The notes under the pieces: generated by a model
Database searches by the model: none
The model's input: only the letters and a program-made list of their open reading frames with translations
What the model was told of the DNA's origin: nothing
Shown here: positions 1 through 64,000 of the stretch, in pieces
Layout of the letters: the number at the start of each line of letters is the position of its first letter
Numbering within the stretch: the first letter of the stretch is position 1
Translations under genes and position numbers: made by a program
Source: Granulosicoccus sp.
Lineage (GTDB): Bacteria > Pseudomonadota > Gammaproteobacteria > Granulosicoccales > Granulosicoccaceae
Length of the DNA: 64,000 bases
Reading direction: 5' to 3'
NCBI GenBank assembly: GCA_020627685.1
Contig: JAHDGK010000002.1
Coordinates: 96,215-160,214, forward strand

Positions 1-1182
1 AAGCGACAAGCCGAAAGACATCAAGCCAACTTTAATAACATCGCTACTGCGTAAATCAGAAGGCATTTCATCGATGTAGTAAACCTCAGGATTCAACACT
101 GGACCGGTAAATTGTTCGATGAACGGCACGACGACATCAATATTACTAGCCAATGAAATTCCACCGATCAGACCGGCCACCGTACCCAATACACCGATAA
201 GGGTTCCTTGAACAATGAAAATAGAAAGCACACTGCCGGGTGACGCTCCTTGGGTGCGCAGGATGGCGATATCCGCTTGTTTGTCCTGTACCAACATAAC
301 GAGCGTTGAAATAATATTAAAAGCCGCAACTGCCACAATCATGGACAAGATGATAAACATCATCGTTTTTTCCATTTTTACAGCAAGAAAATAGTTAGCG
401 TTTTGTTGTGTCCAATCACTAACGTATTTGTCGTATCCAAATTCACGCGTCAACTCTCGCGAGACGACAGGCGCTCGGCTGGTGTCTTCCAGTTTTAATC
501 GGACTCCCGAGAAACCCTCGCCCATTTTAAAGAGCTTAGCGCTATCACCAGCGTGCATGATGGCTAGATTTCGATCAAACTGATACATGCCGAAACGGAA
601 TATTCCGGTTACAGTGAAACGCTTTACGCGTGGCACAAACCCCATGGGCGTAACGCTAGCCTCCGGCGTAATTACCATAATTTTGTCGCCGGCAATTGCG
701 CCGAGAAAGACGGCTAAGTCTGCTCCCAGAATCAGCCCATACTCACCTTCCTGCAGGGCGACTTGAAGCGATTCGGTCTGTTCAAGCTTTTCACTCAAGT
801 CCGATACCTGACTTTCCTGGTCAGGCAGAACCCCGCGAATGAGCGCGCCGGTCGAACGCCCGGAGTGGACCAGCATGACCTGGCCTTCAACGTAAGGTGC
901 AGCACCCAGAACTTCGGGATGTTCGTTGGCCACGGTGGCAACAGACTGCCAGTCCGCAAGCGGTTCACCCAACCCTGTAACTGTGGCATGCGACGAGGCG
1001 CCAACAATGCGTTCACGCATCTCCTTTTCAAACCCGTTCATGACAGAGGTCACGGTAATCAGGGCCGTGACACCGAGCATGATGCCCAATATCGAGACCA
1101 GGGAGATGAAGGAAATGAAGTGATTCCGCCGTTTTGCGCGGGTGTATCGCAGTCCTACGAATAATTCATATGGTTGAAACAT
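1..1182 (-). CDS. lolC: Lipoprotein-releasing ABC transporter permease LolC/LolE, partial (C-terminus outside window)
   Basis: This is an inner-membrane subunit of the LolCDE complex, which pulls mature lipoproteins out of the inner membrane and hands them to LolA. My translation of the complement starts MFQPYELFVGLRYTRAKRRN and stays open for 394 codons to the window edge, so only the last few tens of residues should be missing (family length about 400-415). I see a first membrane segment near residues 22-45, a large periplasmic domain with the family phrase TPMGFVPR, and further membrane segments after residue 265 (FIILSMIVAVAAFNII). The gene diverges from mfd. LolC and LolE are hard to separate by eye; I chose LolC because this would be the first gene of a lolC-lolD-lolE operon running off the window, which is an inference. 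Confidence 0.88.
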   Translation of the reverse strand, partial: MFQPYELFVGLRYTRAKRRNHFISFISLVSILGIMLGVTALITVTSVMNGFEKEMRERIVGASSHATVTGLGEPLADWQSVATVANEHPEVLGAAPYVEGQVMLVHSGRSTGALIRGVLPDQESQVSDLSEKLEQTESLQVALQEGEYGLILGADLAVFLGAIAGDKIMVITPEASVTPMGFVPRVKRFTVTGIFRFGMYQFDRNLAIMHAGDSAKLFKMGEGFSGVRLKLEDTSRAPVVSRELTREFGYDKYVSDWTQQNANYFLAVKMEKTMMFIILSMIVAVAAFNIISTLVMLVQDKQADIAILRTQGASPGSVLSIFIVQGTLIGVLGTVAGLIGGISLASNIDVVVPFIEQFTGPVLNPEVYYIDEMPSDLRSSDVIKVGLMSFGLSL

Positions 1183-1411
1183 AGAGCTGTAGAGCCGCTG
1201 CGGGGATTAGAGTTCGAAAAAAATGCATTGATAGTGTAGTGAATTGCGCAGAGTCGGTGCGCTTCGATTTTCCAACGCATCAATAATGGGGGAAATATGG
1301 GACAATTAGTCCTGTGGTTTAAACCGGATCAAGGCCGTTTCTTGACGCCTGTTCGCCGATAGAACCGTCGTAGCGGCGGACCTTACACTAACCAGATTGA
1401 GTCCTGTATTT

Positions 1412-4400
1412 ATGCTGTTGCCTGATGTCGCCGCATCTCGCCCTCGTTGGGGCAAACTCTACGGCGCCTCCGAATCACTCGCCATAACGGAATTGGCAGC
1501 GCAGTCCGATCACCTGCTGGTGGTCGTGGCAGCAAGCACCACAGAACTCCTTCAGCTAGACGTTGAACTGCGTTTTTTCGCAGGCCCTGACACGCCTGTT
1601 AACGTACTCAGTGACTGGGAAACGCTGACCTACGATCGAGTGTCGCCTCATCAGGACATAATTTCTCAGCGTATTCGTACCCTCTACGGCCTGTCTGAGG
1701 CCAGCAGCGGCATCCTCCTACTGACCTCCGCAGCCCTCATGCAACGTCTACCACCCAGGGCGTTTCTGGATCAGCATGCCCTGATCATCAAACAAGGAAA
1801 TACGCTTGCCCTGGACGATTTCCGGGGCCGCTTGGTTGATGCGGGTTACCGTCTGGTTAGTCAGGTCGAAGAACATGGTGAATTCGCGGTTCGCGGATCC
1901 ATTCTCGATCTTTTCCCGATGAGTAGTAACAACCCTTACCGCGTTGAGTTTTTTGATGACGAGGTCGAAACGATTCGAACCTTTGACGCAGATACTCAAC
2001 GAGGCTTGGAAAAAGCCACGCAAATTGAATTGTTACCCGCCCACGAGTTTCCACTGAACGAATCAGGCATCGCACTCTTTCGAAAACAGTACCGGAATAC
2101 ATTCGCCGCAGAAAGTAAAAACACGCCCATCTATCAGGCTGTCAGCGAGGGTCGTGCGCCCTCAGGCATCGAGTATTACATGCCACTGTTTTTCGACGAA
2201 ACATCACACTTGTTCGACTATCTACCGACGAACGCAAGTTTTGTCATGGTTGACGGTGCGGCCGATGCATTGACTCATTTCGAAGCGAATACCGCCGAAC
2301 GATATGAACAGAGACGGCATGATGTTGAAAGACCGATTCTGCCTCCCGAAGAAATTTATTTAAGTGCCAGTGACGTGGACACCGCTTTAGCATCTCGAAG
2401 CACTCACACCACACAACGATTTGAGATTGAAAAGCCCGGTAAAACGGGATTAAACCTAGCCACTGAAGCGCCGGGGCTCTATCCGATTGACCCCAGAGGC
2501 GAACGCCCGATGGGATCTGTTCAGGATTTCTTAGGCAAATTTCCAGGGCGAGTGCTCTTTGTTGCTGAATCCACGGGCAGACGGGAAGCTTTGCTAGACC
2601 AGTTGATTGGCAATCGACTCAACCCTGCAACGGTTGATAGTTGGCAGGCGTTTTTAGATAGCGACAGAGACTTGTGCCTGACAACCGCAGCAATAGATCG
2701 CGGGCTAAATCTTCCCGACGCCAAGATTGCCATGGTGACAGAGACGCAGCTGGGATCAGGGCGGATAAAACGCCGCGAGCGTAGGAGACCTACGCGTGAT
2801 TCAGAAGCGATCATCGCCAACCTTACCGATCTGAGCATCGGTGCACCGGTTGTACATATCGATCATGGTGTTGGACGCTATCAGGGCCTTACATCGCTGG
2901 ATGTGGGCAACATGGAAAATGAATACCTCACTATCCAGTATGCCGGTGACGACAAGTTATACGTTCCCGTATCGTCACTCCATCTCATCAGCCGTTACGC
3001 AGGCGCAAGTGAAGAAAGCGCACCACTGCATAAACTGGGCACGGACACCTGGCAAAAAGTTCGGCGAAAGGCTGCTGAGAAAGCGTATGACGTCGCGGCG
3101 GAACTACTTGAGATACATGCAAGACGAGCGGCAAGAAAAGGCTTTGCTTTTCCGGAAAACTCCGACAATTACACCCTGTTTAGCGATGCATTCCCGTTTG
3201 AAGAAACCACAGATCAGTTGTCCGCGATAAATGCAGTTGTTGAAGACTTGCGCTCTTCACAGCCCACAGATCGGGTTGTCTGTGGTGATGTAGGTTTCGG
3301 TAAAACAGAAGTCGCCATGCGTGCCGCATTTGTCGCTGTCGATGGGGGAAAGCAAGTAGCAGTGCTCGTCCCAACAACACTACTTGCAAGACAACACCAT
3401 CAAAATTTCATGGATCGTTTTGCAGACTGGCCGGTACAAATAGAGTCACTCTCACGATTCGAAACGGCGAAAGAACAGAAAGGCATTTTGTCCCGATTAG
3501 CATCAGGCGGTATCGATATTATTATCGGAACTCATAAGTTACTGAGCAAAGATATCAAATACCACAACCTCGGCCTTGTCATCATTGATGAAGAACACCG
3601 CTTTGGTGTTCGACACAAAGAACATATGAAGGCCCTGCGTGCCGAAGTTGATATCGTTACGCTGACGGCCACACCAATCCCGCGGACGTTGAATATGGGT
3701 CTTGCAGGTATGCGTGACTTATCCATCATTGCCACCCCGCCACAACATCGGCATGCCATCAAAACGTTTGTCGGTGAATGGTCGGATGTACAAATTCGCG
3801 AAGCCTGTGAGCGTGAACTTGCGCGCGGCGGCCAAGTGTATTTTCTTCATAACGAAGTACAAACCATAGAACGTATTGTTGAAGACTTAGAGCGTATCGT
3901 TCCAGGTGCCAGAGTTAATTTTGCACATGGGCAAATGCGCGAATCTGATCTGGAACAGGTCATGAGTGATTTTTATCATCAGCGTTTTAATATTTTAGTT
4001 AGCACAACCATTATCGAGAGCGGTATCGATATTCCCAGTGCTAACACCATCATCATTAACCGGGCAGACAAACTGGGCTTAGCGCAGCTGCATCAGTTGA
4101 GAGGCCGTGTCGGTCGATCGCATCATCGTGCTTATGCTTATTTGCTGACGCCACCTAAAGGCTCGATGACCGCTGATGCTGAAAAACGACTACAAGCGAT
4201 AGAGTCACTGGAAGACTTAGGTGTGGGCTTTACGCTCGCAACCCACGATTTAGAAATACGCGGTGCCGGTGAACTACTCGGAGAAGGCCAAAGTGGGCAA
4301 ATTCAGGAAATCGGATTTACGCTGTATAGCGAATTACTGACGCGCGCAGTAAAGGCACTAAAAGAAGGCAAATTACCCGACTATGACAAACCGCTTGCCC

Positions 4401-4849
4401 ACGGTACAGAGGTTGATCTCGGGGTACCTGCCCTACTCCCCGAAGACTATGTACCCGATGTTCACCAGCGACTTATTCTGTATAAAAGAATTTCACATGC
4501 GGCCGACAGCGAGGCTTTGCGTGAGCTGAAAATCGAACTGATCGATCGATTTGGTTTGTTGCCTGAGCAAACAGAGAGACTGTTCGATGTTATGCGCTTG
4601 CGACAACGCTGCGAGCAAATGGCTATCGAGCGTCTGGAATTAAATCCCGGTGGCGGTCGTATAGTGTTTGCACCCGATCCGAAAATTGATCCCATGGCAT
4701 TAATTCAGATGTTGCAGAAACACAGCAGCACCTATCGTTTTGACGGCAAGCAAATACTGCGTATTATCAAACCCTTTACGGACTCAAATGAAGCACAAGA
4801 CTTCATTGACCAGTTGTTGGATGAACTCGCCCTACCGGCTGCTGCATGA
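1412..4849 (+). CDS. mfd: Transcription-repair coupling factor Mfd
   Basis: Mfd is a DNA translocase that pushes stalled RNA polymerase off damaged DNA and recruits UvrA. At 1145 residues the product is full length (E. coli about 1148). The order of parts is canonical: an N-terminal UvrB-like module (DWETLTYDRVSPHQDII), the RNA-polymerase-interacting domain near residue 480 (HIDHGVGRYQGL), the RecG-like motor with Walker A GDVGFGKTE near residue 625 and DEEHRFG near 724, helicase motifs TATPIPRTLNMG and RGRVGRSHHRAY, then the C-terminal regulatory domain. I chose the ATG at 1412; a TTG five codons upstream (1397) is also in frame and neither has a strong ribosome binding site. A CsiV-like gene follows 15 bases downstream, probably in the same transcript. 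Confidence 0.97.
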   Translation: MLLPDVAASRPRWGKLYGASESLAITELAAQSDHLLVVVAASTTELLQLDVELRFFAGPDTPVNVLSDWETLTYDRVSPHQDIISQRIRTLYGLSEASSGILLLTSAALMQRLPPRAFLDQHALIIKQGNTLALDDFRGRLVDAGYRLVSQVEEHGEFAVRGSILDLFPMSSNNPYRVEFFDDEVETIRTFDADTQRGLEKATQIELLPAHEFPLNESGIALFRKQYRNTFAAESKNTPIYQAVSEGRAPSGIEYYMPLFFDETSHLFDYLPTNASFVMVDGAADALTHFEANTAERYEQRRHDVERPILPPEEIYLSASDVDTALASRSTHTTQRFEIEKPGKTGLNLATEAPGLYPIDPRGERPMGSVQDFLGKFPGRVLFVAESTGRREALLDQLIGNRLNPATVDSWQAFLDSDRDLCLTTAAIDRGLNLPDAKIAMVTETQLGSGRIKRRERRRPTRDSEAIIANLTDLSIGAPVVHIDHGVGRYQGLTSLDVGNMENEYLTIQYAGDDKLYVPVSSLHLISRYAGASEESAPLHKLGTDTWQKVRRKAAEKAYDVAAELLEIHARRAARKGFAFPENSDNYTLFSDAFPFEETTDQLSAINAVVEDLRSSQPTDRVVCGDVGFGKTEVAMRAAFVAVDGGKQVAVLVPTTLLARQHHQNFMDRFADWPVQIESLSRFETAKEQKGILSRLASGGIDIIIGTHKLLSKDIKYHNLGLVIIDEEHRFGVRHKEHMKALRAEVDIVTLTATPIPRTLNMGLAGMRDLSIIATPPQHRHAIKTFVGEWSDVQIREACERELARGGQVYFLHNEVQTIERIVEDLERIVPGARVNFAHGQMRESDLEQVMSDFYHQRFNILVSTTIIESGIDIPSANTIIINRADKLGLAQLHQLRGRVGRSHHRAYAYLLTPPKGSMTADAEKRLQAIESLEDLGVGFTLATHDLEIRGAGELLGEGQSGQIQEIGFTLYSELLTRAVKALKEGKLPDYDKPLAHGTEVDLGVPALLPEDYVPDVHQRLILYKRISHAADSEALRELKIELIDRFGLLPEQTERLFDVMRLRQRCEQMAIERLELNPGGGRIVFAPDPKIDPMALIQMLQKHSSTYRFDGKQILRIIKPFTDSNEAQDFIDQLLDELALPAAA

Positions 4850-4864
4850 CCACGAGAGAAGCTT

Positions 4865-5578
4865 ATGAAAAATACTCTTTTGCGCCTTGGAACCTACGTG
4901 ATGTTGCTCAGCTTAGCGCTCGGCTCATCTTCACTGTTCGCGCGAGATTACCTGATCGAATTAGTACTTTTCGAAACTAAAGCGGGCAGAAAACTCGATG
5001 GTAATGGCATTTACTACCCGAAAATCGGCGAGAGTATCCGCCTTAACAGTGAGACTGCGGCAGCTGCCGGATTCTTAACCATTGAAGACGGTTTAACGCT
5101 CACAGAAAACGCCAGTGCCATGGCATCTTCAGGTCGGTACAGAGTATTACGGCACATGGCTTGGCGGCAGCCCGGTTTAGATGAAAGCTCGGCAAAAGCG
5201 GTTCGCATTAACCTAGGCGCGCCCACGACGGTATTTCTTCCAGACAATTTAGAACCCTACGAAGAGTTCATACCCGCATTACTTTCACCGGGAGTCGACC
5301 AAACTCGCGAAGTACCTACTTTTACCGTCAATGGCACCATCAAGGTTCGTCTAGGCAGGTTTTTGCACATGGAATCGCTATTAGTCTTTACCGATACCGA
5401 TTCGGGCCAGAGCTTTAAATTGTCACAGAACAGGAAAATGCGTAGCCGTGAGTTGCACTACATAGACAATCCTCGCTTCGGAATCCTTACCAGAATCCTT
5501 CCCTTAGACGATAAAATTCTTGAGCCTGAAGGAGACGATTCGAACACTGAGTTACAAGCGATCGATACCCCCCAGTAA
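4865..5578 (+). CDS. CsiV family (peptidoglycan-binding) envelope protein
   Basis: The 237-residue product has a clear signal peptide (hydrophobic residues 8-25, probable cleavage after LFA) followed by the sequence DYLIELVLFE, which is typical of the CsiV family encoded directly behind mfd in several gammaproteobacteria. In Vibrio, CsiV is a periplasmic peptidoglycan-binding protein needed for LpoA-dependent activation of a penicillin-binding protein. The rest of the chain is soluble, with a C-terminal section (RSRELHYIDNPRFGILTRI) that I recognise as the conserved end of the family. It sits 15 bases after mfd. Family assignment is from remembered resemblance and synteny; the biochemical role here is inferred. 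Confidence 0.8.
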   Translation: MKNTLLRLGTYVMLLSLALGSSSLFARDYLIELVLFETKAGRKLDGNGIYYPKIGESIRLNSETAAAAGFLTIEDGLTLTENASAMASSGRYRVLRHMAWRQPGLDESSAKAVRINLGAPTTVFLPDNLEPYEEFIPALLSPGVDQTREVPTFTVNGTIKVRLGRFLHMESLLVFTDTDSGQSFKLSQNRKMRSRELHYIDNPRFGILTRILPLDDKILEPEGDDSNTELQAIDTPQ

Positions 5579-5756
5579 CGTGAATACGGGCGCCGAAGGC
5601 CGGCTTTCAGATCGTGACAGCGTTATCAAAATCGCCGTTGTAATATCCAAGCTTTCCTGCACTTTGCCCTCATTCAGGCGATGTTCAGGGCAGCTCGCTT
5701 ACATTGAAGATCCCAACGTGACTTAACCGTCGCACTACGCCAGTCGAGGATCTCTC

Positions 5757-6401
5757 ATGAAACACCGTAAATCGTCATCACATCTAATCACCGCAGGGTT
5801 TATTGCAACCACGTTCGCGCTAGCCACGTCAGAAGCCCTCGCCGCCAAAAACGGCAACACGACTCAACGCTTCACTGAATACGCAAACGTTATTAACGTA
5901 CAACCGGTGTATCGCCAAGTCACGCTGCGCGAACCAACCCAGCAATGTTGGACAGAACAGGAACAGCATCTCGTCGGTTATGAACAAACCACCCGCTTCC
6001 GCGATCAGCGTGCCAATCGCTCATCGACAGGCAGCGCCATCGTGGGCGGTCTGATTGGTGGTGTCATTGGTAACCAACTCGGCAGAGGCCATAGCAGAGG
6101 CTCGCGGACAGGAGCAACAGTTGCCGGTGCAATCATAGGTAGCGCAATCGGTAATGAAACCGGAGGACAAACCTCCCGTCATCGCCGTTTTCAGGAGTCT
6201 GGGCATACTCAATCTACGCCCATTTACGAGATGCGTAATGTAGAGCGTTGTAAACGTGTCGTAGAAACACGGACGGAAAGCCAGTTACAGCACTACAACG
6301 TCACCTACCAATATAAAGGCCGGAACTTTGTGACACAAATGCCGCGAGATCCGGGAAACAAGATCGAGCTTCAAGTATCAGTAGCTCCAGCACGCAGGTA
6401 A
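5757..6401 (+). CDS. Secreted glycine-zipper 2TM-domain protein
   Basis: The product (214 residues) begins with a signal peptide ending near ALA-AK (residues 28-31); there is no lipobox cysteine, unlike SlyB. Residues about 92-126 form two glycine-zipper helices (SAIVGGLIGGVIGNQLGRG and ATVAGAIIGSAIGNETG), the hallmark of the glycine-zipper 2TM (SlyB/17-kDa antigen) class, which insert in or under the outer membrane. The flanking region (VYRQVTLREPTQQCW, then a C-terminal YKGRNFVTQMPRDPG) occurs in many proteobacterial members. It is followed after 7 bases by a PepSY protein and then by a PhoP/PhoQ-like pair. In enteric bacteria slyB is a PhoP target, so a link to envelope stress sensing is a reasonable inference, not shown here. 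Confidence 0.82.
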   Translation: MKHRKSSSHLITAGFIATTFALATSEALAAKNGNTTQRFTEYANVINVQPVYRQVTLREPTQQCWTEQEQHLVGYEQTTRFRDQRANRSSTGSAIVGGLIGGVIGNQLGRGHSRGSRTGATVAGAIIGSAIGNETGGQTSRHRRFQESGHTQSTPIYEMRNVERCKRVVETRTESQLQHYNVTYQYKGRNFVTQMPRDPGNKIELQVSVAPARR

Positions 6402-6408
6402 TTTACAC

Positions 6409-6729
6409 ATGAACGCATCATCATCGAGACACGCATTGACGCGATATCTAACACGAGATGTCTGTGCGGTTATCAGTCGTCAATGGGTTCGACTGGCCTG
6501 TGTCTGTGTGATGATTGCGATCACTACACTTGCGTATCCTGCAACAGTGCATGCTGCAGATGCAGTAGACAGAGAACATGCCATAGAAATTGCCAGAGAC
6601 CGTAATGGTGGAGATGGAAAAGTACTGGGTGTTTCTACTGTTCAGGATGCATCCGGTAATACGCAATACGCGGTCAAACTTTTATCTAATGGCCGTGTTC
6701 GAGTATTCAGAATAAACAAGGCCAACTAA
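6409..6729 (+). CDS. Small periplasmic PepSY-domain protein
   Basis: The 106-residue protein has a long N-terminal region with a hydrophobic segment near residues 29-45 and a likely signal-peptidase site after VHAA. The remaining 55 residues form one PepSY repeat (DREHAIEIARDRNGGDGKVLG ... YAVKLLSNGRVRVFRI, quoted in parts). Single PepSY proteins are often encoded beside OmpR-type two-component genes and are thought to restrain a periplasmic activity or act as a sensor accessory. The stop codon is one base before the start of the response regulator gene, so translation is probably coupled. The first ATG was chosen; a later start at ATG codon 35 (MIAITTLA) would give a shorter signal peptide. 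Confidence 0.8.
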   Translation: MNASSSRHALTRYLTRDVCAVISRQWVRLACVCVMIAITTLAYPATVHAADAVDREHAIEIARDRNGGDGKVLGVSTVQDASGNTQYAVKLLSNGRVRVFRINKAN

Positions 6730-6730
6730 T

Positions 6731-7414
6731 ATGCGCGCACTGATTATTGAGGACGACGACGCACTCAGAGTTCAAATAGTACAAGCTTTAAGAGACCAGG
6801 GATTTGCTATTGATGAGGCCTCCGACGGCGAAGAAGGTTTGTATCTGGGATTGAACATGCCAGTGGATATCGCCATCGTGGATTTAGGGCTACCCGGAAA
6901 AGACGGCCTGTCGATAATCCAAACCTTACGAAAAAAAGATAAGTCCTATCCCGTTTTAATACTGACAGCCCGCGACCGCTGGCAGGATAAAGTAGACGGA
7001 CTAGAAGCCGGCGCAGACGATTATTTAACAAAGCCATTCCACATAGAAGAACTGCTTGCCAGACTTCGTGCACTCTTAAGACGCACAGGTGGTTGGAGCG
7101 AGTCTGTTATGCATTTTAAACGTATGAGTATTGATACACGTGCTCAACAAGTCAAAGTTGATGACAACCTTATTGAACTGACCGCATTCGAATACCGTGT
7201 ACTCGCCTATCTGGCAACGCAAGCTGGAAAAGTGATCAGTAAAGCGACTCTACTGGATCACTTATATGATGAAGACACCGACAGAGATCCAAACGTTCTG
7301 GAGGTTTTCATACGTAGGCTCAGACAAAAACTGGATGCAGATAAAACACTAAATCCTATCGAAACAATGAGAGGTCGAGGCTATCGACTTTCCCTGGATA
7401 GAATCAGCGAATAG
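6731..7414 (+). CDS. PhoP-like OmpR-family response regulator
   Basis: This is a DNA-binding response regulator of 227 residues. The receiver domain carries the acidic pair EDD at residues 7-9, the phosphoacceptor Asp51 in IVDLGLPG, Thr in LTARDRWQDKV and Lys in DDYLTKPFHIEELLAR. The C-terminal winged helix (LTAFEYRVLAYLA, VLEVFIRRLRQKL, TMRGRGYRL) is complete. The phrase RWQDKVDGLEAGADDY is very like PhoP/QseB-type regulators. The cognate kinase gene begins one base after its stop codon. The signal and target genes are unknown; the neighbouring glycine-zipper and PepSY genes are the obvious candidates for its regulon. Confidence 0.93.
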   Translation: MRALIIEDDDALRVQIVQALRDQGFAIDEASDGEEGLYLGLNMPVDIAIVDLGLPGKDGLSIIQTLRKKDKSYPVLILTARDRWQDKVDGLEAGADDYLTKPFHIEELLARLRALLRRTGGWSESVMHFKRMSIDTRAQQVKVDDNLIELTAFEYRVLAYLATQAGKVISKATLLDHLYDEDTDRDPNVLEVFIRRLRQKLDADKTLNPIETMRGRGYRLSLDRISE

Positions 7415-7415
7415 G

Positions 7416-8744
7416 ATGCAATCAATAACATCTCGTTTGGTCGTCGGGACCGGTGTTGTACTTGCTGTGTTCGTGCTGCTGATGGGAATTTCAATTTCCT
7501 ACTCTGTACACAAACGAGCAGAAACGGCCCGACTGGATAGACTTCAAGGATTAATATACGGCATTCTCGGTGCCACCGAAATTTCAAACGATACCTCGCT
7601 ACTGGTTAACACTCTTGCACTACCTGATCCCATGCTTAACCAAAGTACGGCCGGGATATACGCTGAAATCGTTGGTAGTGATGGCCAGCGTTTATGGCAA
7701 AGCACATCCACAACCAGCTGGCTTCCTGAATCCACAGTCCGGCCTATCGGAGACTGGTTGTTCGAAACCGTAGAGAAGCATGAATCAAACGCGCTACATC
7801 GTTTGCAACTGTCAACCGCTTGGGCATTTGACAATGGCGAGGAGCTACCGTTTATCGTGCACGTTGTGACAGAGGCAGATACGCTAGCAAAACAACTTAA
7901 GAGATTTGATCAGGCGCTCTGGGCGTCTCTGCTGGTATCAGCCATTGTATTGCTGGCCGTACAGTTACTGGTCCTCAGACGTTCATTGAAGCCCCTCCAC
8001 AGCATCGGAGAAGAGGTTGCTGAAATTGAACGCGGTGAGCGTGACGCACTAGATGAGCAGGTCCCTTCCGAATTAAAATCGTTGACGCTCGGTCTAAACG
8101 CTTTACTCGGTGCTGAAAGAGAAAGGCATTCGCAATACCGCCATCTGCTCGGTGATTTGGCGCATAACCTAAAGACGCCACTATCGGTATTGCAAAACCT
8201 GAGCAATAGCGAAAGAACTCAGAAAGCGACGATACTGGAACAAACGTCGTTAATGCAGCAATCAATCGATAGACACACGCAACGCGCCACCATTCGCAGC
8301 CCACGCTATCTGGCCCCTACCATCAACATCAAGCCAGTGGCAACGAGAATAGCTGCCTCGTTAAGCAAACTATACGACGCCGAATCTATTACGTTCGATT
8401 TAAGCGCAGTTGACCCGGATTTCACCGTGCGCATGGATGAAGCAGATTTATTCGAGGTGCTGGGGAATCTTTTTGAAAACGCTTGTAAGTACGGCGCTCG
8501 AACTATCACTGCTGTAACGGATACCGATAAGAACTCTTTCACCATACTGGATGACGGCCCTGGATTCCCCGACATCGACCTGGAGCAATTAACTCAAAGA
8601 GGTGTAAGGGCAGATAGCACTACACCTGGAACCGGAATGGGCCTGGCCGCTGCCGATCAACTCATGGGGGCATACGGGGGAAAGCTGCATCCAGCACACC
8701 GCGCCGAAGGTGGCGCGGCTATTACATTGGCGTTTTTTCAGTAA
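7416..8744 (+). CDS. PhoQ-like membrane sensor histidine kinase
   Basis: The 442-residue kinase has one membrane segment at about residues 8-30, a periplasmic sensor of about 125 residues, a second membrane segment near 168-188 (VSAIVLLAVQLLVL), a HAMP linker, and a PhoQ-type H-box LGDLAHNLKTPLSVLQN with His250. The ATPase domain shows the N-box VLGNLFENACKYG, the G1 box DDGPGFP and the G2 box GTGMGLAAADQ, so it looks catalytically complete. PhoQ-like kinases respond to divalent cations, acid or antimicrobial peptides; which of these applies here cannot be read from sequence. I do not see a run of acidic residues as dense as in enteric PhoQ. It is the last gene of this cluster and meets the next gene tail to tail. 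Confidence 0.92.
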   Translation: MQSITSRLVVGTGVVLAVFVLLMGISISYSVHKRAETARLDRLQGLIYGILGATEISNDTSLLVNTLALPDPMLNQSTAGIYAEIVGSDGQRLWQSTSTTSWLPESTVRPIGDWLFETVEKHESNALHRLQLSTAWAFDNGEELPFIVHVVTEADTLAKQLKRFDQALWASLLVSAIVLLAVQLLVLRRSLKPLHSIGEEVAEIERGERDALDEQVPSELKSLTLGLNALLGAERERHSQYRHLLGDLAHNLKTPLSVLQNLSNSERTQKATILEQTSLMQQSIDRHTQRATIRSPRYLAPTINIKPVATRIAASLSKLYDAESITFDLSAVDPDFTVRMDEADLFEVLGNLFENACKYGARTITAVTDTDKNSFTILDDGPGFPDIDLEQLTQRGVRADSTTPGTGMGLAAADQLMGAYGGKLHPAHRAEGGAAITLAFFQ

Positions 8745-8746
8745 AA

Positions 8747-9568
8747 CTAAGGCTTAGCGATGATGTAGCCCAACCAGCAGGCGTAGTCTTCTGCTTCGTC
8801 GGTGGCAATATATTCATCCAAGGCTTCATCGGTTTTAGGATCGAACTTCTGTCGATAAACCGTGCTCTCGCTAAAGCCCGCCTCCGCTAGGATTTCTCTC
8901 AGTTCCCGGGCTCCCCAAACTCTCCACGTGTACGTAAACGCTTTTTTGATTTTAGATTTATCGGGAAAGTGGAAATGGATGTGGCAGGTAAGTTCGTTGG
9001 TAATGGCGTTGAACTCTGCTTGTTCCCAAATGTATTTAAAGCCATCAACCTTGCGTTTTTCTTTTTGAGTCTGATAACACTCGGAACCGCCAAATACATC
9101 CAGAAACAACAATCCATCATCAACCAGTGCTTCACGGGCTTTCTTAAAATAATTGAGCATTGTGGCTCTTTCCTGAAAGAACCAATAGCTGAAGTTATAA
9201 GCCTGCAACACCTCTACTTTGTCCGTTGAGACATTCAGGACGTCGTCTTCAATTAACTCGATCCTTTGTTTTTGTTCGTCAGTAAGCTTGGAAATATTGT
9301 GCTTACGACTCCAATCCAGGACCTCTGCATCGAAATCTACAGCTATGGCAGTATTCCCACGGCGACGCTTAACCCAACGACAGGAAGAAATAGCCGTGCC
9401 GGCAAAATCTTCACGCATGGTTTTTGGTTTACGACCACGAATCTCCTTAAACGTCTCGTCAATAAAATCCAATTCAAAATCGGGATTTTGAACCGACGCC
9501 TGATAAAGAAGGTGACGATCGGCTTTCTCAGCCATTGTCTGCGTTGGTGGGTTTTCAACGATTGCCAT
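8747..9568 (-). CDS. Class I SAM-dependent methyltransferase, substrate unknown
   Basis: The 273-residue protein has a Rossmann-type methyltransferase fold. The SAM-binding glycine region is atypical (REDFAGTAISSCRWVKRR), followed by the acidic ribose-binding residue in AIAVDFDAEVLDWS, motif II near IELIEDDVLNV, and a motif GLLFLDVFGGSE. The C-terminal half (YTWRVWGARELREILAEAGF) resembles small-molecule methyltransferases of the UbiE/methyltransf_25 kind. No membrane segment or signal peptide. It stands alone between the two-component pair, with which it converges almost without a gap, and an ABC exporter. I cannot assign a substrate. Confidence 0.78.
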   Translation of the reverse strand: MAIVENPPTQTMAEKADRHLLYQASVQNPDFELDFIDETFKEIRGRKPKTMREDFAGTAISSCRWVKRRRGNTAIAVDFDAEVLDWSRKHNISKLTDEQKQRIELIEDDVLNVSTDKVEVLQAYNFSYWFFQERATMLNYFKKAREALVDDGLLFLDVFGGSECYQTQKEKRKVDGFKYIWEQAEFNAITNELTCHIHFHFPDKSKIKKAFTYTWRVWGARELREILAEAGFSESTVYRQKFDPKTDEALDEYIATDEAEDYACWLGYIIAKP

Positions 9569-9681
9569 AATTGAAGCCTTTTAATCGTGTATTGATCAGG
9601 CTGAACTGCCTGACTAAAGTCAATTCAATGAGTAGCATGCAATGATACGTCCAATTGATGCAAACAAGCCAGACTTGGCGC

Positions 9682-10479
9682 TTAATGTTTTATACCAACG
9701 CCCTTGTTAAGTAAGGTCATTGCAATAGTGGCCAGCACGATAATAAACAGGATTATGACGATAAAGCTGGTCCATATAGGTATATCGCTGGCCCCCAAAA
9801 TGCCATATCGAAATCCGTTAATCATGTACAGCATAGGATTGAACATCGATACACTTTGCCAGAAAGGCGGCAGCATACTGATGGAATAAAAAACACCACC
9901 CAGGTAGGTTAATGGTGTCAGTATGAAATTCGGCACGATGGATATGTCATCAAACGATTTGGCAAATACCGCGTTAATGAGCCCACCTAAGGAAAACATC
10001 ATTGAGGTAAGCACCGCCACTGCAATAGTGATAAGCGGATAGAGAGGTTTAAGTTCGGAAAAGAACAAGGAGACCGCAGCGACCAATGCCCCCACGAGTA
10101 GCCCTCTTGCCATACCACCTGCCATATACCCCAAAACAATCGTCACGTTGCTTACAGGCGACACCAACATCTCTTCAATGTAGTTCTGCATTTTCGAACT
10201 GAAAAACGAACTCACCACATTGGAATAGGAGTTGATGATGACAGCCATCATGATGATTCCCGGCACAATAAAGTCGATGTAGCGAAAACCACCCATGTCG
10301 CTGATCTTTGCCCCTATCAGGCTTCCAAAAATCAGCATGTACAAAATAGCGTTGATAGACGGTGGCACAATCGTCTGCACCCAAATACGGGCAAAACGCC
10401 GGATCTCTTTACGAAGGATCGTTTTAAACGCAATTCGATTGATGGCTAATAGGTCCAACTGGGTTTCGGTCTTGTTCAT
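9682..10479 (-). CDS. ABC-2 type exporter permease, YadH-like
   Basis: This 265-residue integral membrane protein has about six hydrophobic segments and the ABC-2 signature region (FDDISIVPNFILTPLTYLGGVFYSISMLPPFW, quoted across several helices in parts; key words LTPLTYLGGVFYS). It closely resembles E. coli YadH as I remember it, including the opening EIRRFARIWVQTIVPP. Its start codon overlaps the end of the ATP-binding gene by four bases, so the two are co-translated. The substrate of the YadGH family is not firmly known. It ends 113 bases before the methyltransferase gene begins on the same strand. Confidence 0.92.
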   Translation of the reverse strand: MNKTETQLDLLAINRIAFKTILRKEIRRFARIWVQTIVPPSINAILYMLIFGSLIGAKISDMGGFRYIDFIVPGIIMMAVIINSYSNVVSSFFSSKMQNYIEEMLVSPVSNVTIVLGYMAGGMARGLLVGALVAAVSLFFSELKPLYPLITIAVAVLTSMMFSLGGLINAVFAKSFDDISIVPNFILTPLTYLGGVFYSISMLPPFWQSVSMFNPMLYMINGFRYGILGASDIPIWTSFIVIILFIIVLATIAMTLLNKGVGIKH

Positions 10480-11405
10480 GCTGACTCACCCGTTTTTCGC
10501 TGTACAAGGCGTAGAAAAAATTCTTCCAGACGGTTCGTCTTGTTTCGCAAACTGCTTACATAAATGCCTTTCTCGGTAAGCTCCGAAAATAGCTCGTTGA
10601 TGGTGTGGCCCTTTGGAACATCAACTTCGATACTGTTTCCATCCCGCTCACGCAGCGTAAAAGGTCCTATCTGCGTCAGCGGCTTTGTATAACCCTCGGT
10701 ATCGAGTACGAACGTTTCTAGCATTGACCGGCTGAGCAATTGAGCCACAGCTCCCTGCTCTATGATTTCACCACCATCAATAATGGCCACATTCCTACAA
10801 AGTGCTTCAGCCTCTTCCAGGTAGTGTGTTGTCAGAATAATGGTGGTGCCATGCTGCTCATTCAGCTCTTTTAAGAAACTCCACATAGAGCGACGAATTT
10901 CAAGATCAACACCCGCTGTTGGTTCGTCAAGTATGAGTAGTTTGGGTTCATGTATCAGCGCTCTGGCAATCATTAGGCGGCGCTTCATACCCCCGGAAAG
11001 CTCACGTGAAGGCGATTTGCGCTTTTCCCATAAATCCAGCTTCTTTAAATAGTATTCCGCCCGTTTCAGCGCCTCAGCTCGCTCGATACCGTTGTAGCCT
11101 GCTACGTTCAAAATGGTGGGCAAAACGGCTTCAAATACGTTGAAGTTAAATTCCTGCGGTACTAGGCCAATACTGGCTTTGGCGGCCTCAGGGGCTTCAT
11201 CGATATCATGATCAAAGACTTTGACGCTGCCATGGGTTTTGTTGACGAGCGCTGAGATAATGCCAATGGCTGTGGATTTACCAGCGCCATTAGGACCCAA
11301 CAATGCGAAAAAATCGCCCTCAGGCACGTTAAGGTCAATACCTTTTAAGGCATGAACCGAATCACCATACGTTTTGGAGAGACCGGAAATAGACAGGGCA
11401 TTCAC
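10476..11405 (-). CDS. ABC exporter ATP-binding protein, YadG-like
   Basis: The 309-residue ATPase carries Walker A GPNGAGKST near residue 38, a Q-loop at GLVPQEFNFN, the signature LSGGMKRRL, Walker B LLILDEPTAG and the H-loop TTHYLEEAE. The match to E. coli YadG runs through the C-terminal extension (SLRNKTNRLEEFFL), which is diagnostic for this subgroup. It energises the permease encoded immediately downstream. The signature uses GMKRR rather than GQRQR, as is usual for ABC-2 exporters. Substrate unknown. Confidence 0.94.
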   Translation of the reverse strand: MNALSISGLSKTYGDSVHALKGIDLNVPEGDFFALLGPNGAGKSTAIGIISALVNKTHGSVKVFDHDIDEAPEAAKASIGLVPQEFNFNVFEAVLPTILNVAGYNGIERAEALKRAEYYLKKLDLWEKRKSPSRELSGGMKRRLMIARALIHEPKLLILDEPTAGVDLEIRRSMWSFLKELNEQHGTTIILTTHYLEEAEALCRNVAIIDGGEIIEQGAVAQLLSRSMLETFVLDTEGYTKPLTQIGPFTLRERDGNSIEVDVPKGHTINELFSELTEKGIYVSSLRNKTNRLEEFFLRLVQRKTGESA

Positions 11406-11471
11406 GAATCAGCGGTACCGAGGCCAACAGAGGGCCGCTATGATACCGCAGGCACATCGTTATGGCGTAGC

Positions 11472-12485
11472 CTAACTGCTATGCCCTTTAGCCAACCTCG
11501 TTGCGGCAGAATAGCGTCGGTAATTCGACTTCACTTTCTGCAAATAGGCGCGTGTTTCTGCGAAAGGTGGAACACCGTTGTAGCGGCGAACATTTCCGGG
11601 GCCTGCGTTGTACGCGGCAAGCGCAAGCTCAACAGATTCGAATTCCCGAAGCAGTGAAGAGAGATAGCGAACTCCCCCCTTTAAGTTGTCTTTTGGATCT
11701 TCAGGATCACGCACTTTCAGCCAGTCTGCGGTCTCAGGCATGAGCTGCATAAGACCCTGCGCACCGACATGAGACAAAGCTGTGTTGTTGAAGCAAGACT
11801 CCTCCGTGACAACGGCTTTGACCAAATTTGAATTTACGTTGTAGCGTTGGCTGAACTCGTTAATGAGATGCTCGTAACGATCAACCCTTCTTGCGACTGC
11901 CTGAGGTGACAATCCCATACAACGAACGTGGGCAATAGGCTGGGCCTCGCCTCCTTCTGTCTTGGCATCGCGCCACGTGACTAGTTGATTCCACTGCGTG
12001 GGGTCAGCTGTAACTGCGTTGAAGAAATGCTGAGGGGTACGGTCTGTGCGGATGTCAGGGAACCCGACGCCAAGAAACTCCACGGTTTGGTTGCCAGCCA
12101 GTTTCTGCCGAGCAAGATCCGGGGAGTATTTCGCAGGCTCTAACCAACGCCGACTCTTAACCTCATCGAGAACGCCCGAAAACTCATCTGATGAGGCGAA
12201 GCTCATAGGACGATAGACTTTGGGTCTAATTGGAATCGGGACGATGTCTAGCTTGGATTTTAGCGCTACTGAGTCGATATCGGCTGTACTTGACTCTGGA
12301 ACAGGCTGAATTGAGGGTCTTGCCACCCACTCACCCAGAGACATACCGACGGTTGCGCTTTCCGGTGTCTGCTGCAGATCGGGTTTCGCAAAGCCCACTA
12401 CTAGTGAGGCAAGTAAACACAGTACAACGACGCGTAAAGCCTTGAATTTGCCAATTATTTGTCGGTAATTTGAGATGTTCATCAT
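11472..12485 (-). CDS. Lytic transglycosylase (SLT domain) with long N-terminal region
   Basis: The product (337 residues) has an N-terminal hydrophobic segment (residues 18-31) acting as signal peptide or anchor, a region of about 170 residues of low similarity, and a C-terminal soluble-lytic-transglycosylase domain. The catalytic glutamate is in VTEESCFN, followed by GLMQLMPETA and AYNAGPGNVRRYNG, the standard motifs. Such enzymes cleave peptidoglycan between MurNAc and GlcNAc to give 1,6-anhydro ends. The ATG pair at the start is ambiguous (12485 or 12482). It lies downstream of the cobalamin adenosyltransferase gene with an AT-rich palindrome in between. Confidence 0.88.
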   Translation of the reverse strand: MMNISNYRQIIGKFKALRVVVLCLLASLVVGFAKPDLQQTPESATVGMSLGEWVARPSIQPVPESSTADIDSVALKSKLDIVPIPIRPKVYRPMSFASSDEFSGVLDEVKSRRWLEPAKYSPDLARQKLAGNQTVEFLGVGFPDIRTDRTPQHFFNAVTADPTQWNQLVTWRDAKTEGGEAQPIAHVRCMGLSPQAVARRVDRYEHLINEFSQRYNVNSNLVKAVVTEESCFNNTALSHVGAQGLMQLMPETADWLKVRDPEDPKDNLKGGVRYLSSLLREFESVELALAAYNAGPGNVRRYNGVPPFAETRAYLQKVKSNYRRYSAATRLAKGHSS

Positions 12486-12600
12486 GCGTTAAAGCAGCAG
12501 AAGGACAAGTGCAACCAGGACGGGATGCATACTACCTTGTTTTTGGCAGAATAGCGTCTACAATTCTATCGGCCGCTAATTCATCTGTCACTTTGACGCG

Positions 12601-12630
12601 GTTCACAAAATCACAAAAAATTTTGTGAAC
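12601..12630. repeat. AT-rich 11-bp inverted repeat, possible operator or hairpin
   Basis: Arms GTTCACAAAAT and ATTTTGTGAAC are perfectly complementary with an 8-base spacer. It lies between the end of the adenosyltransferase gene (12649) and the start of the transglycosylase gene. Neither strand has a U-tract after the hairpin, so a terminator is less likely than an operator or mRNA structure. Confidence 0.55.
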
Positions 12631-12648
12631 TATGCAATATTTTGCGAA

Positions 12649-13215
12649 TTAGCTCTTAAAACTGACCGTGGGTCTGTCTTTTTGCCAAAGAACCTCACTT
12701 CCGCCGTCCTCTCTCGCCAGTACTCTAGCGACCACGAAGAGCAGATCAGAGAGCCGGTTGAGATACTTCATACTAAAAGGTGGCACATCTTCAATGCGCT
12801 TTAAGCTGACAACGAGTCGTTCCGCTCGTCGGCAAACCGTTCTTGCCACATGACACTGCGCTGCGGCCGGACTCCCTCCGGGCAAGATGAAATCTTTGAG
12901 TGGTGGCAGCTCTTCATTGAAGTGGTCCAAGGACTCTTCCAACCAATCGATGTGCGTTTGCATAATCGCCTGGTGCCCGGGAATACATAGCTCCCCACCG
13001 AGATCGAACAAATGATGCTGCACTTCGTGCAAGACCTGCATAACTTCCTCTGGCAGTGAATTCGTCATGAGAACACCCAAAACCGAGTTCAATTCATCGG
13101 TTGTGCCGTAAGCCGCAACCCGAAGTCCGTCTTTATCGGTTCGGCTACCGTCACCTAAGCCCGTAGTGCCGTCGTCACCGGTTCGCGTGTAAATCTTGGA
13201 AAGTCTGTTACCCAT
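12649..13215 (-). CDS. PduO-type cob(I)yrinic acid a,c-diamide adenosyltransferase
   Basis: This cytoplasmic enzyme transfers the adenosyl group of ATP to cob(I)alamin. The 188-residue length and motifs fit the PduO/MMAB class: the ATP-binding N-terminal segment YTRTGDDGTTGLGDGSR, the AYGTTDELNS motif, the helix CRRAERLV and the C-terminal YLNRLSDLLFVVAR. No cobalamin biosynthesis or B12-dependent enzyme gene is visible in the window, so it probably serves salvage for an enzyme encoded elsewhere. It diverges from the HinT gene, leaving about 100 bases for both promoters. Confidence 0.93.
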   Translation of the reverse strand: MGNRLSKIYTRTGDDGTTGLGDGSRTDKDGLRVAAYGTTDELNSVLGVLMTNSLPEEVMQVLHEVQHHLFDLGGELCIPGHQAIMQTHIDWLEESLDHFNEELPPLKDFILPGGSPAAAQCHVARTVCRRAERLVVSLKRIEDVPPFSMKYLNRLSDLLFVVARVLAREDGGSEVLWQKDRPTVSFKS

Positions 13216-13318
13216 AAGAGTTGCTTAATGCTCGGTATTTAATAATAAAAGTCGGGACGAACTGTTTTAGCGCGCCACAGTATAATGCTTGTGATCAAAC
13301 CCACCAAAGGCCAGTAGT

Positions 13319-13675
13319 GTGATTGAAGAAACTATTTTCAGCAAAATCATTCGCAAAGAATTACCTTCGGACATGGTGTATCAGGATGAGCTTGTCACCG
13401 CCTTCCGCGATATTTCTCCACGTCTGCCAACACACGTGCTGATTATCCCTAATCGCCACATTCCCACGGTAGATGACATTACTGACGACGACGAAGCAGC
13501 CATGGGGCGCATGCTCAGCGTTGCCCGGAAAATAGCCCGCGAAGAAGGAATCAGCGAATCCGGATATCGATTAATCATTAACTGCCGCGAAGACGGTCGA
13601 CAGGAAGTGCCACACCTTCACATGCATTTACTCGGCGGCGAGGATGTTGGACCACTCATCTCAAAAAAAGGCTAA
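13319..13675 (+). CDS. hinT: HIT-family purine nucleoside phosphoramidase HinT
   Basis: A histidine-triad nucleotide hydrolase of 118 residues. The HxHxHxx catalytic motif is [11 protein letters not shown] with His99, His101 and His103, and the N-terminal [14 protein letters not shown] is typical of the HinT branch. The start is GTG at 13319. HinT cleaves nucleoside phosphoramidates such as aminoacyl-adenylates with amine leaving groups. The MoxR gene begins 5 bases after its stop codon, so they may share a transcript. Confidence 0.94.
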
Positions 13676-13680
13676 GTGCT

Positions 13681-14547
13681 GTGACCAGTAAAGATTCCCT
13701 CCCCGCAGCGTCAAGTACATACATTACGACTGATGATCTGCAACAAGCTGTTGATGCCGCTCTAACGCTAGAACGCCCTCTGCTGGTGAAAGGCGAACCG
13801 GGTACCGGAAAAACTGAACTTGCCATAGACATTGCCCGCAAGTTGAATGCGAAGCTGCATACCTGGCACGTTAAGTCGACAACACGTGCTCAGCAAGGTT
13901 TGTATGAATACGACGCTGTATCCCGACTTCGCGATTCTCAACTCGGCGATGAGCGTGTTAAAAACATTAACAACTACATACTCAGGGGTGTTCTCTGGGA
14001 TGCTTTCACGAGTGAAGAACGCAGTATTGTCCTTATCGATGAGATTGACAAAGCGGATATCGAGTTTCCTAATGATCTACTGCAAGAGCTCGACAAAATG
14101 TCCTTTGAAGTTTACGAAACACGCGAAGTCATAAAAGCAAAGATTCGTCCTTTGGTCATCATTACCAGTAACAACGAAAAAGAGCTTCCTGACGCATTTC
14201 TGAGACGGTGTTTTTTTCACTACATCAACTTCCCCGATCGCGACACGATGCAACAGATTGTCGAATCACACTTTCCCGATATCAAGAAAGATCTCCTAAG
14301 CGCGGCTATGGAAGTCTTTTTCGATTTGCGCGAAGTTCCAGGCCTTAAGAAAAAACCTTCTACCTCAGAACTATTAGATTGGCTCAAACTTCTTATCGCT
14401 GACGACCTTCCAGCCGAGGCTCTCGGAGCTGAGGATGTCCGAACTGTGCTACCCAAGATGCATGGGGCTTTACTTAAAAACGAGCAAGATATTCACTTGT
14501 TTGAGCGACTTATCTTCCTACATAAACAGCAGAGTAAACGTCTCTAA
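13681..14547 (+). CDS. MoxR-family AAA+ ATPase
   Basis: This 288-residue AAA+ protein has Walker A GEPGTGKTE near residue 38, Walker B SIVLIDEIDKAD, sensor 1 in LVIITSNNEKELPDAFLRRC and the arginine finger in that same stretch. The start is GTG at 13681, six bases after hinT. It is followed 8 bases later by a VWA-domain gene, the usual partner: MoxR ATPases work with VWA proteins as chaperones that load metals or mature enzyme complexes. The subgroup resembles the CoxD/CoxE-type pairs. No obvious client gene lies next to the pair. Confidence 0.93.
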   Translation: MTSKDSLPAASSTYITTDDLQQAVDAALTLERPLLVKGEPGTGKTELAIDIARKLNAKLHTWHVKSTTRAQQGLYEYDAVSRLRDSQLGDERVKNINNYILRGVLWDAFTSEERSIVLIDEIDKADIEFPNDLLQELDKMSFEVYETREVIKAKIRPLVIITSNNEKELPDAFLRRCFFHYINFPDRDTMQQIVESHFPDIKKDLLSAAMEVFFDLREVPGLKKKPSTSELLDWLKLLIADDLPAEALGAEDVRTVLPKMHGALLKNEQDIHLFERLIFLHKQQSKRL

Positions 14548-14555
14548 CCCTCATC

Positions 14556-15785
14556 ATGTTGCTCGATTTTTTCGATAGATTAAAGCTTGCTGACCTACCC
14601 GTTTCAATGGGTGAATGGTTAACGCTTATGGATGGCATGTCCAAAGGTATCGGCACGCTTAACCTGGATAACTTTTATGCGTTTTCCAGAGTGTGTCTGA
14701 TTAAAAACGAAGCACATTACGATCGCTTTGATCAGGTTTTCAGTGCCTACTGGTCGGGTCAAGCGCATCAGTTTGAAGAACTCATGTCTTCGTTAAACAA
14801 AGACATACCCGAGGATTGGCTTCGTCAAGCCGGCATGGATGCCTTAAGCGAAGAACAGCGTGCTCAGGTGGAAGCACTGGGCGGCTGGGACAAGCTCATG
14901 GAGACGCTGGCTAAGCGGTTGGAAGAACAAACTGAAGAGCACCATGGCGGCAATCGCTGGATCGGTACGGGAGGCACCTCTCCTTTCGGGCAAGGCGGAT
15001 TTAACCCTGAAGGGATACGCATAGGAAACAGTGGCAAACGTCAGGGGCGAGCCGTCAAGGTATGGGAAAAACGTCAATACAAAGACTTGGACGGCGATAA
15101 GGAAATCGGTGTCCGAAACTTCAAGATGGCGTTACGACAACTTAGGAAACTGGCTCGCGATGGTCGTGAAGAAACATTAGATCTTGATACCACCATCCGA
15201 AAAACCGCGGGGAACGCGGGTTTGCTCGATATACATATGCGGGCTGAACGGCAAAACGCCATTAAGGTACTTTTGCTCATTGATATAGGCGGTTCGATGG
15301 ATTACCACGCACAGATGTGCGAGACCTTATTTTCAGCTGCCCGCAGTGAATTCAAAAGATTGGATACCTATTGGTTTCATAATTTTCTCTACGAACGAGT
15401 CTGGAAAGACAACGCTCGTCGACACCACGTTCAAACCCCGACCACCGAATTAATGCACTCCTACGGCAAAGACTATCGATTGATTATCGTTGGAGATGCC
15501 ACTATGAGTCCTTATGAAATAGCGGTTCCAGGTGGAAGCGTCGAACACTGGAATGAAGAGGCCGGAGCAATATGGCTGCGACGTTTACAACAAGCCTTTC
15601 CCCACTGCGTCTGGATCAACCCGGAATCTCCGGACTGGTGGCAAACAACGCCGTCCGTCAGATTAACCAAAGAGCTCATGAACGACCGGATGTACCCTAT
15701 GACGGTTGATGGTCTGCAGGCTGCGATCCAAGCGCTGAAATCCCCAATGACACCCAGCTCGTCGACTCTAGCAACTGACAAGTAA
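14556..15785 (+). CDS. VWA-domain (CoxE-like) partner of the MoxR ATPase
   Basis: A cytoplasmic protein of 409 residues without signal peptide or membrane segment. The N-terminal 200 residues are helical; the C-terminal half is a von Willebrand A domain with a MIDAS-like motif LLIDIGGSMDYH (DxGGS instead of the classic DxSxS), as in CoxE-like proteins. A glycine-rich linker (GGNRWIGTGGTSPFGQGGF, residues about 129-149) separates the parts. Another conserved patch is IIVGDATMSPYEI. It follows the MoxR gene by 8 bases. Function is inferred from the pair: a metal-dependent adaptor for AAA+-driven maturation of an unidentified target. Confidence 0.88.
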   Translation: MLLDFFDRLKLADLPVSMGEWLTLMDGMSKGIGTLNLDNFYAFSRVCLIKNEAHYDRFDQVFSAYWSGQAHQFEELMSSLNKDIPEDWLRQAGMDALSEEQRAQVEALGGWDKLMETLAKRLEEQTEEHHGGNRWIGTGGTSPFGQGGFNPEGIRIGNSGKRQGRAVKVWEKRQYKDLDGDKEIGVRNFKMALRQLRKLARDGREETLDLDTTIRKTAGNAGLLDIHMRAERQNAIKVLLLIDIGGSMDYHAQMCETLFSAARSEFKRLDTYWFHNFLYERVWKDNARRHHVQTPTTELMHSYGKDYRLIIVGDATMSPYEIAVPGGSVEHWNEEAGAIWLRRLQQAFPHCVWINPESPDWWQTTPSVRLTKELMNDRMYPMTVDGLQAAIQALKSPMTPSSSTLATDK

Positions 15786-15996
15786 CCTGAGTTGTGAAGC
15801 GCGTCGACTAAATGTGGAAATCGATTATCCGGCGACGCCGTTGCCGGATCATTTCTTGCACCATGTAACCCCAGTGAGAGGGGTCAACAAACCTTCGGAC
15901 AACTACTACAGACGGCTCAAACCGAATACTTGTTTCAGCCGAAGTTAAGTGGCCCCTCTCGCACTCTTCCAGAGCAATCAAGGGTCGTGAGACGAT

Positions 15997-17727
15997 TTGC
16001 AACCAATCCATGCCAGTCAAATTACAACGGCTTCGTTGGCTGTACCTTGCCTGCCAAAAGCAAAGGCGGCACGCAATGTCTCTGTAGCGGTGATCATCAG
16101 TGCCTTAGCTATATCACTCAGCGCCTGCCAGTCCGGCTCAGCAAATCTTAACAACTCTACAGTACAGTCTGACTCTCAGAACACTGCCTCCGTTGCGGAG
16201 TCTCCGACATCTGCTGATTTGAGCGCAGATTCCCTCGTCGCGCCCGCACAGATTGAAACAACATTAAGTTCGGCCCAAGGATTGATAACCCTTGAATGGG
16301 AACCCATTGAAAATCAGCAATCCTCAAGCGTTTATCTTTACGACTCTCTGGTCGGATCAGAAATACAGCTAGGGTCAACAAACGATGCCAGCCAAAGCTC
16401 TTTCACGCTACCCAGTTTCAGTCATCAGCGTGCCTGGCATCGCGAATTTCTGCGTGTGGAAGTGTGCAACAACGACAACTGTATTAGCTCAAAACGACTA
16501 TCCGTTGCAGATGCTATCGAATCAACCATTCAACGAATCACACCTAGCGTCTTTATTGAGGGCGAACGTTTTGCACAGAGCATCACGATCAACGACAATG
16601 CAAAGCTGATGGCTGTAGCCCTACCCTCGCAAGGTGCGATTGATATTTATCTTAAGCCCGCTAATGAGTGGGTCGCGACACAACGGACACACTTAACTAA
16701 CTTATCCGTGTCAACCGTTCGAGAAATTCACATGGATTTCTCATCCAGTGGCGACACACTGGCCGTTCTGATTTTTCACAACAACGGACTGGATGCTCCG
16801 GAGATTAAATTACTTGAAAGGCTGGGCGAAGGTTGGTTTGAAACCAGTACGATCGAGCTTAGCGGCATCGATCAAACCCCCGGCAGCAACACAGTTTTAG
16901 ACCTGGAACGTCCGCTTATCATCTCCGAAAACGGTTCACGCATGCTAGTCAATATCGCGCAGCAAGCCTATACCCTTTACCAGACAGATATGGGTTGGTC
17001 CTCACCGGAGTTACTGGCGCACGCAAATATTGTGTCGTGGCCAGATGCTTTCACTGATCGCGTCATTGATAACGGTGTGTTGAAATCTATGAGCGCCAGC
17101 AGATCTTTAGATCGTATTTTCCTCGCCCATTCCATTGATCAATCTTTGTGGCTAAGCACCTGGCACGTCCAGTCAACGACAGCACCCACCCCAACCTGGG
17201 AAAAAACTGCGGCCTACCCCATTAGCGCCATTGCCCATGATAACGAGCTGAAAATGAGCAGCAATAGAACAGGCGACCAGATCATCATCGCTGGCTGGGA
17301 AGCCGTGGAAGGTGCGGACCTCACACCGGTTGCCTGGAGATATCAGCTACCCGATTCGAGTGAGACTTCAGTGAGTACATCATTAGACTCACTGGACTCA
17401 ATACGATTCCCCCCAACGCAGGACACGTCTGCCTCCATTCGATTCAGTAGTAACGACGAGTTAGATCAAGTGGTACTCGGCTGGCAAGGTACCTCAGATG
17501 ATTCCAAAGGACATGACGCAGCCCTGATGAGCTACACCTACAGTTCAGAGTCGATGCGATGGATTCCCAAACTCGAACTGCCGGAGGTTTATCCAACGTT
17601 CGCAAAGCAAGCGTTTGTCCGATCAACCGAACTTTCACCGGATGGAAGTGCATTATTAATTAGCATCTCCGCAGGTAGTTCTCTCTCATCAGAAAACCGC
17701 GTCGGTGAAATAGCGGCTCTTCACTGA
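15997..17727 (+). CDS. Unrecognised lipoprotein with Fn3-like region and probable beta-propeller
   Basis: I do not recognise this gene. The N-terminus has a basic region, a hydrophobic stretch (VSVAVIISALAI) and a lipobox LSAC with Cys44, so a membrane-anchored lipoprotein is likely. Start is uncertain: TTG at 15997 gives 576 residues, TTG at 16036 gives a more usual signal peptide with Cys31. After a serine-rich linker, residues about 75-165 resemble a fibronectin-III-like domain (ITLEWEPIENQQSSSVYLY). From about residue 185 onward, phrases of the type S.nG..l.v recur (NDNAKLMAVALP, SSSGDTLAVLIF, SENGSRMLVNI, SSNRTGDQIIIAGW, SSNDELDQVVLGW, SPDGSALLISIS), spaced as blades of a beta-propeller, about six or seven in all. 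No enzymatic motif. It is a single gene with a gap of about 210 bases upstream. Confidence 0.65.
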   Translation: MQPIHASQITTASLAVPCLPKAKAARNVSVAVIISALAISLSACQSGSANLNNSTVQSDSQNTASVAESPTSADLSADSLVAPAQIETTLSSAQGLITLEWEPIENQQSSSVYLYDSLVGSEIQLGSTNDASQSSFTLPSFSHQRAWHREFLRVEVCNNDNCISSKRLSVADAIESTIQRITPSVFIEGERFAQSITINDNAKLMAVALPSQGAIDIYLKPANEWVATQRTHLTNLSVSTVREIHMDFSSSGDTLAVLIFHNNGLDAPEIKLLERLGEGWFETSTIELSGIDQTPGSNTVLDLERPLIISENGSRMLVNIAQQAYTLYQTDMGWSSPELLAHANIVSWPDAFTDRVIDNGVLKSMSASRSLDRIFLAHSIDQSLWLSTWHVQSTTAPTPTWEKTAAYPISAIAHDNELKMSSNRTGDQIIIAGWEAVEGADLTPVAWRYQLPDSSETSVSTSLDSLDSIRFPPTQDTSASIRFSSNDELDQVVLGWQGTSDDSKGHDAALMSYTYSSESMRWIPKLELPEVYPTFAKQAFVRSTELSPDGSALLISISAGSSLSSENRVGEIAALH

Positions 17728-17756
17728 AAGCAGTTTATAAATCGGGCAGCCGGACG

Positions 17757-19502
17757 TTAAGAGCTTGGGGCCCCTGCCTCTCGCACACGTTGATTTTCGG
17801 CGTTGGGATAGGCGCTAAGCATTCGCCTCAGGTCTAGCAGCAGAGACTGATTCGGAGCACGGGTATTCACCAGATCGACACCTTTGAACGCATGTGACAT
17901 GAGGACATCCATAGGACGGGAGTCATTCGCCGTAATACTCAGCAAACAGCCTGAACAGCTCAAGTCAATGCCATGGAAGCCGTGGTTTATCTCCAGGCAC
18001 AATTGCATAATTTTGCGTACTAATAAGTAGGCCTGAGGCTCTTCCGTATGGCGTAGCAGAAAAGCGTAACGATTGTCTTTCAAAGCTGAGACATGACCGC
18101 TTCGCTTATAAATTGCTTTTAATGAAGCATGAACAATCTCTTCAAGCGCTGTATACATCGATACTGGCACTGTTCGGCCTGTATCGGTGGTGACAAAAAC
18201 ATCAAGAACAAACAGACTGACCCTGTCCGGCAACGAGGCTGCAGTATTTAGATAATTTTGAAACTCAGTCAACAGAGGCAAACAGTCTTCTTTTAAGGCG
18301 AGTACCTGCATTAACGACTCTTCGTTCGTCAAGACATCATCCGGCTCAACAATCGCCTCTTTTACAGTCTCTTGCAGCGGCTCTTTATGCTGCGTAAACC
18401 GTAAAATACTGCGACCGGAAGCTTCAATGGATACGTGCTCGTAGTCCACGAGTATTTCTTCGCCGCCCGGTAGTGTCCAGCCGGCTGAGTGCAAACCCGT
18501 GCCTGCAATCTGCGGCCCGTCTTTTTCCAGCAACGCATCTGAAGATCTTCCGATGAGCTCGTAAGCATTGTCCAGGTTGAGTTCAATCAGTGCGGCAGAA
18601 CTCACATAGCTGATGCGCTGGTCCGCCTCAACAATCAAGACAGCACCTGCTAAGGACTCAATAATTTCTTCTAATAGGATACGGTCTTCTTGAAGCTCTC
18701 TACGCTGCCTGACGAACCGACTGATCGCATCTATACGGCTGAGCAATAATTCGCTCGACTCGTTTTTGAACATGCATTCCACAGCACCGGCACGCAAACT
18801 ACGTTTTATGATGTGATCGCTATAAGTACCCGTTAACACGGTACAAACGATATCACCGGTATCGGGGTGACCCATCAAATCTCGGCAAAGAAGATCCCCT
18901 GTCGTCTCCTGCAAATAAAAATCAAGAATAGCGATGTCAAACGTTTGCGCTGTCGCTAACGCAAATGCCTCTACTCGCGATGCTGCCAGACTGACTTTAT
19001 ATCCTTGCATGCGAAACAAATCGCTTAAGGAATGTCTGATGGTTGCTGAATCGTCGACAATCAGCAGGTGAATATCGTTGTTGTCAAATTTCGCTGCTTG
19101 AGTGGCACTCTCATGTAGTTCCTCATCGAGCAATCGATTCAACACCCCGTCGACTGTTTGGTACTCTTTCCAAGCGATGACTGCGGTACAGTCACGAGCC
19201 GACACCCAGGCACGCGTTTCAGCGCGCAAATCGGTCGACATAACAACCACCGGAAAATCTTCGAATTCAGACTGTTCAAGGCTTTGCGCCAAATGCGCTG
19301 CATCATTTTGCGGTGTGGAGGGCCAACCGAATAAGAGCGCACTGTATTCAGCCCCAAATTGCTGATATTGATTCCTGAGAAGCTGCAAAGACTCGTCGTA
19401 AGATTCTGTGCTGTCCACAGCGAAGCCTAGTGACTTGATATATTTTTCAAGCACATAGCGCATCGTGGCAGAAGGTTCTACCAGCAAAAGTCGTTTGTTC
19501 AT
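17757..19502 (-). CDS. Multi-domain regulator: degenerate receiver, receiver, PAS, degenerate GGDEF-like domain
   Basis: The 581-residue cytoplasmic protein begins with a receiver-like domain (residues about 4-125) that lacks the phosphoacceptor: the usual Asp position reads LLFGWPS, and only one acid remains of the N-terminal pair (VEPSA). A second receiver (about 144-265) is intact, with Asp150/151, Asp194 in ILDFYLQ, Thr in VLTGTYSD and Lys246. A PAS-like segment (about 278-370; AVLIVEADQRISYVSSAALIE) follows. The last 180 residues resemble a diguanylate-cyclase fold, but where GGDEF should be it reads DNRYAFLL, so cyclase activity is not expected. Proposed role: a phosphorylation-responsive scaffold or c-di-GMP/protein-binding regulator. 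It diverges from the P450 gene. Confidence 0.8.
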   Translation of the reverse strand: MNKRLLLVEPSATMRYVLEKYIKSLGFAVDSTESYDESLQLLRNQYQQFGAEYSALLFGWPSTPQNDAAHLAQSLEQSEFEDFPVVVMSTDLRAETRAWVSARDCTAVIAWKEYQTVDGVLNRLLDEELHESATQAAKFDNNDIHLLIVDDSATIRHSLSDLFRMQGYKVSLAASRVEAFALATAQTFDIAILDFYLQETTGDLLCRDLMGHPDTGDIVCTVLTGTYSDHIIKRSLRAGAVECMFKNESSELLLSRIDAISRFVRQRRELQEDRILLEEIIESLAGAVLIVEADQRISYVSSAALIELNLDNAYELIGRSSDALLEKDGPQIAGTGLHSAGWTLPGGEEILVDYEHVSIEASGRSILRFTQHKEPLQETVKEAIVEPDDVLTNEESLMQVLALKEDCLPLLTEFQNYLNTAASLPDRVSLFVLDVFVTTDTGRTVPVSMYTALEEIVHASLKAIYKRSGHVSALKDNRYAFLLRHTEEPQAYLLVRKIMQLCLEINHGFHGIDLSCSGCLLSITANDSRPMDVLMSHAFKGVDLVNTRAPNQSLLLDLRRMLSAYPNAENQRVREAGAPSS

Positions 19503-19675
19503 GTCCTGAAAACGCCTAAGTCAGGACACAAGCAGTAATCTTGGGGCAATGAAAAGGTACTCAGTTGAATTTCATGGATATCTGGTTGCAAGATGTGCAC
19601 TAAGGTACTGAGCTACGCTAACCCATAACGCCGCCATACTGTGACGTATTTCACATTACCGCCTCAACGCTTCGT

Positions 19676-20899
19676 ATGATAGACAACAATACCCTTGATC
19701 AGGATCCAAGAGAACATCAATTCGTTCAGGATCCCTATGAGTTATATAACCGGTTACACACCTCAGGGGCACCCGTATTTTGGCGAACCTATGGCTTTTG
19801 GTGTCTGCCCTCATTTAGTGATGTTAACGCCATTCTACGCGATCGTCGTTTCGCAAGACGGCCTCCTGCGGGTTATGAGAATCCGGCGATGCCTGAACAC
19901 CTGAAAGATTTTGCCGCATCCGAACGACATTCATTGCTCGCACTGGAACCACCACAACATACTCGGCTTCGTAAACTGGTTAATCAGGCGTTTGTTAACC
20001 GGCAGGTCAATCTCATGTCGGAGGGTATTCAATCACTTGCAGATAGCTGTCTGTCCCAAGTTGCAAAGCAAAACGACTTCGACTTACTGGAAAATTACGC
20101 AACGCCCATCCCGGTTACGGTGATAACAAAACTATTGGGTGTACCAGAAGCCGCAGGCGATCAGCTTATTAAATGGTCTCACGCCATGGTTCGTGTTTAT
20201 ACAATGACTCAAACCCATGAAGAGGAAATCGCTGCCAATAAAGCGGCTGAGCAATTCCAGCAATTTCTTAAAGATGTCTTGGCTAGCAAAAGAGAACACT
20301 TAGGCGATGACCTTCTATCCCATCTTATTCGACAGCAAAACGATGAGACACAACTGCTTGATGAGGAAATTATTTGTGTTGCCATTTTGCTACTTAACGC
20401 AGGCCATGAAGCGACGGTTCATCAACTAGGCAATGCTGTATTAACGCTTTTAAAACATTATCCACAGGATCAACGTAGCGAACTATTGGCAATTCTTGAC
20501 GATGATGACAAGAGCGATGCATTGGTTGTGGAGTGTTTACGTTATGCCGCACCATTGCATTTATTTACCCGGTATGCGCAAACAGATGTCCAACTTACTG
20601 ACTCGGTACACCTAAAGGCGGGTGATCAAGTGGGATTGTTATTGGCGGCTGCCAACCGTTGCCCGGTTAGATTTTCTAACCCTAATCAGTTCATACCCTC
20701 ACGAACCGATGCCGGGCAATTATCACTCGGTGCTGGAATCCACTTTTGTGTCGGGGCACATCTTGCAAAACTGGAGCTGCGAATTGCGCTGCAAGCTCTA
20801 TTCAAGCGATTTCCGGATTTACGGTTAAACGGATCAGCACACTATCAAAACAGCTATCATTTTCACGGATTGGAAAAACTTCCCGTGAGTTGCCGTTAG
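19676..20899 (+). CDS. Bacterial cytochrome P450
   Basis: A soluble 407-residue P450 with all hallmarks: the I-helix oxygen-activation motif AGHEAT at residues 242-247, ExxR (Glu286, Arg289), and the haem-ligand loop LGAGIHFCVGAHLAK with Cys358. The EPPQHTRLRKLVN region at about 91-103 is typical of class I bacterial P450s. It needs a ferredoxin and reductase; none is adjacent, though a 7Fe ferredoxin gene lies at 56686. The gene ends at the last base before the stop of the converging moeA. Substrate cannot be inferred. The start ATG at 19676 has no convincing ribosome binding site, and none better is in frame nearby. Confidence 0.95.
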   Translation: MIDNNTLDQDPREHQFVQDPYELYNRLHTSGAPVFWRTYGFWCLPSFSDVNAILRDRRFARRPPAGYENPAMPEHLKDFAASERHSLLALEPPQHTRLRKLVNQAFVNRQVNLMSEGIQSLADSCLSQVAKQNDFDLLENYATPIPVTVITKLLGVPEAAGDQLIKWSHAMVRVYTMTQTHEEEIAANKAAEQFQQFLKDVLASKREHLGDDLLSHLIRQQNDETQLLDEEIICVAILLLNAGHEATVHQLGNAVLTLLKHYPQDQRSELLAILDDDDKSDALVVECLRYAAPLHLFTRYAQTDVQLTDSVHLKAGDQVGLLLAAANRCPVRFSNPNQFIPSRTDAGQLSLGAGIHFCVGAHLAKLELRIALQALFKRFPDLRLNGSAHYQNSYHFHGLEKLPVSCR

Positions 20900-22177
20900 C
20901 TACGCTGACATCAATCCACGAAAGGGCTGAACCATGACTTTATCGCCAGGCATGACGCCATCCTTTTCAGCGGCGATAATGATTAAGCAATTAGCTCGGC
21001 TCATAGAGCTGAGTCTTCCCGCGCCTTGTTTTCCGGTGGATTCAACAACAAGCTCGCCATTTTCATCCAAACGCATTACGCCTCTTTGGTATTCGACTCT
21101 ACCCGGTGACTTACGAAGCTTGGATAAACAACGTGCCGGTATCTCCATGGCAAACACGTCTGTATTACCTGATAAAAAACGTAACGCCGGCTGAACAAAT
21201 TGAAGGAATGTCACCATGACGGCTACCGGGTTTCCCGGCAAACCAAAAAATGCAGCCTCGCCAATGTTGCCATAGGCCAATGGTCGCCCGGGGCGCATCG
21301 CCAGTTTCCAAAAACTAACATCACCCAAATCATGAAATGCCCGCGTAACAAAATCTGCGTCCCCGGCAGAAACACCACCAGATGTGACAATTAAATCGGC
21401 GAGTTCTGACGCTTTGAGCAGAGCTTGGCGCGTGTCTTCTTCATTATCTCTGACAATGCCTAAGTCGACTATTTCTACATGCAGTGTTTTGAGCATGGCG
21501 GCTAAGGTATGCCGATTACTATCGAATAACATTCCCGGTGCTAAGGAATCTCCCGGCTTATGCAATTCCAGAGACTGAAGCTCATCACCCGTGGTAAAAA
21601 AAGCAACCTTTAAGCGACGAAAAACATTGACTGATTTGATACCTAGGGAGGCCATGACACCGATATCAGCCGCTTGTAAACTTCGGCCTTTGGCCAGTAT
21701 TTCCTGACCTGCTTCTACGTCTTCGCCAGCCATTCGTACATTCTTTGCAGCAGTGACGTCTGAATCAATATCGATCTTATCGTCTGCTGCCCGCACATGC
21801 TCCTGAATAACGACGGTGTCAGCACCTGCTGGCATGATCGCACCCGTGTAAATCCGAACACATTCGCCGACTCTAATCTCAGACTTATAAGGCCTGCCGG
21901 CCCAGGCGGTTCCAACCACGGTTAAAGAAGCTTCACCTGTTGATGGAATGCTGGCAGAGGATAATGCGTAGCCGTCCATCGCAGAATTTGCCTGAGCAGG
22001 CACGTCCATTGGGGAGACGACACCTTCTGACAACACCCGGAACAAAGCATCATCGATTGACACTCGTTCAACCGTTGTTAGCGGTTTTAGCGATTCGAAT
22101 AATCGCTGTTGTGCCACCGAAACAGGCAATAACGCAGGTTCTGCGACATCATCACATGATGGTTGTTTTTCAATCAT
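20900..22177 (-). CDS. moeA: Molybdopterin molybdotransferase MoeA (copy 1)
   Basis: MoeA inserts molybdate into adenylated molybdopterin. The 425-residue product shows ANSAMDGYAL, FFTTGDELQSL, TSGGVSAGDADFV, MRPGRPLAYG and FFGLPGNPVAVMVTF, that is, all the conserved active-site segments. Its start overlaps the mobA stop by four bases (ATGA type), so it is the last gene of a gshA-mobA-moeA transcript. A second complete moeA lies at 38669. Two MoeA paralogues in one genome occur elsewhere, sometimes one serving molybdate and another tungstate or a regulatory need; which copy is the main one cannot be told here. Confidence 0.95.
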   Translation of the reverse strand: MIEKQPSCDDVAEPALLPVSVAQQRLFESLKPLTTVERVSIDDALFRVLSEGVVSPMDVPAQANSAMDGYALSSASIPSTGEASLTVVGTAWAGRPYKSEIRVGECVRIYTGAIMPAGADTVVIQEHVRAADDKIDIDSDVTAAKNVRMAGEDVEAGQEILAKGRSLQAADIGVMASLGIKSVNVFRRLKVAFFTTGDELQSLELHKPGDSLAPGMLFDSNRHTLAAMLKTLHVEIVDLGIVRDNEEDTRQALLKASELADLIVTSGGVSAGDADFVTRAFHDLGDVSFWKLAMRPGRPLAYGNIGEAAFFGLPGNPVAVMVTFLQFVQPALRFLSGNTDVFAMEIPARCLSKLRKSPGRVEYQRGVMRLDENGELVVESTGKQGAGRLSSMSRANCLIIIAAEKDGVMPGDKVMVQPFRGLMSA

Positions 22178-22788
22178 TTAAGCACCACCTGCTCCGCGTT
22201 CAAACGCTCATCTTCTGTATTGATGTTAACAAAAGAGTCAGCAAACGTAGCTGCGTCGACTTTCTTCATGCTGTGATGCGAAAACCAACGATCAATCTTG
22301 CGCTCACCAGACGCTAGAAAGTTGTTTAAAGACTGTTGCACGCGGCGATGCACGACACAAAACACCGGCTGTAGACGTTCTCCATCGTGGGCTACAGCGA
22401 TGTCTGAATCGCTGCTTACACACGATTCTATTAAAGACACGGTCAAGCCTGACTGCATAAACGGCGAATCACACGGACACATCACCATGTAATCGCACGG
22501 TAAAGCATCTAAGGCTGCACTTAACCCAGCTAAAGGTCCCTGATGATCTGCTAGCGTGTCTTGTATGACAGGCACCCCGAACTGCTCGTAATCGGCAATA
22601 TTACGATTCGCATTGATCACCAGTGCATCGACCAAGGGTTGTTGAATATCTACCGCGTATTGGACCATGGGCTTGCCAGCAACCTTGATGAGCCCTTTGT
22701 CCTGACCGCCCATACGGCGAGCAAGCCCTCCGGCTAAAATGACTGCGCCGACCGATTGATCTCCTGCAAGTCCATAGCGATTATTCAT
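22174..22788 (-). CDS. mobA: Molybdenum cofactor guanylyltransferase MobA
   Basis: MobA attaches GMP to Mo-molybdopterin to make the bis-MGD cofactor of DMSO-reductase-family enzymes. The 204-residue product carries the nucleotide-binding loop VILAGGLARRMGGQDKGL, the metal-binding region MVMCPCDSPF and the DHQGPLAG motif. It lies 16 bases downstream of gshA and overlaps moeA, consistent with one operon. The presence of MobA suggests at least one MGD-dependent oxidoreductase in the organism. Confidence 0.94.
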   Translation of the reverse strand: MNNRYGLAGDQSVGAVILAGGLARRMGGQDKGLIKVAGKPMVQYAVDIQQPLVDALVINANRNIADYEQFGVPVIQDTLADHQGPLAGLSAALDALPCDYMVMCPCDSPFMQSGLTVSLIESCVSSDSDIAVAHDGERLQPVFCVVHRRVQQSLNNFLASGERKIDRWFSHHSMKKVDAATFADSFVNINTEDERLNAEQVVLK

Positions 22789-22804
22789 GACGCGACCACA
22801 TCCT

Positions 22805-24457
22805 TCACTGTGAGGTTGAATTGCTGTGAATCTGTCCCAGATAGTTGGCTATAAAATCATCGAATACACACGTGCTCGAGGCTTCCAGCTCAACTTGCTT
22901 ACGGCGCGACTCTTCAACAAGATTTGCTAGCTTCTCATGCAGAGCGGCATTATGCGTATTCTCTTTTAACCAATTGTCATGCTCAAGGGAATGCATTTGA
23001 GCATGCTCGAAGAAAGAGCCGCACGATTTAATGCCTGCAATCATTTTTGCGGAAGGAGTTAATTCCGCATCCTCGAATTTGGCTCTTTGAGACTGCAATG
23101 CGGGAACGTAAAGCGGCTTATCTTGCTGACTATCCAACCAGGCTGCAATCGGTTCTATCGCATCCAGTATTTCATGCCCCCAGTCCGCTAACGGCACTGC
23201 ACCATCGAGTTTCTGTAACTGTAAGCCTGGCTCGCGGCCACGATGTGCAACGCAATTTACATTGTCCTTATTGATGTCCATCTCTTCAGCAGAGAGCGGT
23301 TCAGGCGTTGCAAGCCATGCGAACATCATCAACATTTCCAGCATTGCTATCTGCTCGAGATTCACACCGACCGGATCGAACAAATTAACGTCTACCGAGC
23401 GCAATTCAAGATAACGAATACCACGCTGTTTCAAGGCGTAAATAGGCAATTCACCCGATTCGGGGATTTGCTTGGGTCGAACGGTACTGTAGTACTCATT
23501 TTCTATCTGAAGACGCGCAGCACTTAATTGCTGATAGTCACCCTGCTCATCTTTGATACCCAGCTTTTCATAAGGAGGATGTACGGTACTAACATGACCG
23601 ATGATGTCCTCAATGTAGGCTTCTATACTCGTGTGTCTGACACTTAAATCAATGGGTTCATCTTCCCGGTAGCGATAACCGATCTTACCCATTCGTAGCG
23701 ATGTCCCATAAGGCGCATAGCGGGTACTTTGATTCCAAACGTCAAATTCATCCCCTTCACCGGGTGCCAGGAATGTGCTGCAAATAGCCGGAGAAGCACC
23801 GAACAGGTAAGGCACTACCCAACCAATACGCATCAGGTTTTGCATCATCTGAAAATAACCGTCGGTACGCTCTTTGATGCTCTGTTCACTAGAAACTGAG
23901 TCACCCGTCGAAGCATTTTCAGCCGAAGAACCGAGCGGATCACCCGCGAGTAATGCGCGCCTCAGCGACCACGCGTTTTCGGGCATAGAAAAATTGAAAT
24001 GCACGCCAGCGATCGCTTGCATTCTCCGACCGTAGCGTAGGCCCAACCCCCGTCGGTAGGCGTGCTTCATTCGCCCACTATGTGATGTGCCGTACTCACC
24101 AATACGCACACTTTCACCACCGCGCAAAATGCACGGCATGCTGGTGTTCCAGATGTGCTCATTTTCTGGCAATCTGGCAGCGATAAACTGATGAATGACC
24201 GTTAAATAATCCAATGCCTCGGCAGCAGAGTCACAAGGCGGTGTTACCATCTCTAACAACGCTTCAGAAAAATCGGTGGTGATTGATGGATGGGTCAGCG
24301 CAGCTCCCAAAGATTGGGGATGATCAGTCTGGGATATTCCACCCGCTGCACTTACTCGCAAAGACTCCTTTTCAAGTCCAATCTTGCGGGCCGCTAAAAC
24401 ACTCGGATTCAGCGAAGCGACCAATCTCTCAGTTCTTTGTCTAACCTCGGAGTACAC
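22805..24457 (-). CDS. gshA: Glutamate-cysteine ligase GshA
   Basis: GshA catalyses the first step of glutathione synthesis, ATP-dependent joining of glutamate and cysteine. The sequence follows E. coli GshA from LEKESLRV through ALTHPSITTDFSEALLE, SMPCILR, YGTSHSGR, GVHFNFSMP, VVPYLFGASPAICSTFL, QIENEYYSTVRPK and YLELRSVDVN, so it belongs to the gamma-proteobacterial class. I chose the GTG at 24457 (550 residues); the frame remains open upstream to an ATG at 24565, but those 36 residues are unlike the family and would overlap the divergent esterase gene. First gene of the gshA-mobA-moeA group. Confidence 0.95.
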   Translation of the reverse strand: MYSEVRQRTERLVASLNPSVLAARKIGLEKESLRVSAAGGISQTDHPQSLGAALTHPSITTDFSEALLEMVTPPCDSAAEALDYLTVIHQFIAARLPENEHIWNTSMPCILRGGESVRIGEYGTSHSGRMKHAYRRGLGLRYGRRMQAIAGVHFNFSMPENAWSLRRALLAGDPLGSSAENASTGDSVSSEQSIKERTDGYFQMMQNLMRIGWVVPYLFGASPAICSTFLAPGEGDEFDVWNQSTRYAPYGTSLRMGKIGYRYREDEPIDLSVRHTSIEAYIEDIIGHVSTVHPPYEKLGIKDEQGDYQQLSAARLQIENEYYSTVRPKQIPESGELPIYALKQRGIRYLELRSVDVNLFDPVGVNLEQIAMLEMLMMFAWLATPEPLSAEEMDINKDNVNCVAHRGREPGLQLQKLDGAVPLADWGHEILDAIEPIAAWLDSQQDKPLYVPALQSQRAKFEDAELTPSAKMIAGIKSCGSFFEHAQMHSLEHDNWLKENTHNAALHEKLANLVEESRRKQVELEASSTCVFDDFIANYLGQIHSNSTSQ

Positions 24458-24508
24458 GATGAAAATCTCACATTTGCGAGGCGGGAGTGTAACCCAGAGG
24501 CCCCCCTT

Positions 24509-25282
24509 ATGAGCAGATTGCACTCTCAACAATCGGGGAATGGCCCTATTTTGGTCATGCTGCACGGTTTATTTGGCGACTTGGACAATTTTCGATCCGT
24601 GGCTTTGCACATGGAGCGAGGGCTATCCATAGTCAGAATGGACCTTCCAGGTCATGGCAAATCACCGTCAAATGAGTCTCTAACTCTGGAAAATATGGCA
24701 GAGCTGGTTCTGGATGAGCTGGCCGCCTTAGGGATTCGCCAATATCATCTGCTGGGCCATTCTCTGGGTGGAAAAGTTGCCATGGCCATTGCCGGAAACC
24801 CGCGCGCCAAAGGTTTACAGCGGCTCTGCATTGTAGATATCGCGCCTAAGCAGTATCCCCCCCATCATCAAGAAATATTCGATGCATTGCTATCCATTCA
24901 ACTCGATGTATTGGAGGATCGTCGCCAGGCTGACGCTCAACTGAAATCTGCTGTGACCGATGCTGGCGTGAGGGCATTTTTGCTCAAAGGTCTGTATCAG
25001 CACGAGTCAAAACGATTTCGTTGGCGTTTTGATGTTAAGCAGCTGGCCGCCGACTACCCGAATATATCCCGGCCACCGAAAATGCAACAGCGAGTAGACG
25101 TGCCTACCCTGTTCATCAAAGGCGGAAACAGCGACTACCTCACCGCCAACGATGAAGCAGGAATAAAACACCATTTTTCAGACCCGTCGCTGAAAATTAT
25201 CGTTGGTGCCGGTCACTGGCCACATGCAGAAAAGCCTGCACAGTTCAGCCGTATTTGCACCGATTTTTTTCACGACCGATGA
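24509..25282 (+). CDS. Alpha/beta-fold hydrolase, YbfF-like esterase
   Basis: A cytoplasmic hydrolase of 257 residues starting at the ATG at 24509. It has the oxyanion region MLHGLFGDLDNFRS, the nucleophile elbow LLGHSLGGK and the catalytic histidine in GAGHWPHAEKP near the end. MDLPGHGKSP and VDIAPKQYPPHH match the YbfF branch of esterases. It diverges from gshA with about 50 bases between the chosen starts. Physiological substrate unknown; short-chain acyl or thioester substrates are usual for the family. Confidence 0.9.
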   Translation: MSRLHSQQSGNGPILVMLHGLFGDLDNFRSVALHMERGLSIVRMDLPGHGKSPSNESLTLENMAELVLDELAALGIRQYHLLGHSLGGKVAMAIAGNPRAKGLQRLCIVDIAPKQYPPHHQEIFDALLSIQLDVLEDRRQADAQLKSAVTDAGVRAFLLKGLYQHESKRFRWRFDVKQLAADYPNISRPPKMQQRVDVPTLFIKGGNSDYLTANDEAGIKHHFSDPSLKIIVGAGHWPHAEKPAQFSRICTDFFHDR

Positions 25283-25396
25283 GAACGATCAAGGCGTCTT
25301 AGCATTCGAACAGACGGTTCCCAACTGCTAAGCTCTGTACAATAGACAGTGCTGAATTACACTCCTCTCCTAACACCAACGTTTGTCATTAAAGTC

Positions 25397-25903
25397 ATGT
25401 CTGATTCCCTTCGCGATCAGTTATTACAAGCCGGGTTTAAGCAAACCGCTAAAGAACCTGCAAAAGGTAAACAACGACACAATCGTAAACCTAAAAAAAG
25501 CGGTAATTCTGCGAGCGATCAGCGTGATAAAAAACAGGCTAAAGCTCAGGAACAGGCAGCAGTAGACGCCGCGGCGGAAGAACGCAAAGCCACCAAAGCA
25601 AAAATAAAAACTCTGATCGAATCGACTGAATCTAAAGAGTTTGCAGGCGATGTTGTTTATCGCTTTACCTTACAAAACCGAATACGTGAACTTCACGTGA
25701 AAGAAGACATCAGAAAACAACTCGTAGATGGCAGCTTGACCATAACGCGGCTGAACGGCTCAACACGACTAGTGCCGAATACCGTAGCTGAACAAATTCG
25801 CGAGATAAACCCTCAATGGGCTGTGGTAACGATGCAGTCAGATTCTTCTGATGACAATGAGGGTTATGAAGACTTTGCCGTACCGGATGACATCGTCTGG
25901 TGA
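25397..25903 (+). CDS. DUF2058 (YaiL-like) protein
   Basis: The protein (168 residues from ATG 25397) opens with SDSLRDQLLQAGF, the signature start of the DUF2058/YaiL family, followed by a strongly basic, lysine-rich and coiled-coil-prone segment (residues about 20-75), and a compact C-terminal domain (DVVYRFTLQNRIRELHV, LVPNTVAEQIREI). Its acidic tail precedes the stop. The function of the family is unsettled; a nucleic-acid association has been proposed. The TGA overlaps the GTG of sbcB, so the two are translationally coupled. Confidence 0.88.
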   Translation: MSDSLRDQLLQAGFKQTAKEPAKGKQRHNRKPKKSGNSASDQRDKKQAKAQEQAAVDAAAEERKATKAKIKTLIESTESKEFAGDVVYRFTLQNRIRELHVKEDIRKQLVDGSLTITRLNGSTRLVPNTVAEQIREINPQWAVVTMQSDSSDDNEGYEDFAVPDDIVW

Positions 25904-27363
25904 ATAAAACCACGAGCTTTTACTGGTTCGACTACGAAACCTTCGGTACACATCCCGCTTGGGACCGTCCGTGCCAGTTTGCAGGTGTCAGAACAGATGC
26001 CGATCTAAACGTCATCGGCGAGCCCTTGGTTATTTATTGCCGACAAAGTCAGGACTATCTTCCACAGCCCGGTGCGTGTCGTGTGACAGGTATTACTCCG
26101 CAACTTGTTAACGAAGAAGGACTACCTGAATCAGAATTCATTTCACTTATTCGACAGGAGATGACATTCCCCGGCACCTGTTCTGTGGGTTACAACAACA
26201 TCCGTTTTGATGATGAATTTACGCGTCATACCTTGTTTCGTAATTTATTTGATGCCTACGAACAAGAATGGAAAGACGGGTGCTCTCGATGGGATCTGCT
26301 TGACGTTGTGAGACTGACAAGAGCACTACGTCCTGATGGAATTCAATGGCCCTGTAACGAAGATGGCAGCGCGTCCAATCGATTGGAACATCTAAGTGCT
26401 GCAAACAACATTGAACACGCGCACGCACATGATGCGATGTCAGACGTATGGGCAACTATCGGCATGGCTAAACTCATTAAGCAGGTTCAACCTCGCCTTT
26501 TTGATTACGCTTTCAGCCATCGATCAAAACAAGATGTTGCCGCCATTCTGAATACTCGCGACAGGCAGCCTTGCTTACAGGTTTCAGGAATGATCCCAGC
26601 CAGCCAGCAACATATCAGCCCGGTGGTGCCTCTGACTCGTCACCCACAGAATAACAACAGCATTATCGTTTTAGACTTAAGTGTCGACCCGGCTTATTTG
26701 TCCACACTCGATAGCGATGAGATTGCATTGCGCCTGTTCACGAAAGCTGAAGAGCGTGCAGACGGGGCAGCTCCACGACCGGGGCTCAGAACCATACAAA
26801 TAAACAAGTGCCCTGTTCTGGTTCCCATGGCTAGTTTGAGAGACGAAGACGCTACCCGACTCGGCATCGATGTGGAGAACACACGGCAGCGTGTGTCGCA
26901 GCTCCCTAACTGGTTAGATGAAACCGTACTAGAAAACATCGTGAAGGCTATGACACGCGAGTGGCCTGATGATACCGATAGAGATGTCGACGGTACGCTG
27001 TACACGGGCAACTTTCTGTCTCAATCCGACAAACAACGGCTAGCGACTATAAGAGGCAACACACCGGACTCATCCAGTCTGTCCGAGCATCGTGGCTTTT
27101 TCGATGACAAGCGATTGGATGAAATAGTCTCTCGATATCTTGCCCGAAATTTTCCCGATAGGATGTCAGCCGAAGACGCTCAGCTTTGGCGAGAACACTG
27201 TATCGACAGACTCACCGATACAACTGCTCCGTGGCTTAACTTTGACGAGTTTGATGCCGAGTTAGCCGATGAGGCTGCCTGGACTGAGGACAACAAAGCG
27301 CTTAGAGAATCATTAGCAGACTACGGGAAACACCTCCGGGAAACACTCGGTATACAACATTAA
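25900..27363 (+). CDS. sbcB: Exodeoxyribonuclease I
   Basis: Exonuclease I degrades single-stranded DNA 3' to 5' in mismatch repair and recombination. The 487-residue product (E. coli 475) carries the DnaQ-like exonuclease motifs: ExoI FYWFDYETFG, ExoII SVGYNNIRFDDEF and ExoIII HAHDAMSDVWAT. The SH3-like and C-terminal helical domains characteristic of ExoI follow (PVLVPMASL; HRGFFDDKRLDEI). It starts with GTG at 25900, overlapping the previous stop codon by three bases. Confidence 0.96.
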   Translation: MNKTTSFYWFDYETFGTHPAWDRPCQFAGVRTDADLNVIGEPLVIYCRQSQDYLPQPGACRVTGITPQLVNEEGLPESEFISLIRQEMTFPGTCSVGYNNIRFDDEFTRHTLFRNLFDAYEQEWKDGCSRWDLLDVVRLTRALRPDGIQWPCNEDGSASNRLEHLSAANNIEHAHAHDAMSDVWATIGMAKLIKQVQPRLFDYAFSHRSKQDVAAILNTRDRQPCLQVSGMIPASQQHISPVVPLTRHPQNNNSIIVLDLSVDPAYLSTLDSDEIALRLFTKAEERADGAAPRPGLRTIQINKCPVLVPMASLRDEDATRLGIDVENTRQRVSQLPNWLDETVLENIVKAMTREWPDDTDRDVDGTLYTGNFLSQSDKQRLATIRGNTPDSSSLSEHRGFFDDKRLDEIVSRYLARNFPDRMSAEDAQLWREHCIDRLTDTTAPWLNFDEFDAELADEAAWTEDNKALRESLADYGKHLRETLGIQH

Positions 27364-27398
27364 CAACCCTGTTAAACACCTCTGTTAATATTGGCTGA

Positions 27399-28115
27399 AT
27401 GTCACAGCAGCGAATAAAACTCTATCAGGGCTCGGTAAACCCTTGCAGCTATCTCGATGATAGAGAAGCGGTCAATATTTATGCTGATCCGCATCATCCC
27501 AATCCGAAGGCTGTTTACAACCAACTTATCAAACGCGGATTCAGACGTTCGGGTGAATATGTGTACCGGCCCGGATGTGTGGATTGCTCAGCCTGTGTAC
27601 CGGTCCGAATTTTATGCCATGAGTTTGCCCTGCGCCGCACTGATAAAAGAAACCTGGCACAAAACGACGACCTGGCAATCGACTACAGACCCGCAGAATA
27701 CTTTGATGAGCACTTTGAACTCTATTCGCGATATTTAACAGCCCGGCACGCCGCCGGAGGTATGGACAACCCGGAACCGGAAGACTTCAAACGCTTCCTG
27801 TTAAATCCTTGGGGTGAAGCATTGTTTGTCGAGGTTAGAAAGGATGAAAAGCTGGTGGCTGTCGCAGTCACGGACGCTACAACTGAGGGCTTATCTGCGG
27901 TGTACACGTTTTTCGACCCTGAGTTTTCTCAAAGAGGACTGGGGCGGTTTTGCATCCTGAAACAGATCGAGCTCTGTCAATCGATGAATATTCCCTACCT
28001 ATATCTGGGCTACTGGGTGGACGGTTGTCAGAAAATGCAATACAAAACGGATTTCAGGCCTCAGGAACATTTCGACGGTCAACGCTGGGTTGCTTCACCG
28101 TCTGGCACCCTATAG
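27399..28115 (+). CDS. bpt: Aspartate/glutamate leucyltransferase Bpt (arginyltransferase family)
   Basis: Bpt adds leucine from Leu-tRNA to proteins with N-terminal Asp or Glu and so feeds the bacterial N-end-rule pathway (ClpS/ClpAP). The 238-residue length, the N-terminal YQGSVNPCSYL, the cysteine motif GCVDCSACVPVR and the phrase YLYLGYWVDGCQKMQYK place it in the ATE/Bpt family. The substrate specificity (Leu rather than Arg) is inherited from the bacterial family name and is not proven. Often clpA, clpS, infA and aat lie near bpt; none is seen here. The gene ends 23 bases before the end of the converging cyclase gene. Confidence 0.93.
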   Translation: MSQQRIKLYQGSVNPCSYLDDREAVNIYADPHHPNPKAVYNQLIKRGFRRSGEYVYRPGCVDCSACVPVRILCHEFALRRTDKRNLAQNDDLAIDYRPAEYFDEHFELYSRYLTARHAAGGMDNPEPEDFKRFLLNPWGEALFVEVRKDEKLVAVAVTDATTEGLSAVYTFFDPEFSQRGLGRFCILKQIELCQSMNIPYLYLGYWVDGCQKMQYKTDFRPQEHFDGQRWVASPSGTL

Positions 28116-28138
28116 CTCGGCCCGGGTTTTCCCGATTG

Positions 28139-29419
28139 TTAGAGCTTACGAGCCTGCTCGATGCCGCGGAGGTACAAATCGTACATACCCGCAGGTCCCC
28201 AGTCTTCCCGAAGCTGAGTAAAGAGCTCGGTGGCTAGATCCCAATCGCCGGATTTACTCGCCTTCATCGCTTTTTTATGCATTTTCAGCCAGTTCAGAAC
28301 AATGTCGTTCATTTGTTCTTCGACACCCAGCGGTTCGTACATGGTGACCGTTTGCTTTCTGCCTTTAACCGTGACGGTATCCAGTTCCCGGAACTGCATT
28401 TCAGGTAATGCCTCAGCCGTTTTATCGCTGACAATAATAGCGACCTGATATTTGCGGGTTTGCTCTTCTAATCGCTGGGCAACATTAACAGTGTCACCGA
28501 CGACAGTGTAATCCATTCGGTATTCTGAGCCTAACGGGCCTACCATGGCAGGTCCTGTACTAATGCCGATTCCCAGAGTCACTGTTGGAAGCTTTTGTTC
28601 AAGACATTTACGATTCAGGCTTTCAATCTCTGATTGAATATCCATCGCTGCAGACAACGCGTCATAGGCATGAGATTCACTACGCGCTGGCGCTCCCCAC
28701 ACTGCCATAACGCTGTCACCCATATACTTGTCTATGGCCCCTCGGTACCTAACAACTATACGACTGACGTGTGCAAAAAATAAATTAAGCCATTGGGCTA
28801 ACTGTTGCGGTTCTAGTTGTTCGCTGATTGCAGAGAATCCAACAACGTCGCAAAACAGCACGCTGATATTGCGCTCTTCACCGCGTAGCTCGTAAATTTG
28901 CGGGTCCCGTCTGTACTCGTTGGCGAGCTCTTCCGGGACATACTGACTGAGCAATTGATTAACTCGCTTTCGATCTCTGACTTCTACGATGTAACTGAGT
29001 AAGACATAAACAGAAAAGAGTACCAGCACAATTAACAACTCAAACTCGAGAGGTATGTTCGGCACAGGTTCAGCAAATTGGAAATGCAGTATCGTAAGTC
29101 CAATGGCCGTGAGCACAGCAAGCACGGCTCCCCCGACAATGCGGAACAGCGGCATGAGTATCGCCAGAGCGACGAGCGCCAATTGACTAAACCAGAAGAC
29201 TCGACCAAACGGTTCAGATTCAAATAAATTTAAGGATTGACCACCGCGAATCTTGAACGAAAAAAACTGACCGGAATCAGCGGCATCTCCCATCCAGTCG
29301 AAATCAAAATAAAGGCGAAAAACACCCAGCCCTGTAAAGACCAAAAGCAGTAATACCAACAGTAAAAACAGCGTGAAGGTAACGCTTCGCCGGTTGGCGT
29401 TGTAGTAAGGTAGTTTCAA
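28139..29419 (-). CDS. Membrane class III adenylate/guanylate cyclase
   Basis: The N-terminal half has about five hydrophobic segments (first FTLFLLLVLLLLVFTGL), with a short periplasmic loop; the C-terminal half is a class III nucleotide cyclase domain. Metal-binding aspartates are present (LFCDVVGFSA and YMGDSVMAVWGAP), as are the transition-state Asn and Arg (GDTVNVAQRLE), so it should be active. The start is uncertain: an ATG at 29479 overlaps the upstream gene by 59 bases, whereas a TTG at 29419 lies one base after that gene's TAA and has AAGGCGG about 8 bases before it. I chose the TTG (426 residues). cAMP is the likelier product, inferred from family prevalence. Confidence 0.88.
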   Translation of the reverse strand: MKLPYYNANRRSVTFTLFLLLVLLLLVFTGLGVFRLYFDFDWMGDAADSGQFFSFKIRGGQSLNLFESEPFGRVFWFSQLALVALAILMPLFRIVGGAVLAVLTAIGLTILHFQFAEPVPNIPLEFELLIVLVLFSVYVLLSYIVEVRDRKRVNQLLSQYVPEELANEYRRDPQIYELRGEERNISVLFCDVVGFSAISEQLEPQQLAQWLNLFFAHVSRIVVRYRGAIDKYMGDSVMAVWGAPARSESHAYDALSAAMDIQSEIESLNRKCLEQKLPTVTLGIGISTGPAMVGPLGSEYRMDYTVVGDTVNVAQRLEEQTRKYQVAIIVSDKTAEALPEMQFRELDTVTVKGRKQTVTMYEPLGVEEQMNDIVLNWLKMHKKAMKASKSGDWDLATELFTQLREDWGPAGMYDLYLRGIEQARKL

Positions 29420-29420
29420 C

Positions 29421-30242
29421 TTAGCAGCCGCCTTGTCGTCGATGCGCAAAATCGGCCAACATCGATAAGGCCTCGGCATGAAGTGCTTCAGTGCAAGCTG
29501 CTAGTACTGAGGTTGTATGTTCGTCAATAGCCTTGCCTTCAAGGTCGGTGATAATGCCGCCCGCTTCTCGAACCCCCACGGTTAAAGCTGCGATGTCGAG
29601 GATATTGACGTCTGATTCGATGATTAAATCGGTTTGCCCGCAACACAGCTGGTGATAGTGGCAAAAATCCCCGTAGCCGCGCACACGGCGAGCTTGACGC
29701 ACAATGTCCCCATACCCCTGCCAGCTTCGAGTATCTGATGCTAACGCGGTTAGATTTCCCGATGACAGGAAGGCATCTTTAATTTCCGTTACCGGGCTGC
29801 ACTGAACAGGGTTGCCATTGAGCCAGACACCCTCACCCTTCACAGCAACCAAGCGCTCACCATAACCTTGAGCATTCGACACACCAATAACCAGCTCATT
29901 TTCAACTTCGAGTGCAATTTGCGTTGAGAAGTAGCGCATACCGCGAATGAAACTTTTTGTGCCGTCAATGGGATCAACCAACCATCGACAATTTGATTCA
30001 CCAACGCCCGCAGCCCTGCCGGTTTCCTCACCAAAAAAGGCAGCCTGTGGGAGCGCTTTTGTCAGTATTTCCTTAATGCAACGTTCAGAGGCGACGTCCA
30101 CTTCGGTAACTGGCGACGTATCCTGCTTCAAGGTAACGCTCCAGTTGCCCTTTTGCACAAACTCACTGATGACAGATTCTGCGGCGCTTGCGGCTTCTTC
30201 AGCGGCTCTCCGCGCTAATGGCAGATCGGGATTCACAAACAC
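29421..30242 (-). CDS. Inositol-monophosphatase family protein, HisN (histidinol-phosphatase)-like
   Basis: A magnesium-dependent, lithium-sensitive-type phosphatase of 273 residues. Motifs: metal-binding Glu in FFGEETGR, the signature WLVDPIDGTKSFIRG, and the C-terminal NILDIAALTVGVREAGG. The phrase DGTKSFIRGMRYFSTQIAL and the bulky aromatic motif YGDFCHYHQLCCGQTDL resemble HisN histidinol-phosphate phosphatases more than SuhB. It starts with GTG at 30242 and is likely the first gene of a transcript with the cyclase. No other his gene is near, so the HisN role is a similarity-based suggestion. Confidence 0.85.
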   Translation of the reverse strand: MFVNPDLPLARRAAEEAASAAESVISEFVQKGNWSVTLKQDTSPVTEVDVASERCIKEILTKALPQAAFFGEETGRAAGVGESNCRWLVDPIDGTKSFIRGMRYFSTQIALEVENELVIGVSNAQGYGERLVAVKGEGVWLNGNPVQCSPVTEIKDAFLSSGNLTALASDTRSWQGYGDIVRQARRVRGYGDFCHYHQLCCGQTDLIIESDVNILDIAALTVGVREAGGIITDLEGKAIDEHTTSVLAACTEALHAEALSMLADFAHRRQGGC

Positions 30243-30396
30243 TCCAAAAATTGAAATTTTTCAAAGGCGTAGTATACGTGCCTCAGTCCCCGGGCGCGAA
30301 CCCATTAAAAAAATTCATCACTTGTCAAGACTGAACATTCTTCGCAGAAATCAGTAGACTTGCCTCCCCGCTTCCAGTCTGTCCACAAACCGCCAA

Positions 30397-32403
30397 ATGG
30401 GTCTGAACCCGCAACAACTCGCTGCTGTAAAACACTTTGACTCGCCATTGCTGGTTCTGGCTGGAGCCGGGAGTGGTAAGACCGGTGTTATCACGCAAAA
30501 AATTGCCTGGCTCATCGAAAAACAGCAGTACGCGCCAAGCTCTATCATCGCCGTGACGTTCACCAACAAAGCGTCCAACGAAATGCGTGAACGGTTAAAA
30601 AAGCAGCTCAACGCGAAGCAAATGCGCGGGCTCACCATCGCCACTTTCCATCGCCTGGGCATGGATATGTTGCACAAGGACGGAGAGGCAATCGGGCTGC
30701 GCAAAGGTTTCACGATTCTAGATCAAGGGGACTCTTTATCGGCTCTGCGTGAGCTAATCCGCGAAGGTAATAGCAGCATCGAAGAGCGAGTTCTGCAGAA
30801 TAAGATTTCATATTGGAAAAACGAATTTATCGACCCGCAGCAGGCGTTAGCAGAGTCCACTGATGATTCAGAACGCGTATGCGCACTGCTCTTTGCGCGC
30901 TACAACGAACTTCTGCGAGCCTGTAACTCCGTTGACTTCGACGACTTGATCAGCCTACCAGTGACACTTCTGCGCGACCATCGCGAGGTGCGCGATAAAT
31001 GGCGGGGCCGGGTACGGCATTTACTGGTCGATGAATATCAGGACACAAACGCGGCTCAATACGAGCTCGTCAGGTTGCTGGTGGACAAATTCGGCGCGTT
31101 AACGGCCGTAGGTGATGACGATCAATCCATCTATTCGTGGCGCGGCGCACGGCCGGAAAACTTGATGGCGCTGAAGAAAGACTATCCCAATTTGCGCGTC
31201 ATTAAGCTGGAGCAAAATTATCGCTCCAGCCAACGAATCTTGCGCTGCGCAAATGCGGTCATTAGCCACAACCCGCACGATTTTGAAAAGAAACTTTGGA
31301 GCGACCTGGGACTGGGTGACATGCTTCGCGTGTCTGTGTGCAAGCATTCACTCGACGAGGCTGAATGGGTCTCCGCCGAAATTATGACCAGACATTTTCA
31401 AAAGGATACCCCATGGGGAGATTTCGCCATTCTCTACCGAAGTAATTTTCAGTCTCGCGCATTTGAACAAGCGCTTCGGGAGAAAAAAATTCCCTACTCC
31501 ATTAGTGGAGGCAGCTCTTTTTTCGACAAAGTCGAAATTAAAGACATGTTGGCTTATCTGAAACTGATGGTTAACCCTGACGACGATACGGCCTTTCTCA
31601 GGTGTATCAATACGCCCCGACGCGAAATTGGTCCCACCACACTTGCCAAGCTAGGTGCCCACGCGACAAATAGGCAAATTAGCCTGTTCGCGGCTTGTCA
31701 CGATGTCGGTTTGGAATCCGTTCTAACGGGAAGAGGCCTGCACAGGCTGCAGCGATTTGCCAATTGGTTAACACTGACTGCTGACAACGCTGAAAGAGGC
31801 GACACATTGGCTGTCGTCAAAGGTGTATTCGAAGATATCGATTATGAAGATTGGATTGAAAAACAGTTCGAGTCACCGCCGAAAGCAAAACGGGCCATTG
31901 AAAACACCCATGAACTGCTGGCTTGGATTGAAAGACTGTTAACTGACGATGATCAAAAAGATCAGCCACTGGCCGAAGTTGTTCGTTCACTTTGCCTGCA
32001 TGACATGTTATCCCGGCAGAGTGAGGAGAACGAAAACAATCAGGTTCAGATGATGACCTTGCACGCAGCCAAAGGACTGGAATTTCCCCATGTATACATG
32101 GTCGGCATGGAGGAGAACCTCCTGCCCCACCGAAACAGCGTTGAGGAAGACGGGATCGAGGAAGAACGGCGACTTGCTTATGTCGGCATGACGCGCGCCC
32201 GGCATACCTTAACCTTTACCCGATCCAGAGCCAGGCAACAATTTGGCGAGACATCTGCGTGCGATGCGAGCCGATTTTTGGATGATATCCCTAGCGAAGA
32301 TGTCGTCTTTATGGGTGAGCTGGACAAAACATCGGCTGAACAACAACGCGCAACCGGAAAAGATGCATTAAAAGGCTTAATGGATCTATTAGCGGATGAC
32401 TAA
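30397..32403 (+). CDS. rep: ATP-dependent DNA helicase Rep
   Basis: Rep is a 3' to 5' superfamily 1 helicase that clears proteins ahead of the replication fork. The 668-residue product has Walker A LAGAGSGKT at residues 21-29, motif II LLVDEYQDTN near 210, GDDDQSIYSWRGARPENL near 238, and motifs V-VI MMTLHAAKGLEFPHVYMVG and RRLAYVGMTRAR. The phrase YSISGGSSFFDKVEIKDMLA and overall length favour Rep over UvrD. It diverges from the phosphatase gene, with 154 bases between. Confidence 0.96.
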   Translation: MGLNPQQLAAVKHFDSPLLVLAGAGSGKTGVITQKIAWLIEKQQYAPSSIIAVTFTNKASNEMRERLKKQLNAKQMRGLTIATFHRLGMDMLHKDGEAIGLRKGFTILDQGDSLSALRELIREGNSSIEERVLQNKISYWKNEFIDPQQALAESTDDSERVCALLFARYNELLRACNSVDFDDLISLPVTLLRDHREVRDKWRGRVRHLLVDEYQDTNAAQYELVRLLVDKFGALTAVGDDDQSIYSWRGARPENLMALKKDYPNLRVIKLEQNYRSSQRILRCANAVISHNPHDFEKKLWSDLGLGDMLRVSVCKHSLDEAEWVSAEIMTRHFQKDTPWGDFAILYRSNFQSRAFEQALREKKIPYSISGGSSFFDKVEIKDMLAYLKLMVNPDDDTAFLRCINTPRREIGPTTLAKLGAHATNRQISLFAACHDVGLESVLTGRGLHRLQRFANWLTLTADNAERGDTLAVVKGVFEDIDYEDWIEKQFESPPKAKRAIENTHELLAWIERLLTDDDQKDQPLAEVVRSLCLHDMLSRQSEENENNQVQMMTLHAAKGLEFPHVYMVGMEENLLPHRNSVEEDGIEEERRLAYVGMTRARHTLTFTRSRARQQFGETSACDASRFLDDIPSEDVVFMGELDKTSAEQQRATGKDALKGLMDLLADD

Positions 32404-32668
32404 CAGGACCAAAGCCAGCGGCATATCGTAGCAATACGTAATGTCTAACCGCGTTTTCCTCTCAGCCAACGCAACCTTGGCCGATAGACTTTTATATGTG
32501 CGCAACTTGAAATTGCTTCACCATGGCATATGTTCCCATTTCGCACCGATTTCGATGCTAGCAATGGGTGATCGGAAATCTGATTGAAAAGGTCTAATTC
32601 CGACTGGTTGTTTAACCGTTCTACCGATGTTAGTCAACGAGACAAACCACTGATCAAATAATTATCTT

Positions 32669-35089
32669 ATGGCCTCTAAGAAACGTGAAGACCCCATAGT
32701 TCTGGACTCAGAGCCCTCTGATTCCGATGGGCAAACGTCATCCAGTACAGGCTTAGTGCTGCCCGAGCAAAATCTGCCGAGCAAACTGTTACTTCTGCCT
32801 ATATTCGAGCGTCCGTTTTTTCCAGCACAAGTTCAGCCTCTGGTTATTGATGAAGACCCGTGGGAGGAGACGTTTTCGCGCCTTGCCAAAATGGATCATC
32901 ACCTGCTTGGACTTTGCTACGCGGGCGATCAAGATGAAAAATCCGGCGCGACGCCCAACGATTTCGCGGACACAGGTTGTGTTGTCCGACTACATAACGT
33001 TGTTCGAGGCAATGGGAAAATTCAGTTTATTGCACAGGGTATGCAGCGATTCAGAATTGATGAGTGGCTGAGTAAAAAAGCCCCCTTCTCGGCACAGGTT
33101 TCTTACCCCGCGGAACGCTCACAAAACACGCCGGAAATAAAAGCCTATGCTATGGCTCTCATCCAAGCCATCAAAGAACTCATACCGTTAAATCCTCTCT
33201 ATAACGAGGAATTAAAGAACTTCCTGAATCACTTCAACTTAAACGACCCCTCGCCATTGGCAGATTTTGCTGCAGCGATTACCACTGCACCAGGCCCGGA
33301 TCTACAACAAATTCTAGACACGGTGTCTTTGCAAAAGCGTATGGAGCGTGTGCTTGTATTACTTCATAAAGAACTCGAGGTAGCACGACTCCAGGCAGAG
33401 ATTCGCTCGGAAGTTGAGCAAAAGATGTCGAAGCATCAGCGTGAATTTTTCTTGCGTGAAGAGCTGAAAGTTATTCAGCGAGAGCTGGGTATTGCTAAGG
33501 ATGATCGAACGTCAGATATCGACGAATTTCGTGCACGCATGAAAAAGCGTCAGCCCCCGGAGCATGTTCAAAAGCGCTTTGACGAGGAGCTGGGCAAGAT
33601 GTCCATACTGGAGACCGGCTCACCTGAATATGGCGTTACCCGCAACTATGTTGATTGGCTCAGTGCAGTCCCTTGGGGAAAGTACTCAAAGGACAAGTTG
33701 TCTTTAAGAAATGCACGCACCATCTTAAATCGCGACCACAGTGGTCTTGAAGATATAAAAGAACGCATTGTTGAATTCCTTGCCATGGGTGCCTATCGCG
33801 GAGAGATCAGCGGTTCAATTCTTCTATTTGTCGGCCCACCAGGTGTGGGTAAAACTTCCATCGGTAAGTCGATAGCAGAATGCCTGGGCCGCAAGTTCTA
33901 CCGCTTCAGTGTCGGTGGAATGCGAGATGAAGCTGAAATTAAGGGACATAGACGAACCTACATTGGCGCGATGCCCGGAAAACTCATTCAAGCTTTAAAA
34001 GAAGTGGATGTATCCAACCCCGTCATCATGCTCGATGAGATCGACAAGATGGGAAGCTCTTATCAGGGCGACCCGGCGTCAGCGATGCTTGAAGTGCTCG
34101 ACCCTGAACAGAATAGTGAATTTCTAGACCATTACCTGGATTTAAGGGTCGATCTATCAAAAGTACTTTTTGTCTGCACCGCGAATCAGTTAGACACGAT
34201 CCCACGACCTCTCTTGGATCGAATGGACGCCATCAGATTGGGCGGTTATATCGCCAGCGAAAAACTGGAGATCGCAAAACAACACCTATGGCCGAGGTTG
34301 TTAGAGCGCAATAACGTTAAAAGCAGTCAGGTTAAGATTTCTGATTCTGCTATCAAAGCACTTATCGAAGGCTATGCAAGAGAAGCAGGCGTTCGCAGCT
34401 TAGAGAAGTTACTGCATAGAGTATTAAGAAAGTCTGTCGTGAAGCTTTTAGGCAAGACTAAGTCAGTCAGTATTAGCAACCGCAATTTAGTCGACTTTGT
34501 TGGCGAACCACCGTTTCGAGTGGAGAAACAGCTGGGTGGAGTCGGTGTAGTAACAGGGCTTGCTTGGACGGCTATGGGCGGCGCGACACTGCCTATAGAG
34601 GCAACTCAAGTTCATGCTCGTGATCGGGGCTTGAAGCTTACGGGACAGCTTGGCAAAGTCATGACCGAATCAGCGCAAATTGCGCATAGCTTTGTAACAA
34701 CTAACAGTGAGCGCTACGGTGTAAAAGACGATTGGTTTATGTCTAACAGCCTGCACTTGCATGTACCCGAAGGTGCAACTCCAAAAGACGGACCCAGTGC
34801 AGGCATCAGCATGACCAGCGCCCTGCTCTCTCTCGCGTTAAAAAAATCAGTAAAAAAATCTTTCGCTATGACGGGGGAAATTACGCTGACGGGAGAGGTA
34901 CTACCTGTTGGCGGCATTCGCGAAAAACTGATAGCTGCAAGGCGGATCGGGGTTAAAGAGATAATTCTGCCAGAGGGTAATCGTCGCGATGTTTCAGAGC
35001 TACCCAAGCATATCGTTGCCGGGTTGAAAATCCATCATGCAGCGCACTATGACGACGTTTATAAACTGCTATTTACCAAAACGAAGTAA
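32669..35089 (+). CDS. Lon-type (S16) ATP-dependent protease, AsrA-like branch
   Basis: The 806-residue protease has a LON substrate-binding domain with the unusual opening KLLLLPIFERPFFPAQVQPL, a coiled region (about 230-300), Walker A GPPGVGKTS near 389, Walker B PVIMLDEIDKMG, and the Ser-Lys dyad: Ser710 in KDGPSAGIS and Lys753 in GGIREKLIAARR. The N-terminal phrase and the section VVTGLAWTAMGGATLPIEATQ match, in my recollection, the second Lon-like protease of Pseudomonas (AsrA, PA0779) better than housekeeping Lon. Both digest misfolded proteins. There is a 265-base leader region after rep; I see no convincing heat-shock promoter in it. Confidence 0.93.
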   Translation: MASKKREDPIVLDSEPSDSDGQTSSSTGLVLPEQNLPSKLLLLPIFERPFFPAQVQPLVIDEDPWEETFSRLAKMDHHLLGLCYAGDQDEKSGATPNDFADTGCVVRLHNVVRGNGKIQFIAQGMQRFRIDEWLSKKAPFSAQVSYPAERSQNTPEIKAYAMALIQAIKELIPLNPLYNEELKNFLNHFNLNDPSPLADFAAAITTAPGPDLQQILDTVSLQKRMERVLVLLHKELEVARLQAEIRSEVEQKMSKHQREFFLREELKVIQRELGIAKDDRTSDIDEFRARMKKRQPPEHVQKRFDEELGKMSILETGSPEYGVTRNYVDWLSAVPWGKYSKDKLSLRNARTILNRDHSGLEDIKERIVEFLAMGAYRGEISGSILLFVGPPGVGKTSIGKSIAECLGRKFYRFSVGGMRDEAEIKGHRRTYIGAMPGKLIQALKEVDVSNPVIMLDEIDKMGSSYQGDPASAMLEVLDPEQNSEFLDHYLDLRVDLSKVLFVCTANQLDTIPRPLLDRMDAIRLGGYIASEKLEIAKQHLWPRLLERNNVKSSQVKISDSAIKALIEGYAREAGVRSLEKLLHRVLRKSVVKLLGKTKSVSISNRNLVDFVGEPPFRVEKQLGGVGVVTGLAWTAMGGATLPIEATQVHARDRGLKLTGQLGKVMTESAQIAHSFVTTNSERYGVKDDWFMSNSLHLHVPEGATPKDGPSAGISMTSALLSLALKKSVKKSFAMTGEITLTGEVLPVGGIREKLIAARRIGVKEIILPEGNRRDVSELPKHIVAGLKIHHAAHYDDVYKLLFTKTK

Positions 35090-35104
35090 TTTAAGTCATT
35101 GATG

Positions 35105-35131
35105 CTTACCGACCGCCTGAAGGTCGGTAAG
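35105..35131. terminator. Perfect 10-bp hairpin between convergent lon and DUF3187 genes
   Basis: Arms CTTACCGACC and GGTCGGTAAG flank a 7-base loop. The hairpin covers the last codons of the minus-strand gene and lies 16 bases after the lon stop. There is no U-tract on either side, so intrinsic termination is unproven; it may protect 3' ends or aid factor-dependent termination. Confidence 0.45.
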
Positions 35132-36116
35132 TCCATGACAGGCGCGCAACGATATCGGGCGTGGTATCAATAGCGGCGTCCTCGCTAATCGTTAGCTCAA
35201 GCGTCTGATCACGTGGCCCCAAGTAGCGAACACCCGCACTCAAGCCGATGGCAATTTCACCCAACTCCCTCAACGAGCTTCGGTAAAAAGGCGTATGCCA
35301 GTCCAGCTGCGCCAGCAATCGCCAGCGCGGCTGTAGTATGAATTGCGAGCCTAATGAGCCGTATACCACGACCGCATTTTGATTCGGTATTAGGTCAGCG
35401 TCACCTGCATACAATGCACCGATGGTGGCACCAGCTCGCCAGCGCCCTCCATTACTCAGTACTGGAGACTGAAGATCGGCAAAAAAATCAAACTCACCAC
35501 TGCCTCGCAACTCGCTCAGGGACCCTGTCGGAAGTTTGATTCCAAATCGCGCGATGGACTCTGAAGTGGTTGAATCTGCGGTGGCATAACAACCCAGGGA
35601 ACGCTGAATCGCAATCTGTATATCGCCAATGCCGCTTTGCGCTCGATCAACTTGAAAGCGAACACCATCAGCATCGCTATACACGTAATTCAACGCATCA
35701 AATGCTGCTTCATCTCGACCGGCATCCGGCAATCCAAAAAATTGATGCCATTCATCAATGGCCTTATCAAAGGATCCACCGCTATGTTGGATGAAAGGTA
35801 CGACCGCCTCAAGCTGCACACAGGCTCCGAATCTTTGCCGATGCCTAAGCGTTAATTCTGTTGTCTCGCCGTCGAGAAGTAGAGTGTCTTCTCCGGTGGT
35901 ACCTCCCATATATTGATTGGAATGTTCAATCGATATTTGCCACTCGCGGGTTTGAACCGGCCGTGCAGCAACACTGGGCAGGCCGAATAACGAGTTTATC
36001 GCATGCTGAGATCGGTGTTGAATGAGAGCAGACTCATCGCTCTGTTCGGCGTTTGAATGGCTCGATACAACAACGCTAGCCATAAACATAAGGCTTACAA
36101 GGCGGGAACAACGCAT
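35106..36116 (-). CDS. DUF3187 family probable outer-membrane protein
   Basis: The product (336 residues) has a signal peptide with cleavage near SNA. The mature part is rich in alternating beta-strand patterns and ends in an aromatic-containing strand (SWTYRPSGGR). Recurrent phrases such as DEWHQFFGLPDAGRDE and AQSGIGDIQIAIQ match the DUF3187 family, uncharacterised proteins of beta-barrel appearance found in gammaproteobacteria. It lies downstream of the TPR gene with 34 bases between stop and start, so they may form one transcript. Function unknown. Confidence 0.75.
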   Translation of the reverse strand: MRCSRLVSLMFMASVVVSSHSNAEQSDESALIQHRSQHAINSLFGLPSVAARPVQTREWQISIEHSNQYMGGTTGEDTLLLDGETTELTLRHRQRFGACVQLEAVVPFIQHSGGSFDKAIDEWHQFFGLPDAGRDEAAFDALNYVYSDADGVRFQVDRAQSGIGDIQIAIQRSLGCYATADSTTSESIARFGIKLPTGSLSELRGSGEFDFFADLQSPVLSNGGRWRAGATIGALYAGDADLIPNQNAVVVYGSLGSQFILQPRWRLLAQLDWHTPFYRSSLRELGEIAIGLSAGVRYLGPRDQTLELTISEDAAIDTTPDIVARLSWTYRPSGGR

Positions 36117-36150
36117 TCAATAATTACTCGGGGGTTTGCTGCAGTATCGG

Positions 36151-36771
36151 TTAAATCTCACGACCCATTTCTGATCGAACAAATTCAATGCTTCGTTTTG
36201 CATTGACTGAGGCGGGGCTAATGGTAAGCACCTGCTCGAAGGCTTCCAAAGCCGCAGGGTAATCTTTCGTGCGCAGAAAGATCAGACCCAAACCCGATAT
36301 TGCCCCAAAATGCCGGGGCTCCAGGCGAATCGTTTCTCGAATGTCTGCAACCGATGCCGCATGATTTTTCAGCTGATATTGCACAGTCGCGCGTCTATTC
36401 CAACCTTCTGCAAATTCTGGATAAATGTAGACCAACTGATTGCATAGTCGCAGCGCTATATCGAATTGACCCATGGACATGGCCTGACTGATCTGCGACA
36501 ACATGGATGCCGCTTCATCATCGGGGGCAACAAACCAATGCTGCCAAATTTGCTCTTCAATAGATTTTGCAACCGCTGGATCAGTTTCGGCTTTTAATTT
36601 TGCGAACAGTTCTGGCAATTCAGGAGCGTTTTGATCAGCGGCAGATACCAAGGGCGCGAGTAGAAGCGGCAGACACACAAGGGCTATGAACACGCGCTCA
36701 GTAAGGGAGCGGCGCCGAGCGATTGTTTTGTGTGCGGTATTTGTACCTGATTGACGATTCAGAACGACCAT
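36151..36771 (-). CDS. Tetratricopeptide-repeat protein with signal anchor
   Basis: The 206-residue protein starts at the ATG at 36771, which has a strong ribosome binding site (GGAGG, 4 bases before it); a TTG six codons earlier would include that site in coding sequence and is rejected. A basic N-terminus and hydrophobic segment (VFIALVCLPLLLAPLVSA) suggest export to the periplasm or a membrane anchor. The rest is helical with two to three TPR units (EGWNRRATVQYQLKNHAAS; FGAISGLGLIFLRTKDYPAA). TPR domains bind peptides or scaffold complexes. Partner unknown; it may be co-expressed with the downstream DUF3187 gene. Confidence 0.82.
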   Translation of the reverse strand: MVVLNRQSGTNTAHKTIARRRSLTERVFIALVCLPLLLAPLVSAADQNAPELPELFAKLKAETDPAVAKSIEEQIWQHWFVAPDDEAASMLSQISQAMSMGQFDIALRLCNQLVYIYPEFAEGWNRRATVQYQLKNHAASVADIRETIRLEPRHFGAISGLGLIFLRTKDYPAALEAFEQVLTISPASVNAKRSIEFVRSEMGREI

Positions 36772-36856
36772 ATATCCTCCAAAACTCAATACCAGACTAA
36801 CGCTTCACTCCCTGCTACGTAACTCTCCAGCAAAATGGACCTATTACACCCTTGTC

Positions 36857-37603
36857 TTATTGCACAAGTGGCTGAGTACTGTTGACCATCGATGCCAACA
36901 CAGAGGCTTCTCGGTATCCGGGAATTTTCTCGCCACTGTCAGTATAGATTAACGGGGTTCCTCGTAGCCCTAAGCGCTCTGCCAGCGCAACATGCTCCTC
37001 GATAGGATTTGCACAAGACTTGGGTTCTACTCGCCCACCCGCCTTAGCGTGCGTCATCGCTTCAAGCGGGTCATCTGCACACCAGACGCTTTCCAGGTCT
37101 TTATGTCCCTGAGATCCTAAGCCGGCGCGTGGAAACATCAAGTACCGAACTCTAACGCCCTCTTCCATCAGCGTATCAAGCTCTGCATGCAGTCGACGGC
37201 AGTATCCACAGCTGATGTCAGTAAAGATTGTTATTGATCGATTAGACGGTGTTTCAGGCTCGTAGATCAGCATATTTTTCTCATCGACCGCTTCAATCAA
37301 CCCCATATGAATTCCACCCAGGCGTTGGTCGGTAAGGTTGTGCCGATCACTCAGACGAATAAGGCTTCCATCGATTAAAAACTCTGCTGATTCATCGATG
37401 TAATAGATTCGACCGTCGGAAACTAATTCGTATAAACCGGGGATCTGCGTTTCCGTCAGGCTACTCACCTCAATACCCGGCAAACGCTCAGTTAACCGTT
37501 CCCCAATTTCATCAATTGAAGACTCTGCTTTGACCATCGCGCTGGAAAGCAGTGCAAACGTTAAAACGGTCAGCAGCGATAGAACTCTGGGGAATGTGTT
37601 CAT
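36857..37603 (-). CDS. dsbC: Periplasmic disulfide isomerase DsbC
   Basis: DsbC reshuffles wrong disulfides in the periplasm and is kept reduced by DsbD. The 248-residue precursor has a signal peptide (cleavage near VKA-ES), an N-terminal dimerisation domain, a linker, and a thioredoxin fold with the CGYC active site (Cys132, Cys135) in FTDISCGYCRRLH. A second cysteine pair (WCADD ... KSCAN) and cis-proline GTPLIY are present as in E. coli DsbC. It lies downstream of xerD on the same strand, as in many gammaproteobacteria. Confidence 0.95.
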   Translation of the reverse strand: MNTFPRVLSLLTVLTFALLSSAMVKAESSIDEIGERLTERLPGIEVSSLTETQIPGLYELVSDGRIYYIDESAEFLIDGSLIRLSDRHNLTDQRLGGIHMGLIEAVDEKNMLIYEPETPSNRSITIFTDISCGYCRRLHAELDTLMEEGVRVRYLMFPRAGLGSQGHKDLESVWCADDPLEAMTHAKAGGRVEPKSCANPIEEHVALAERLGLRGTPLIYTDSGEKIPGYREASVLASMVNSTQPLVQ

Positions 37604-37693
37604 ATTTGTGAGTTTTCCACGTAATTATGGCTCTGTTGAGACCAAATGATGCCGTAAAGTTCAACCAAACAACAGATTAACACCCGTTTTAGA

Positions 37694-38653
37694 CTATCCG
37701 CGCGGGTGATGCGTACTGTGCATCGCTTTGAGTCGCTCGCGCGCAACGTGAGTATATATCTGAGTGGTTGAAAGACTACTATGCCCTAGCAGAAGTTGCA
37801 CCACCCTCAAATCGGCATTGTTGTTAACCAGATGCGTTGCAAAGGCATGCCTGAGTATGTGGGGGGACAAAGCTGTTTTAATGCCTGCAGCGACCCCGTG
37901 GGCGCGAATTCGGTACCAAAATGCCTGCCGGGTCATAGCAGAGCCCCGATTCGACAAGAACAAGACATCTGTCTTACCCCTCATCAGGGAGGGTCGTGCT
38001 TCTTTCAAGTAGATGTTAATCCAATGAACCGCAACATCCCCCATAGGTAACATGCGTTCTTTGTTGCCTTTGCCCCAAACACGCATCACTCCCTGAGCGG
38101 CTCTTACTTGATCAACTTTAAGTGTTATCAATTCAGAAACACGCAGCCCACACCCGTAGAGCAACTCCAACATCGCTCGATCACGCTGGCCAACATCCGT
38201 TGTGGTGTCCGGCGCATCTAACAGAGCTCTAACCTCACTTTCCGTGAGAACTTTGGGCAGCGGTCGCCCGATACTGGGAGATCTGACTAACGCTGTTGGA
38301 TCTTCACTGAGAAGCCCTTCACGAACAGCCCATGCATAAAATCGTCGGAGTGCTGACAATAACCTGGCCGCACTTCTGGCAGAACTGCCATCAGTGACCC
38401 TTTGTGCAAGACATTGCATGACATCTTCACGCTTCACCGATAGAAGCTCAGGCCGGTGTGGCAATGTACTGGCAAACAATCGAATGTCTCTGTTGTACGC
38501 TTCGATAGTGTGGGTACTGAGACCGCGCTCAATCAGTTGACTGTCGGCAAACCTTGCAAGCAAATTTAAATCTGCGCTGTTGAGAACTGACGCAATTTTT
38601 TTGTTGTGATTGCGCGAAGTGTTCAACTTGGCGTTAGCATAAGCTTTACCCAT
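37694..38653 (-). CDS. xerD: Site-specific tyrosine recombinase XerD
   Basis: XerD works with XerC at dif to resolve chromosome dimers under FtsK control. The catalytic set is complete: Arg171 (CGLRVSELI), Lys near 195 (GKGNKER), His265 and Arg268 (HILRHAFATHL), His291 and nucleophile Tyr300 (HSSLSTTQIYTHV). The C-terminus HHPRG is typical of XerD. At 319 residues it is about 20 longer than usual because of a basic N-terminal extension (MGKAYANAKLN...); no better start with a ribosome binding site is visible. The adjacency with dsbC supports XerD over XerC. It diverges from moeA copy 2 with only 15 bases between starts. Confidence 0.95.
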   Translation of the reverse strand: MGKAYANAKLNTSRNHNKKIASVLNSADLNLLARFADSQLIERGLSTHTIEAYNRDIRLFASTLPHRPELLSVKREDVMQCLAQRVTDGSSARSAARLLSALRRFYAWAVREGLLSEDPTALVRSPSIGRPLPKVLTESEVRALLDAPDTTTDVGQRDRAMLELLYGCGLRVSELITLKVDQVRAAQGVMRVWGKGNKERMLPMGDVAVHWINIYLKEARPSLMRGKTDVLFLSNRGSAMTRQAFWYRIRAHGVAAGIKTALSPHILRHAFATHLVNNNADLRVVQLLLGHSSLSTTQIYTHVARERLKAMHSTHHPRG

Positions 38654-38668
38654 CCACTAAGGATACAC

Positions 38669-39925
38669 ATGAACCTGCCACCACGGACAGAATGTGATGC
38701 TGACGTCAATGCAATCTCAATTGAAGAGGCGCTGGATCGCATTCAAAGTCGACTGCCTCGTCTGGAACGTCATGAGATCATCAGTTGTAGCGACGCGCTG
38801 GGGCGCATCACGGCAAGTAAGGTCCACTCCCCCATTTCGGTACCGCCTTTTCGGGCATCGGCTATGGATGGATATGCACTCAGAGTATCCGAGGCTGGAT
38901 CAAGCCTGATTGTCGAAGGTCGCTCTTATGCAGGTCATCCCGGGCTTGATGCAATAAGCTACGGAGCATGCCAACGCATAACGACAGGCGCACGTGTCCC
39001 TGACGATGCAGATGCTGTTGTTCAACAAGAGAACGTCAAGATAGACGGCGACACTATCTTGATCAATAAACAACCCAAAGTCGGCCTTAATATTCGACTT
39101 CCCGGTTCAGATAGCCAGCAAGGTGATGAACTTCTGGAATCAGGTACCCGTATCGGTGCTGCTCAAGTTGCACTGCTTGCTGCACACGGCATCGATAAAA
39201 TTAATGTACATCGACAAATCCATGTGGCCGTCTTTTCCACCGGTGATGAACTGGTAAGCCCTCCTGACTCACTGCAGCCAGGACAGATATACGATGCTAA
39301 TCGATCATTACTCATTGCCTTATTAAGCAATCCCGCCATTCGCATTAGCGACCTAGGAATCTGTAAAGACAGTAAAGCTGACATTCAGAACATATTAGAG
39401 CAAGCGTCCGACGCCGACTTAGTCATCTCGAGTGGGGGTGTATCCGTTGGAGACGCCGATCACGTGCGAGCTGTTCTTGAGCAGTCAGGGCGTGTTGACC
39501 TATGGAAGATCGCCATGAAGCCAGGGCGGCCACTAACATTTGGTTTTAGCAAACCATCACAGGCATTTTTCGGACTGCCCGGCAATCCGGTATCTGCAGC
39601 ACTAACCGCCTTGCTATTCGTCAAGCCGGCAATTCGCTCAATGTTGGATATGGAATCTTTGCGTTCCCCAAAATTGCAGCTGCCATTGGCCAGCGATATT
39701 TTCAAATTACCTGGACGAGTGGAGTATCAAAGAGCCGTTATTTGTAAAAATGATGAAGGGGCCTGGCAAGTATCGACTACCGGGCTTCAAGATTCGCATG
39801 TGCTCTCATCGCTCAACAAGGCCAATTGCCTCATCGAACTACCTATCGAGTCTGCAGGGGGGCAAATAGGCGACATTGTGCAGGTTATCCCGTTCACGCA
39901 TTTCGCGGAAGCTCAATTGCAATAG
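38669..39925 (+). CDS. moeA: Molybdopterin molybdotransferase MoeA (copy 2)
   Basis: The start is the ATG at 38669, preceded by AAGGA at a good distance; 418 residues result. Conserved segments are all present: RASAMDGYAL, FSTGDELVSPPDS, SSGGVSVGDADHV, MKPGRPLTFG and FFGLPGNPVSAAL. It is clearly a paralogue of the gene at 20900, with the same order of motifs but many substitutions between them, so the duplication is old or one copy was acquired. It stands alone, diverging from xerD, and is followed by a good terminator. Confidence 0.94.
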   Translation: MNLPPRTECDADVNAISIEEALDRIQSRLPRLERHEIISCSDALGRITASKVHSPISVPPFRASAMDGYALRVSEAGSSLIVEGRSYAGHPGLDAISYGACQRITTGARVPDDADAVVQQENVKIDGDTILINKQPKVGLNIRLPGSDSQQGDELLESGTRIGAAQVALLAAHGIDKINVHRQIHVAVFSTGDELVSPPDSLQPGQIYDANRSLLIALLSNPAIRISDLGICKDSKADIQNILEQASDADLVISSGGVSVGDADHVRAVLEQSGRVDLWKIAMKPGRPLTFGFSKPSQAFFGLPGNPVSAALTALLFVKPAIRSMLDMESLRSPKLQLPLASDIFKLPGRVEYQRAVICKNDEGAWQVSTTGLQDSHVLSSLNKANCLIELPIESAGGQIGDIVQVIPFTHFAEAQLQ

Positions 39926-39958
39926 GGCCTACCGACACGGCACCTTAATCTTCAGGCA

Positions 39959-39988
39959 CAAAAAAGGGCGGCCAAAGCCACCCTTTTT
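39959..39988. terminator. Bidirectional intrinsic terminator
   Basis: A stem GGGCGGC/GCCACCC (one mismatch, CAAA-type loop) is flanked by a run of A on the left and TTTTT on the right, so it can end transcripts from moeA on the plus strand and from the H1-like gene on the minus strand. It lies 33 bases after the moeA stop. Confidence 0.8.
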
Positions 39989-40072
39989 ACAACTCTGCTG
40001 TTCGGATTCCTACCCTGCGTAGCGAATGCCACGCGGGCCAGGAACCCGATAGAGGTGATCAACCGGGGTTGA

Positions 40073-40513
40073 TTACTTCTTCTTAGCGCGAGCTTTCTTC
40101 TTGCTGGCGCGCTTCTTACCAGAAGCTTTCTTTTTGCCAGCAGCCTTTTTCTTACCGCGAGCTTTTTTCTTACCAGCCGCTTTTTTCTTGCCAGCAGCCT
40201 TCTTCTTGCCGCGAGCTTTCTTTTTGCCAGCAGCCTTTTTCTTGCCGCGAGCCTTCTTCTTGCCAGCAGCTTTTTTCTTGCCTGCTGCCTTTTTCTTGGA
40301 AGCTTTCTTTTTACCCGCTGCCTTTTTCTTGGTAGCGCGCTTTTTAGAAGCTGCTTTCTTCTTTCCAGCCGCCTTTTTCTTGGTGGCTTTCTTTTTAGAA
40401 GCTGCTTTCTTCTTTCCAGCTGCCTTCTTCTTAGTAGCGCGCTTCTTACCGCGAGCCTTCTTCTTTGCGGCTTTAGCAGGTTTTGCTGCAGCCGGTTTAC
40501 TGATACGAGCCAT
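40073..40513 (-). CDS. Lysine/alanine-rich histone-H1-like repeat protein
   Basis: The 146-residue protein is almost entirely made of Lys, Ala, Gly, Arg, Ser and Thr. After a short start (MARISKPAAAKPAKAAKKK) it runs in pentads of the type KKKAA-G, KKKAR-G, KKKAS and KKKAT to the end. This resembles eukaryotic H1 tails and the bacterial AlgP and Hc1/HctB proteins, which bind DNA non-specifically and compact it. The start ATG is preceded by AGGAG at 8 bases. On the DNA level the gene is a 15-bp-period tandem array and can change length easily. The leader holds a terminator-like hairpin. Chromatin binding is inferred from composition. Confidence 0.85.
   Translation of the reverse strand: MARISKPAAAKPAKAAKKKARGKKRATKKKAAGKKKAASKKKATKKKAAGKKKAASKKRATKKKAAGKKKASKKKAAGKKKAAGKKKARGKKKAAGKKKARGKKKAAGKKKAAGKKKARGKKKAAGKKKASGKKRASKKKARAKKK
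40079..40467. repeat. 15-bp-period tandem repeat inside the H1-like gene
   Basis: The DNA is built from variants of a 15-base unit (TTCTTGCCAGCAGCC and related), one per KKKAx pentad, with a longer unit containing TTTTTAGAAGCTGC occurring twice about 50 bases apart. Length polymorphism by slippage is plausible. Confidence 0.75.
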
Positions 40514-40929
40514 GGTTTAACTCCTGACTATGAGTTGAATAACAAAAAAAGGAGCCATGACACCAGACTCCCAACAGTCGAACCGACGACTGTTACACCG
40601 TAATCGACATTGTTGTCGTTCGTTTCAATTTAAAAAACAGAAACTCACTACCAAAAATGCCGGACTAATACTGGCCTAAAACAAACTTAAACCAGTCACA
40701 AAAAATGTGTTGCAATGTCATGACAAGTTACCAACACAAGGCGCATTGTCCACATAGTGCATAACTATTTCAACTGCAACTTACAAATCAATTAAAAAAA
40801 ATTTAAAAAAACTATAGCCAATGCTATGAGTTTTGTATGTAAAAATTCAAAATTATAGGTATCGCACGTGTCGTGCCTGTTTTCATTTTTACTTCGTATA
40901 CAGTGTAATTACAGCTTCAGGCGATCCTT
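40514..40929. other. Intergenic region between H1-like gene and RDD gene
   Basis: This gap of 416 bases between divergent genes is AT-rich on its right side. I see the H1-like leader with its terminator-like hairpin, a perfect 8-bp hairpin (AACAGTCG/CGACTGTT, 40573-40594), and a 10-bp palindrome TGTCATGACA at 40716-40725. No convincing additional open reading frame. Promoters for both genes must lie here but I cannot place them securely. Confidence 0.6.
40544..40571 (-). terminator. Terminator-like hairpin in the leader of the H1-like gene
   Basis: On the minus strand GGAGTC pairs with GGCTCC across a 9-base loop (one G-U pair) and is followed at once by seven U residues. It ends 30 bases before the start codon of the H1-like gene, so it could attenuate that gene or end a short leader RNA. 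Confidence 0.55.
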
Positions 40930-41340
40930 ATGCATACCTTTTCTTCAACGCTATATTTGTTATTACGACGAATTGCCGCGTTTCTTTACGATTGTCTGTT
41001 GCTAGTCGCACTTTTTTTCCTCATAACGGCTCTTGCGGTTGCTTTGAACGATGGTCAAGCCATTCAACATGCCTCTTACTACTTAGCTTTGTTGTTTGTC
41101 TCGTTTATATTCTTCGATGGCTTTTGGCGTCATGGAGGACAGACGTTAGGAATGCGTGCATGGCGATTGAAAGTTGAGAGCACTAATGATGAAAAAATAA
41201 CGTTTAAACGCAGTGCAATTCGCTTTATTAGCGGTACTTTTTTGTTCGGTATTACACTTTTTTTTGCATTTGCATCCCCTTCGCGACAAGCGTTACACGA
41301 CACACTCAGCAAAACAAAAATTGTTCGCGATTACAAATAG
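40930..41340 (+). CDS. RDD family small membrane protein
   Basis: The 136-residue protein carries an RDD domain: LLRRIAAFLYDCLLLVALFF (Arg and Asp of the motif in the first helix), then HGGQTLGMRAWRLKVE between helices, and a third hydrophobic helix (FLFGITLFFAFASPSRQ) ending in LHDTLSKTKIV. RDD proteins are multi-pass membrane proteins, some linked to ion transport; function here unknown. A standalone gene, converging with lptG. Confidence 0.92.
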   Translation: MHTFSSTLYLLLRRIAAFLYDCLLLVALFFLITALAVALNDGQAIQHASYYLALLFVSFIFFDGFWRHGGQTLGMRAWRLKVESTNDEKITFKRSAIRFISGTFLFGITLFFAFASPSRQALHDTLSKTKIVRDYK

Positions 41341-41392
41341 TTACGAGACTATTTAAGCGAAATATCTAGCTATAAAACAGCGTGAATTTGCG

Positions 41393-42517
41393 TTAGGTTG
41401 TGCGTTTTATACCGATCACTGCGACAACAAGAAAACAAAGCAGAGGAAGCAATGCGCTAAACGCGGGCGATAGGCCACTTGCCAGTGCAAGTTGGGTTAA
41501 AACTTTGTTCAACAACACATAAACAATGCCCAACATGATGCCTATAAATATCTTCTGACCTGCACCACCGGAACGCTGCGAAGCAAAAACAAATGGCAAA
41601 GAAAGCATCAACATCACCAGTGTTGATAGAGGACTGGCAATCTTTACCCAAAATGCCAATTCGATTCGCCTACTATCGAGTTGATTGCTCTTCAAGTATT
41701 GAATTTGATCGTATAGATTCATCGCAGATAAGCTTTCAGGTGACACAGAAATACTCTTTAATACATCTGCACTGACAAGGTCCGCTATGGGCTTATTTTG
41801 TTCACCATCCAACAAAGTGACAGTATTCCGACGGACAAAGTCTTTCCAGAACATACTTTCAATACGTTCAGTACTTACCTTTTCGGATTCAATACGCGTT
41901 ATCTCTATGTCTTCGAGAAGCCAATCGCTCTCTTCCTGACTTGCGCGTGCGGCTCTCATGGCCATCGTGACAGCATTGTTTCTGACTTGTTGAACGGTCA
42001 CATCAAGCAATGTGAAATCGGGCATCACCGTTCCGATATTCACGAATCTATCGGCAGATTTTAACCACAACCCCTTGTTGCCTTTCACAGAAAGACGTTT
42101 TTCAAGCGCCGTTAGCCTCAGCTCTTCTGCTATCTGTTCAGCCTTGGGCATGACTGTCTCACCCAGCAGCGCAATGATCAGCATTAACCCAACACCGGTA
42201 ACGACAACTGCGCGAATGATTCTTCCACCCGAAATACCAGCGGCTCTCATGACCGTTAACTCGCTATTGGAGGCTAACGCACCCAAGCCGAGTAGACTGC
42301 CGAGTAAAACTGCAGGCGCAAATAGCAAGTAGGCTTTGCCAGGAATGGTAAGGAAGACGTATTGGGCAGCATCAAGCACTTTGTAGCTGCCCTTCCCGAC
42401 ATCATCCAACTCACCGATGAAACCAAAAATGCTAGCTAAGGCAACCAACGTCATTAGTACCAACAAGCTGGTGACTAAAATTGAGCGCCCAATGTATCTA
42501 TCCAACGTTCCAAACAT
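41393..42517 (-). CDS. lptG: LPS export ABC transporter permease LptG
   Basis: LptG with LptF and the ATPase LptB extracts LPS from the inner membrane and passes it to LptC. The 374-residue product opens LDRYIGRSILV with six predicted membrane segments, three at each end, around a periplasmic beta-jellyroll (MLGDTAV-type folds not needed; key phrases LWLKSADRFVNIG and RIELAFWVKIASPLSTLVM). The start ATG at 42517 shares one base with the lptF stop codon, so the two are co-translated. Confidence 0.95.
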   Translation of the reverse strand: MFGTLDRYIGRSILVTSLLVLMTLVALASIFGFIGELDDVGKGSYKVLDAAQYVFLTIPGKAYLLFAPAVLLGSLLGLGALASNSELTVMRAAGISGGRIIRAVVVTGVGLMLIIALLGETVMPKAEQIAEELRLTALEKRLSVKGNKGLWLKSADRFVNIGTVMPDFTLLDVTVQQVRNNAVTMAMRAARASQEESDWLLEDIEITRIESEKVSTERIESMFWKDFVRRNTVTLLDGEQNKPIADLVSADVLKSISVSPESLSAMNLYDQIQYLKSNQLDSRRIELAFWVKIASPLSTLVMLMLSLPFVFASQRSGGAGQKIFIGIMLGIVYVLLNKVLTQLALASGLSPAFSALLPLLCFLVVAVIGIKRTT

Positions 42518-43638
42518 CAAACGCTCCCAGCAACAGCCGCAGATGGACGCTTTGCGGGACTCTTAAACAGCCATTTCCATCCCACACGCCTGGACAACAA
42601 GTAAAGGATGAGCAAACCGACCGCAATATGTACAGGCCAAAGCCCCAACCAGGGGGGAATAGTTCCGGCGGCAATCCACTTCCTCATCAGCACCAGTAAA
42701 TTTGCATATGGAATATAGATAAGGATTGCGATCGCTATTTTGCCGAACCGCCCCTCCCTTGGAGACGTGTAGCTCAGAGGTACCGCTAACAATGCTAGTA
42801 GCAGCGCCGCTAATGGAATGGATACGCGCCATTGCAATTCGGCCTTATCGGCAATGTCATCAGAGCCCCATAAGTCACTTAGACGCTTACCTTTCAGAAT
42901 GAGTCTTGGCTCACCGGCTTGCTCCCGCGGCCGCAGTATCCCCTGACGTTTAAACTCAGTGATTGTGTATTCACCGTCTCCGGGCGTCCCAACGGTTGTC
43001 TGACCGTCTGTAAAAATCAAATATTCATCGCCTGTGTCTGCATCAACTTGGTACGTCGCGATACGAGCAGTGTCTACAGCCGGAAGGTTGTCACCCTTTT
43101 GTCGATACATAAAGACATCGTTAAACTGGGTGCGCTCTAAGTTACTTTGATGGGCGAAGAACACCGTATTGCCATCGCTGGATTCAACAAACTTTCCGGG
43201 GGTGACAAGACTCAGCGCTGACTGATCACGAATCTCCTGCTTGAGCGTTTGCTCGTAGCGTGCAGCCCAGGGAGATGCGAACACGGTCAGCAGGGAGATC
43301 AGAAACACACCGATTAGCCCGATGACTGCGGTTGGACGAAGTAGATCGTTCCAACCGACGCCGCAAGCCTGCATTACAGACATTTCGTTGTCTCTGTAAA
43401 ATCTTCCGTGGGCCAACAAGATACCCAGATAAAACCCCAGAGGAATTAATGTCACCAGCAAGTTGATGGACTTCACGCCGACGAGAATTAGGAGCATGTC
43501 CGCTTGAATGGCACCGTCAGTAACACTGGATAGGCTTCGTCCAAGCACATTTCCGATCATGATGACGAGCAACACGACCAATACCGCCAGGCAGGTTAGC
43601 AACATCTCCTTTATAAGGTATCGATCGAGTATGCGCAC
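42517..43638 (-). CDS. lptF: LPS export ABC transporter permease LptF
   Basis: The partner permease of LptG. I chose the GTG at 43638 (373 residues, MRILDRYLIKEML), which matches the usual family start; a GTG three codons upstream is an alternative, and the longer frame up to 43716 adds residues unlike the family. Membrane segments flank a periplasmic domain; conserved phrases are GFYLGILLAHGRFYRDNEMS and WRVSIPLAALLLALLAVPLS. It diverges from pepA, the standard arrangement in gammaproteobacteria. Confidence 0.95.
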   Translation of the reverse strand: MRILDRYLIKEMLLTCLAVLVVLLVIMIGNVLGRSLSSVTDGAIQADMLLILVGVKSINLLVTLIPLGFYLGILLAHGRFYRDNEMSVMQACGVGWNDLLRPTAVIGLIGVFLISLLTVFASPWAARYEQTLKQEIRDQSALSLVTPGKFVESSDGNTVFFAHQSNLERTQFNDVFMYRQKGDNLPAVDTARIATYQVDADTGDEYLIFTDGQTTVGTPGDGEYTITEFKRQGILRPREQAGEPRLILKGKRLSDLWGSDDIADKAELQWRVSIPLAALLLALLAVPLSYTSPREGRFGKIAIAILIYIPYANLLVLMRKWIAAGTIPPWLGLWPVHIAVGLLILYLLSRRVGWKWLFKSPAKRPSAAVAGSV

Positions 43639-43792
43639 GCGAGTCACGAGTAATTGTTGACATTGAAATCTAACGTTCTCTATTAAACAGTACACTACCA
43701 ACCAAGTTGATCGCACAGCAACGCAGTTACAGTGCTGATGTGAATGGCGATCTGTATCGAATAATTTGAGACGTTAACGGGATTTATAGCGC

Positions 43793-45277
43793 ATGGATAT
43801 CAATGTCACCGCAAGATTACCTAAAACAATTGAAAATGCTTGTCAGATTCTCTTTGTATTTGATGACGGCAAACTGAAAGGCGCTGCCAGAAAAATCGAC
43901 GCAGCATCTGAAAATGCCCTCAAGAATCTGTTCAAAAGCGGCGATTTCAAAGGTAATTGCGGAGAGACACTATTGCTGCACGGATTTGCGGGTGCAAGCG
44001 GTGATCGCGTACTGCTCGCAGGACTTGGAGAGCGCCAAGCAGCCGGGCTAACGCAATGGATTACTGCTTGTCAGGCTGCTGCGAAATGTCTGGTAGAGAC
44101 GCCAGCAACAACCGCCGTCAGCGACTGCCTCGTTGCAAGTCCGGTGCATGGTCTTAGTGCAAGTGATCAGACCTTACATCTGGCAAAAATACTTGCAGAC
44201 GCAGCTTACGTTTTCTCACTACATACATTAGTTAAGAAAAAACAGGGCAAAGCGCTACGACAACTTATGTTATCCGGTGACAAATCCTCCTTAGAAGACA
44301 TCTCGGTTGCTGCATCTCAAGGCGTTGCCGTAGCTGCTGGAATGGCTACTGCAAAAAATCTGGGAAATTTAGCACCTAACATTTGTACACCAAGCTACTT
44401 GGCCAATCTGGCCGAGGAGATGGCTCAAAGTTCTGATTTACTGACGACAACAATACTTGAAGAGTCCGATATGGAATCGTTGGGCATGGGAGCTTTGTTA
44501 GCCGTATCGAATGGCAGTCGCCAACCTGCCAAACTAATTGTCATGAACTATCAGGGTAAAAAACGCAAAGGTTCTCCAATCGTTCTCATAGGAAAAGGCA
44601 TTACCTTCGATACCGGCGGCATTTCGATCAAGCCATCTGCAACTATGGATGAAATGAAGTTTGATATGTGCGGTGCGGCGAGTGTTTTTGGCGCCATGCA
44701 AACGTTGCTAGAACTTCAACCCGATGCAAACGTAATCGGTATCGTGGCCGCTGCTGAGAATATGCCAGACGGCAACGCTGCTCGTCCCGGCGATGTTGTT
44801 ACGTCCATGTCAGGTCAAAGCATTGAAATTCTCAACACTGACGCCGAAGGTAGGCTCGTGCTTTGCGATGCCCTCACCTATGCAGAACAGTTCAAACCTT
44901 CCGCTGTTATCGATATAGCCACTCTTACCGGAGCTTGCGTGGTTGCACTCGGTGACGTCGCCAGCGCTGTGATCGGTAACAACCAACAAACCATTGATGC
45001 TCTGCTCACAGCTTCCAGAAAGTCGGCAGATCACTGTTGGCAACTTCCACTTTGGGAAGAGTATCAGCAGCAGCTGGATTCAAATTTCGCCGATATGGCG
45101 AATATTGGCGGGTCTAAGGCAGGCGCCATAACAGCGGCTTGTTTCTTATCTCGATTTGCCAAGTCGTTAAACTGGGCTCACCTGGATATTGCCGGCACTG
45201 CTTGGAAAAGCGGCGCCGATAAAGGCGCAACCGGACGACCGGTGCCTTTGCTTGTTCAATATATTCTGAATAAATAA
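43793..45277 (+). CDS. pepA: Leucyl aminopeptidase PepA
   Basis: A hexameric, two-metal M17 aminopeptidase of 494 residues. The metal-binding and catalytic segments are intact: GKGITFDTGGISIKPS with Lys and Asp ligands, MKFDMCGAASVFG, and the family signature NTDAEGRLVLCDALTY. In E. coli PepA also binds DNA in Xer recombination at plasmid sites and represses carAB; whether it does so here is unknown. It heads the group pepA-holC-hypothetical-valS. Confidence 0.96.
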   Translation: MDINVTARLPKTIENACQILFVFDDGKLKGAARKIDAASENALKNLFKSGDFKGNCGETLLLHGFAGASGDRVLLAGLGERQAAGLTQWITACQAAAKCLVETPATTAVSDCLVASPVHGLSASDQTLHLAKILADAAYVFSLHTLVKKKQGKALRQLMLSGDKSSLEDISVAASQGVAVAAGMATAKNLGNLAPNICTPSYLANLAEEMAQSSDLLTTTILEESDMESLGMGALLAVSNGSRQPAKLIVMNYQGKKRKGSPIVLIGKGITFDTGGISIKPSATMDEMKFDMCGAASVFGAMQTLLELQPDANVIGIVAAAENMPDGNAARPGDVVTSMSGQSIEILNTDAEGRLVLCDALTYAEQFKPSAVIDIATLTGACVVALGDVASAVIGNNQQTIDALLTASRKSADHCWQLPLWEEYQQQLDSNFADMANIGGSKAGAITAACFLSRFAKSLNWAHLDIAGTAWKSGADKGATGRPVPLLVQYILNK

Positions 45278-45317
45278 AATTGTTGTTTTAACCCTTTCAT
45301 TCCTGAGCCACATTCAC

Positions 45318-45752
45318 ATGACTAGAATCGACTTTTACGTCCTGTCCACTGCAGATTCGACTGCTCGATTGGAACTCATCTGTAAATTGTCTGAAAAAGC
45401 CATTGCTCGCTCTGAAAAAGTGCTTATCCATAGCGATTCAGAAATGGAACTGCAACAACTGGATGAATTACTGTGGAGTTTTCGACCGGTGAGCTTTGTT
45501 CCTCACAAGATACTGCCAACAGGGTACGTCACTAGCGGCTCAGATAACGAGGCAGTGCATTTATCTTCAGAGAATCCCGGGGCCGATCGTACCCTGCTTA
45601 TCAATCTGGCTAAGCAGGTTCCACCGTTTTTCAGCCGTTTCGAAAGAACGCTTGAGGTGATTAATGATGAACCGGACATTCGCGCCTCAGGACGTGACCG
45701 ATATCGTTATTACCAACAACGCGGTTATCCACTACAACATCACAAAATGTAG
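45318..45752 (+). CDS. holC: DNA polymerase III chi subunit HolC
   Basis: HolC links the clamp loader to single-strand binding protein. The 144-residue protein starts TRIDFYVLS and contains KLSEKAIARSEKVLIHSDS, LDELLWSFRPVSFVPH and RYRYYQQRGYPLQHHKM, which fit the family end. The gene lies 40 bases after pepA, as is usual. Confidence 0.94.
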   Translation: MTRIDFYVLSTADSTARLELICKLSEKAIARSEKVLIHSDSEMELQQLDELLWSFRPVSFVPHKILPTGYVTSGSDNEAVHLSSENPGADRTLLINLAKQVPPFFSRFERTLEVINDEPDIRASGRDRYRYYQQRGYPLQHHKM

Positions 45753-45794
45753 ACCTATACTTTCCGGTTGAACCCGCACAACCGGAAGTCATCG

Positions 45795-46112
45795 ATGGCT
45801 ATGTCAGACGAAGAATTGCCCGTGTTAAATGAGATAATTCGCACCGGTGATAAATCAGTCATCAAATCTACTCGTTTGAATCTGTCATCCGATACTTTGT
45901 CCGAACAGATAACCGAAGATATCCCTCAATTCGAGCTTCCCGCACGGCTGAAAATGGAAGTTCTGGGTGTTCGTCCAGATGCTCAGATGGAATTCAGTGA
46001 ACCCCATGAGCATTCTGCTGATGATCTGGAAAGTAAAATTGACCGGATAATCGATAAACACATCGTGGCATTACGAAAAGAGCTTCGGAATCTTCTCAAT
46101 AGCACTGCGTGA
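45795..46112 (+). CDS. Conserved hypothetical protein between holC and valS
   Basis: I do not recognise a domain. The chosen ATG at 45795 has GGAAG about 8 bases before it and gives 105 residues; a TTG at 45768 would add nine. The protein is acidic, without signal peptide or membrane segment; its last 35 residues (DLESKIDRIIDKHIVALRK) form a predicted amphipathic helix or short coiled coil. A small gene of similar position sits between holC and valS in Pseudomonas, so it is probably a real, conserved gene, perhaps a replication or clamp-loader accessory by association. Confidence 0.7.
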   Translation: MAMSDEELPVLNEIIRTGDKSVIKSTRLNLSSDTLSEQITEDIPQFELPARLKMEVLGVRPDAQMEFSEPHEHSADDLESKIDRIIDKHIVALRKELRNLLNSTA

Positions 46113-46149
46113 TGTGCCCTGACTTGCCCGGCTGAAGTACACTATACGC

Positions 46150-48948
46150 ATGGAAAAAACATACAATCCGCAGAGTATCGAAGAGCGTTGGTACTCCACT
46201 TGGGAAGAGAACGGTTACTTCGCTCCACAGGGCGAAGGCGAACCGTACTGCATCATGATCCCGCCACCCAATGTGACGGGAACCCTGCACATGGGTCATG
46301 CGTTTCAAGACACCATTATGGATGCCTTAATTCGTTATCACCGTATGCTCGGTGACAAAACGCTCTGGCAACCCGGATGTGATCATGCGGGAATAGCCAC
46401 CCAAATGCTGGTTGAGCGAAAACTCAACAAGGAAGGCATAACTCGCCACGATTTAGGTCGGGATGCATTCTTAGAAAAAGTCTGGGAGTGGAAGGAAGAA
46501 TCCGGCGGTACGATCACTCGCCAGCTGAGACGATTGGGGGCATCTCCTGATTGGTCCCGTGAGCGATTCACGATGGACGAAGGCATGTCCAAAGCCGTCA
46601 CTGAAGTCTTCGTGAAACTGCATGCCGATGGCCTTATCTACCGAGGCAAGCGTCTGGTCAATTGGGACCCGGTTCTGCACACCGCTTTGTCAGATATCGA
46701 AGTACTTAGCGAAGAGGAAAACGGACACCTCTGGCATTTTAGTTATCCGCTCACTGACGGATCCGGCTCACTCACTGTCGCCACCACGCGTCCAGAAACC
46801 ATGCTGGGCGATACCGCAGTTGCTGTTCACCCTGACGATGAACGCTTCGCTGATCTTGTCGGTAAAACCATAACGCTACCGCTGGTCGGTCGTGAAATTC
46901 CCATTGTCGCCGATGACTATGTCGATCCTGAGTTTGGATCCGGTTGCGTAAAAATCACCCCGGCTCATGACTTCAATGACTACGCGCTGGGACAACGGCA
47001 CGACTTACCCGTCATTAATGTACTCACCGACGATGCCGCATTAAACAACTCTGTACCTGAACCCTACAGAGGTCTTGATCGCTATGAGGCGCGCAAGCGT
47101 ATCGTTGCCGATATGGATTCAGCTGGATTGCTCGTTGAAGTAAAAGATCACAAGCTCATGGTCCCTAGAGGTGATCGCTCCGGTGCGGTGGTAGAACCGT
47201 ACATGACCAATCAGTGGTACGTCGATCTAACCCGCAAGGTACAAGACGACGGCAGACCCGGCGGCCATACCGCTATTACCCAACCCTCACTCGATGCAGT
47301 CTCCAGTGGTCGTATCAATTTCGTGCCTGGAAACTGGTCACGTACCTACAACCAATGGCTGGAAAACATTCAAGATTGGTGTATCAGCCGTCAAATCTGG
47401 TGGGGACATCGAATTCCTGCCTGGTACGACGACGCCGGCAATATCTATGTTGCCAATGATGAAGCTGCTGTTCGTGCGCAACACGGCCTATCCGATGATG
47501 TGGTGCTTCGACAAGATGAAGATGTATTAGATACTTGGTTCTCGTCAGCGTTGTGGCCGTTCAGCACCTTAGGGTGGCCCGAAAAAACAGACAGCTTAAA
47601 AACCTTCTACCCGGGGTCAGTTTTAGTTACAGGCTTCGACATCATCTTTTTCTGGGTTGCCCGCATGGTCATGTTCGGCACCCGCTTTATGGATGGAGAA
47701 GTTCCATTTAAAGACGTCTATATGCATGGACTGGTAAGAGATGCCTCGGGCCAGAAAATGTCTAAATCCAAAGGAAATGTTCTGGATCCCTTGGACATTA
47801 TTGACGGTATTGATTTGGAATCACTGGTTACGAAACGAACCAGCAACCTAATGCAAGACCACAAGGCTGCCGAGATTGAAAAGCAGACACGTAAAGAATT
47901 CAGTGACGGCATTCCAGGCTTTGGCACAGACGCTTTGCGTTTTACGTTTGCCTCTCTCGCCTCCAACGGACGTGATATCCGTTTCGATTTAAAGCGTGTT
48001 GAAGGCTATCGAAATTTTTGCAACAAGCTATTCAACGCAACCCGTTACGTCCTCATGAACACAGAGGGCCTTGACCCGACGAATGTTCCAGAGCAACGCA
48101 ACCCTATTGATCGCTGGATAATTTCGCGATTGCAGCATACTGAAGCAACCGTTGCTGAACACATCAATGAGTACCGCTTCGATCTAGCCGCAACGGCGTT
48201 GTACGAATTTATCTGGAACGAGTACTGCGATTGGTATCTGGAAATGGCCAAACCTATATTGACAGGGGAAGCCTCAGAGACTGAGAAACAAGCAACACGC
48301 ATAACCTTGGTTCGAGTTCTAGAAGCCACATTACGGCTTGCGCATCCGTTTATGCCATTCATTACAGAAGAGCTCTGGCAGCAGGTAGCGCCTCTGGCAG
48401 GTAAATCAGGCCCGACGATTTCACTTCAACCGTACCCCATAAGCGACCCTGAGAAAATCGACTCGCAAGCGTTGGCTGAAATTGAATGGGTTAAACAAGT
48501 CGTCATGGGCGTTCGACGAATTCGCTCGGAGATGAACATCAATCCGGGTAAGCGCTTACCTTTATTGCTATCTCAGGCAAACGATTCTGATATCGAAAGA
48601 CTTGAGCGACAAAAAGCCCTGCTCGTTTTTGTTGCGCGTTTAGATGACATAACCGTTCTTGAATCCGAAGACGGTGCGCCTGAATCAGCCGTCTCTCTAG
48701 TCGACCACCTCAAGCTCATGATTCCTATGGCTGGGCTTATCGATAAAGATGCTGAGCTTGCCAGGCTGACAAAAGAAACTGACCGCCTTACAAAAGAAGT
48801 AGCCCGCTTAAGCGGTAAGCTGGGCAATCCAGGCTTTACTGCTAAGGCACCCGCAAAAGTGGTTGAACTTGAGCAACAAAAACTGAACGATGCTCAAGCA
48901 TCGCTGACTGAGTTGGAAGCACAACGCGCGCGCATCTCAGCGCTTTAA
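46150..48948 (+). CDS. valS: Valyl-tRNA synthetase
   Basis: Class I synthetase of 932 residues (E. coli 951). HIGH-type motif [13 protein letters not shown] near residue 38, editing domain ([15 protein letters not shown] ... [11 protein letters not shown]), the phrase [22 protein letters not shown] loop [10 protein letters not shown] near 535, anticodon-binding domain, and a C-terminal coiled-coil arm ([20 protein letters not shown]). Nothing unusual. It ends in front of a strong hairpin. Confidence 0.97.
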
Positions 48949-48960
48949 ACCACACCTTTC

Positions 48961-48993
48961 AGCGGTGACCTCAACTAAACCGAGGTCACCGCT
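48961..48993. terminator. Perfect 12-bp hairpin between valS and the DUF2970 gene
   Basis: Arms AGCGGTGACCTC and GAGGTCACCGCT with a 9-base loop, 12 bases after the valS stop and downstream of the converging small gene. No U-tract follows on either strand, so it is a strong structure of unproven termination ability. Confidence 0.6.
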
Positions 48994-49029
48994 AAATAAT
49001 CAGGCGCGTTAGCTTGTTTGAAACACCTG

Positions 49030-49260
49030 TTAGCTGGTTGCTAGCAAGTATTGAACGATCAGCCACACAAGCAGCATGAACAACGCAGTACCTATAAGCC
49101 CACCCACTATGAAATGAATAGGCTTACCTTCCGTAAAGTCTCGCTCTTTGTTTTTGCGCGATTGAACACCGATCATAGCAGCGCCTACGCTCTTGGCGAC
49201 ATTCCAATAGCCGGTCCCCTTCCTTTGCGGCGAACCGGTCGACTCAACATCGTCGTTCAT
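49030..49260 (-). CDS. DUF2970 small membrane protein
   Basis: The 76-residue protein has a hydrophilic N-terminus, the family phrase KSVGAAMIGVQSRKNKERDF, then one hydrophobic segment (FIVGGLIGTALFMLLVWLIV). This matches DUF2970, small single-span proteins of unknown role in proteobacteria. Its ATG shares one base with the stop codon of the upstream outer-membrane protein gene, so translation is coupled. Confidence 0.82.
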   Translation of the reverse strand: MNDDVESTGSPQRKGTGYWNVAKSVGAAMIGVQSRKNKERDFTEGKPIHFIVGGLIGTALFMLLVWLIVQYLLATS

Positions 49261-49985
49261 TAAAAGCGAAATCCTACCTTAGCGGAGTAAGTTCTGTAGT
49301 CGTCCGTTTTGTCAGCTTCGAGCGTAATTGCGAAACCTAAATTTATGGTCACGCCCACAAACACTTTTTTCTGGTCAAAGCTTTCTTCAGTTAATGTCCC
49401 TATGTTGTTGGGTGTAACCGTTGTTTTGACAATACCTGTACCCGCATAAGGTGTCAGTATCGCAAAACCTTTCGATGCTGTGATTTCCAGTGCCGATGAA
49501 CTCAAGTCAAATTCATCAACGCCTTCAACAATCGCATGACTACCCCGAATACCGACTGCCGGAGTCAGTGCACCACCGGAGACCAGGGCGTAACGCAGCT
49601 CACCGGACAAGGCCTTTATATCGGTCCCTGGGACAACACTGATTGCCGCTCCCACATCAAGGCCAAACGGCAGGCCTTTATTAACATGAAGACGGGGGAT
49701 GATCATTTCGGACTGATCTATCTCACCGCTGGAAGCTTCTCCGAAAAGCTCCTCATCTATTTCTGTTGAAGAAACTTCTATACCTAAATCAAAACCGATC
49801 AGCCCTAAAGGCTCTGCAGGCCCTACCCCTTTGTAGTGAACTGCAGCTGCAATGTTTTCAGAAATTTTTAAAAACTGCTCCTGGCTTAAGTTTTCCAAAG
49901 AGTCGAATGACGCCGCAGAAACCGCGCCTGGCAACATGATTGACAGCGTTAAGGCTGCCAACCGGGTCTTTATGCATGAGTGCAT
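49260..49985 (-). CDS. Probable outer-membrane beta-barrel protein, unknown function
   Basis: The ATG at 49985 is preceded by GGAG at 8 bases; 241 residues result. A signal peptide (LAALTLSIMLPGAVSA) precedes a chain of alternating beta-strand segments ending in an aromatic C-terminal strand (YSAKVGFRF), the pattern of outer-membrane barrels recognised by BamA. The phrase AAVHYKGVGPAEPLGLIGFD is reminiscent of a family of uncharacterised marine gammaproteobacterial proteins. Function unknown; about eight to ten strands by eye. It is followed by the coupled DUF2970 gene. Confidence 0.75.
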   Translation of the reverse strand: MHSCIKTRLAALTLSIMLPGAVSAASFDSLENLSQEQFLKISENIAAAVHYKGVGPAEPLGLIGFDLGIEVSSTEIDEELFGEASSGEIDQSEMIIPRLHVNKGLPFGLDVGAAISVVPGTDIKALSGELRYALVSGGALTPAVGIRGSHAIVEGVDEFDLSSSALEITASKGFAILTPYAGTGIVKTTVTPNNIGTLTEESFDQKKVFVGVTINLGFAITLEADKTDDYRTYSAKVGFRF

Positions 49986-50007
49986 CGTGATCGCTCCAAA
50001 ATATTCG

Positions 50008-51933
50008 CTAATTACTACCCTCAACTGTAGCTTGTTCTAGCGATTCCATACTCTCGAGTAACTGTTCTTCTATCGACTCAAGATTTTTTCGAGCGTTAAC
50101 TTCTTGACTCAATAAATCCGCAAGGTGTTCTTTTTGAGACTCGTCATAAATTCCATCAGCACTGAGTTGCTCTCGAATCGATTCCAACTCCGAATTAGCC
50201 TTATCCAAGGCTTTCTCTAAACGGCTGACTTCTTTGGTCAATGGCGCTAATTTCGCTCTTTGAGCAGGTTCATCGCGTTTTTTCTGCCGCCTGTCGACTG
50301 ATTGATTTTTCGTGTCATGACCGTCATGAGTTTGGCTCTGCCTTTCAATTTCCTCAGAGCTTTGCTGACGACGTGAGGCAAGCCAACGGGCATACCCATC
50401 CAAATCGTCATCAAAAGGCTGTAGCGAACCATCTGCTACCAACCATAAAGAATCGACGACGGCGCGCAACATGGTCCTGTCATGTGAGATAACCAGCAGC
50501 GCACCTTCAAAGGAGACAAGAGCATCTGCCAACGCTTGTCGCATGATGATATCCAGGTGGTTGGTAGGTTCATCCAGCAACAGTAGATTCGGGCGAGAAT
50601 GAACAATGAGCGCCAACGCCAATCGTGCTCTTTCTCCACCTGAGAGCGTCTCAGCCTTTTGCAGAGCCTGATCACCTTGAAATCCGAATGTTCCCAAAAA
50701 GGTGCGAGCCTCGCCTTCACTTAAACTCGGATCGAAAGAAAGCATGGCTTGAAGCGGCGAGTGATCGCCCCTCAATTGATCAACCTGATGCTGCGCAAAA
50801 TAGCCGATTTTTAATCGCTGAGCTGGCGTGCGTGAACCCGTAAGTGGTGCTAGGTCACCAACCAACGCTTTTACCAGAGTAGACTTACCTGCGCCGTTGA
50901 CACCGAGCAAACCAATTCTATCGCCGCTTTGCACCGACATTTTTACCTGTTTAATGACGCGCGTATCGCCATAACCCAAGTCGCAATCTTGAAGCACGAC
51001 CAATGGGCTAGGCATCGCCTCGGGCGTTTTAAATCCGAAGCGAAAAGGTGTTTCTATTCTGACCGCTTGAGTCTCCCCCATGCGCTCCAACATTTTCAAT
51101 CGGCTTTGAGCTTGACGCGCTTTAGTCGCTTTAGCGCGGAATCGATCGACGAAACTTTGAAGCTCCTTACGACGAGCTTGGGCCTTCTCATGCGCAGCTT
51201 GTTGATTGCCTTGCCTCGCCGCCTTCCACTTTTCAAAAGCACTGTAGTTGCCCGTAACTAAATCGGCAGTCTGCGCTTCAATGTGCAATGTCATGTTGGT
51301 AACAGAGTCCAGAAACTCCCGATCGTGAGAAATTAGAATCAACGTGCCTTCTCGCTGCTTCAACCAGGATTCCAACCAAAGCACCGCGTCTAAATCTAAA
51401 TGGTTCGTCGGCTCGTCAAGAAGCAGCAATTCATTAGGACTCATAAGCGCCTGCCCTAAATTTAATCGCATACGCCAACCACCGGAAAACTTTGAAACCG
51501 GCCAGTTATGTTGCTCCGAACTAAACCCCAATCCGTTAAGCAATGCTCCGGCCCGAGACTGAACGGTGTACCCACCGGCCTGATCTAAATCGGCCAACAA
51601 AGACGCCAACTTCTCGCCATCTGATTCCTGACACTCGTCGATCTTCAGTTGAACGGCACGCAGTCGTTGATCACCATCAACGACATAGTCCAATGCGGAT
51701 CGCTCTGACGACTCGGTTTCCTGAGCAACATGAGTGATCCCCACGTGCTGTTGCAAAGAGATGCTGCCGGAGTCAGGCTCAAGCTCTCCCTGAATCATCG
51801 CAAACAAGCTGGATTTGCCGGTTCCGTTTGCACCCGTTAACCCGACTTTCTGGCCGGAATGCACCACACAGTTAACTTCTGCAAACAATTGTTTGCCATC
51901 GCGCCGACAGGCTATATCGTTAAAACTAAGCAT
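50008..51933 (-). CDS. ABC-F family ATPase, YheS-like
   Basis: A soluble twin-ATPase of 641 residues from the ATG at 51933. First cassette: Walker A GANGTGKSS, signature FSGGWRMRLNL, Walker B LLLLDEPTNHLDLD. Second cassette: GVNGAGKST, LSGGERARLAL, LLLLDEPTNHLD. The linker contains RAKATKARQAQSR. It follows E. coli YheS closely (NFMGWRM-like signature and PFRFGFKTPEAMPSPL). ABC-F proteins bind ribosomes and relieve stalled or antibiotic-blocked translation. A charged C-terminal coiled coil (about residues 545-635) follows. Confidence 0.94.
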   Translation of the reverse strand: MLSFNDIACRRDGKQLFAEVNCVVHSGQKVGLTGANGTGKSSLFAMIQGELEPDSGSISLQQHVGITHVAQETESSERSALDYVVDGDQRLRAVQLKIDECQESDGEKLASLLADLDQAGGYTVQSRAGALLNGLGFSSEQHNWPVSKFSGGWRMRLNLGQALMSPNELLLLDEPTNHLDLDAVLWLESWLKQREGTLILISHDREFLDSVTNMTLHIEAQTADLVTGNYSAFEKWKAARQGNQQAAHEKAQARRKELQSFVDRFRAKATKARQAQSRLKMLERMGETQAVRIETPFRFGFKTPEAMPSPLVVLQDCDLGYGDTRVIKQVKMSVQSGDRIGLLGVNGAGKSTLVKALVGDLAPLTGSRTPAQRLKIGYFAQHQVDQLRGDHSPLQAMLSFDPSLSEGEARTFLGTFGFQGDQALQKAETLSGGERARLALALIVHSRPNLLLLDEPTNHLDIIMRQALADALVSFEGALLVISHDRTMLRAVVDSLWLVADGSLQPFDDDLDGYARWLASRRQQSSEEIERQSQTHDGHDTKNQSVDRRQKKRDEPAQRAKLAPLTKEVSRLEKALDKANSELESIREQLSADGIYDESQKEHLADLLSQEVNARKNLESIEEQLLESMESLEQATVEGSN

Positions 51934-52028
51934 ATAGAGAAGTTTACGCTCAAGCTGAGCCCAATCGTACAAAATCGCATCTGCTATCATCGCAGGCGAA
52001 AAGACACATCACCCTTGAGGATAGTTCT

Positions 52029-52625
52029 GTGGTTAGCAAAACATTGCGCACATTTATCACCCTGACGGCCGTATTGATCTTAAGTGGCTGCGGTATCAAT
52101 AACATTCCCACGTTCGACGAAGCTGTAAACGGACGGTGGAGCGAAGTACAAAACCAGTACAAACGTCGTGCCGATTTAGTCCCGAATTTGATAGCGACGG
52201 TCGAAGGATTCGCCACCCAGGAGCGAGAGCTGCTGCTGGAAGTTACCGAAGCCCGTACCCGTGTAACTCAGATGAATATCTCTCCCGAAATGCTAACGGA
52301 TCCAGCTGCATTCGAAGCGTTTCAGCAAAATCAAGGTGCATTAACCTCGGCTCTGCAAAAGCTCATGGTTGTTGTTGAAGCGTACCCTGACTTGAAATCC
52401 AACCAGAATTTTCTTGCACTTCAACAACAGCTTGAAGGCACGGAAAACAGAATCAGCGTCGCTCGTCGCGACTACATAGCAGCTGTACAACGCTACAACA
52501 CTGAACTTAGAACGATTCCGGGTCGATGGTGGGCGCAGTTTATGTACCCTGACATGGTTAAAAAAGAAAATTTCAGTGTCAGCGCGGAAGATGCGGAAAA
52601 CCCGACCGTAAATTTTAATCAATAA
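52029..52625 (+). CDS. LemA family lipoprotein
   Basis: The GTG start at 52029 gives 198 residues. The N-terminus has a hydrophobic segment and lipobox ILSGC, so it is probably a lipoprotein. The remainder is the helical LemA domain: NQYKRRADLVPNLIATVEGFA, ARRDYIAAVQRYNTELRTIPG and a conserved end. LemA proteins often precede TPM-domain genes as here. Their role is unclear, with envelope or membrane-protease links proposed. Confidence 0.92.
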   Translation: MVSKTLRTFITLTAVLILSGCGINNIPTFDEAVNGRWSEVQNQYKRRADLVPNLIATVEGFATQERELLLEVTEARTRVTQMNISPEMLTDPAAFEAFQQNQGALTSALQKLMVVVEAYPDLKSNQNFLALQQQLEGTENRISVARRDYIAAVQRYNTELRTIPGRWWAQFMYPDMVKKENFSVSAEDAENPTVNFNQ

Positions 52626-52702
52626 GTCGCTCTAGTTTATAAACGCTGACTATCCAAATGCTTATCAACACGGTCAAAGGCATTCGCCCCATACGTGAAA
52701 CA

Positions 52703-53575
52703 ATGAAGGCAACAGTGTTGCTGTCACTTATGGTGATAGCAACACTCGGCAACTCTGTTTATGCGCAGGATAATTTCCCCGCTCTCAGCGGCAGGATAGT
52801 TGATGTTGCAAACCTGTTAAGTCCTACTGAAGAAACAACCCTCACCCAAAAACTGGCAGCCCATGAAGCTGACACCAGCAATCAGCTGGTAATAGCCACT
52901 ATCCCTGATCTCAACGGTGCTGATATCGCGGACTATGCGAATCGATTGGGTCGCTTTTGGCAGATCGGAACCAGCGAAGAAGATAACGGCGTGTTGTTAG
53001 TTGTCGCACCTAACGCCCGCAAAGTGCGTATCGAGGTTGGCTATGGCTTGGAAGGCGCTCTGACTGACGCCTTATCGAGCATCATCATCCAGCAAGAAAT
53101 ACTTCCGCTCTTTCGAAAGTCCGATTATCCGCAAGGCATCAACAACGGCGTTGATGCAATTATTAAGGCCATTGCAGGCGAGTACACCGCTCCCGAAACA
53201 GGTGTGGGTAATTCGGGCACGGATGAGTTTTCGAAAAAATACGGCAACTTCATTCCCTTAATCTTCATTGCGATTGTGGGTCTAACGGAGTTCTTGAAAC
53301 GCAGCGGCTATCGCAAAGCATCAAGAGGAGCATTTCCAGCAGGGTTCGGTGGATTGTTCATGGCATTGGGCACCGGAAACCTTCTCATCGGTCTAGGAAT
53401 CGCTATCGCTCTTTTCTTGTTGATCTACTTTAAAGGCTCTGGTGGCGGAGGCTCTGGTGGCAGCACTATGGGACCTACCGTGGGCGGCGGCTTTGGTGGT
53501 GGAGGATTCGGTGGCGGCGGCTTTAGCGGTGGTGGTGGCAGTTTTGGCGGCGGCGGCGCATCGGGGAGCTGGTAA
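52703..53575 (+). CDS. TPM-domain protein with glycine-rich C-terminus (YgcG-like)
   Basis: From the ATG at 52703 (290 residues) the protein has a signal peptide ending VYA-QD, a TPM (Psb32/TLP18.3-like) domain of about 150 residues (GRIVDVANLLSP, VLLVVAPNARKVRIEVGYGLEGALTD), a membrane segment near the C-terminal third (FMALGTGNLLIGLGIAIALFLLIYF), and a tail of glycine and phenylalanine repeats (GGGFGGGGFGGGGFSGGGGS, ending GASGSW). An upstream ATG at 52658 would add 15 residues. The stop overlaps the next start (TAATG). Likely membrane-anchored with the TPM domain outside. Confidence 0.9.
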   Translation: MKATVLLSLMVIATLGNSVYAQDNFPALSGRIVDVANLLSPTEETTLTQKLAAHEADTSNQLVIATIPDLNGADIADYANRLGRFWQIGTSEEDNGVLLVVAPNARKVRIEVGYGLEGALTDALSSIIIQQEILPLFRKSDYPQGINNGVDAIIKAIAGEYTAPETGVGNSGTDEFSKKYGNFIPLIFIAIVGLTEFLKRSGYRKASRGAFPAGFGGLFMALGTGNLLIGLGIAIALFLLIYFKGSGGGGSGGSTMGPTVGGGFGGGGFGGGGFSGGGGSFGGGGASGSW

Positions 53576-54228
53576 TGGCATTTTTAACTGAATCAGAAAA
53601 AGCATCCATCACGGCTAAGATAAATCACGCCGAATCTCAAACCCGGGCAGAGATCGTCACCGTGATTGCCAAGTCCAGCGACGGCTATCGATACATCCCA
53701 ACACTATGGGCTGCACTCATCGCCTTGAGTGTTCCAGGCTTGTATTACTTATGGATCAACCTGACATCCGGAGGCTGGGGAACACTCGAATCGATACAGC
53801 AATCTGCCGCGTGGCTCTATCCTGTTCAAGTGCTGGTCTTTCTAGGACTAGGTATGATTTTCCAAATTCCCCAAGCTCGTGTGTGGATGGTGCCCAAAAG
53901 TGTCAAAAGGCAACGCGCCGCCAGACACGCCAGGGAACAGTTTTTCCTGCAAAAACTGCATGAAACTGAAGGTCGTACCGGAATACTCGTCTTTGTATCA
54001 GTTGCTGAGCACTATGTTGAAATCATTGTCGATTCCAGTATTGCTGACGTCGTAGACAACAGCATTTGGAACGACACGGTCAACGAATTTATAAGCCACG
54101 TTCGCGCAGGCAATATTGCGAAAGGCTTCGAAAGCACTATCGAGCATTGTCGCGTAGTGGCATGGGAGAACTTCCCGGCTCCTGAAGGTCGGCCTGACGA
54201 ACTGCCCAACCATCTCATCGAAGTGTAA
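53575..54228 (+). CDS. Second TPM-domain membrane protein
   Basis: The 217-residue protein has an N-terminal TPM half-domain (AEIVTVIAKSSDGYRYIP), two hydrophobic segments (LWAALIALSVPGLYYLW and VQVLVFLGLGMIF), then the rest of the TPM domain (TGILVFVSVAEHYVEIIVD). No signal peptide. It is translationally coupled to the preceding TPM gene by a one-base overlap and forms one operon with LemA. Small C-terminal half-domains of this kind are common partners of the glycine-tailed TPM proteins. Confidence 0.88.
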   Translation: MAFLTESEKASITAKINHAESQTRAEIVTVIAKSSDGYRYIPTLWAALIALSVPGLYYLWINLTSGGWGTLESIQQSAAWLYPVQVLVFLGLGMIFQIPQARVWMVPKSVKRQRAARHAREQFFLQKLHETEGRTGILVFVSVAEHYVEIIVDSSIADVVDNSIWNDTVNEFISHVRAGNIAKGFESTIEHCRVVAWENFPAPEGRPDELPNHLIEV

Positions 54229-54233
54229 AGATT

Positions 54234-55418
54234 CTACTTAGCCGGTTCTGCCTCTTCAGCGCTCACCGCTTCCACTTCCTTAGCCAATAAATACGTTAGT
54301 AAAGCTACCGGACCGAGCAGTACCAGGGCGATGCGTAAGCCTAATAGCTCGGATATAAACCCAATGATGGGCGGCGCCACCATGAAAGCACTAAACGCTA
54401 TCATGTTAAGCGCTGCGACATTATCTGCCGATGATCGGCCCGGCCTGTTTGCAGCAGCAGTCACGGCCAATGGAAAGACAATAGCCACCCCTGCGCCAGA
54501 TAAAGCAGCTCCGATAAATGCCCAGGGAATTGATGGGGATAAGGCAAACAGGGTAATGCCTACAGTGGATGCAATTCCTGATACGCGTACGATTGTCAGG
54601 TCACCGTATCGGGTAGCCAGCGAGTCTCCTGATAGACGGACAATGGCCATGATTAGAGAAAATGCTGAGTAGGTAATGCCGATGAGCAACGGCTCTGCTG
54701 ACATGACTTCACGCATAAATACCGCAGACCAATCGATAAAGGCACCCTCGACCATCATGATACCCAACGGCATTATGCACAGTAGCAATATGGAGCGCGC
54801 TGGCCAACGAAATAGTTGAGACCGCCCCTCTTCCTCCTCGCCCAAGTCATTGGACTCCGAATGACTATTTACAACCGGCAATGCTGTAGCAACAAGATAG
54901 CCACAGACAGCAATGACGGGCATAGCAATCGTGAAATGCATAATCACTGATACATTCCATTGGGCCAATGCACCTCCCATTAAAGCGCCAAACATGGTTC
55001 CAAGACTCCAGAATCCATGGCATCGGGACATAAGCCGCTCACCGGAATCCTTCTCAATGCGAGCAGCTTCGGTGTTCATGGCAGTTTCAATCATCCCGAC
55101 GGCAGCGCCACATAGAAAAAGCGCAATGCACAACTGAGTGAAAGTCTGGGCCAAGGCCGGACCAATAAACAACAGAGCCCAAAGTGGAAGAAACAAACGA
55201 CAGCTGTTTCTTAAGCCGTAATGCTCAATCACTTTTCCCACTACTGAAAAACCGAGCAAGGTACCCAGGGGCAAAGCTAACAATGCCAGACCAAGCGTTG
55301 CGTCGCTTAGGGCGAGTGCCGTTTTAATATCAGGAATTCGTGGAATCCATTGTCCGAGCACGGAGGATTCGAAAAAGAACACCAGAAAGATAGTGATTGC
55401 CACGGAGTGTGCGCGCAT
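54234..55418 (-). CDS. Major facilitator superfamily transporter, YbjJ/FucP-like
   Basis: Twelve hydrophobic segments in 394 residues. The first loop motif is short (LGQWIPRIPDIKTALALSD), as in YbjJ-type carriers, and no sugar-specific motif is obvious. GFWSLGTMFGALMGG and the C-terminal half follow the family pattern. Substrate unknown. It converges with the TPM operon (5 bases apart) and lies downstream of galU, from which it is separated by a terminator. Confidence 0.88.
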   Translation of the reverse strand: MRAHSVAITIFLVFFFESSVLGQWIPRIPDIKTALALSDATLGLALLALPLGTLLGFSVVGKVIEHYGLRNSCRLFLPLWALLFIGPALAQTFTQLCIALFLCGAAVGMIETAMNTEAARIEKDSGERLMSRCHGFWSLGTMFGALMGGALAQWNVSVIMHFTIAMPVIAVCGYLVATALPVVNSHSESNDLGEEEEGRSQLFRWPARSILLLCIMPLGIMMVEGAFIDWSAVFMREVMSAEPLLIGITYSAFSLIMAIVRLSGDSLATRYGDLTIVRVSGIASTVGITLFALSPSIPWAFIGAALSGAGVAIVFPLAVTAAANRPGRSSADNVAALNMIAFSAFMVAPPIIGFISELLGLRIALVLLGPVALLTYLLAKEVEAVSAEEAEPAK

Positions 55419-55519
55419 GATGCAAGAATCACATTGAAAATGCCGTTAGCGCAGCATACCCGCAAAGCCTGCAAAAGTGCTTTTTAAAAAAGCGCGAAAA
55501 TTTCGCTCTGGCACAAATG

Positions 55520-55556
55520 AAAAAGCTCCGACCCCGGTATCGGAGTCAGAGCTTTG
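55520..55556 (-). terminator. Intrinsic terminator after galU
   Basis: On the minus strand CTCCGA pairs with TCGGAG around an 8-base loop (TACCGGGG), extended by flanking pairs, and is followed by CTTTTTC. It lies about 38 bases after the galU stop codon. Confidence 0.8.
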
Positions 55557-55593
55557 AAAGCCTGCGAATGTTGTCGCTGAAGCTTAAGTACTG

Positions 55594-56505
55594 CTATTTG
55601 GATCCGGCTATTTTAACGACCTTGTCCATTCCACGCTTGTGCAGTGATTGCAGGTATTCATGAAACTCTTCACCAACCTCTTCGTGCTCCAAGGCAAATT
55701 CAACCTGCGCTTTCAGATAGCCCATTTTGCTTCCGCAATCGAATCGGCGACCTTCAAAGTTGTACGACAGAACTCGCTGTTCTTTCAAGAGATCTGCGAT
55801 GGCATCAGTGAGCTGAATTTCATTACCCGCACCCCGCTCTGTATTTTCCAGTAAATCGAAAATACGCGGTGTCAGAATGTAGCGACCAACAACAGCAACA
55901 TTACTCGGTGCACTGTCTACCGGAGGCTTTTCAACAATACCGGACACTTCCATCAAATCAGGTTTGACTTCGATTCCGTCAACAATGCCGTATGAACTGA
56001 CATCTTCTGTCGGGACTTTCTGAGTACCCAAAATTGAACAATGTTGGAAGTTGAACACGTCTACCATCTGGGACAGACAAGGCTTCTCAGCAAAATTAAT
56101 TAAATCGTCGGCCAAGATGACAGCGAAGGGCTCATCGTTAACAACCGGTCGTGCACACAAAACCGCGTGACCTAAACCCAATGCCTCCGACTGACGGATA
56201 AAGACACAGTTGACGTGTTTTGGCAGGATGTTTTTAAGAATTTCTAACATCTTGTCCTTTGACTTGGCTTCTAACTCACGCTCAAGCTCGTAGGCTGTAT
56301 CGAAGTGATCTTCAATAGATCGTTTGTTACGACCCGTCACAAAAATTAATGTGTCGATACCCGCGGCAACTGCCTCTTCGGCAGCATATTGAATCAGCGG
56401 CTTGTCGACCACTGGCAACATCTCTTTCGGGTTGGCTTTGGTCGCTGGTAAAAACCGCGTTCCCATGCCCGCTACGGGGAAAACTGCCTTTTTTATTGCT
56501 TTCAT
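55594..56505 (-). CDS. galU: UTP-glucose-1-phosphate uridylyltransferase GalU
   Basis: GalU makes UDP-glucose for glycans and lipopolysaccharide. The 303-residue product shows [35 protein letters not shown], the LADDLIN motif and EKPP, all typical. Length matches E. coli (302). It is transcribed alone or first, ending at an intrinsic terminator; it diverges from fdxA. Confidence 0.96.
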
Positions 56506-56685
56506 AGAGTTAGTCTAAATCCTTCTGATACTTAAATGCAGCGGCATGCCGCACTGCGCTATTATTGAGTTTCAATGTAACGCCGTTGCTTGTCAGACAT
56601 ATGGCAAGCGGTAATAATACAGCGACTGCAATTTCAGCTGCTTTAGGCAAAATTGCAACTGTTAAGCCAACACCGAGAACTGCTC

Positions 56686-57009
56686 ATGACCTTCGTGGTT
56701 ACCGAAAACTGTATCAAATGCAAATACACGGACTGTGTCGAAGTCTGTCCAGTCGATTGTTTCCATGAGGGACCTAACTTCCTTGTTATAGACCCTGAAG
56801 AGTGTATCGACTGCTCACTTTGCGAACCTGAATGTCCAATCAACGCAATTGTCGCTGAAGAGGACATGAAGCCCGAAGATGAGCCGTACTTGGCACTAAA
56901 TGCTGAACTATCTGCCATTTGGCCGGTAATCACCGTTCAAAAAGACCCGCCAGCGGATGCTAAAGATTGGGAAAACAAACCAGATAAGCTGCAGCATCTT
57001 GAGAGATAA
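56686..57009 (+). CDS. fdxA: Seven-iron ferredoxin FdxA
   Basis: The 107-residue protein has nine cysteines (residues 9, 12, 17, 21, 25, 40, 43, 46 and 50) in the pattern of a [3Fe-4S][4Fe-4S] ferredoxin ([20 protein letters not shown] and [15 protein letters not shown]). The long acidic C-terminal half is usual for FdxA of proteobacteria. Start ATG 56686. Could serve the P450 at 19676 but no link is shown. Confidence 0.96.
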
Positions 57010-57023
57010 TTAACAAAATTAAA

Positions 57024-57056
57024 AGCGGGTGGCGCTAAAAAGGTGCTGCCTGCTCT
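57024..57056. terminator. Probable terminator between fdxA and alr
   Basis: The plus-strand RNA forms AGCGGGTGGCGC/GTGCTGCCTGCT with a 7-base loop using several G-U pairs. Read from alr on the minus strand the stem has A-C mismatches but is followed by TTTTAATTTTG. The two convergent genes may share it. Confidence 0.4.
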
Positions 57057-57067
57057 TTGCCCATGTG

Positions 57068-58240
57068 TTACTCGCCAGTGTAAGTGCGTTGCCCCCTGAT
57101 TGAGGTTAAAAGCTCGTAACTTATTGTGTCAGCTGCCTTGGCTAGCGCGTCGATCGAGGACAACGGCCCCCAAAATTGCGCCATCGTGCCTACTGAGGCC
57201 TCAACGGCCGGCCTTAGGTCAACGGCAATCGAGTCCATCGAGACTCTTCCGATAATTGGGCAACGCCTGCCCTGAATCGAAACACTCGCTGTCTCATCAA
57301 GCACTCTGGGAAGCCCGTCGCGGTACCCCAATCCGATGTAACCCACCGGCATATTTTCAGGACAATGCCAGGTTTGAGCATAGCCAACCCCGGCACCCGC
57401 CTCCAGTGACTTTACGGAGATCAAAGGCGCTTCGACCGTCATAGCTGGCTTGAGCTCGATGCCATCCGGCACAGACTTGTCCAGCGGATTACACCCATAG
57501 AGCATGATGCCGGGTCGGACCCAATCTTCGTGTGTTTGGGGCCAGTGCAGCACTCCTGCAGAATTAGCCAGGCTCTTACTCATGCCCGGTTTAATAGACA
57601 CACTATTGAATCTGGAATATTGCTCAAGCGTATAGCTATTGCTCGTTTCATCGGCACTGGCAAAATGAGTCATCAAGCCCATCCAGTTCATACCGTCATC
57701 AGATTGAAGAATGCTCTTCGCCTGATCAACGCTCATTCCCAAACGTCCCATACCCGTATCGACTTTCAACCAAGCAGCCAAATCCTGTTTATAGGAGAGT
57801 TTTCGAAACCAACAGTATTGCCCCCAATCGTGTATGACCGGCCACAGATCATGGGCCAACATCGCTTGAGCTGCCGACTCAGACTGCGGCCCCTGCAAAA
57901 TCAAGATGGGATCATTAATACCCGACTCACGAAGCTCTAGCGCTTCATTGAGTGTAACGACGGCAAAGCCATCGGCAAATCCTTGATCTTCTATAAGGCG
58001 AGAGTCATCTGGCCGAGCTCGCCGGATACCAGATTTGGATAAGGCATGTGCAATCGGTACCGCTCCGTGTCCATAAGCGTCCGCTTTGATGGTGGCAAAC
58101 TGCCGCGCATTACCCGCAAGCTTTCGTGCCATTGAAAGATTGTGGCGAACTGCATCCAGATCCACTGTAATTGACACGGATCGACGAGCTAGGAGCGCTT
58201 CACTTCGATTTAGGTCAGCAACGCCGTAATAATCTGTCAT
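57068..58240 (-). CDS. alr: Alanine racemase
   Basis: Supplies D-alanine for peptidoglycan. From the ATG at 58240 the product has 390 residues. The PLP lysine is Lys52 in FATIKADAYGHGA, with WLKVDTGMGRLGM, VRPGIMLYGC and GRVSMDSIAVDL as further family motifs. A longer frame from a TTG at 58297 is possible but adds an atypical segment. A 27-residue N-terminal extension before the usual SITVDLDAVRHN start is seen. It lies downstream of dnaB, a common order. Confidence 0.94.
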   Translation of the reverse strand: MTDYYGVADLNRSEALLARRSVSITVDLDAVRHNLSMARKLAGNARQFATIKADAYGHGAVPIAHALSKSGIRRARPDDSRLIEDQGFADGFAVVTLNEALELRESGINDPILILQGPQSESAAQAMLAHDLWPVIHDWGQYCWFRKLSYKQDLAAWLKVDTGMGRLGMSVDQAKSILQSDDGMNWMGLMTHFASADETSNSYTLEQYSRFNSVSIKPGMSKSLANSAGVLHWPQTHEDWVRPGIMLYGCNPLDKSVPDGIELKPAMTVEAPLISVKSLEAGAGVGYAQTWHCPENMPVGYIGLGYRDGLPRVLDETASVSIQGRRCPIIGRVSMDSIAVDLRPAVEASVGTMAQFWGPLSSIDALAKAADTISYELLTSIRGQRTYTGE

Positions 58241-58362
58241 GAAGTAAATGCTCTGACACCCGTACAAATTTCGGGGTAAAGAATACGATTGAAACAAAAG
58301 TCTTCTGAACGTGAAAGTCTGTCATCACCTTCGCGGTGGTCACGTGACAACACAGGTCGCAG

Positions 58363-59961
58363 CTAAGAAAACTCACCCGTCATAATTTCTGGAGAGAAAT
58401 TTTCAAATCGAGTGTACTGCCCCAGAAACGTTAGATTTACCGCACCAATAGGTCCGTTTCTTTGTTTTCTAATGAGTATTTCTGCTCGTCCTTTGCTGGC
58501 TTCATCATCCGGGTTGTAGACCTCATCTCGATAGATAAACATGATGACATCGGCATCCTGCTCTATTGCACCTGACTCACGCAGGTCCGACATAACCGGC
58601 CGTTTATCGGGTCTCTGCTCAAGACTTCGGTTAAGCTGCGACAATGCAATAACCGGTACTTGAAGCTCTTTGGCTAAACCTTTTAAGGCACGGGATATTT
58701 CGGAAATTTCAGCCGTACGATTCTCACCTGCCGTTGAACCGGACATTAACTGTAGATAATCGATCACGATCAAACTGAGTCCACGATCTCGTGCCAATCG
58801 ACGGCAACGTGCCCGCAGATCTGTTGGGGTCAAACCTGGTGTATCGTCAATAAAGACATTACGTTTTTGGTTTAACAGCGTAATTGCCGAGGTTATTCTG
58901 GGCCAATCTTGTTCAGCCAGTTTTCCGGTCCTTAGTTTTTGTAGCTCCACTCTTCCCAGAGAGGAAATCATTCTCATACCCAGTTGATCAGCTGGCATCT
59001 CCATACTGAATATAGCGACCGGCGCGTCAGCCTCCATTGCCGCATTTTCAGCCAAGTTCATCGCGAAGGTGGTTTTACCCATAGAGGGCCTACCAGCAAC
59101 AATGATTAGATCTGATTTCTGTAAACCACTGGTTTTTTCGTCAAGCTCTGTAAAACCAGTTGATAAGCCGGTTATTGCAGCGTCAGATTCAAAGAGAATA
59201 TTAATGCGTTCGATGGCTCCCGCGAGAACGCTCTTGATGTCATGAAAACCACCGGCACTTTTAGCGGATTGATCGGCAATGGCAAACACTTTTGTTTCAG
59301 CCTCATCCAGAATTTCTTTGGAGGTTCTACCTCCCGCATCAAAGGCACTGTCTGCTATTTCATTGGCAACAGTAATTAGCTGCCTGAGTACTGAACGTTC
59401 GCGAACTATTTCAGCATACGCTTTTATGTTGCCGGCACTGGGGGTGACTTCTACCAATGCTCCGACATAATTCAATCCACCGGCATCTTCAAGAATACTG
59501 TTGGTTTGCAACCATCCGGTTACCGTCACTACATCAGGGTGCTCTCCCTCTACGGCCAACGCAGAGATCGCACGGAAAATGAGTTTGTGATTATGTTGGT
59601 AAAAATCGTTTTCGGTAACAATTTCCGAGACTTTGTCGAAGGCCTCGTTGGCTTCCAACATCAAACAACCTAGAACCGACTGCTCAGCTTCTACCGATTG
59701 GGGAGGTGCGTGATTTGTGCGCTTGGACAGTTGCTGCATCAACTGTTCAGTCGTCTTTTTGCCTCCACTGAAGCGCCCCTTACTGGAACGGTCGCCAGAG
59801 GGCATAAAAGGATCACTGTGGGGTCCGGGGGGCATTCCCGCGGGGGCACCAAAATTTGCCAGATCAACACCGAAGTCTTCCGGGGAGGCATCTATCGGAA
59901 CGCCGTATTCGTCTTGATCGGCCGCCGTTGGAATACCAAAATCTTCAGGTGTGTGAACCAT
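58363..59961 (-). CDS. dnaB: Replicative DNA helicase DnaB with N-terminal extension
   Basis: The hexameric replicative helicase, 532 residues. The usual start of the family, PPQSVEAEQSVLG, is reached only at residue 86. The core is normal: N-terminal helical domain, Walker A GRPSMGKTT at 290-298, RAP and later LSQLNRSLEQRPDKRPVMSDLRES, and C-terminal IRKQRNGPIG. The extra 85 residues repeat an acidic-aromatic-glycine motif (PEDFGIP, DEYGVPI, PEDFGVD, ANFGAPA) and then become basic and glycine-rich. A ribosome binding site GGAG is 10 bases before the ATG at 59961, so the extension is probably translated. Confidence 0.94.
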   Translation of the reverse strand: MVHTPEDFGIPTAADQDEYGVPIDASPEDFGVDLANFGAPAGMPPGPHSDPFMPSGDRSSKGRFSGGKKTTEQLMQQLSKRTNHAPPQSVEAEQSVLGCLMLEANEAFDKVSEIVTENDFYQHNHKLIFRAISALAVEGEHPDVVTVTGWLQTNSILEDAGGLNYVGALVEVTPSAGNIKAYAEIVRERSVLRQLITVANEIADSAFDAGGRTSKEILDEAETKVFAIADQSAKSAGGFHDIKSVLAGAIERINILFESDAAITGLSTGFTELDEKTSGLQKSDLIIVAGRPSMGKTTFAMNLAENAAMEADAPVAIFSMEMPADQLGMRMISSLGRVELQKLRTGKLAEQDWPRITSAITLLNQKRNVFIDDTPGLTPTDLRARCRRLARDRGLSLIVIDYLQLMSGSTAGENRTAEISEISRALKGLAKELQVPVIALSQLNRSLEQRPDKRPVMSDLRESGAIEQDADVIMFIYRDEVYNPDDEASKGRAEILIRKQRNGPIGAVNLTFLGQYTRFENFSPEIMTGEFS

Positions 59962-60034
59962 TTGGTAGCAACTCCAGGGACGTCAATTGACAGTATTAAA
60001 CCATAAGTACGAGCAGGTTGAATTGCTCATCACG

Positions 60035-60055
60035 AACCCGCCAGTTAGGCGGGTT
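60035..60055 (-). other. 8-bp hairpin between rplI and dnaB
   Basis: Arms AACCCGCC and GGCGGGTT with a 5-base loop lie 19 bases after the rplI stop and 74 bases before dnaB. Only a short U stretch follows. It may set the ratio between the ribosomal genes and dnaB by partial termination or RNA processing. Confidence 0.5.
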
Positions 60056-60073
60056 TGCGTAAGATCTTACAGA

Positions 60074-60526
60074 TTAAACTTCTTCTCCGACCACATTAAC
60101 GATGACTTCAGCGTCAACGTCAGCGTGCAGGTGAAGAGTTACCGGATGCTCACCAACCATGCGAAGAGGACCTTCTGGCAAACGGATTTCCTTCTTCTCA
60201 ACAGGCTGTCCAGCCGCCTCGAAAGCTCCACGGATCTCTTCAGTGCCGATTGAGCCGAAAAGTTTACCTTCGGTACCGGCTCTGGATGTGATGCTTACGG
60301 TCATGCCGTTAAGCGCTTCCTTACGGGTGTTGGCATTTGCCAGTGCTTCGGCCTGCTCTTTTTCGAACTGAGCGCGAAGCTCGTTGAATCGCTCCAGGTT
60401 CTCAGGAGTAGCTTGCTGAGCTTTACCTTGTGGCAACAGGTAGTTGCGCGCGAAACCTGCCTTTACATCAACCAGATCGCCCAACAGCCCTACTTTGTCG
60501 ATCTTTTCTAGCAATATGACTTGCAT
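60074..60526 (-). CDS. rplI: 50S ribosomal protein L9
   Basis: 150 residues, starting MQVILLEKIDKVGLLGDLVD with the L9 signature GFARNYLLPQGKA and a long central helix (FNELRAQFEKEQAEALANAN). Normal in all respects. It follows the multi-spanning membrane protein gene in the rpsF-rpsR-rplI operon. Confidence 0.98.
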   Translation of the reverse strand: MQVILLEKIDKVGLLGDLVDVKAGFARNYLLPQGKAQQATPENLERFNELRAQFEKEQAEALANANTRKEALNGMTVSITSRAGTEGKLFGSIGTEEIRGAFEAAGQPVEKKEIRLPEGPLRMVGEHPVTLHLHADVDAEVIVNVVGEEV

Positions 60527-60547
60527 AATAGTTCTCCCATCAAATTC

Positions 60548-61489
60548 TCAGGCGCGCCGGATGCGGAATATGCTGTCCGCCAACCCCAGCGCTGCCAATA
60601 AAAGCATGATATGCGGTATTACTAACAGCACGTAAATTGCGTACAGCCAGTAACGGTGCATACCGCGTTGTTTGACTAGCGAATGCGATACCGCCAGTCC
60701 TTGTACAAAAAAAGCAAAAATGACCACTGTCGCCACAGCTCCGGCTAGCTGACCGCTTTGAACCACGGACAACACAATGACCAGAACACAAACCAGTGCT
60801 GCATTTTTACCTAACGAGAGCGCATGAAATTCTTTCTGGAAGCCCCCAGGATTAAACAATCCGGCCTGCCAGGATCTGGCAAGAAATAAGGCACCCAGAG
60901 CGACAATCATGACCGAAACTCCCATCGCGCCAGTCATCATCCTGGCAATTCCTTCGATGAAAGCTTCTCGCTGCTCTTCAAGTCCGTCTTGTTCTGCACC
61001 AACAACCACTGCTCCGGCATCCGAAAACTGCGAGCGCCAAAACTCCGTGGTATCGCCTAACACCAGCGTCATACCCACTACGGTAACGACTCCGCATGCA
61101 ACGATGGTCAACACGGCAAAGTCGAGCTTTACCGATTTGGCTAAAACCACAGCTGCCAAGACAGCGGGTAGCCAGAAAACCGTTGCAATTAGCGGAACCT
61201 GCACCGCTGATTGGTGTAACACTGCTGACAGAACAATCAGTAATATCAAACAACCGCCGACCACTTGAGTCGCGGACATGACTCCATGCCGTAGAGCAAC
61301 AAACGCAACAACCGCTGCACTACAAACCAGAAACCACATGGACAGCGTGCTGGCCATGATCATTGCCCCGCCTGACACCCCACCTGCTAAAAGCACAGGA
61401 ATCCAGAGAGCAGCCAAAAGCAATGTTGCCGCGAGACCTGCCGCTATAAGCGGACCGCGATCTGCAATTTTGGCCAAGTTGATCATCAT
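60548..61489 (-). CDS. Multi-spanning membrane protein of the rpsR-rplI interval (DUF2232-like)
   Basis: A hydrophobic protein of 313 residues with about eight membrane segments and no catalytic motif. A gene of this kind (DUF2232/YybS type) sits between rpsR and rplI in Pseudomonas and relatives, which is my main reason for the name. A short soluble loop with DGLEEQREAFIEGIARMMTG lies near residues 170-190, typical of the family. Function unknown; conserved linkage suggests a role tied to growth. Confidence 0.8.
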   Translation of the reverse strand: MMINLAKIADRGPLIAAGLAATLLLAALWIPVLLAGGVSGGAMIMASTLSMWFLVCSAAVVAFVALRHGVMSATQVVGGCLILLIVLSAVLHQSAVQVPLIATVFWLPAVLAAVVLAKSVKLDFAVLTIVACGVVTVVGMTLVLGDTTEFWRSQFSDAGAVVVGAEQDGLEEQREAFIEGIARMMTGAMGVSVMIVALGALFLARSWQAGLFNPGGFQKEFHALSLGKNAALVCVLVIVLSVVQSGQLAGAVATVVIFAFFVQGLAVSHSLVKQRGMHRYWLYAIYVLLVIPHIMLLLAALGLADSIFRIRRA

Positions 61490-61585
61490 GATTAACGCTT
61501 AATTAAACGAAAGATCAACATGGCTTCTACCTTAACGATCTGTCCAGCTCTTAATAATTCTCGACTGTACAGAATCGATCAATGA

Positions 61586-61810
61586 CTAGTGCTGGTCCGT
61601 GTACGGCAGCAAAGCGACGTATCGAGCACGCTTGATGGCCGTGGCCAATTGGCGCTGATAACGGGCTTTAGTACCAGTGATTCGACTTGGAACGATCTTG
61701 CCTGTTTCAGTGACAAAGCCTTTCAGAAGCTCGAGATCTTTGTAATCGATCTCTGTAATACCTTCGGCTGTGAAACGGCAATATTTACGACGACGGAAAT
61801 AACGAGACAT
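61586..61810 (-). CDS. rpsR: 30S ribosomal protein S18
   Basis: 74 residues, [18 protein letters not shown] with the S18 core [20 protein letters not shown] and [14 protein letters not shown]. It follows rpsF by 20 bases. S18 and S6 bind the ribosome platform as a pair. Confidence 0.98.
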
Positions 61811-61830
61811 AGTTAATTCTCCTGGCGGTA

Positions 61831-62253
61831 TCAGTTAGAAACTTCAGCGTCGTCAACTACGTCTGCAGCTGCATCGACATCTAGATCTTCGTCATCAGAA
61901 ACACGAGGACGTCGCTCTTCGTCGCCACGCGTCTCATCTTTCTTGATGAGTAATGAAGGTTCAGTAACTGGTCCATCGCGTAAGAGAACCATGTGGCGAA
62001 TAACCGCATCGTTGAACTTGAACGCACTGGTGAGTTCGTCTAAAGCCTGCTGACCACACTCAATATTGAGGAGGGTGTAGTGGGCTTTGTAGATTTTGTT
62101 GATTGGGTAGGCAAGTTGACGACGCCCCCAATCTTCTTGGCGGTGAATCACACCGTCGTTGCTCTCAATGATTCCGCGATAGCGTTCAATCATTGCGGGC
62201 ACCTGCTCGCTCTGGTCAGGGTGGACCAGAAACACTATTTCATAGTGACGCAT
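61831..62253 (-). CDS. rpsF: 30S ribosomal protein S6
   Basis: 140 residues. The start [19 protein letters not shown] and the core [20 protein letters not shown] are canonical; the last 35 residues are an acidic tail ([19 protein letters not shown]), longer than in E. coli S6 and without the Glu-only run added by RimK. First gene of the operon with rpsR, a membrane protein gene and rplI. A plausible sigma-70 promoter lies upstream. Confidence 0.98.
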
Positions 62254-62333
62254 TGCTGCTCCCTGTGGGTTAACGCCCGGCTACTAATGGCCTGGACGAG
62301 GAAGTTATGCTTGCCGATTGACAAAGCCCTCCA

Positions 62334-62362
62334 ATGATACAGGTTTGATTAGCGACAGGCAA
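62334..62362 (-). promoter_or_regulatory. Sigma-70-type promoter for the rpsF operon
   Basis: On the minus strand TTGCCT (62357-62362) is followed after exactly 17 bases by TATCAT (62334-62339). Transcription would begin near 62327, about 75 bases before the rpsF ATG. Confidence 0.6.
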
Positions 62363-62491
62363 GCTTGGCCACCAGCAAGTGTATACCAACTTCAAATTCG
62401 ATCTATTTTCAATATTTACAGTAACTTAGGTGGAAAGAAGGCAAAAATACCGTCGCAAATCTGATGAGCACCCGCTAAAAGGCTGACGCAT

Positions 62492-62520
62492 ACTCATCCA
62501 ATAACTTCATTTGGATGAGT
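62492..62520. terminator. Perfect 10-bp hairpin after rlmB
   Basis: Arms ACTCATCCAA and TTGGATGAGT with a 9-base loop, 38 bases after the rlmB stop. No U-tract follows on the minus strand. Confidence 0.45.
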
Positions 62521-62558
62521 GCGAGTTATAGCCTCTGTTGGCAAAGCTATTACGCCAA

Positions 62559-63311
62559 TCAGCTTCGCTGCCGGACCACTTCAAACAAACTTATTCCAGC
62601 CGCAACCGATACATTAAGACTCGACACCTCACCTTGCATAGGAATTTGAAACAAGCCATCGCAACTCTCCCGCGTTAGCCGTCTCAACCCTCGTCCTTCA
62701 GCACCCATCACGATGGCAACAGGACCTTTAAGATCGAGATCGTAGAGACTCTGCTCCGCCTCGCCAGCTGCACCAAACACCCAAAGCCCTGCATCTTGAA
62801 GTTCAGCTATTGCGCGCTTTAAGTTACTCACTTGAAATAACGGCACCGAGTCTGCGGCACCGGACGCCACCTTTCTGACAACCGGAGTTAAACCTACACT
62901 GTTGTCTGCCGGAACGACAACAGCATCAACGGCTGCTGCATCGGCACTTCTCAAACAAGCACCCAGGTTATGCGGATCCTGTACTTCATCCAGCAACAAA
63001 ACCAACAAGGTTTTGTCAGGACGAGACACACTTTGTTCGGCAATAAACTGAGACAAGTCGTGACGCACACCAGTAGAGCCGCCCCGCAGAACAGCAACAA
63101 CACCTTGATGCTGCACATCGGAGACTAAATCGTTTAACTCTCCCCTGCTAACTTCTCGGGTATCGATCGCGTGCTTTTTCGCAAGCTCACGTAAATCCTT
63201 TAGGCGCGTATCACGGCGCCCTTTTTGAACTAACAGATGATCAATCTCACTGGCAGATGACTTAAGAGCTGCTTTGACACTGTGCAAACCGCCGACGTAT
63301 TGATGAGCCAT
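62559..63311 (-). CDS. rlmB: 23S rRNA (guanosine-2'-O-)-methyltransferase RlmB
   Basis: A SpoU/TrmH-type (SPOUT) methyltransferase of 250 residues that modifies G2251 of 23S rRNA in E. coli. The N-terminal substrate-binding domain begins YVGGLHSVKAAL; the knot motifs are DEVQDPHNLGACLRSAD, IVMGAEGRGLRRLT and MQGEVSSLNVSVAAGISLFE. It starts 13 bases after the stop of the upstream lysine-rich tail gene, the normal rnr-rlmB order. Confidence 0.96.
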   Translation of the reverse strand: MAHQYVGGLHSVKAALKSSASEIDHLLVQKGRRDTRLKDLRELAKKHAIDTREVSRGELNDLVSDVQHQGVVAVLRGGSTGVRHDLSQFIAEQSVSRPDKTLLVLLLDEVQDPHNLGACLRSADAAAVDAVVVPADNSVGLTPVVRKVASGAADSVPLFQVSNLKRAIAELQDAGLWVFGAAGEAEQSLYDLDLKGPVAIVMGAEGRGLRRLTRESCDGLFQIPMQGEVSSLNVSVAAGISLFEVVRQRS

Positions 63312-63324
63312 AACAAATTCTCAA

Positions 63325-64000
63325 TTAACGTGAAGTCTTCGACCGACGTTTTGCGACAGGCTTTTTCTTGCTCACTTTAGCCGTCTTCTTTGACGTTTTC
63401 TTTCCGACTTTTTTGGCCGTCGCTTTAGACAATTTCTTAGCCACTTTTTTTGTTGTCTTTTTATTGAGCTTGCTAGCAACCTTTTTCGCTGTGGCTTTAC
63501 TTTTCTTCTTAACCACTTTCTTCGCGATTTTCTTATTAGCAACTTTCTTCGCGACATTTTTTTTAGCGACTTTTTTCTTAGTTGACGCTTTTTTAGAAAA
63601 CGTCTTTTTTGAGACTGCCTTTTTACTCACAGCCTTCTTAGCAGTAGACTTTTTCGCTACTGTCTTTTTAGCTGCCACTTTCTTGCCAGCCACCTTTTTC
63701 GTTGCAGTCTGCTTACGCGTCGATACGTTCTCTTCAGACTTTTCTGATCCATTGGCACTTAACCGTAAAGCCTCCAGCCTCTTCGCCTCTTTAACGGCTC
63801 TGCGTTTTTCATCACGTCGCTGCTGTTTTAATCGGCGTTTGTCTTGACGACGCTTTTCCGCACTGACCTTCTTCGGTGGCTTCGAAGGCTGTGTTTTTTT
63901 ATATTCATCAGCCTTTACGTCACTTTCGGGTGTGCGGCTATCTTTACGCGACTTACTCTTTTTAGGCTTTGCAGCCGCAGCGGCATGTTCAAACGGTTTC
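63325..64000 (-). CDS. rnr: C-terminal part of a presumed ribonuclease R with a long H1-like tail (partial, 5' end outside window)
   Basis: The complement is open from the window edge to the TAA at 63325, giving at least 224 residues. The order is: a stretch with KPKKSKSRKDSR, a charged helix (EKRRQDKRRLKQQRRDEK), a Ser/Glu-rich spacer, then about 125 residues of Lys-Ala-Val/Ser/Thr repeats (KKTVAKKSTAKKAVSKK and similar) ending in RRSKTSR. No RNB or S1 domain is inside the window, so the identity as RNase R rests on position directly upstream of rlmB, the usual rnr-rlmB order, and on the known basic C-terminus of RNase R. A separate 122-residue gene from GTG 63693 is the alternative, but I see no ribosome binding site for it. 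Confidence 0.7.
   Translation of the reverse strand, partial: KPFEHAAAAAKPKKSKSRKDSRTPESDVKADEYKKTQPSKPPKKVSAEKRRQDKRRLKQQRRDEKRRAVKEAKRLEALRLSANGSEKSEENVSTRKQTATKKVAGKKVAAKKTVAKKSTAKKAVSKKAVSKKTFSKKASTKKKVAKKNVAKKVANKKIAKKVVKKKSKATAKKVASKLNKKTTKKVAKKLSKATAKKVGKKTSKKTAKVSKKKPVAKRRSKTSR
63372..63690. repeat. Lysine-codon-rich tandem-like repeats in the presumed RNase R tail
   Basis: Low-complexity coding DNA made of AAA/AAG-rich codons (seen as TTT/CTT runs on the plus strand), encoding degenerate AKKxxSKK-type units. Less regular than the repeats at 40079-40467. Confidence 0.55.

Follow-up and report, generated by a model that had tools for sequence, protein, structure and literature searches.

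An extended histone H1-like repeat tail on RNase R is a genus-wide trait of Granulosicoccus

Introduction

RNase R of E. coli (813 aa; L116) carries a basic, disordered tail of 80 residues after its S1 domain. The K-rich domain of the E. coli enzyme is required for its recruitment to tmRNA-rescued ribosomes and for non-stop mRNA decay, and it has been reported to raise the affinity for RNA; in non-stop decay, residues 735-750 are critical and residues 751-813 are dispensable (PMC3949413). The K/R tail gives no density in cryo-EM maps of RNase R on the 30S subunit, and ribosome binding, it has been argued, does not universally depend on it (PMC10901742, PMC12320835). The role of this tail is a matter of debate: it is required for tmRNA-linked recruitment in E. 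coli and it binds polyphosphate, yet it is invisible on the 30S subunit.

Two further groups of described proteins share features with the RNase R tail reported here. Chlamydia Hc2 and the Bordetella-type H1-like proteins contain Lys-rich pentamers that vary in number from one close relative to the next (PMC2848022); they are free-standing, DNA-binding proteins, whereas the tail analysed here is joined to a nuclease and falls below the cut-off of the HC2 family. The C-terminal KPAA domains of Pseudomonas AlgP and PhaF are likewise long, disordered polycationic repeats, which tether to DNA or to granules (PMC9239181), but their motif contains proline and their partner domains are different.

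The locus analysed here shares with E. coli the domain order of RNase R, the rnr-rlmB gene order and the presence of a basic, disordered tail after the S1 domain. It differs in that the E. coli tail has no pentad periodicity, whereas the Granulosicoccus tail is far longer and carries Lys doublets every 4-5 residues. Two Pseudomonas-like RNases R (L136 and L139, the genus being guessed from sequence) also have longer-than-average basic tails, of 162-166 residues, but these are of mixed K/A/P/G composition with acidic residues, a net charge of +30 and no Lys-doublet array. A literature search on Granulosicoccus together with RNase R, and on pentapeptide H1-like tails of enzymes, returned no paper on such an RNase R tail in the open library, which is a part of the literature.

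Results

Gene identity and context

The window, that is, the whole stretch of 64,000 nucleotides that was analysed, corresponds to G000:C3:96215-160214 of the 4.93-Mb, 117-contig assembly of Granulosicoccus sp. An earlier note, made from the window alone, had described a minus-strand frame upstream of rlmB that stays open to the window edge, and had presumed it to be the end of rnr. In 12 kb fetched beyond the window we found zero stops in this frame as far as an ATG, and the window frame 63325-63999(-) continues as an intact ORF of 959 residues with an ATG start (L003 2540-5419, minus strand). This ORF excludes the possibility that the frame is closed by a stop, or has a proper start of its own, immediately past position 64000.

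The tail shares its reading frame with the RNB and S1 domains. The NCBIfam equivalog model for RNase R (TIGR02063) scores 869.3 bits against a cut-off of 597.85 and is covered from position 2 to 708 of 711, and the Pfam domains OB_RNB (residues 98-155), CSD2 (176-249), RNB (271-598) and S1 (645-725) follow one another in the order of cold-shock domains, RNB and S1 that is expected of an RNase R. The alignment with E. coli RNase R runs end to end as far as the S1 domain. It includes the N-terminal HTH region that is absent from RNase II (residues 15-90, predicted to be helical by AlphaFold2), and it places the acidic cluster DGADARDFDD of the RNB domain opposite DGEDARDFDD of the E. coli enzyme. 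Residues D283, D286, D289, D291 and D292 of this cluster, which from general knowledge of the family we take to be catalytic, are invariant among 25 sequences (this one and 24 relatives). An RNase R fold was also predicted by AlphaFold2 from an alignment of the same size. Every feature that can be tested at this level thus places the predicted product in RNase R, and the gene at the window edge almost certainly encodes this enzyme, as presumed (Table 1).

Table 1. Features of the rnr-rlmB region of Granulosicoccus sp. Positions are those of the window unless a contig is given; residues are those of the predicted RNase R.
Feature	Position	Strand	Basis
rnr 3' end (RNase R residues 736-959 and stop; protein 959 aa)	63325..64000	-	ORF list, assembly extension, domain models
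Rest of rnr (RNB, S1, cold-shock domains, ATG start), outside the window	G000:C3:160215-162418	-	assembly extension
Tail first part, residues 736-781, basic linker predicted to be disordered	63862..63999	-	AlphaFold2 pLDDT <50 at 731-779; K+R 14, D+E 6
Predicted basic helix, residues 782-817, AEKRRQDKRRLKQQRRDEKRRAVKEAKRLEALRLSA	63754..63861	-	AlphaFold2; motif search against shuffled tails
Short near-neutral spacer, residues 818-833	63706..63753	-	composition
H1-like repeat, residues 834-959 (126 residues): 56 Lys/Arg, zero Asp/Glu, Lys doublets every 4-5 residues	63328..63705	-	composition, shuffles
rlmB, immediately downstream of rnr	62559..63311	-	ORF list; same order in E. coli

The gap between the rnr stop and the rlmB start is 13 nt, and purA lies upstream of rnr, in an arrangement close to purA-nsrR-rnr-rlmB of E. 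coli. Both smpB and tmRNA were found in the genome of Granulosicoccus sp. A tRNA-Leu(CAG) gene is located beyond the window between rnr and purA (L003 5576-5661), on the strand opposite to both, and a tRNA-His call near it, inside rnr, looks spurious. Also outside the window, a hisZ-like gene upstream of purA is broken by a stretch of N at about L003 7430-7640, the flanking sequence of which is repeated on both sides. Downstream of rlmB, the ribosomal operon includes a hydrophobic, multi-pass membrane-like protein of 313 aa (window 60548-61489, minus strand), which sits between the rpsR-like ORF (61586-61810) and the rplI-like ORF (60074-60526).

Several technical explanations of the tail were considered and rejected. 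The same architecture with adjacent rlmB recurs in many independent genomes, which argues against a frameshift or assembly artefact, and a collapsed array would not be expected to show codons as scrambled as those of this tail. The antisense ORF 63368-63847(+), of 159 aa and rich in Leu and Phe, mirrors the Lys/Ala codons of the tail and is not a gene. A phage origin was dismissed, as the tail had no match among phages.

Tail structure and repeat pattern

The complete tail of the window's species comprises 226 residues. The earlier reading, in which a charged helix precedes a long repeat of Lys and Ala, agrees with the AlphaFold2 prediction, in which the helix at residues 782-817 has block pLDDT values of mostly 77-88 and is flanked by predicted disorder at 731-779 and 818-959. 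Spacings of 4 or 5 residues account for 17 of the 24 intervals between Lys doublets in the tail, compared to 2.3 ± 1.5 (maximum 7) in 300 shuffles, so the array is far above the shuffled expectation. Identity between residues five positions apart (lag 5) has a z of 6.2, a value that was reached by none of 300 shuffles.

The description of the tail as histone-H1-like stands as regards its composition and repeat pattern and fails as regards membership in the HC2 family. The Pfam HC2 model (PF07382) scores 16.7 bits on the tail against a gathering cut-off of 40, and apart from this sub-threshold hit the Pfam scan of the tail yielded nothing. Lys-rich pentamers in variable number, the trait of HC2-type proteins, are present (lag-5 z of 6.2, and lengths that vary across the genus), which is a likeness of pattern only. 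A search of the tail sequence for KPAA tandem repeats found none.

Distribution of long tails

Named relatives identify the genus as Granulosicoccus. We compared RNase R tails in 24 Granulosicoccus members, with one genome per species, taking the length range from tails that are uncut by contig ends. The complete tails span 191-501 residues with a net charge of +44 to +119, as against 26-136 residues in the other genera of the family; the long tail is therefore a genus-wide trait rather than a peculiarity of one strain, which refines the first reading. All 24 species form one clade in the tree (support 100/99), and the distribution of the long tail is consistent with its having arisen once, in the Granulosicoccus stem. 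Within its own subclade, the tail of the window's species is the shortest complete one, with 445 residues in the sister species and up to 501 in others; the difference between 226 and 445 residues in sister species indicates that tail length changes fast.

Beyond the family, tails measure about 75-123 residues in Vibrionaceae, and in further samples, comprising about 140 genera of the class and 120 genomes of the phylum in which the longest frames were read out, they are usually shorter than 170 residues. The 'open frame' lengths in these samples run from stop to stop and overstate the proteins, so that only the frames that were read out are exact. The claim that the tail is much longer than elsewhere thus holds against the 80 residues of E. 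coli and against nearly all other sampled Pseudomonadota. Apparently very long RNase R frames in other members of the phylum (G204, 1685 codons; G194, 1000 codons) resolved, when read out, into long upstream frames or a shorter open frame; the tails there measure 36 and 43 residues. The sampled exceptions outside the genus are tails of 185-196 residues in a few genomes and one of 313 residues in G172. The RNase R of G172 (L117; G172:C13:57000-61400) shares with Granulosicoccus a long Lys-doublet repeat tail, here with a net charge of +146, but differs in its near-perfect 11-residue unit with proline, KKAVKKVAPKK. As G172 belongs to an unrelated gammaproteobacterial family, its long tail is an independent, convergent case.

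The basic helix is the only part of the tail that is conserved by sequence. Its motif, [KR]R..KR..KQ.[RKQ][RKD], occurs in 13 of the 24 genus members, with a related form, LRR.KQR.K, in 3 more, and is missing from the remaining 8; none of 12000 shuffled tails contained it. Because the motif occurs on both sides of the deepest split of the Granulosicoccus tree, the ancestor of the genus probably had it and some lines have since lost it.

Codon sharing in the repeats

The repeat units vary by species, and include TAAKK, KKVAS, KKATS, KKTTA, KKVG and the 12-residue KVAAKVSAKKQA, with lag-5 periodicity reaching a z of 17 in the genus. As a test for DNA-level expansion, we compared how often identical residues at lag 5 share a codon with the same fraction after codons had been shuffled among equal residues. 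In L012-L014, L018, L020, L024 and L025 the codon z was 5-11, which indicates fresh expansion at the DNA level; the tail arrays thus arise by tandem expansion. In the tail of the window's species, the shared fraction was 0.40 compared to 0.40 after shuffling (z = 0.0), and codon sharing was likewise no higher than shuffled in seven or so other species. Since the residue periodicity of the window's species remains strong in spite of this, the amino-acid pattern has outlasted the complete scrambling of its synonymous positions. This suggests protein-level purifying selection on the pattern in this species, rather than recent slippage. Such selection is the simplest reading, although an array built from parts that were already codon-mixed would look alike.

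Discussion

We propose that the K/R-rich C-terminal domain of RNase R was lengthened in the Granulosicoccus stem into a long, disordered, H1-like polycation that tethers the enzyme to RNA and ribosomes, an account to which we give slightly better than even chances. The tail would act by avidity, as a tether: the repeat, together with the basic helix in species that keep it, would bind the phosphates of RNA irrespective of sequence, and could hold the processive 3'-5' exonuclease on structured RNA, on stalled or defective ribosomes and on tmRNA-SmpB complexes. If phosphate binding is non-specific, charge and spacing would matter and the exact sequence would not, and the length of the tail could drift by slippage while selection keeps its pattern. 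The part of the K-rich domain in E. coli, together with the absence of tail density on the 30S subunit, makes a non-specific avidity tether to RNA and ribosome-bound RNA the best-supported reading, and charge density and spacing are the best-supported candidates for what is selected in the tail. Since residues past 750 are dispensable for non-stop decay in E. coli, trans-translation need not be what the added length is for. That RNA or ribosome tethering is the main role of the tail seems to us about an even proposition. A polycation does not discriminate among RNA, DNA and polyphosphate. RNA tethering, DNA tethering and polyphosphate binding are not separable by sequence, and the latter two are real rivals.

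With regard to the origin of the tail, a separate H1-like protein could be translated from the internal GTG at 63693 (residue 838), besides or instead of the fused tail; this frame would yield a protein of 122 aa, and a free HC2-like protein is encoded elsewhere in the same genome. However, the tail contains no ATG, none of its seven in-frame GTG/TTG codons is preceded by a stretch that matches AGGAGG at more than 4 of 6 positions, and relatives have few or no Met residues in their tails. The earlier statement that the frame lacks an internal start with a convincing ribosome-binding site is thereby borne out, and in view of the continuous ORF we rejected such a gene as extremely improbable. 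A fusion of rnr with an H1-like gene in the Granulosicoccus stem is possible, but the lengthening of an existing K-rich domain is simpler; the idea that rnr was recently fused to a paralogous H1-like gene was discarded, as matches within the genome, of which only the free HC2-like protein and an N-terminal extension of DksA are close, contain no long identical stretch. Replication slippage might also have produced the tail as a low-complexity expansion, neutral or selfish, with no function past that of an ordinary short K-rich domain. The nearly pure DNA-level tandem arrays of several species, the more than twofold difference in length between sister species and the dispensability of E. coli residues 751-813 for one function (PMC3949413) all speak for this view. 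It is nevertheless improbable in our estimation, given that residue periodicity is intact where codons are randomised, as they are in several species including that of the window, that no complete Granulosicoccus tail is shorter than 191 residues, that the 126 residues of the repeat include not one acidic residue, and that a similar tail arose by convergence in another family.

As to the target of the tail, the principal rival of the RNA tether is a nucleoid anchor that binds DNA in the manner of Hc2 and the AlgP/PhaF C-termini and keeps RNase R at the chromosome, where it would serve co-transcriptional RNA turnover or work on R-loops and DNA damage. Pentad repeats of Lys, Ala, Ser and Val in variable number are a hallmark of Hc2-type DNA-binding proteins (PMC2848022), the KPAA tails of AlgP and PhaF bind DNA (PMC9239181), and RNase R has been reported, in work cited in PMC12320835, to protect an Antarctic P. 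syringae from DNA damage; the weak HC2 similarity of the tail and the free HC2-like protein of this genome, whose repeat is of the same type, point the same way. On the other hand, the HC2 score lies under the curated cut-off and is explained by composition, the KPAA motif is lacking, and RNase R acts on RNA, to which a polycation of this kind would bind as well, and we therefore regard nucleoid anchoring as unlikely. The tail could instead be a sensor or scaffold for polyphosphate that brings RNase R into polyphosphate-RNA condensates or granule storage during starvation. Polyphosphate binds the S1 and basic region of E. coli RNase R via lysines, P. aeruginosa Rnr is cited in the same source as a polyphosphate binder (PMC12345225), the H1-like AlgP is located on polyphosphate granules (PMC9239181), and the genome encodes a full polyphosphate kinase (ppk, 904 bits against a cut-off of 466). 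But ppk is common and not specific, and the ppk-rnr phenotypes of E. coli are independent of polyphosphate binding (PMC12345225), which leaves this role, like neutral slippage, improbable. A broader version, in which RNase R is a hybrid of nuclease and H1-like scaffold whose tail draws RNA, polyphosphate or DNA of the nucleoid together in a condensed phase or on a surface where RNA is degraded, appears to us quite unlikely, if a little less so than the polyphosphate role; if true, RNA turnover would be spatially organised by RNase R itself and not by RNase E.

The tail clearly illustrates how a disordered region can be conserved in its pattern and not in its sequence. The natural series of lengths in Granulosicoccus, the short tails of its sister genera, the fast-changing units and the convergent case provide material for questions on tail length and Lys spacing.

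Two other proteins of the Granulosicoccus sp. genome carry H1-like sequence. A free H1-like protein at the left edge of contig C90 (G000:C90, 2 to about 330, minus strand; L002, L115), reading MKTKTVRKSVTRKS...AKKPVAKKPAAKKPVRK and truncated by the contig end, has an HC2 score of 38.5 bits, just below the cut-off of 40. DksA, encoded at about 36.4-37.4 kb of G000:C17 on the plus strand (L131), is a second information-processing protein with an H1-like extension, which in this case is N-terminal, rich in Lys and Ala and about 190 residues long; the protein scores 116 bits with DksA_N and 44 bits with zf-dskA_traR, and its HC2-like composition gives 32.5 bits, below the cut-off.
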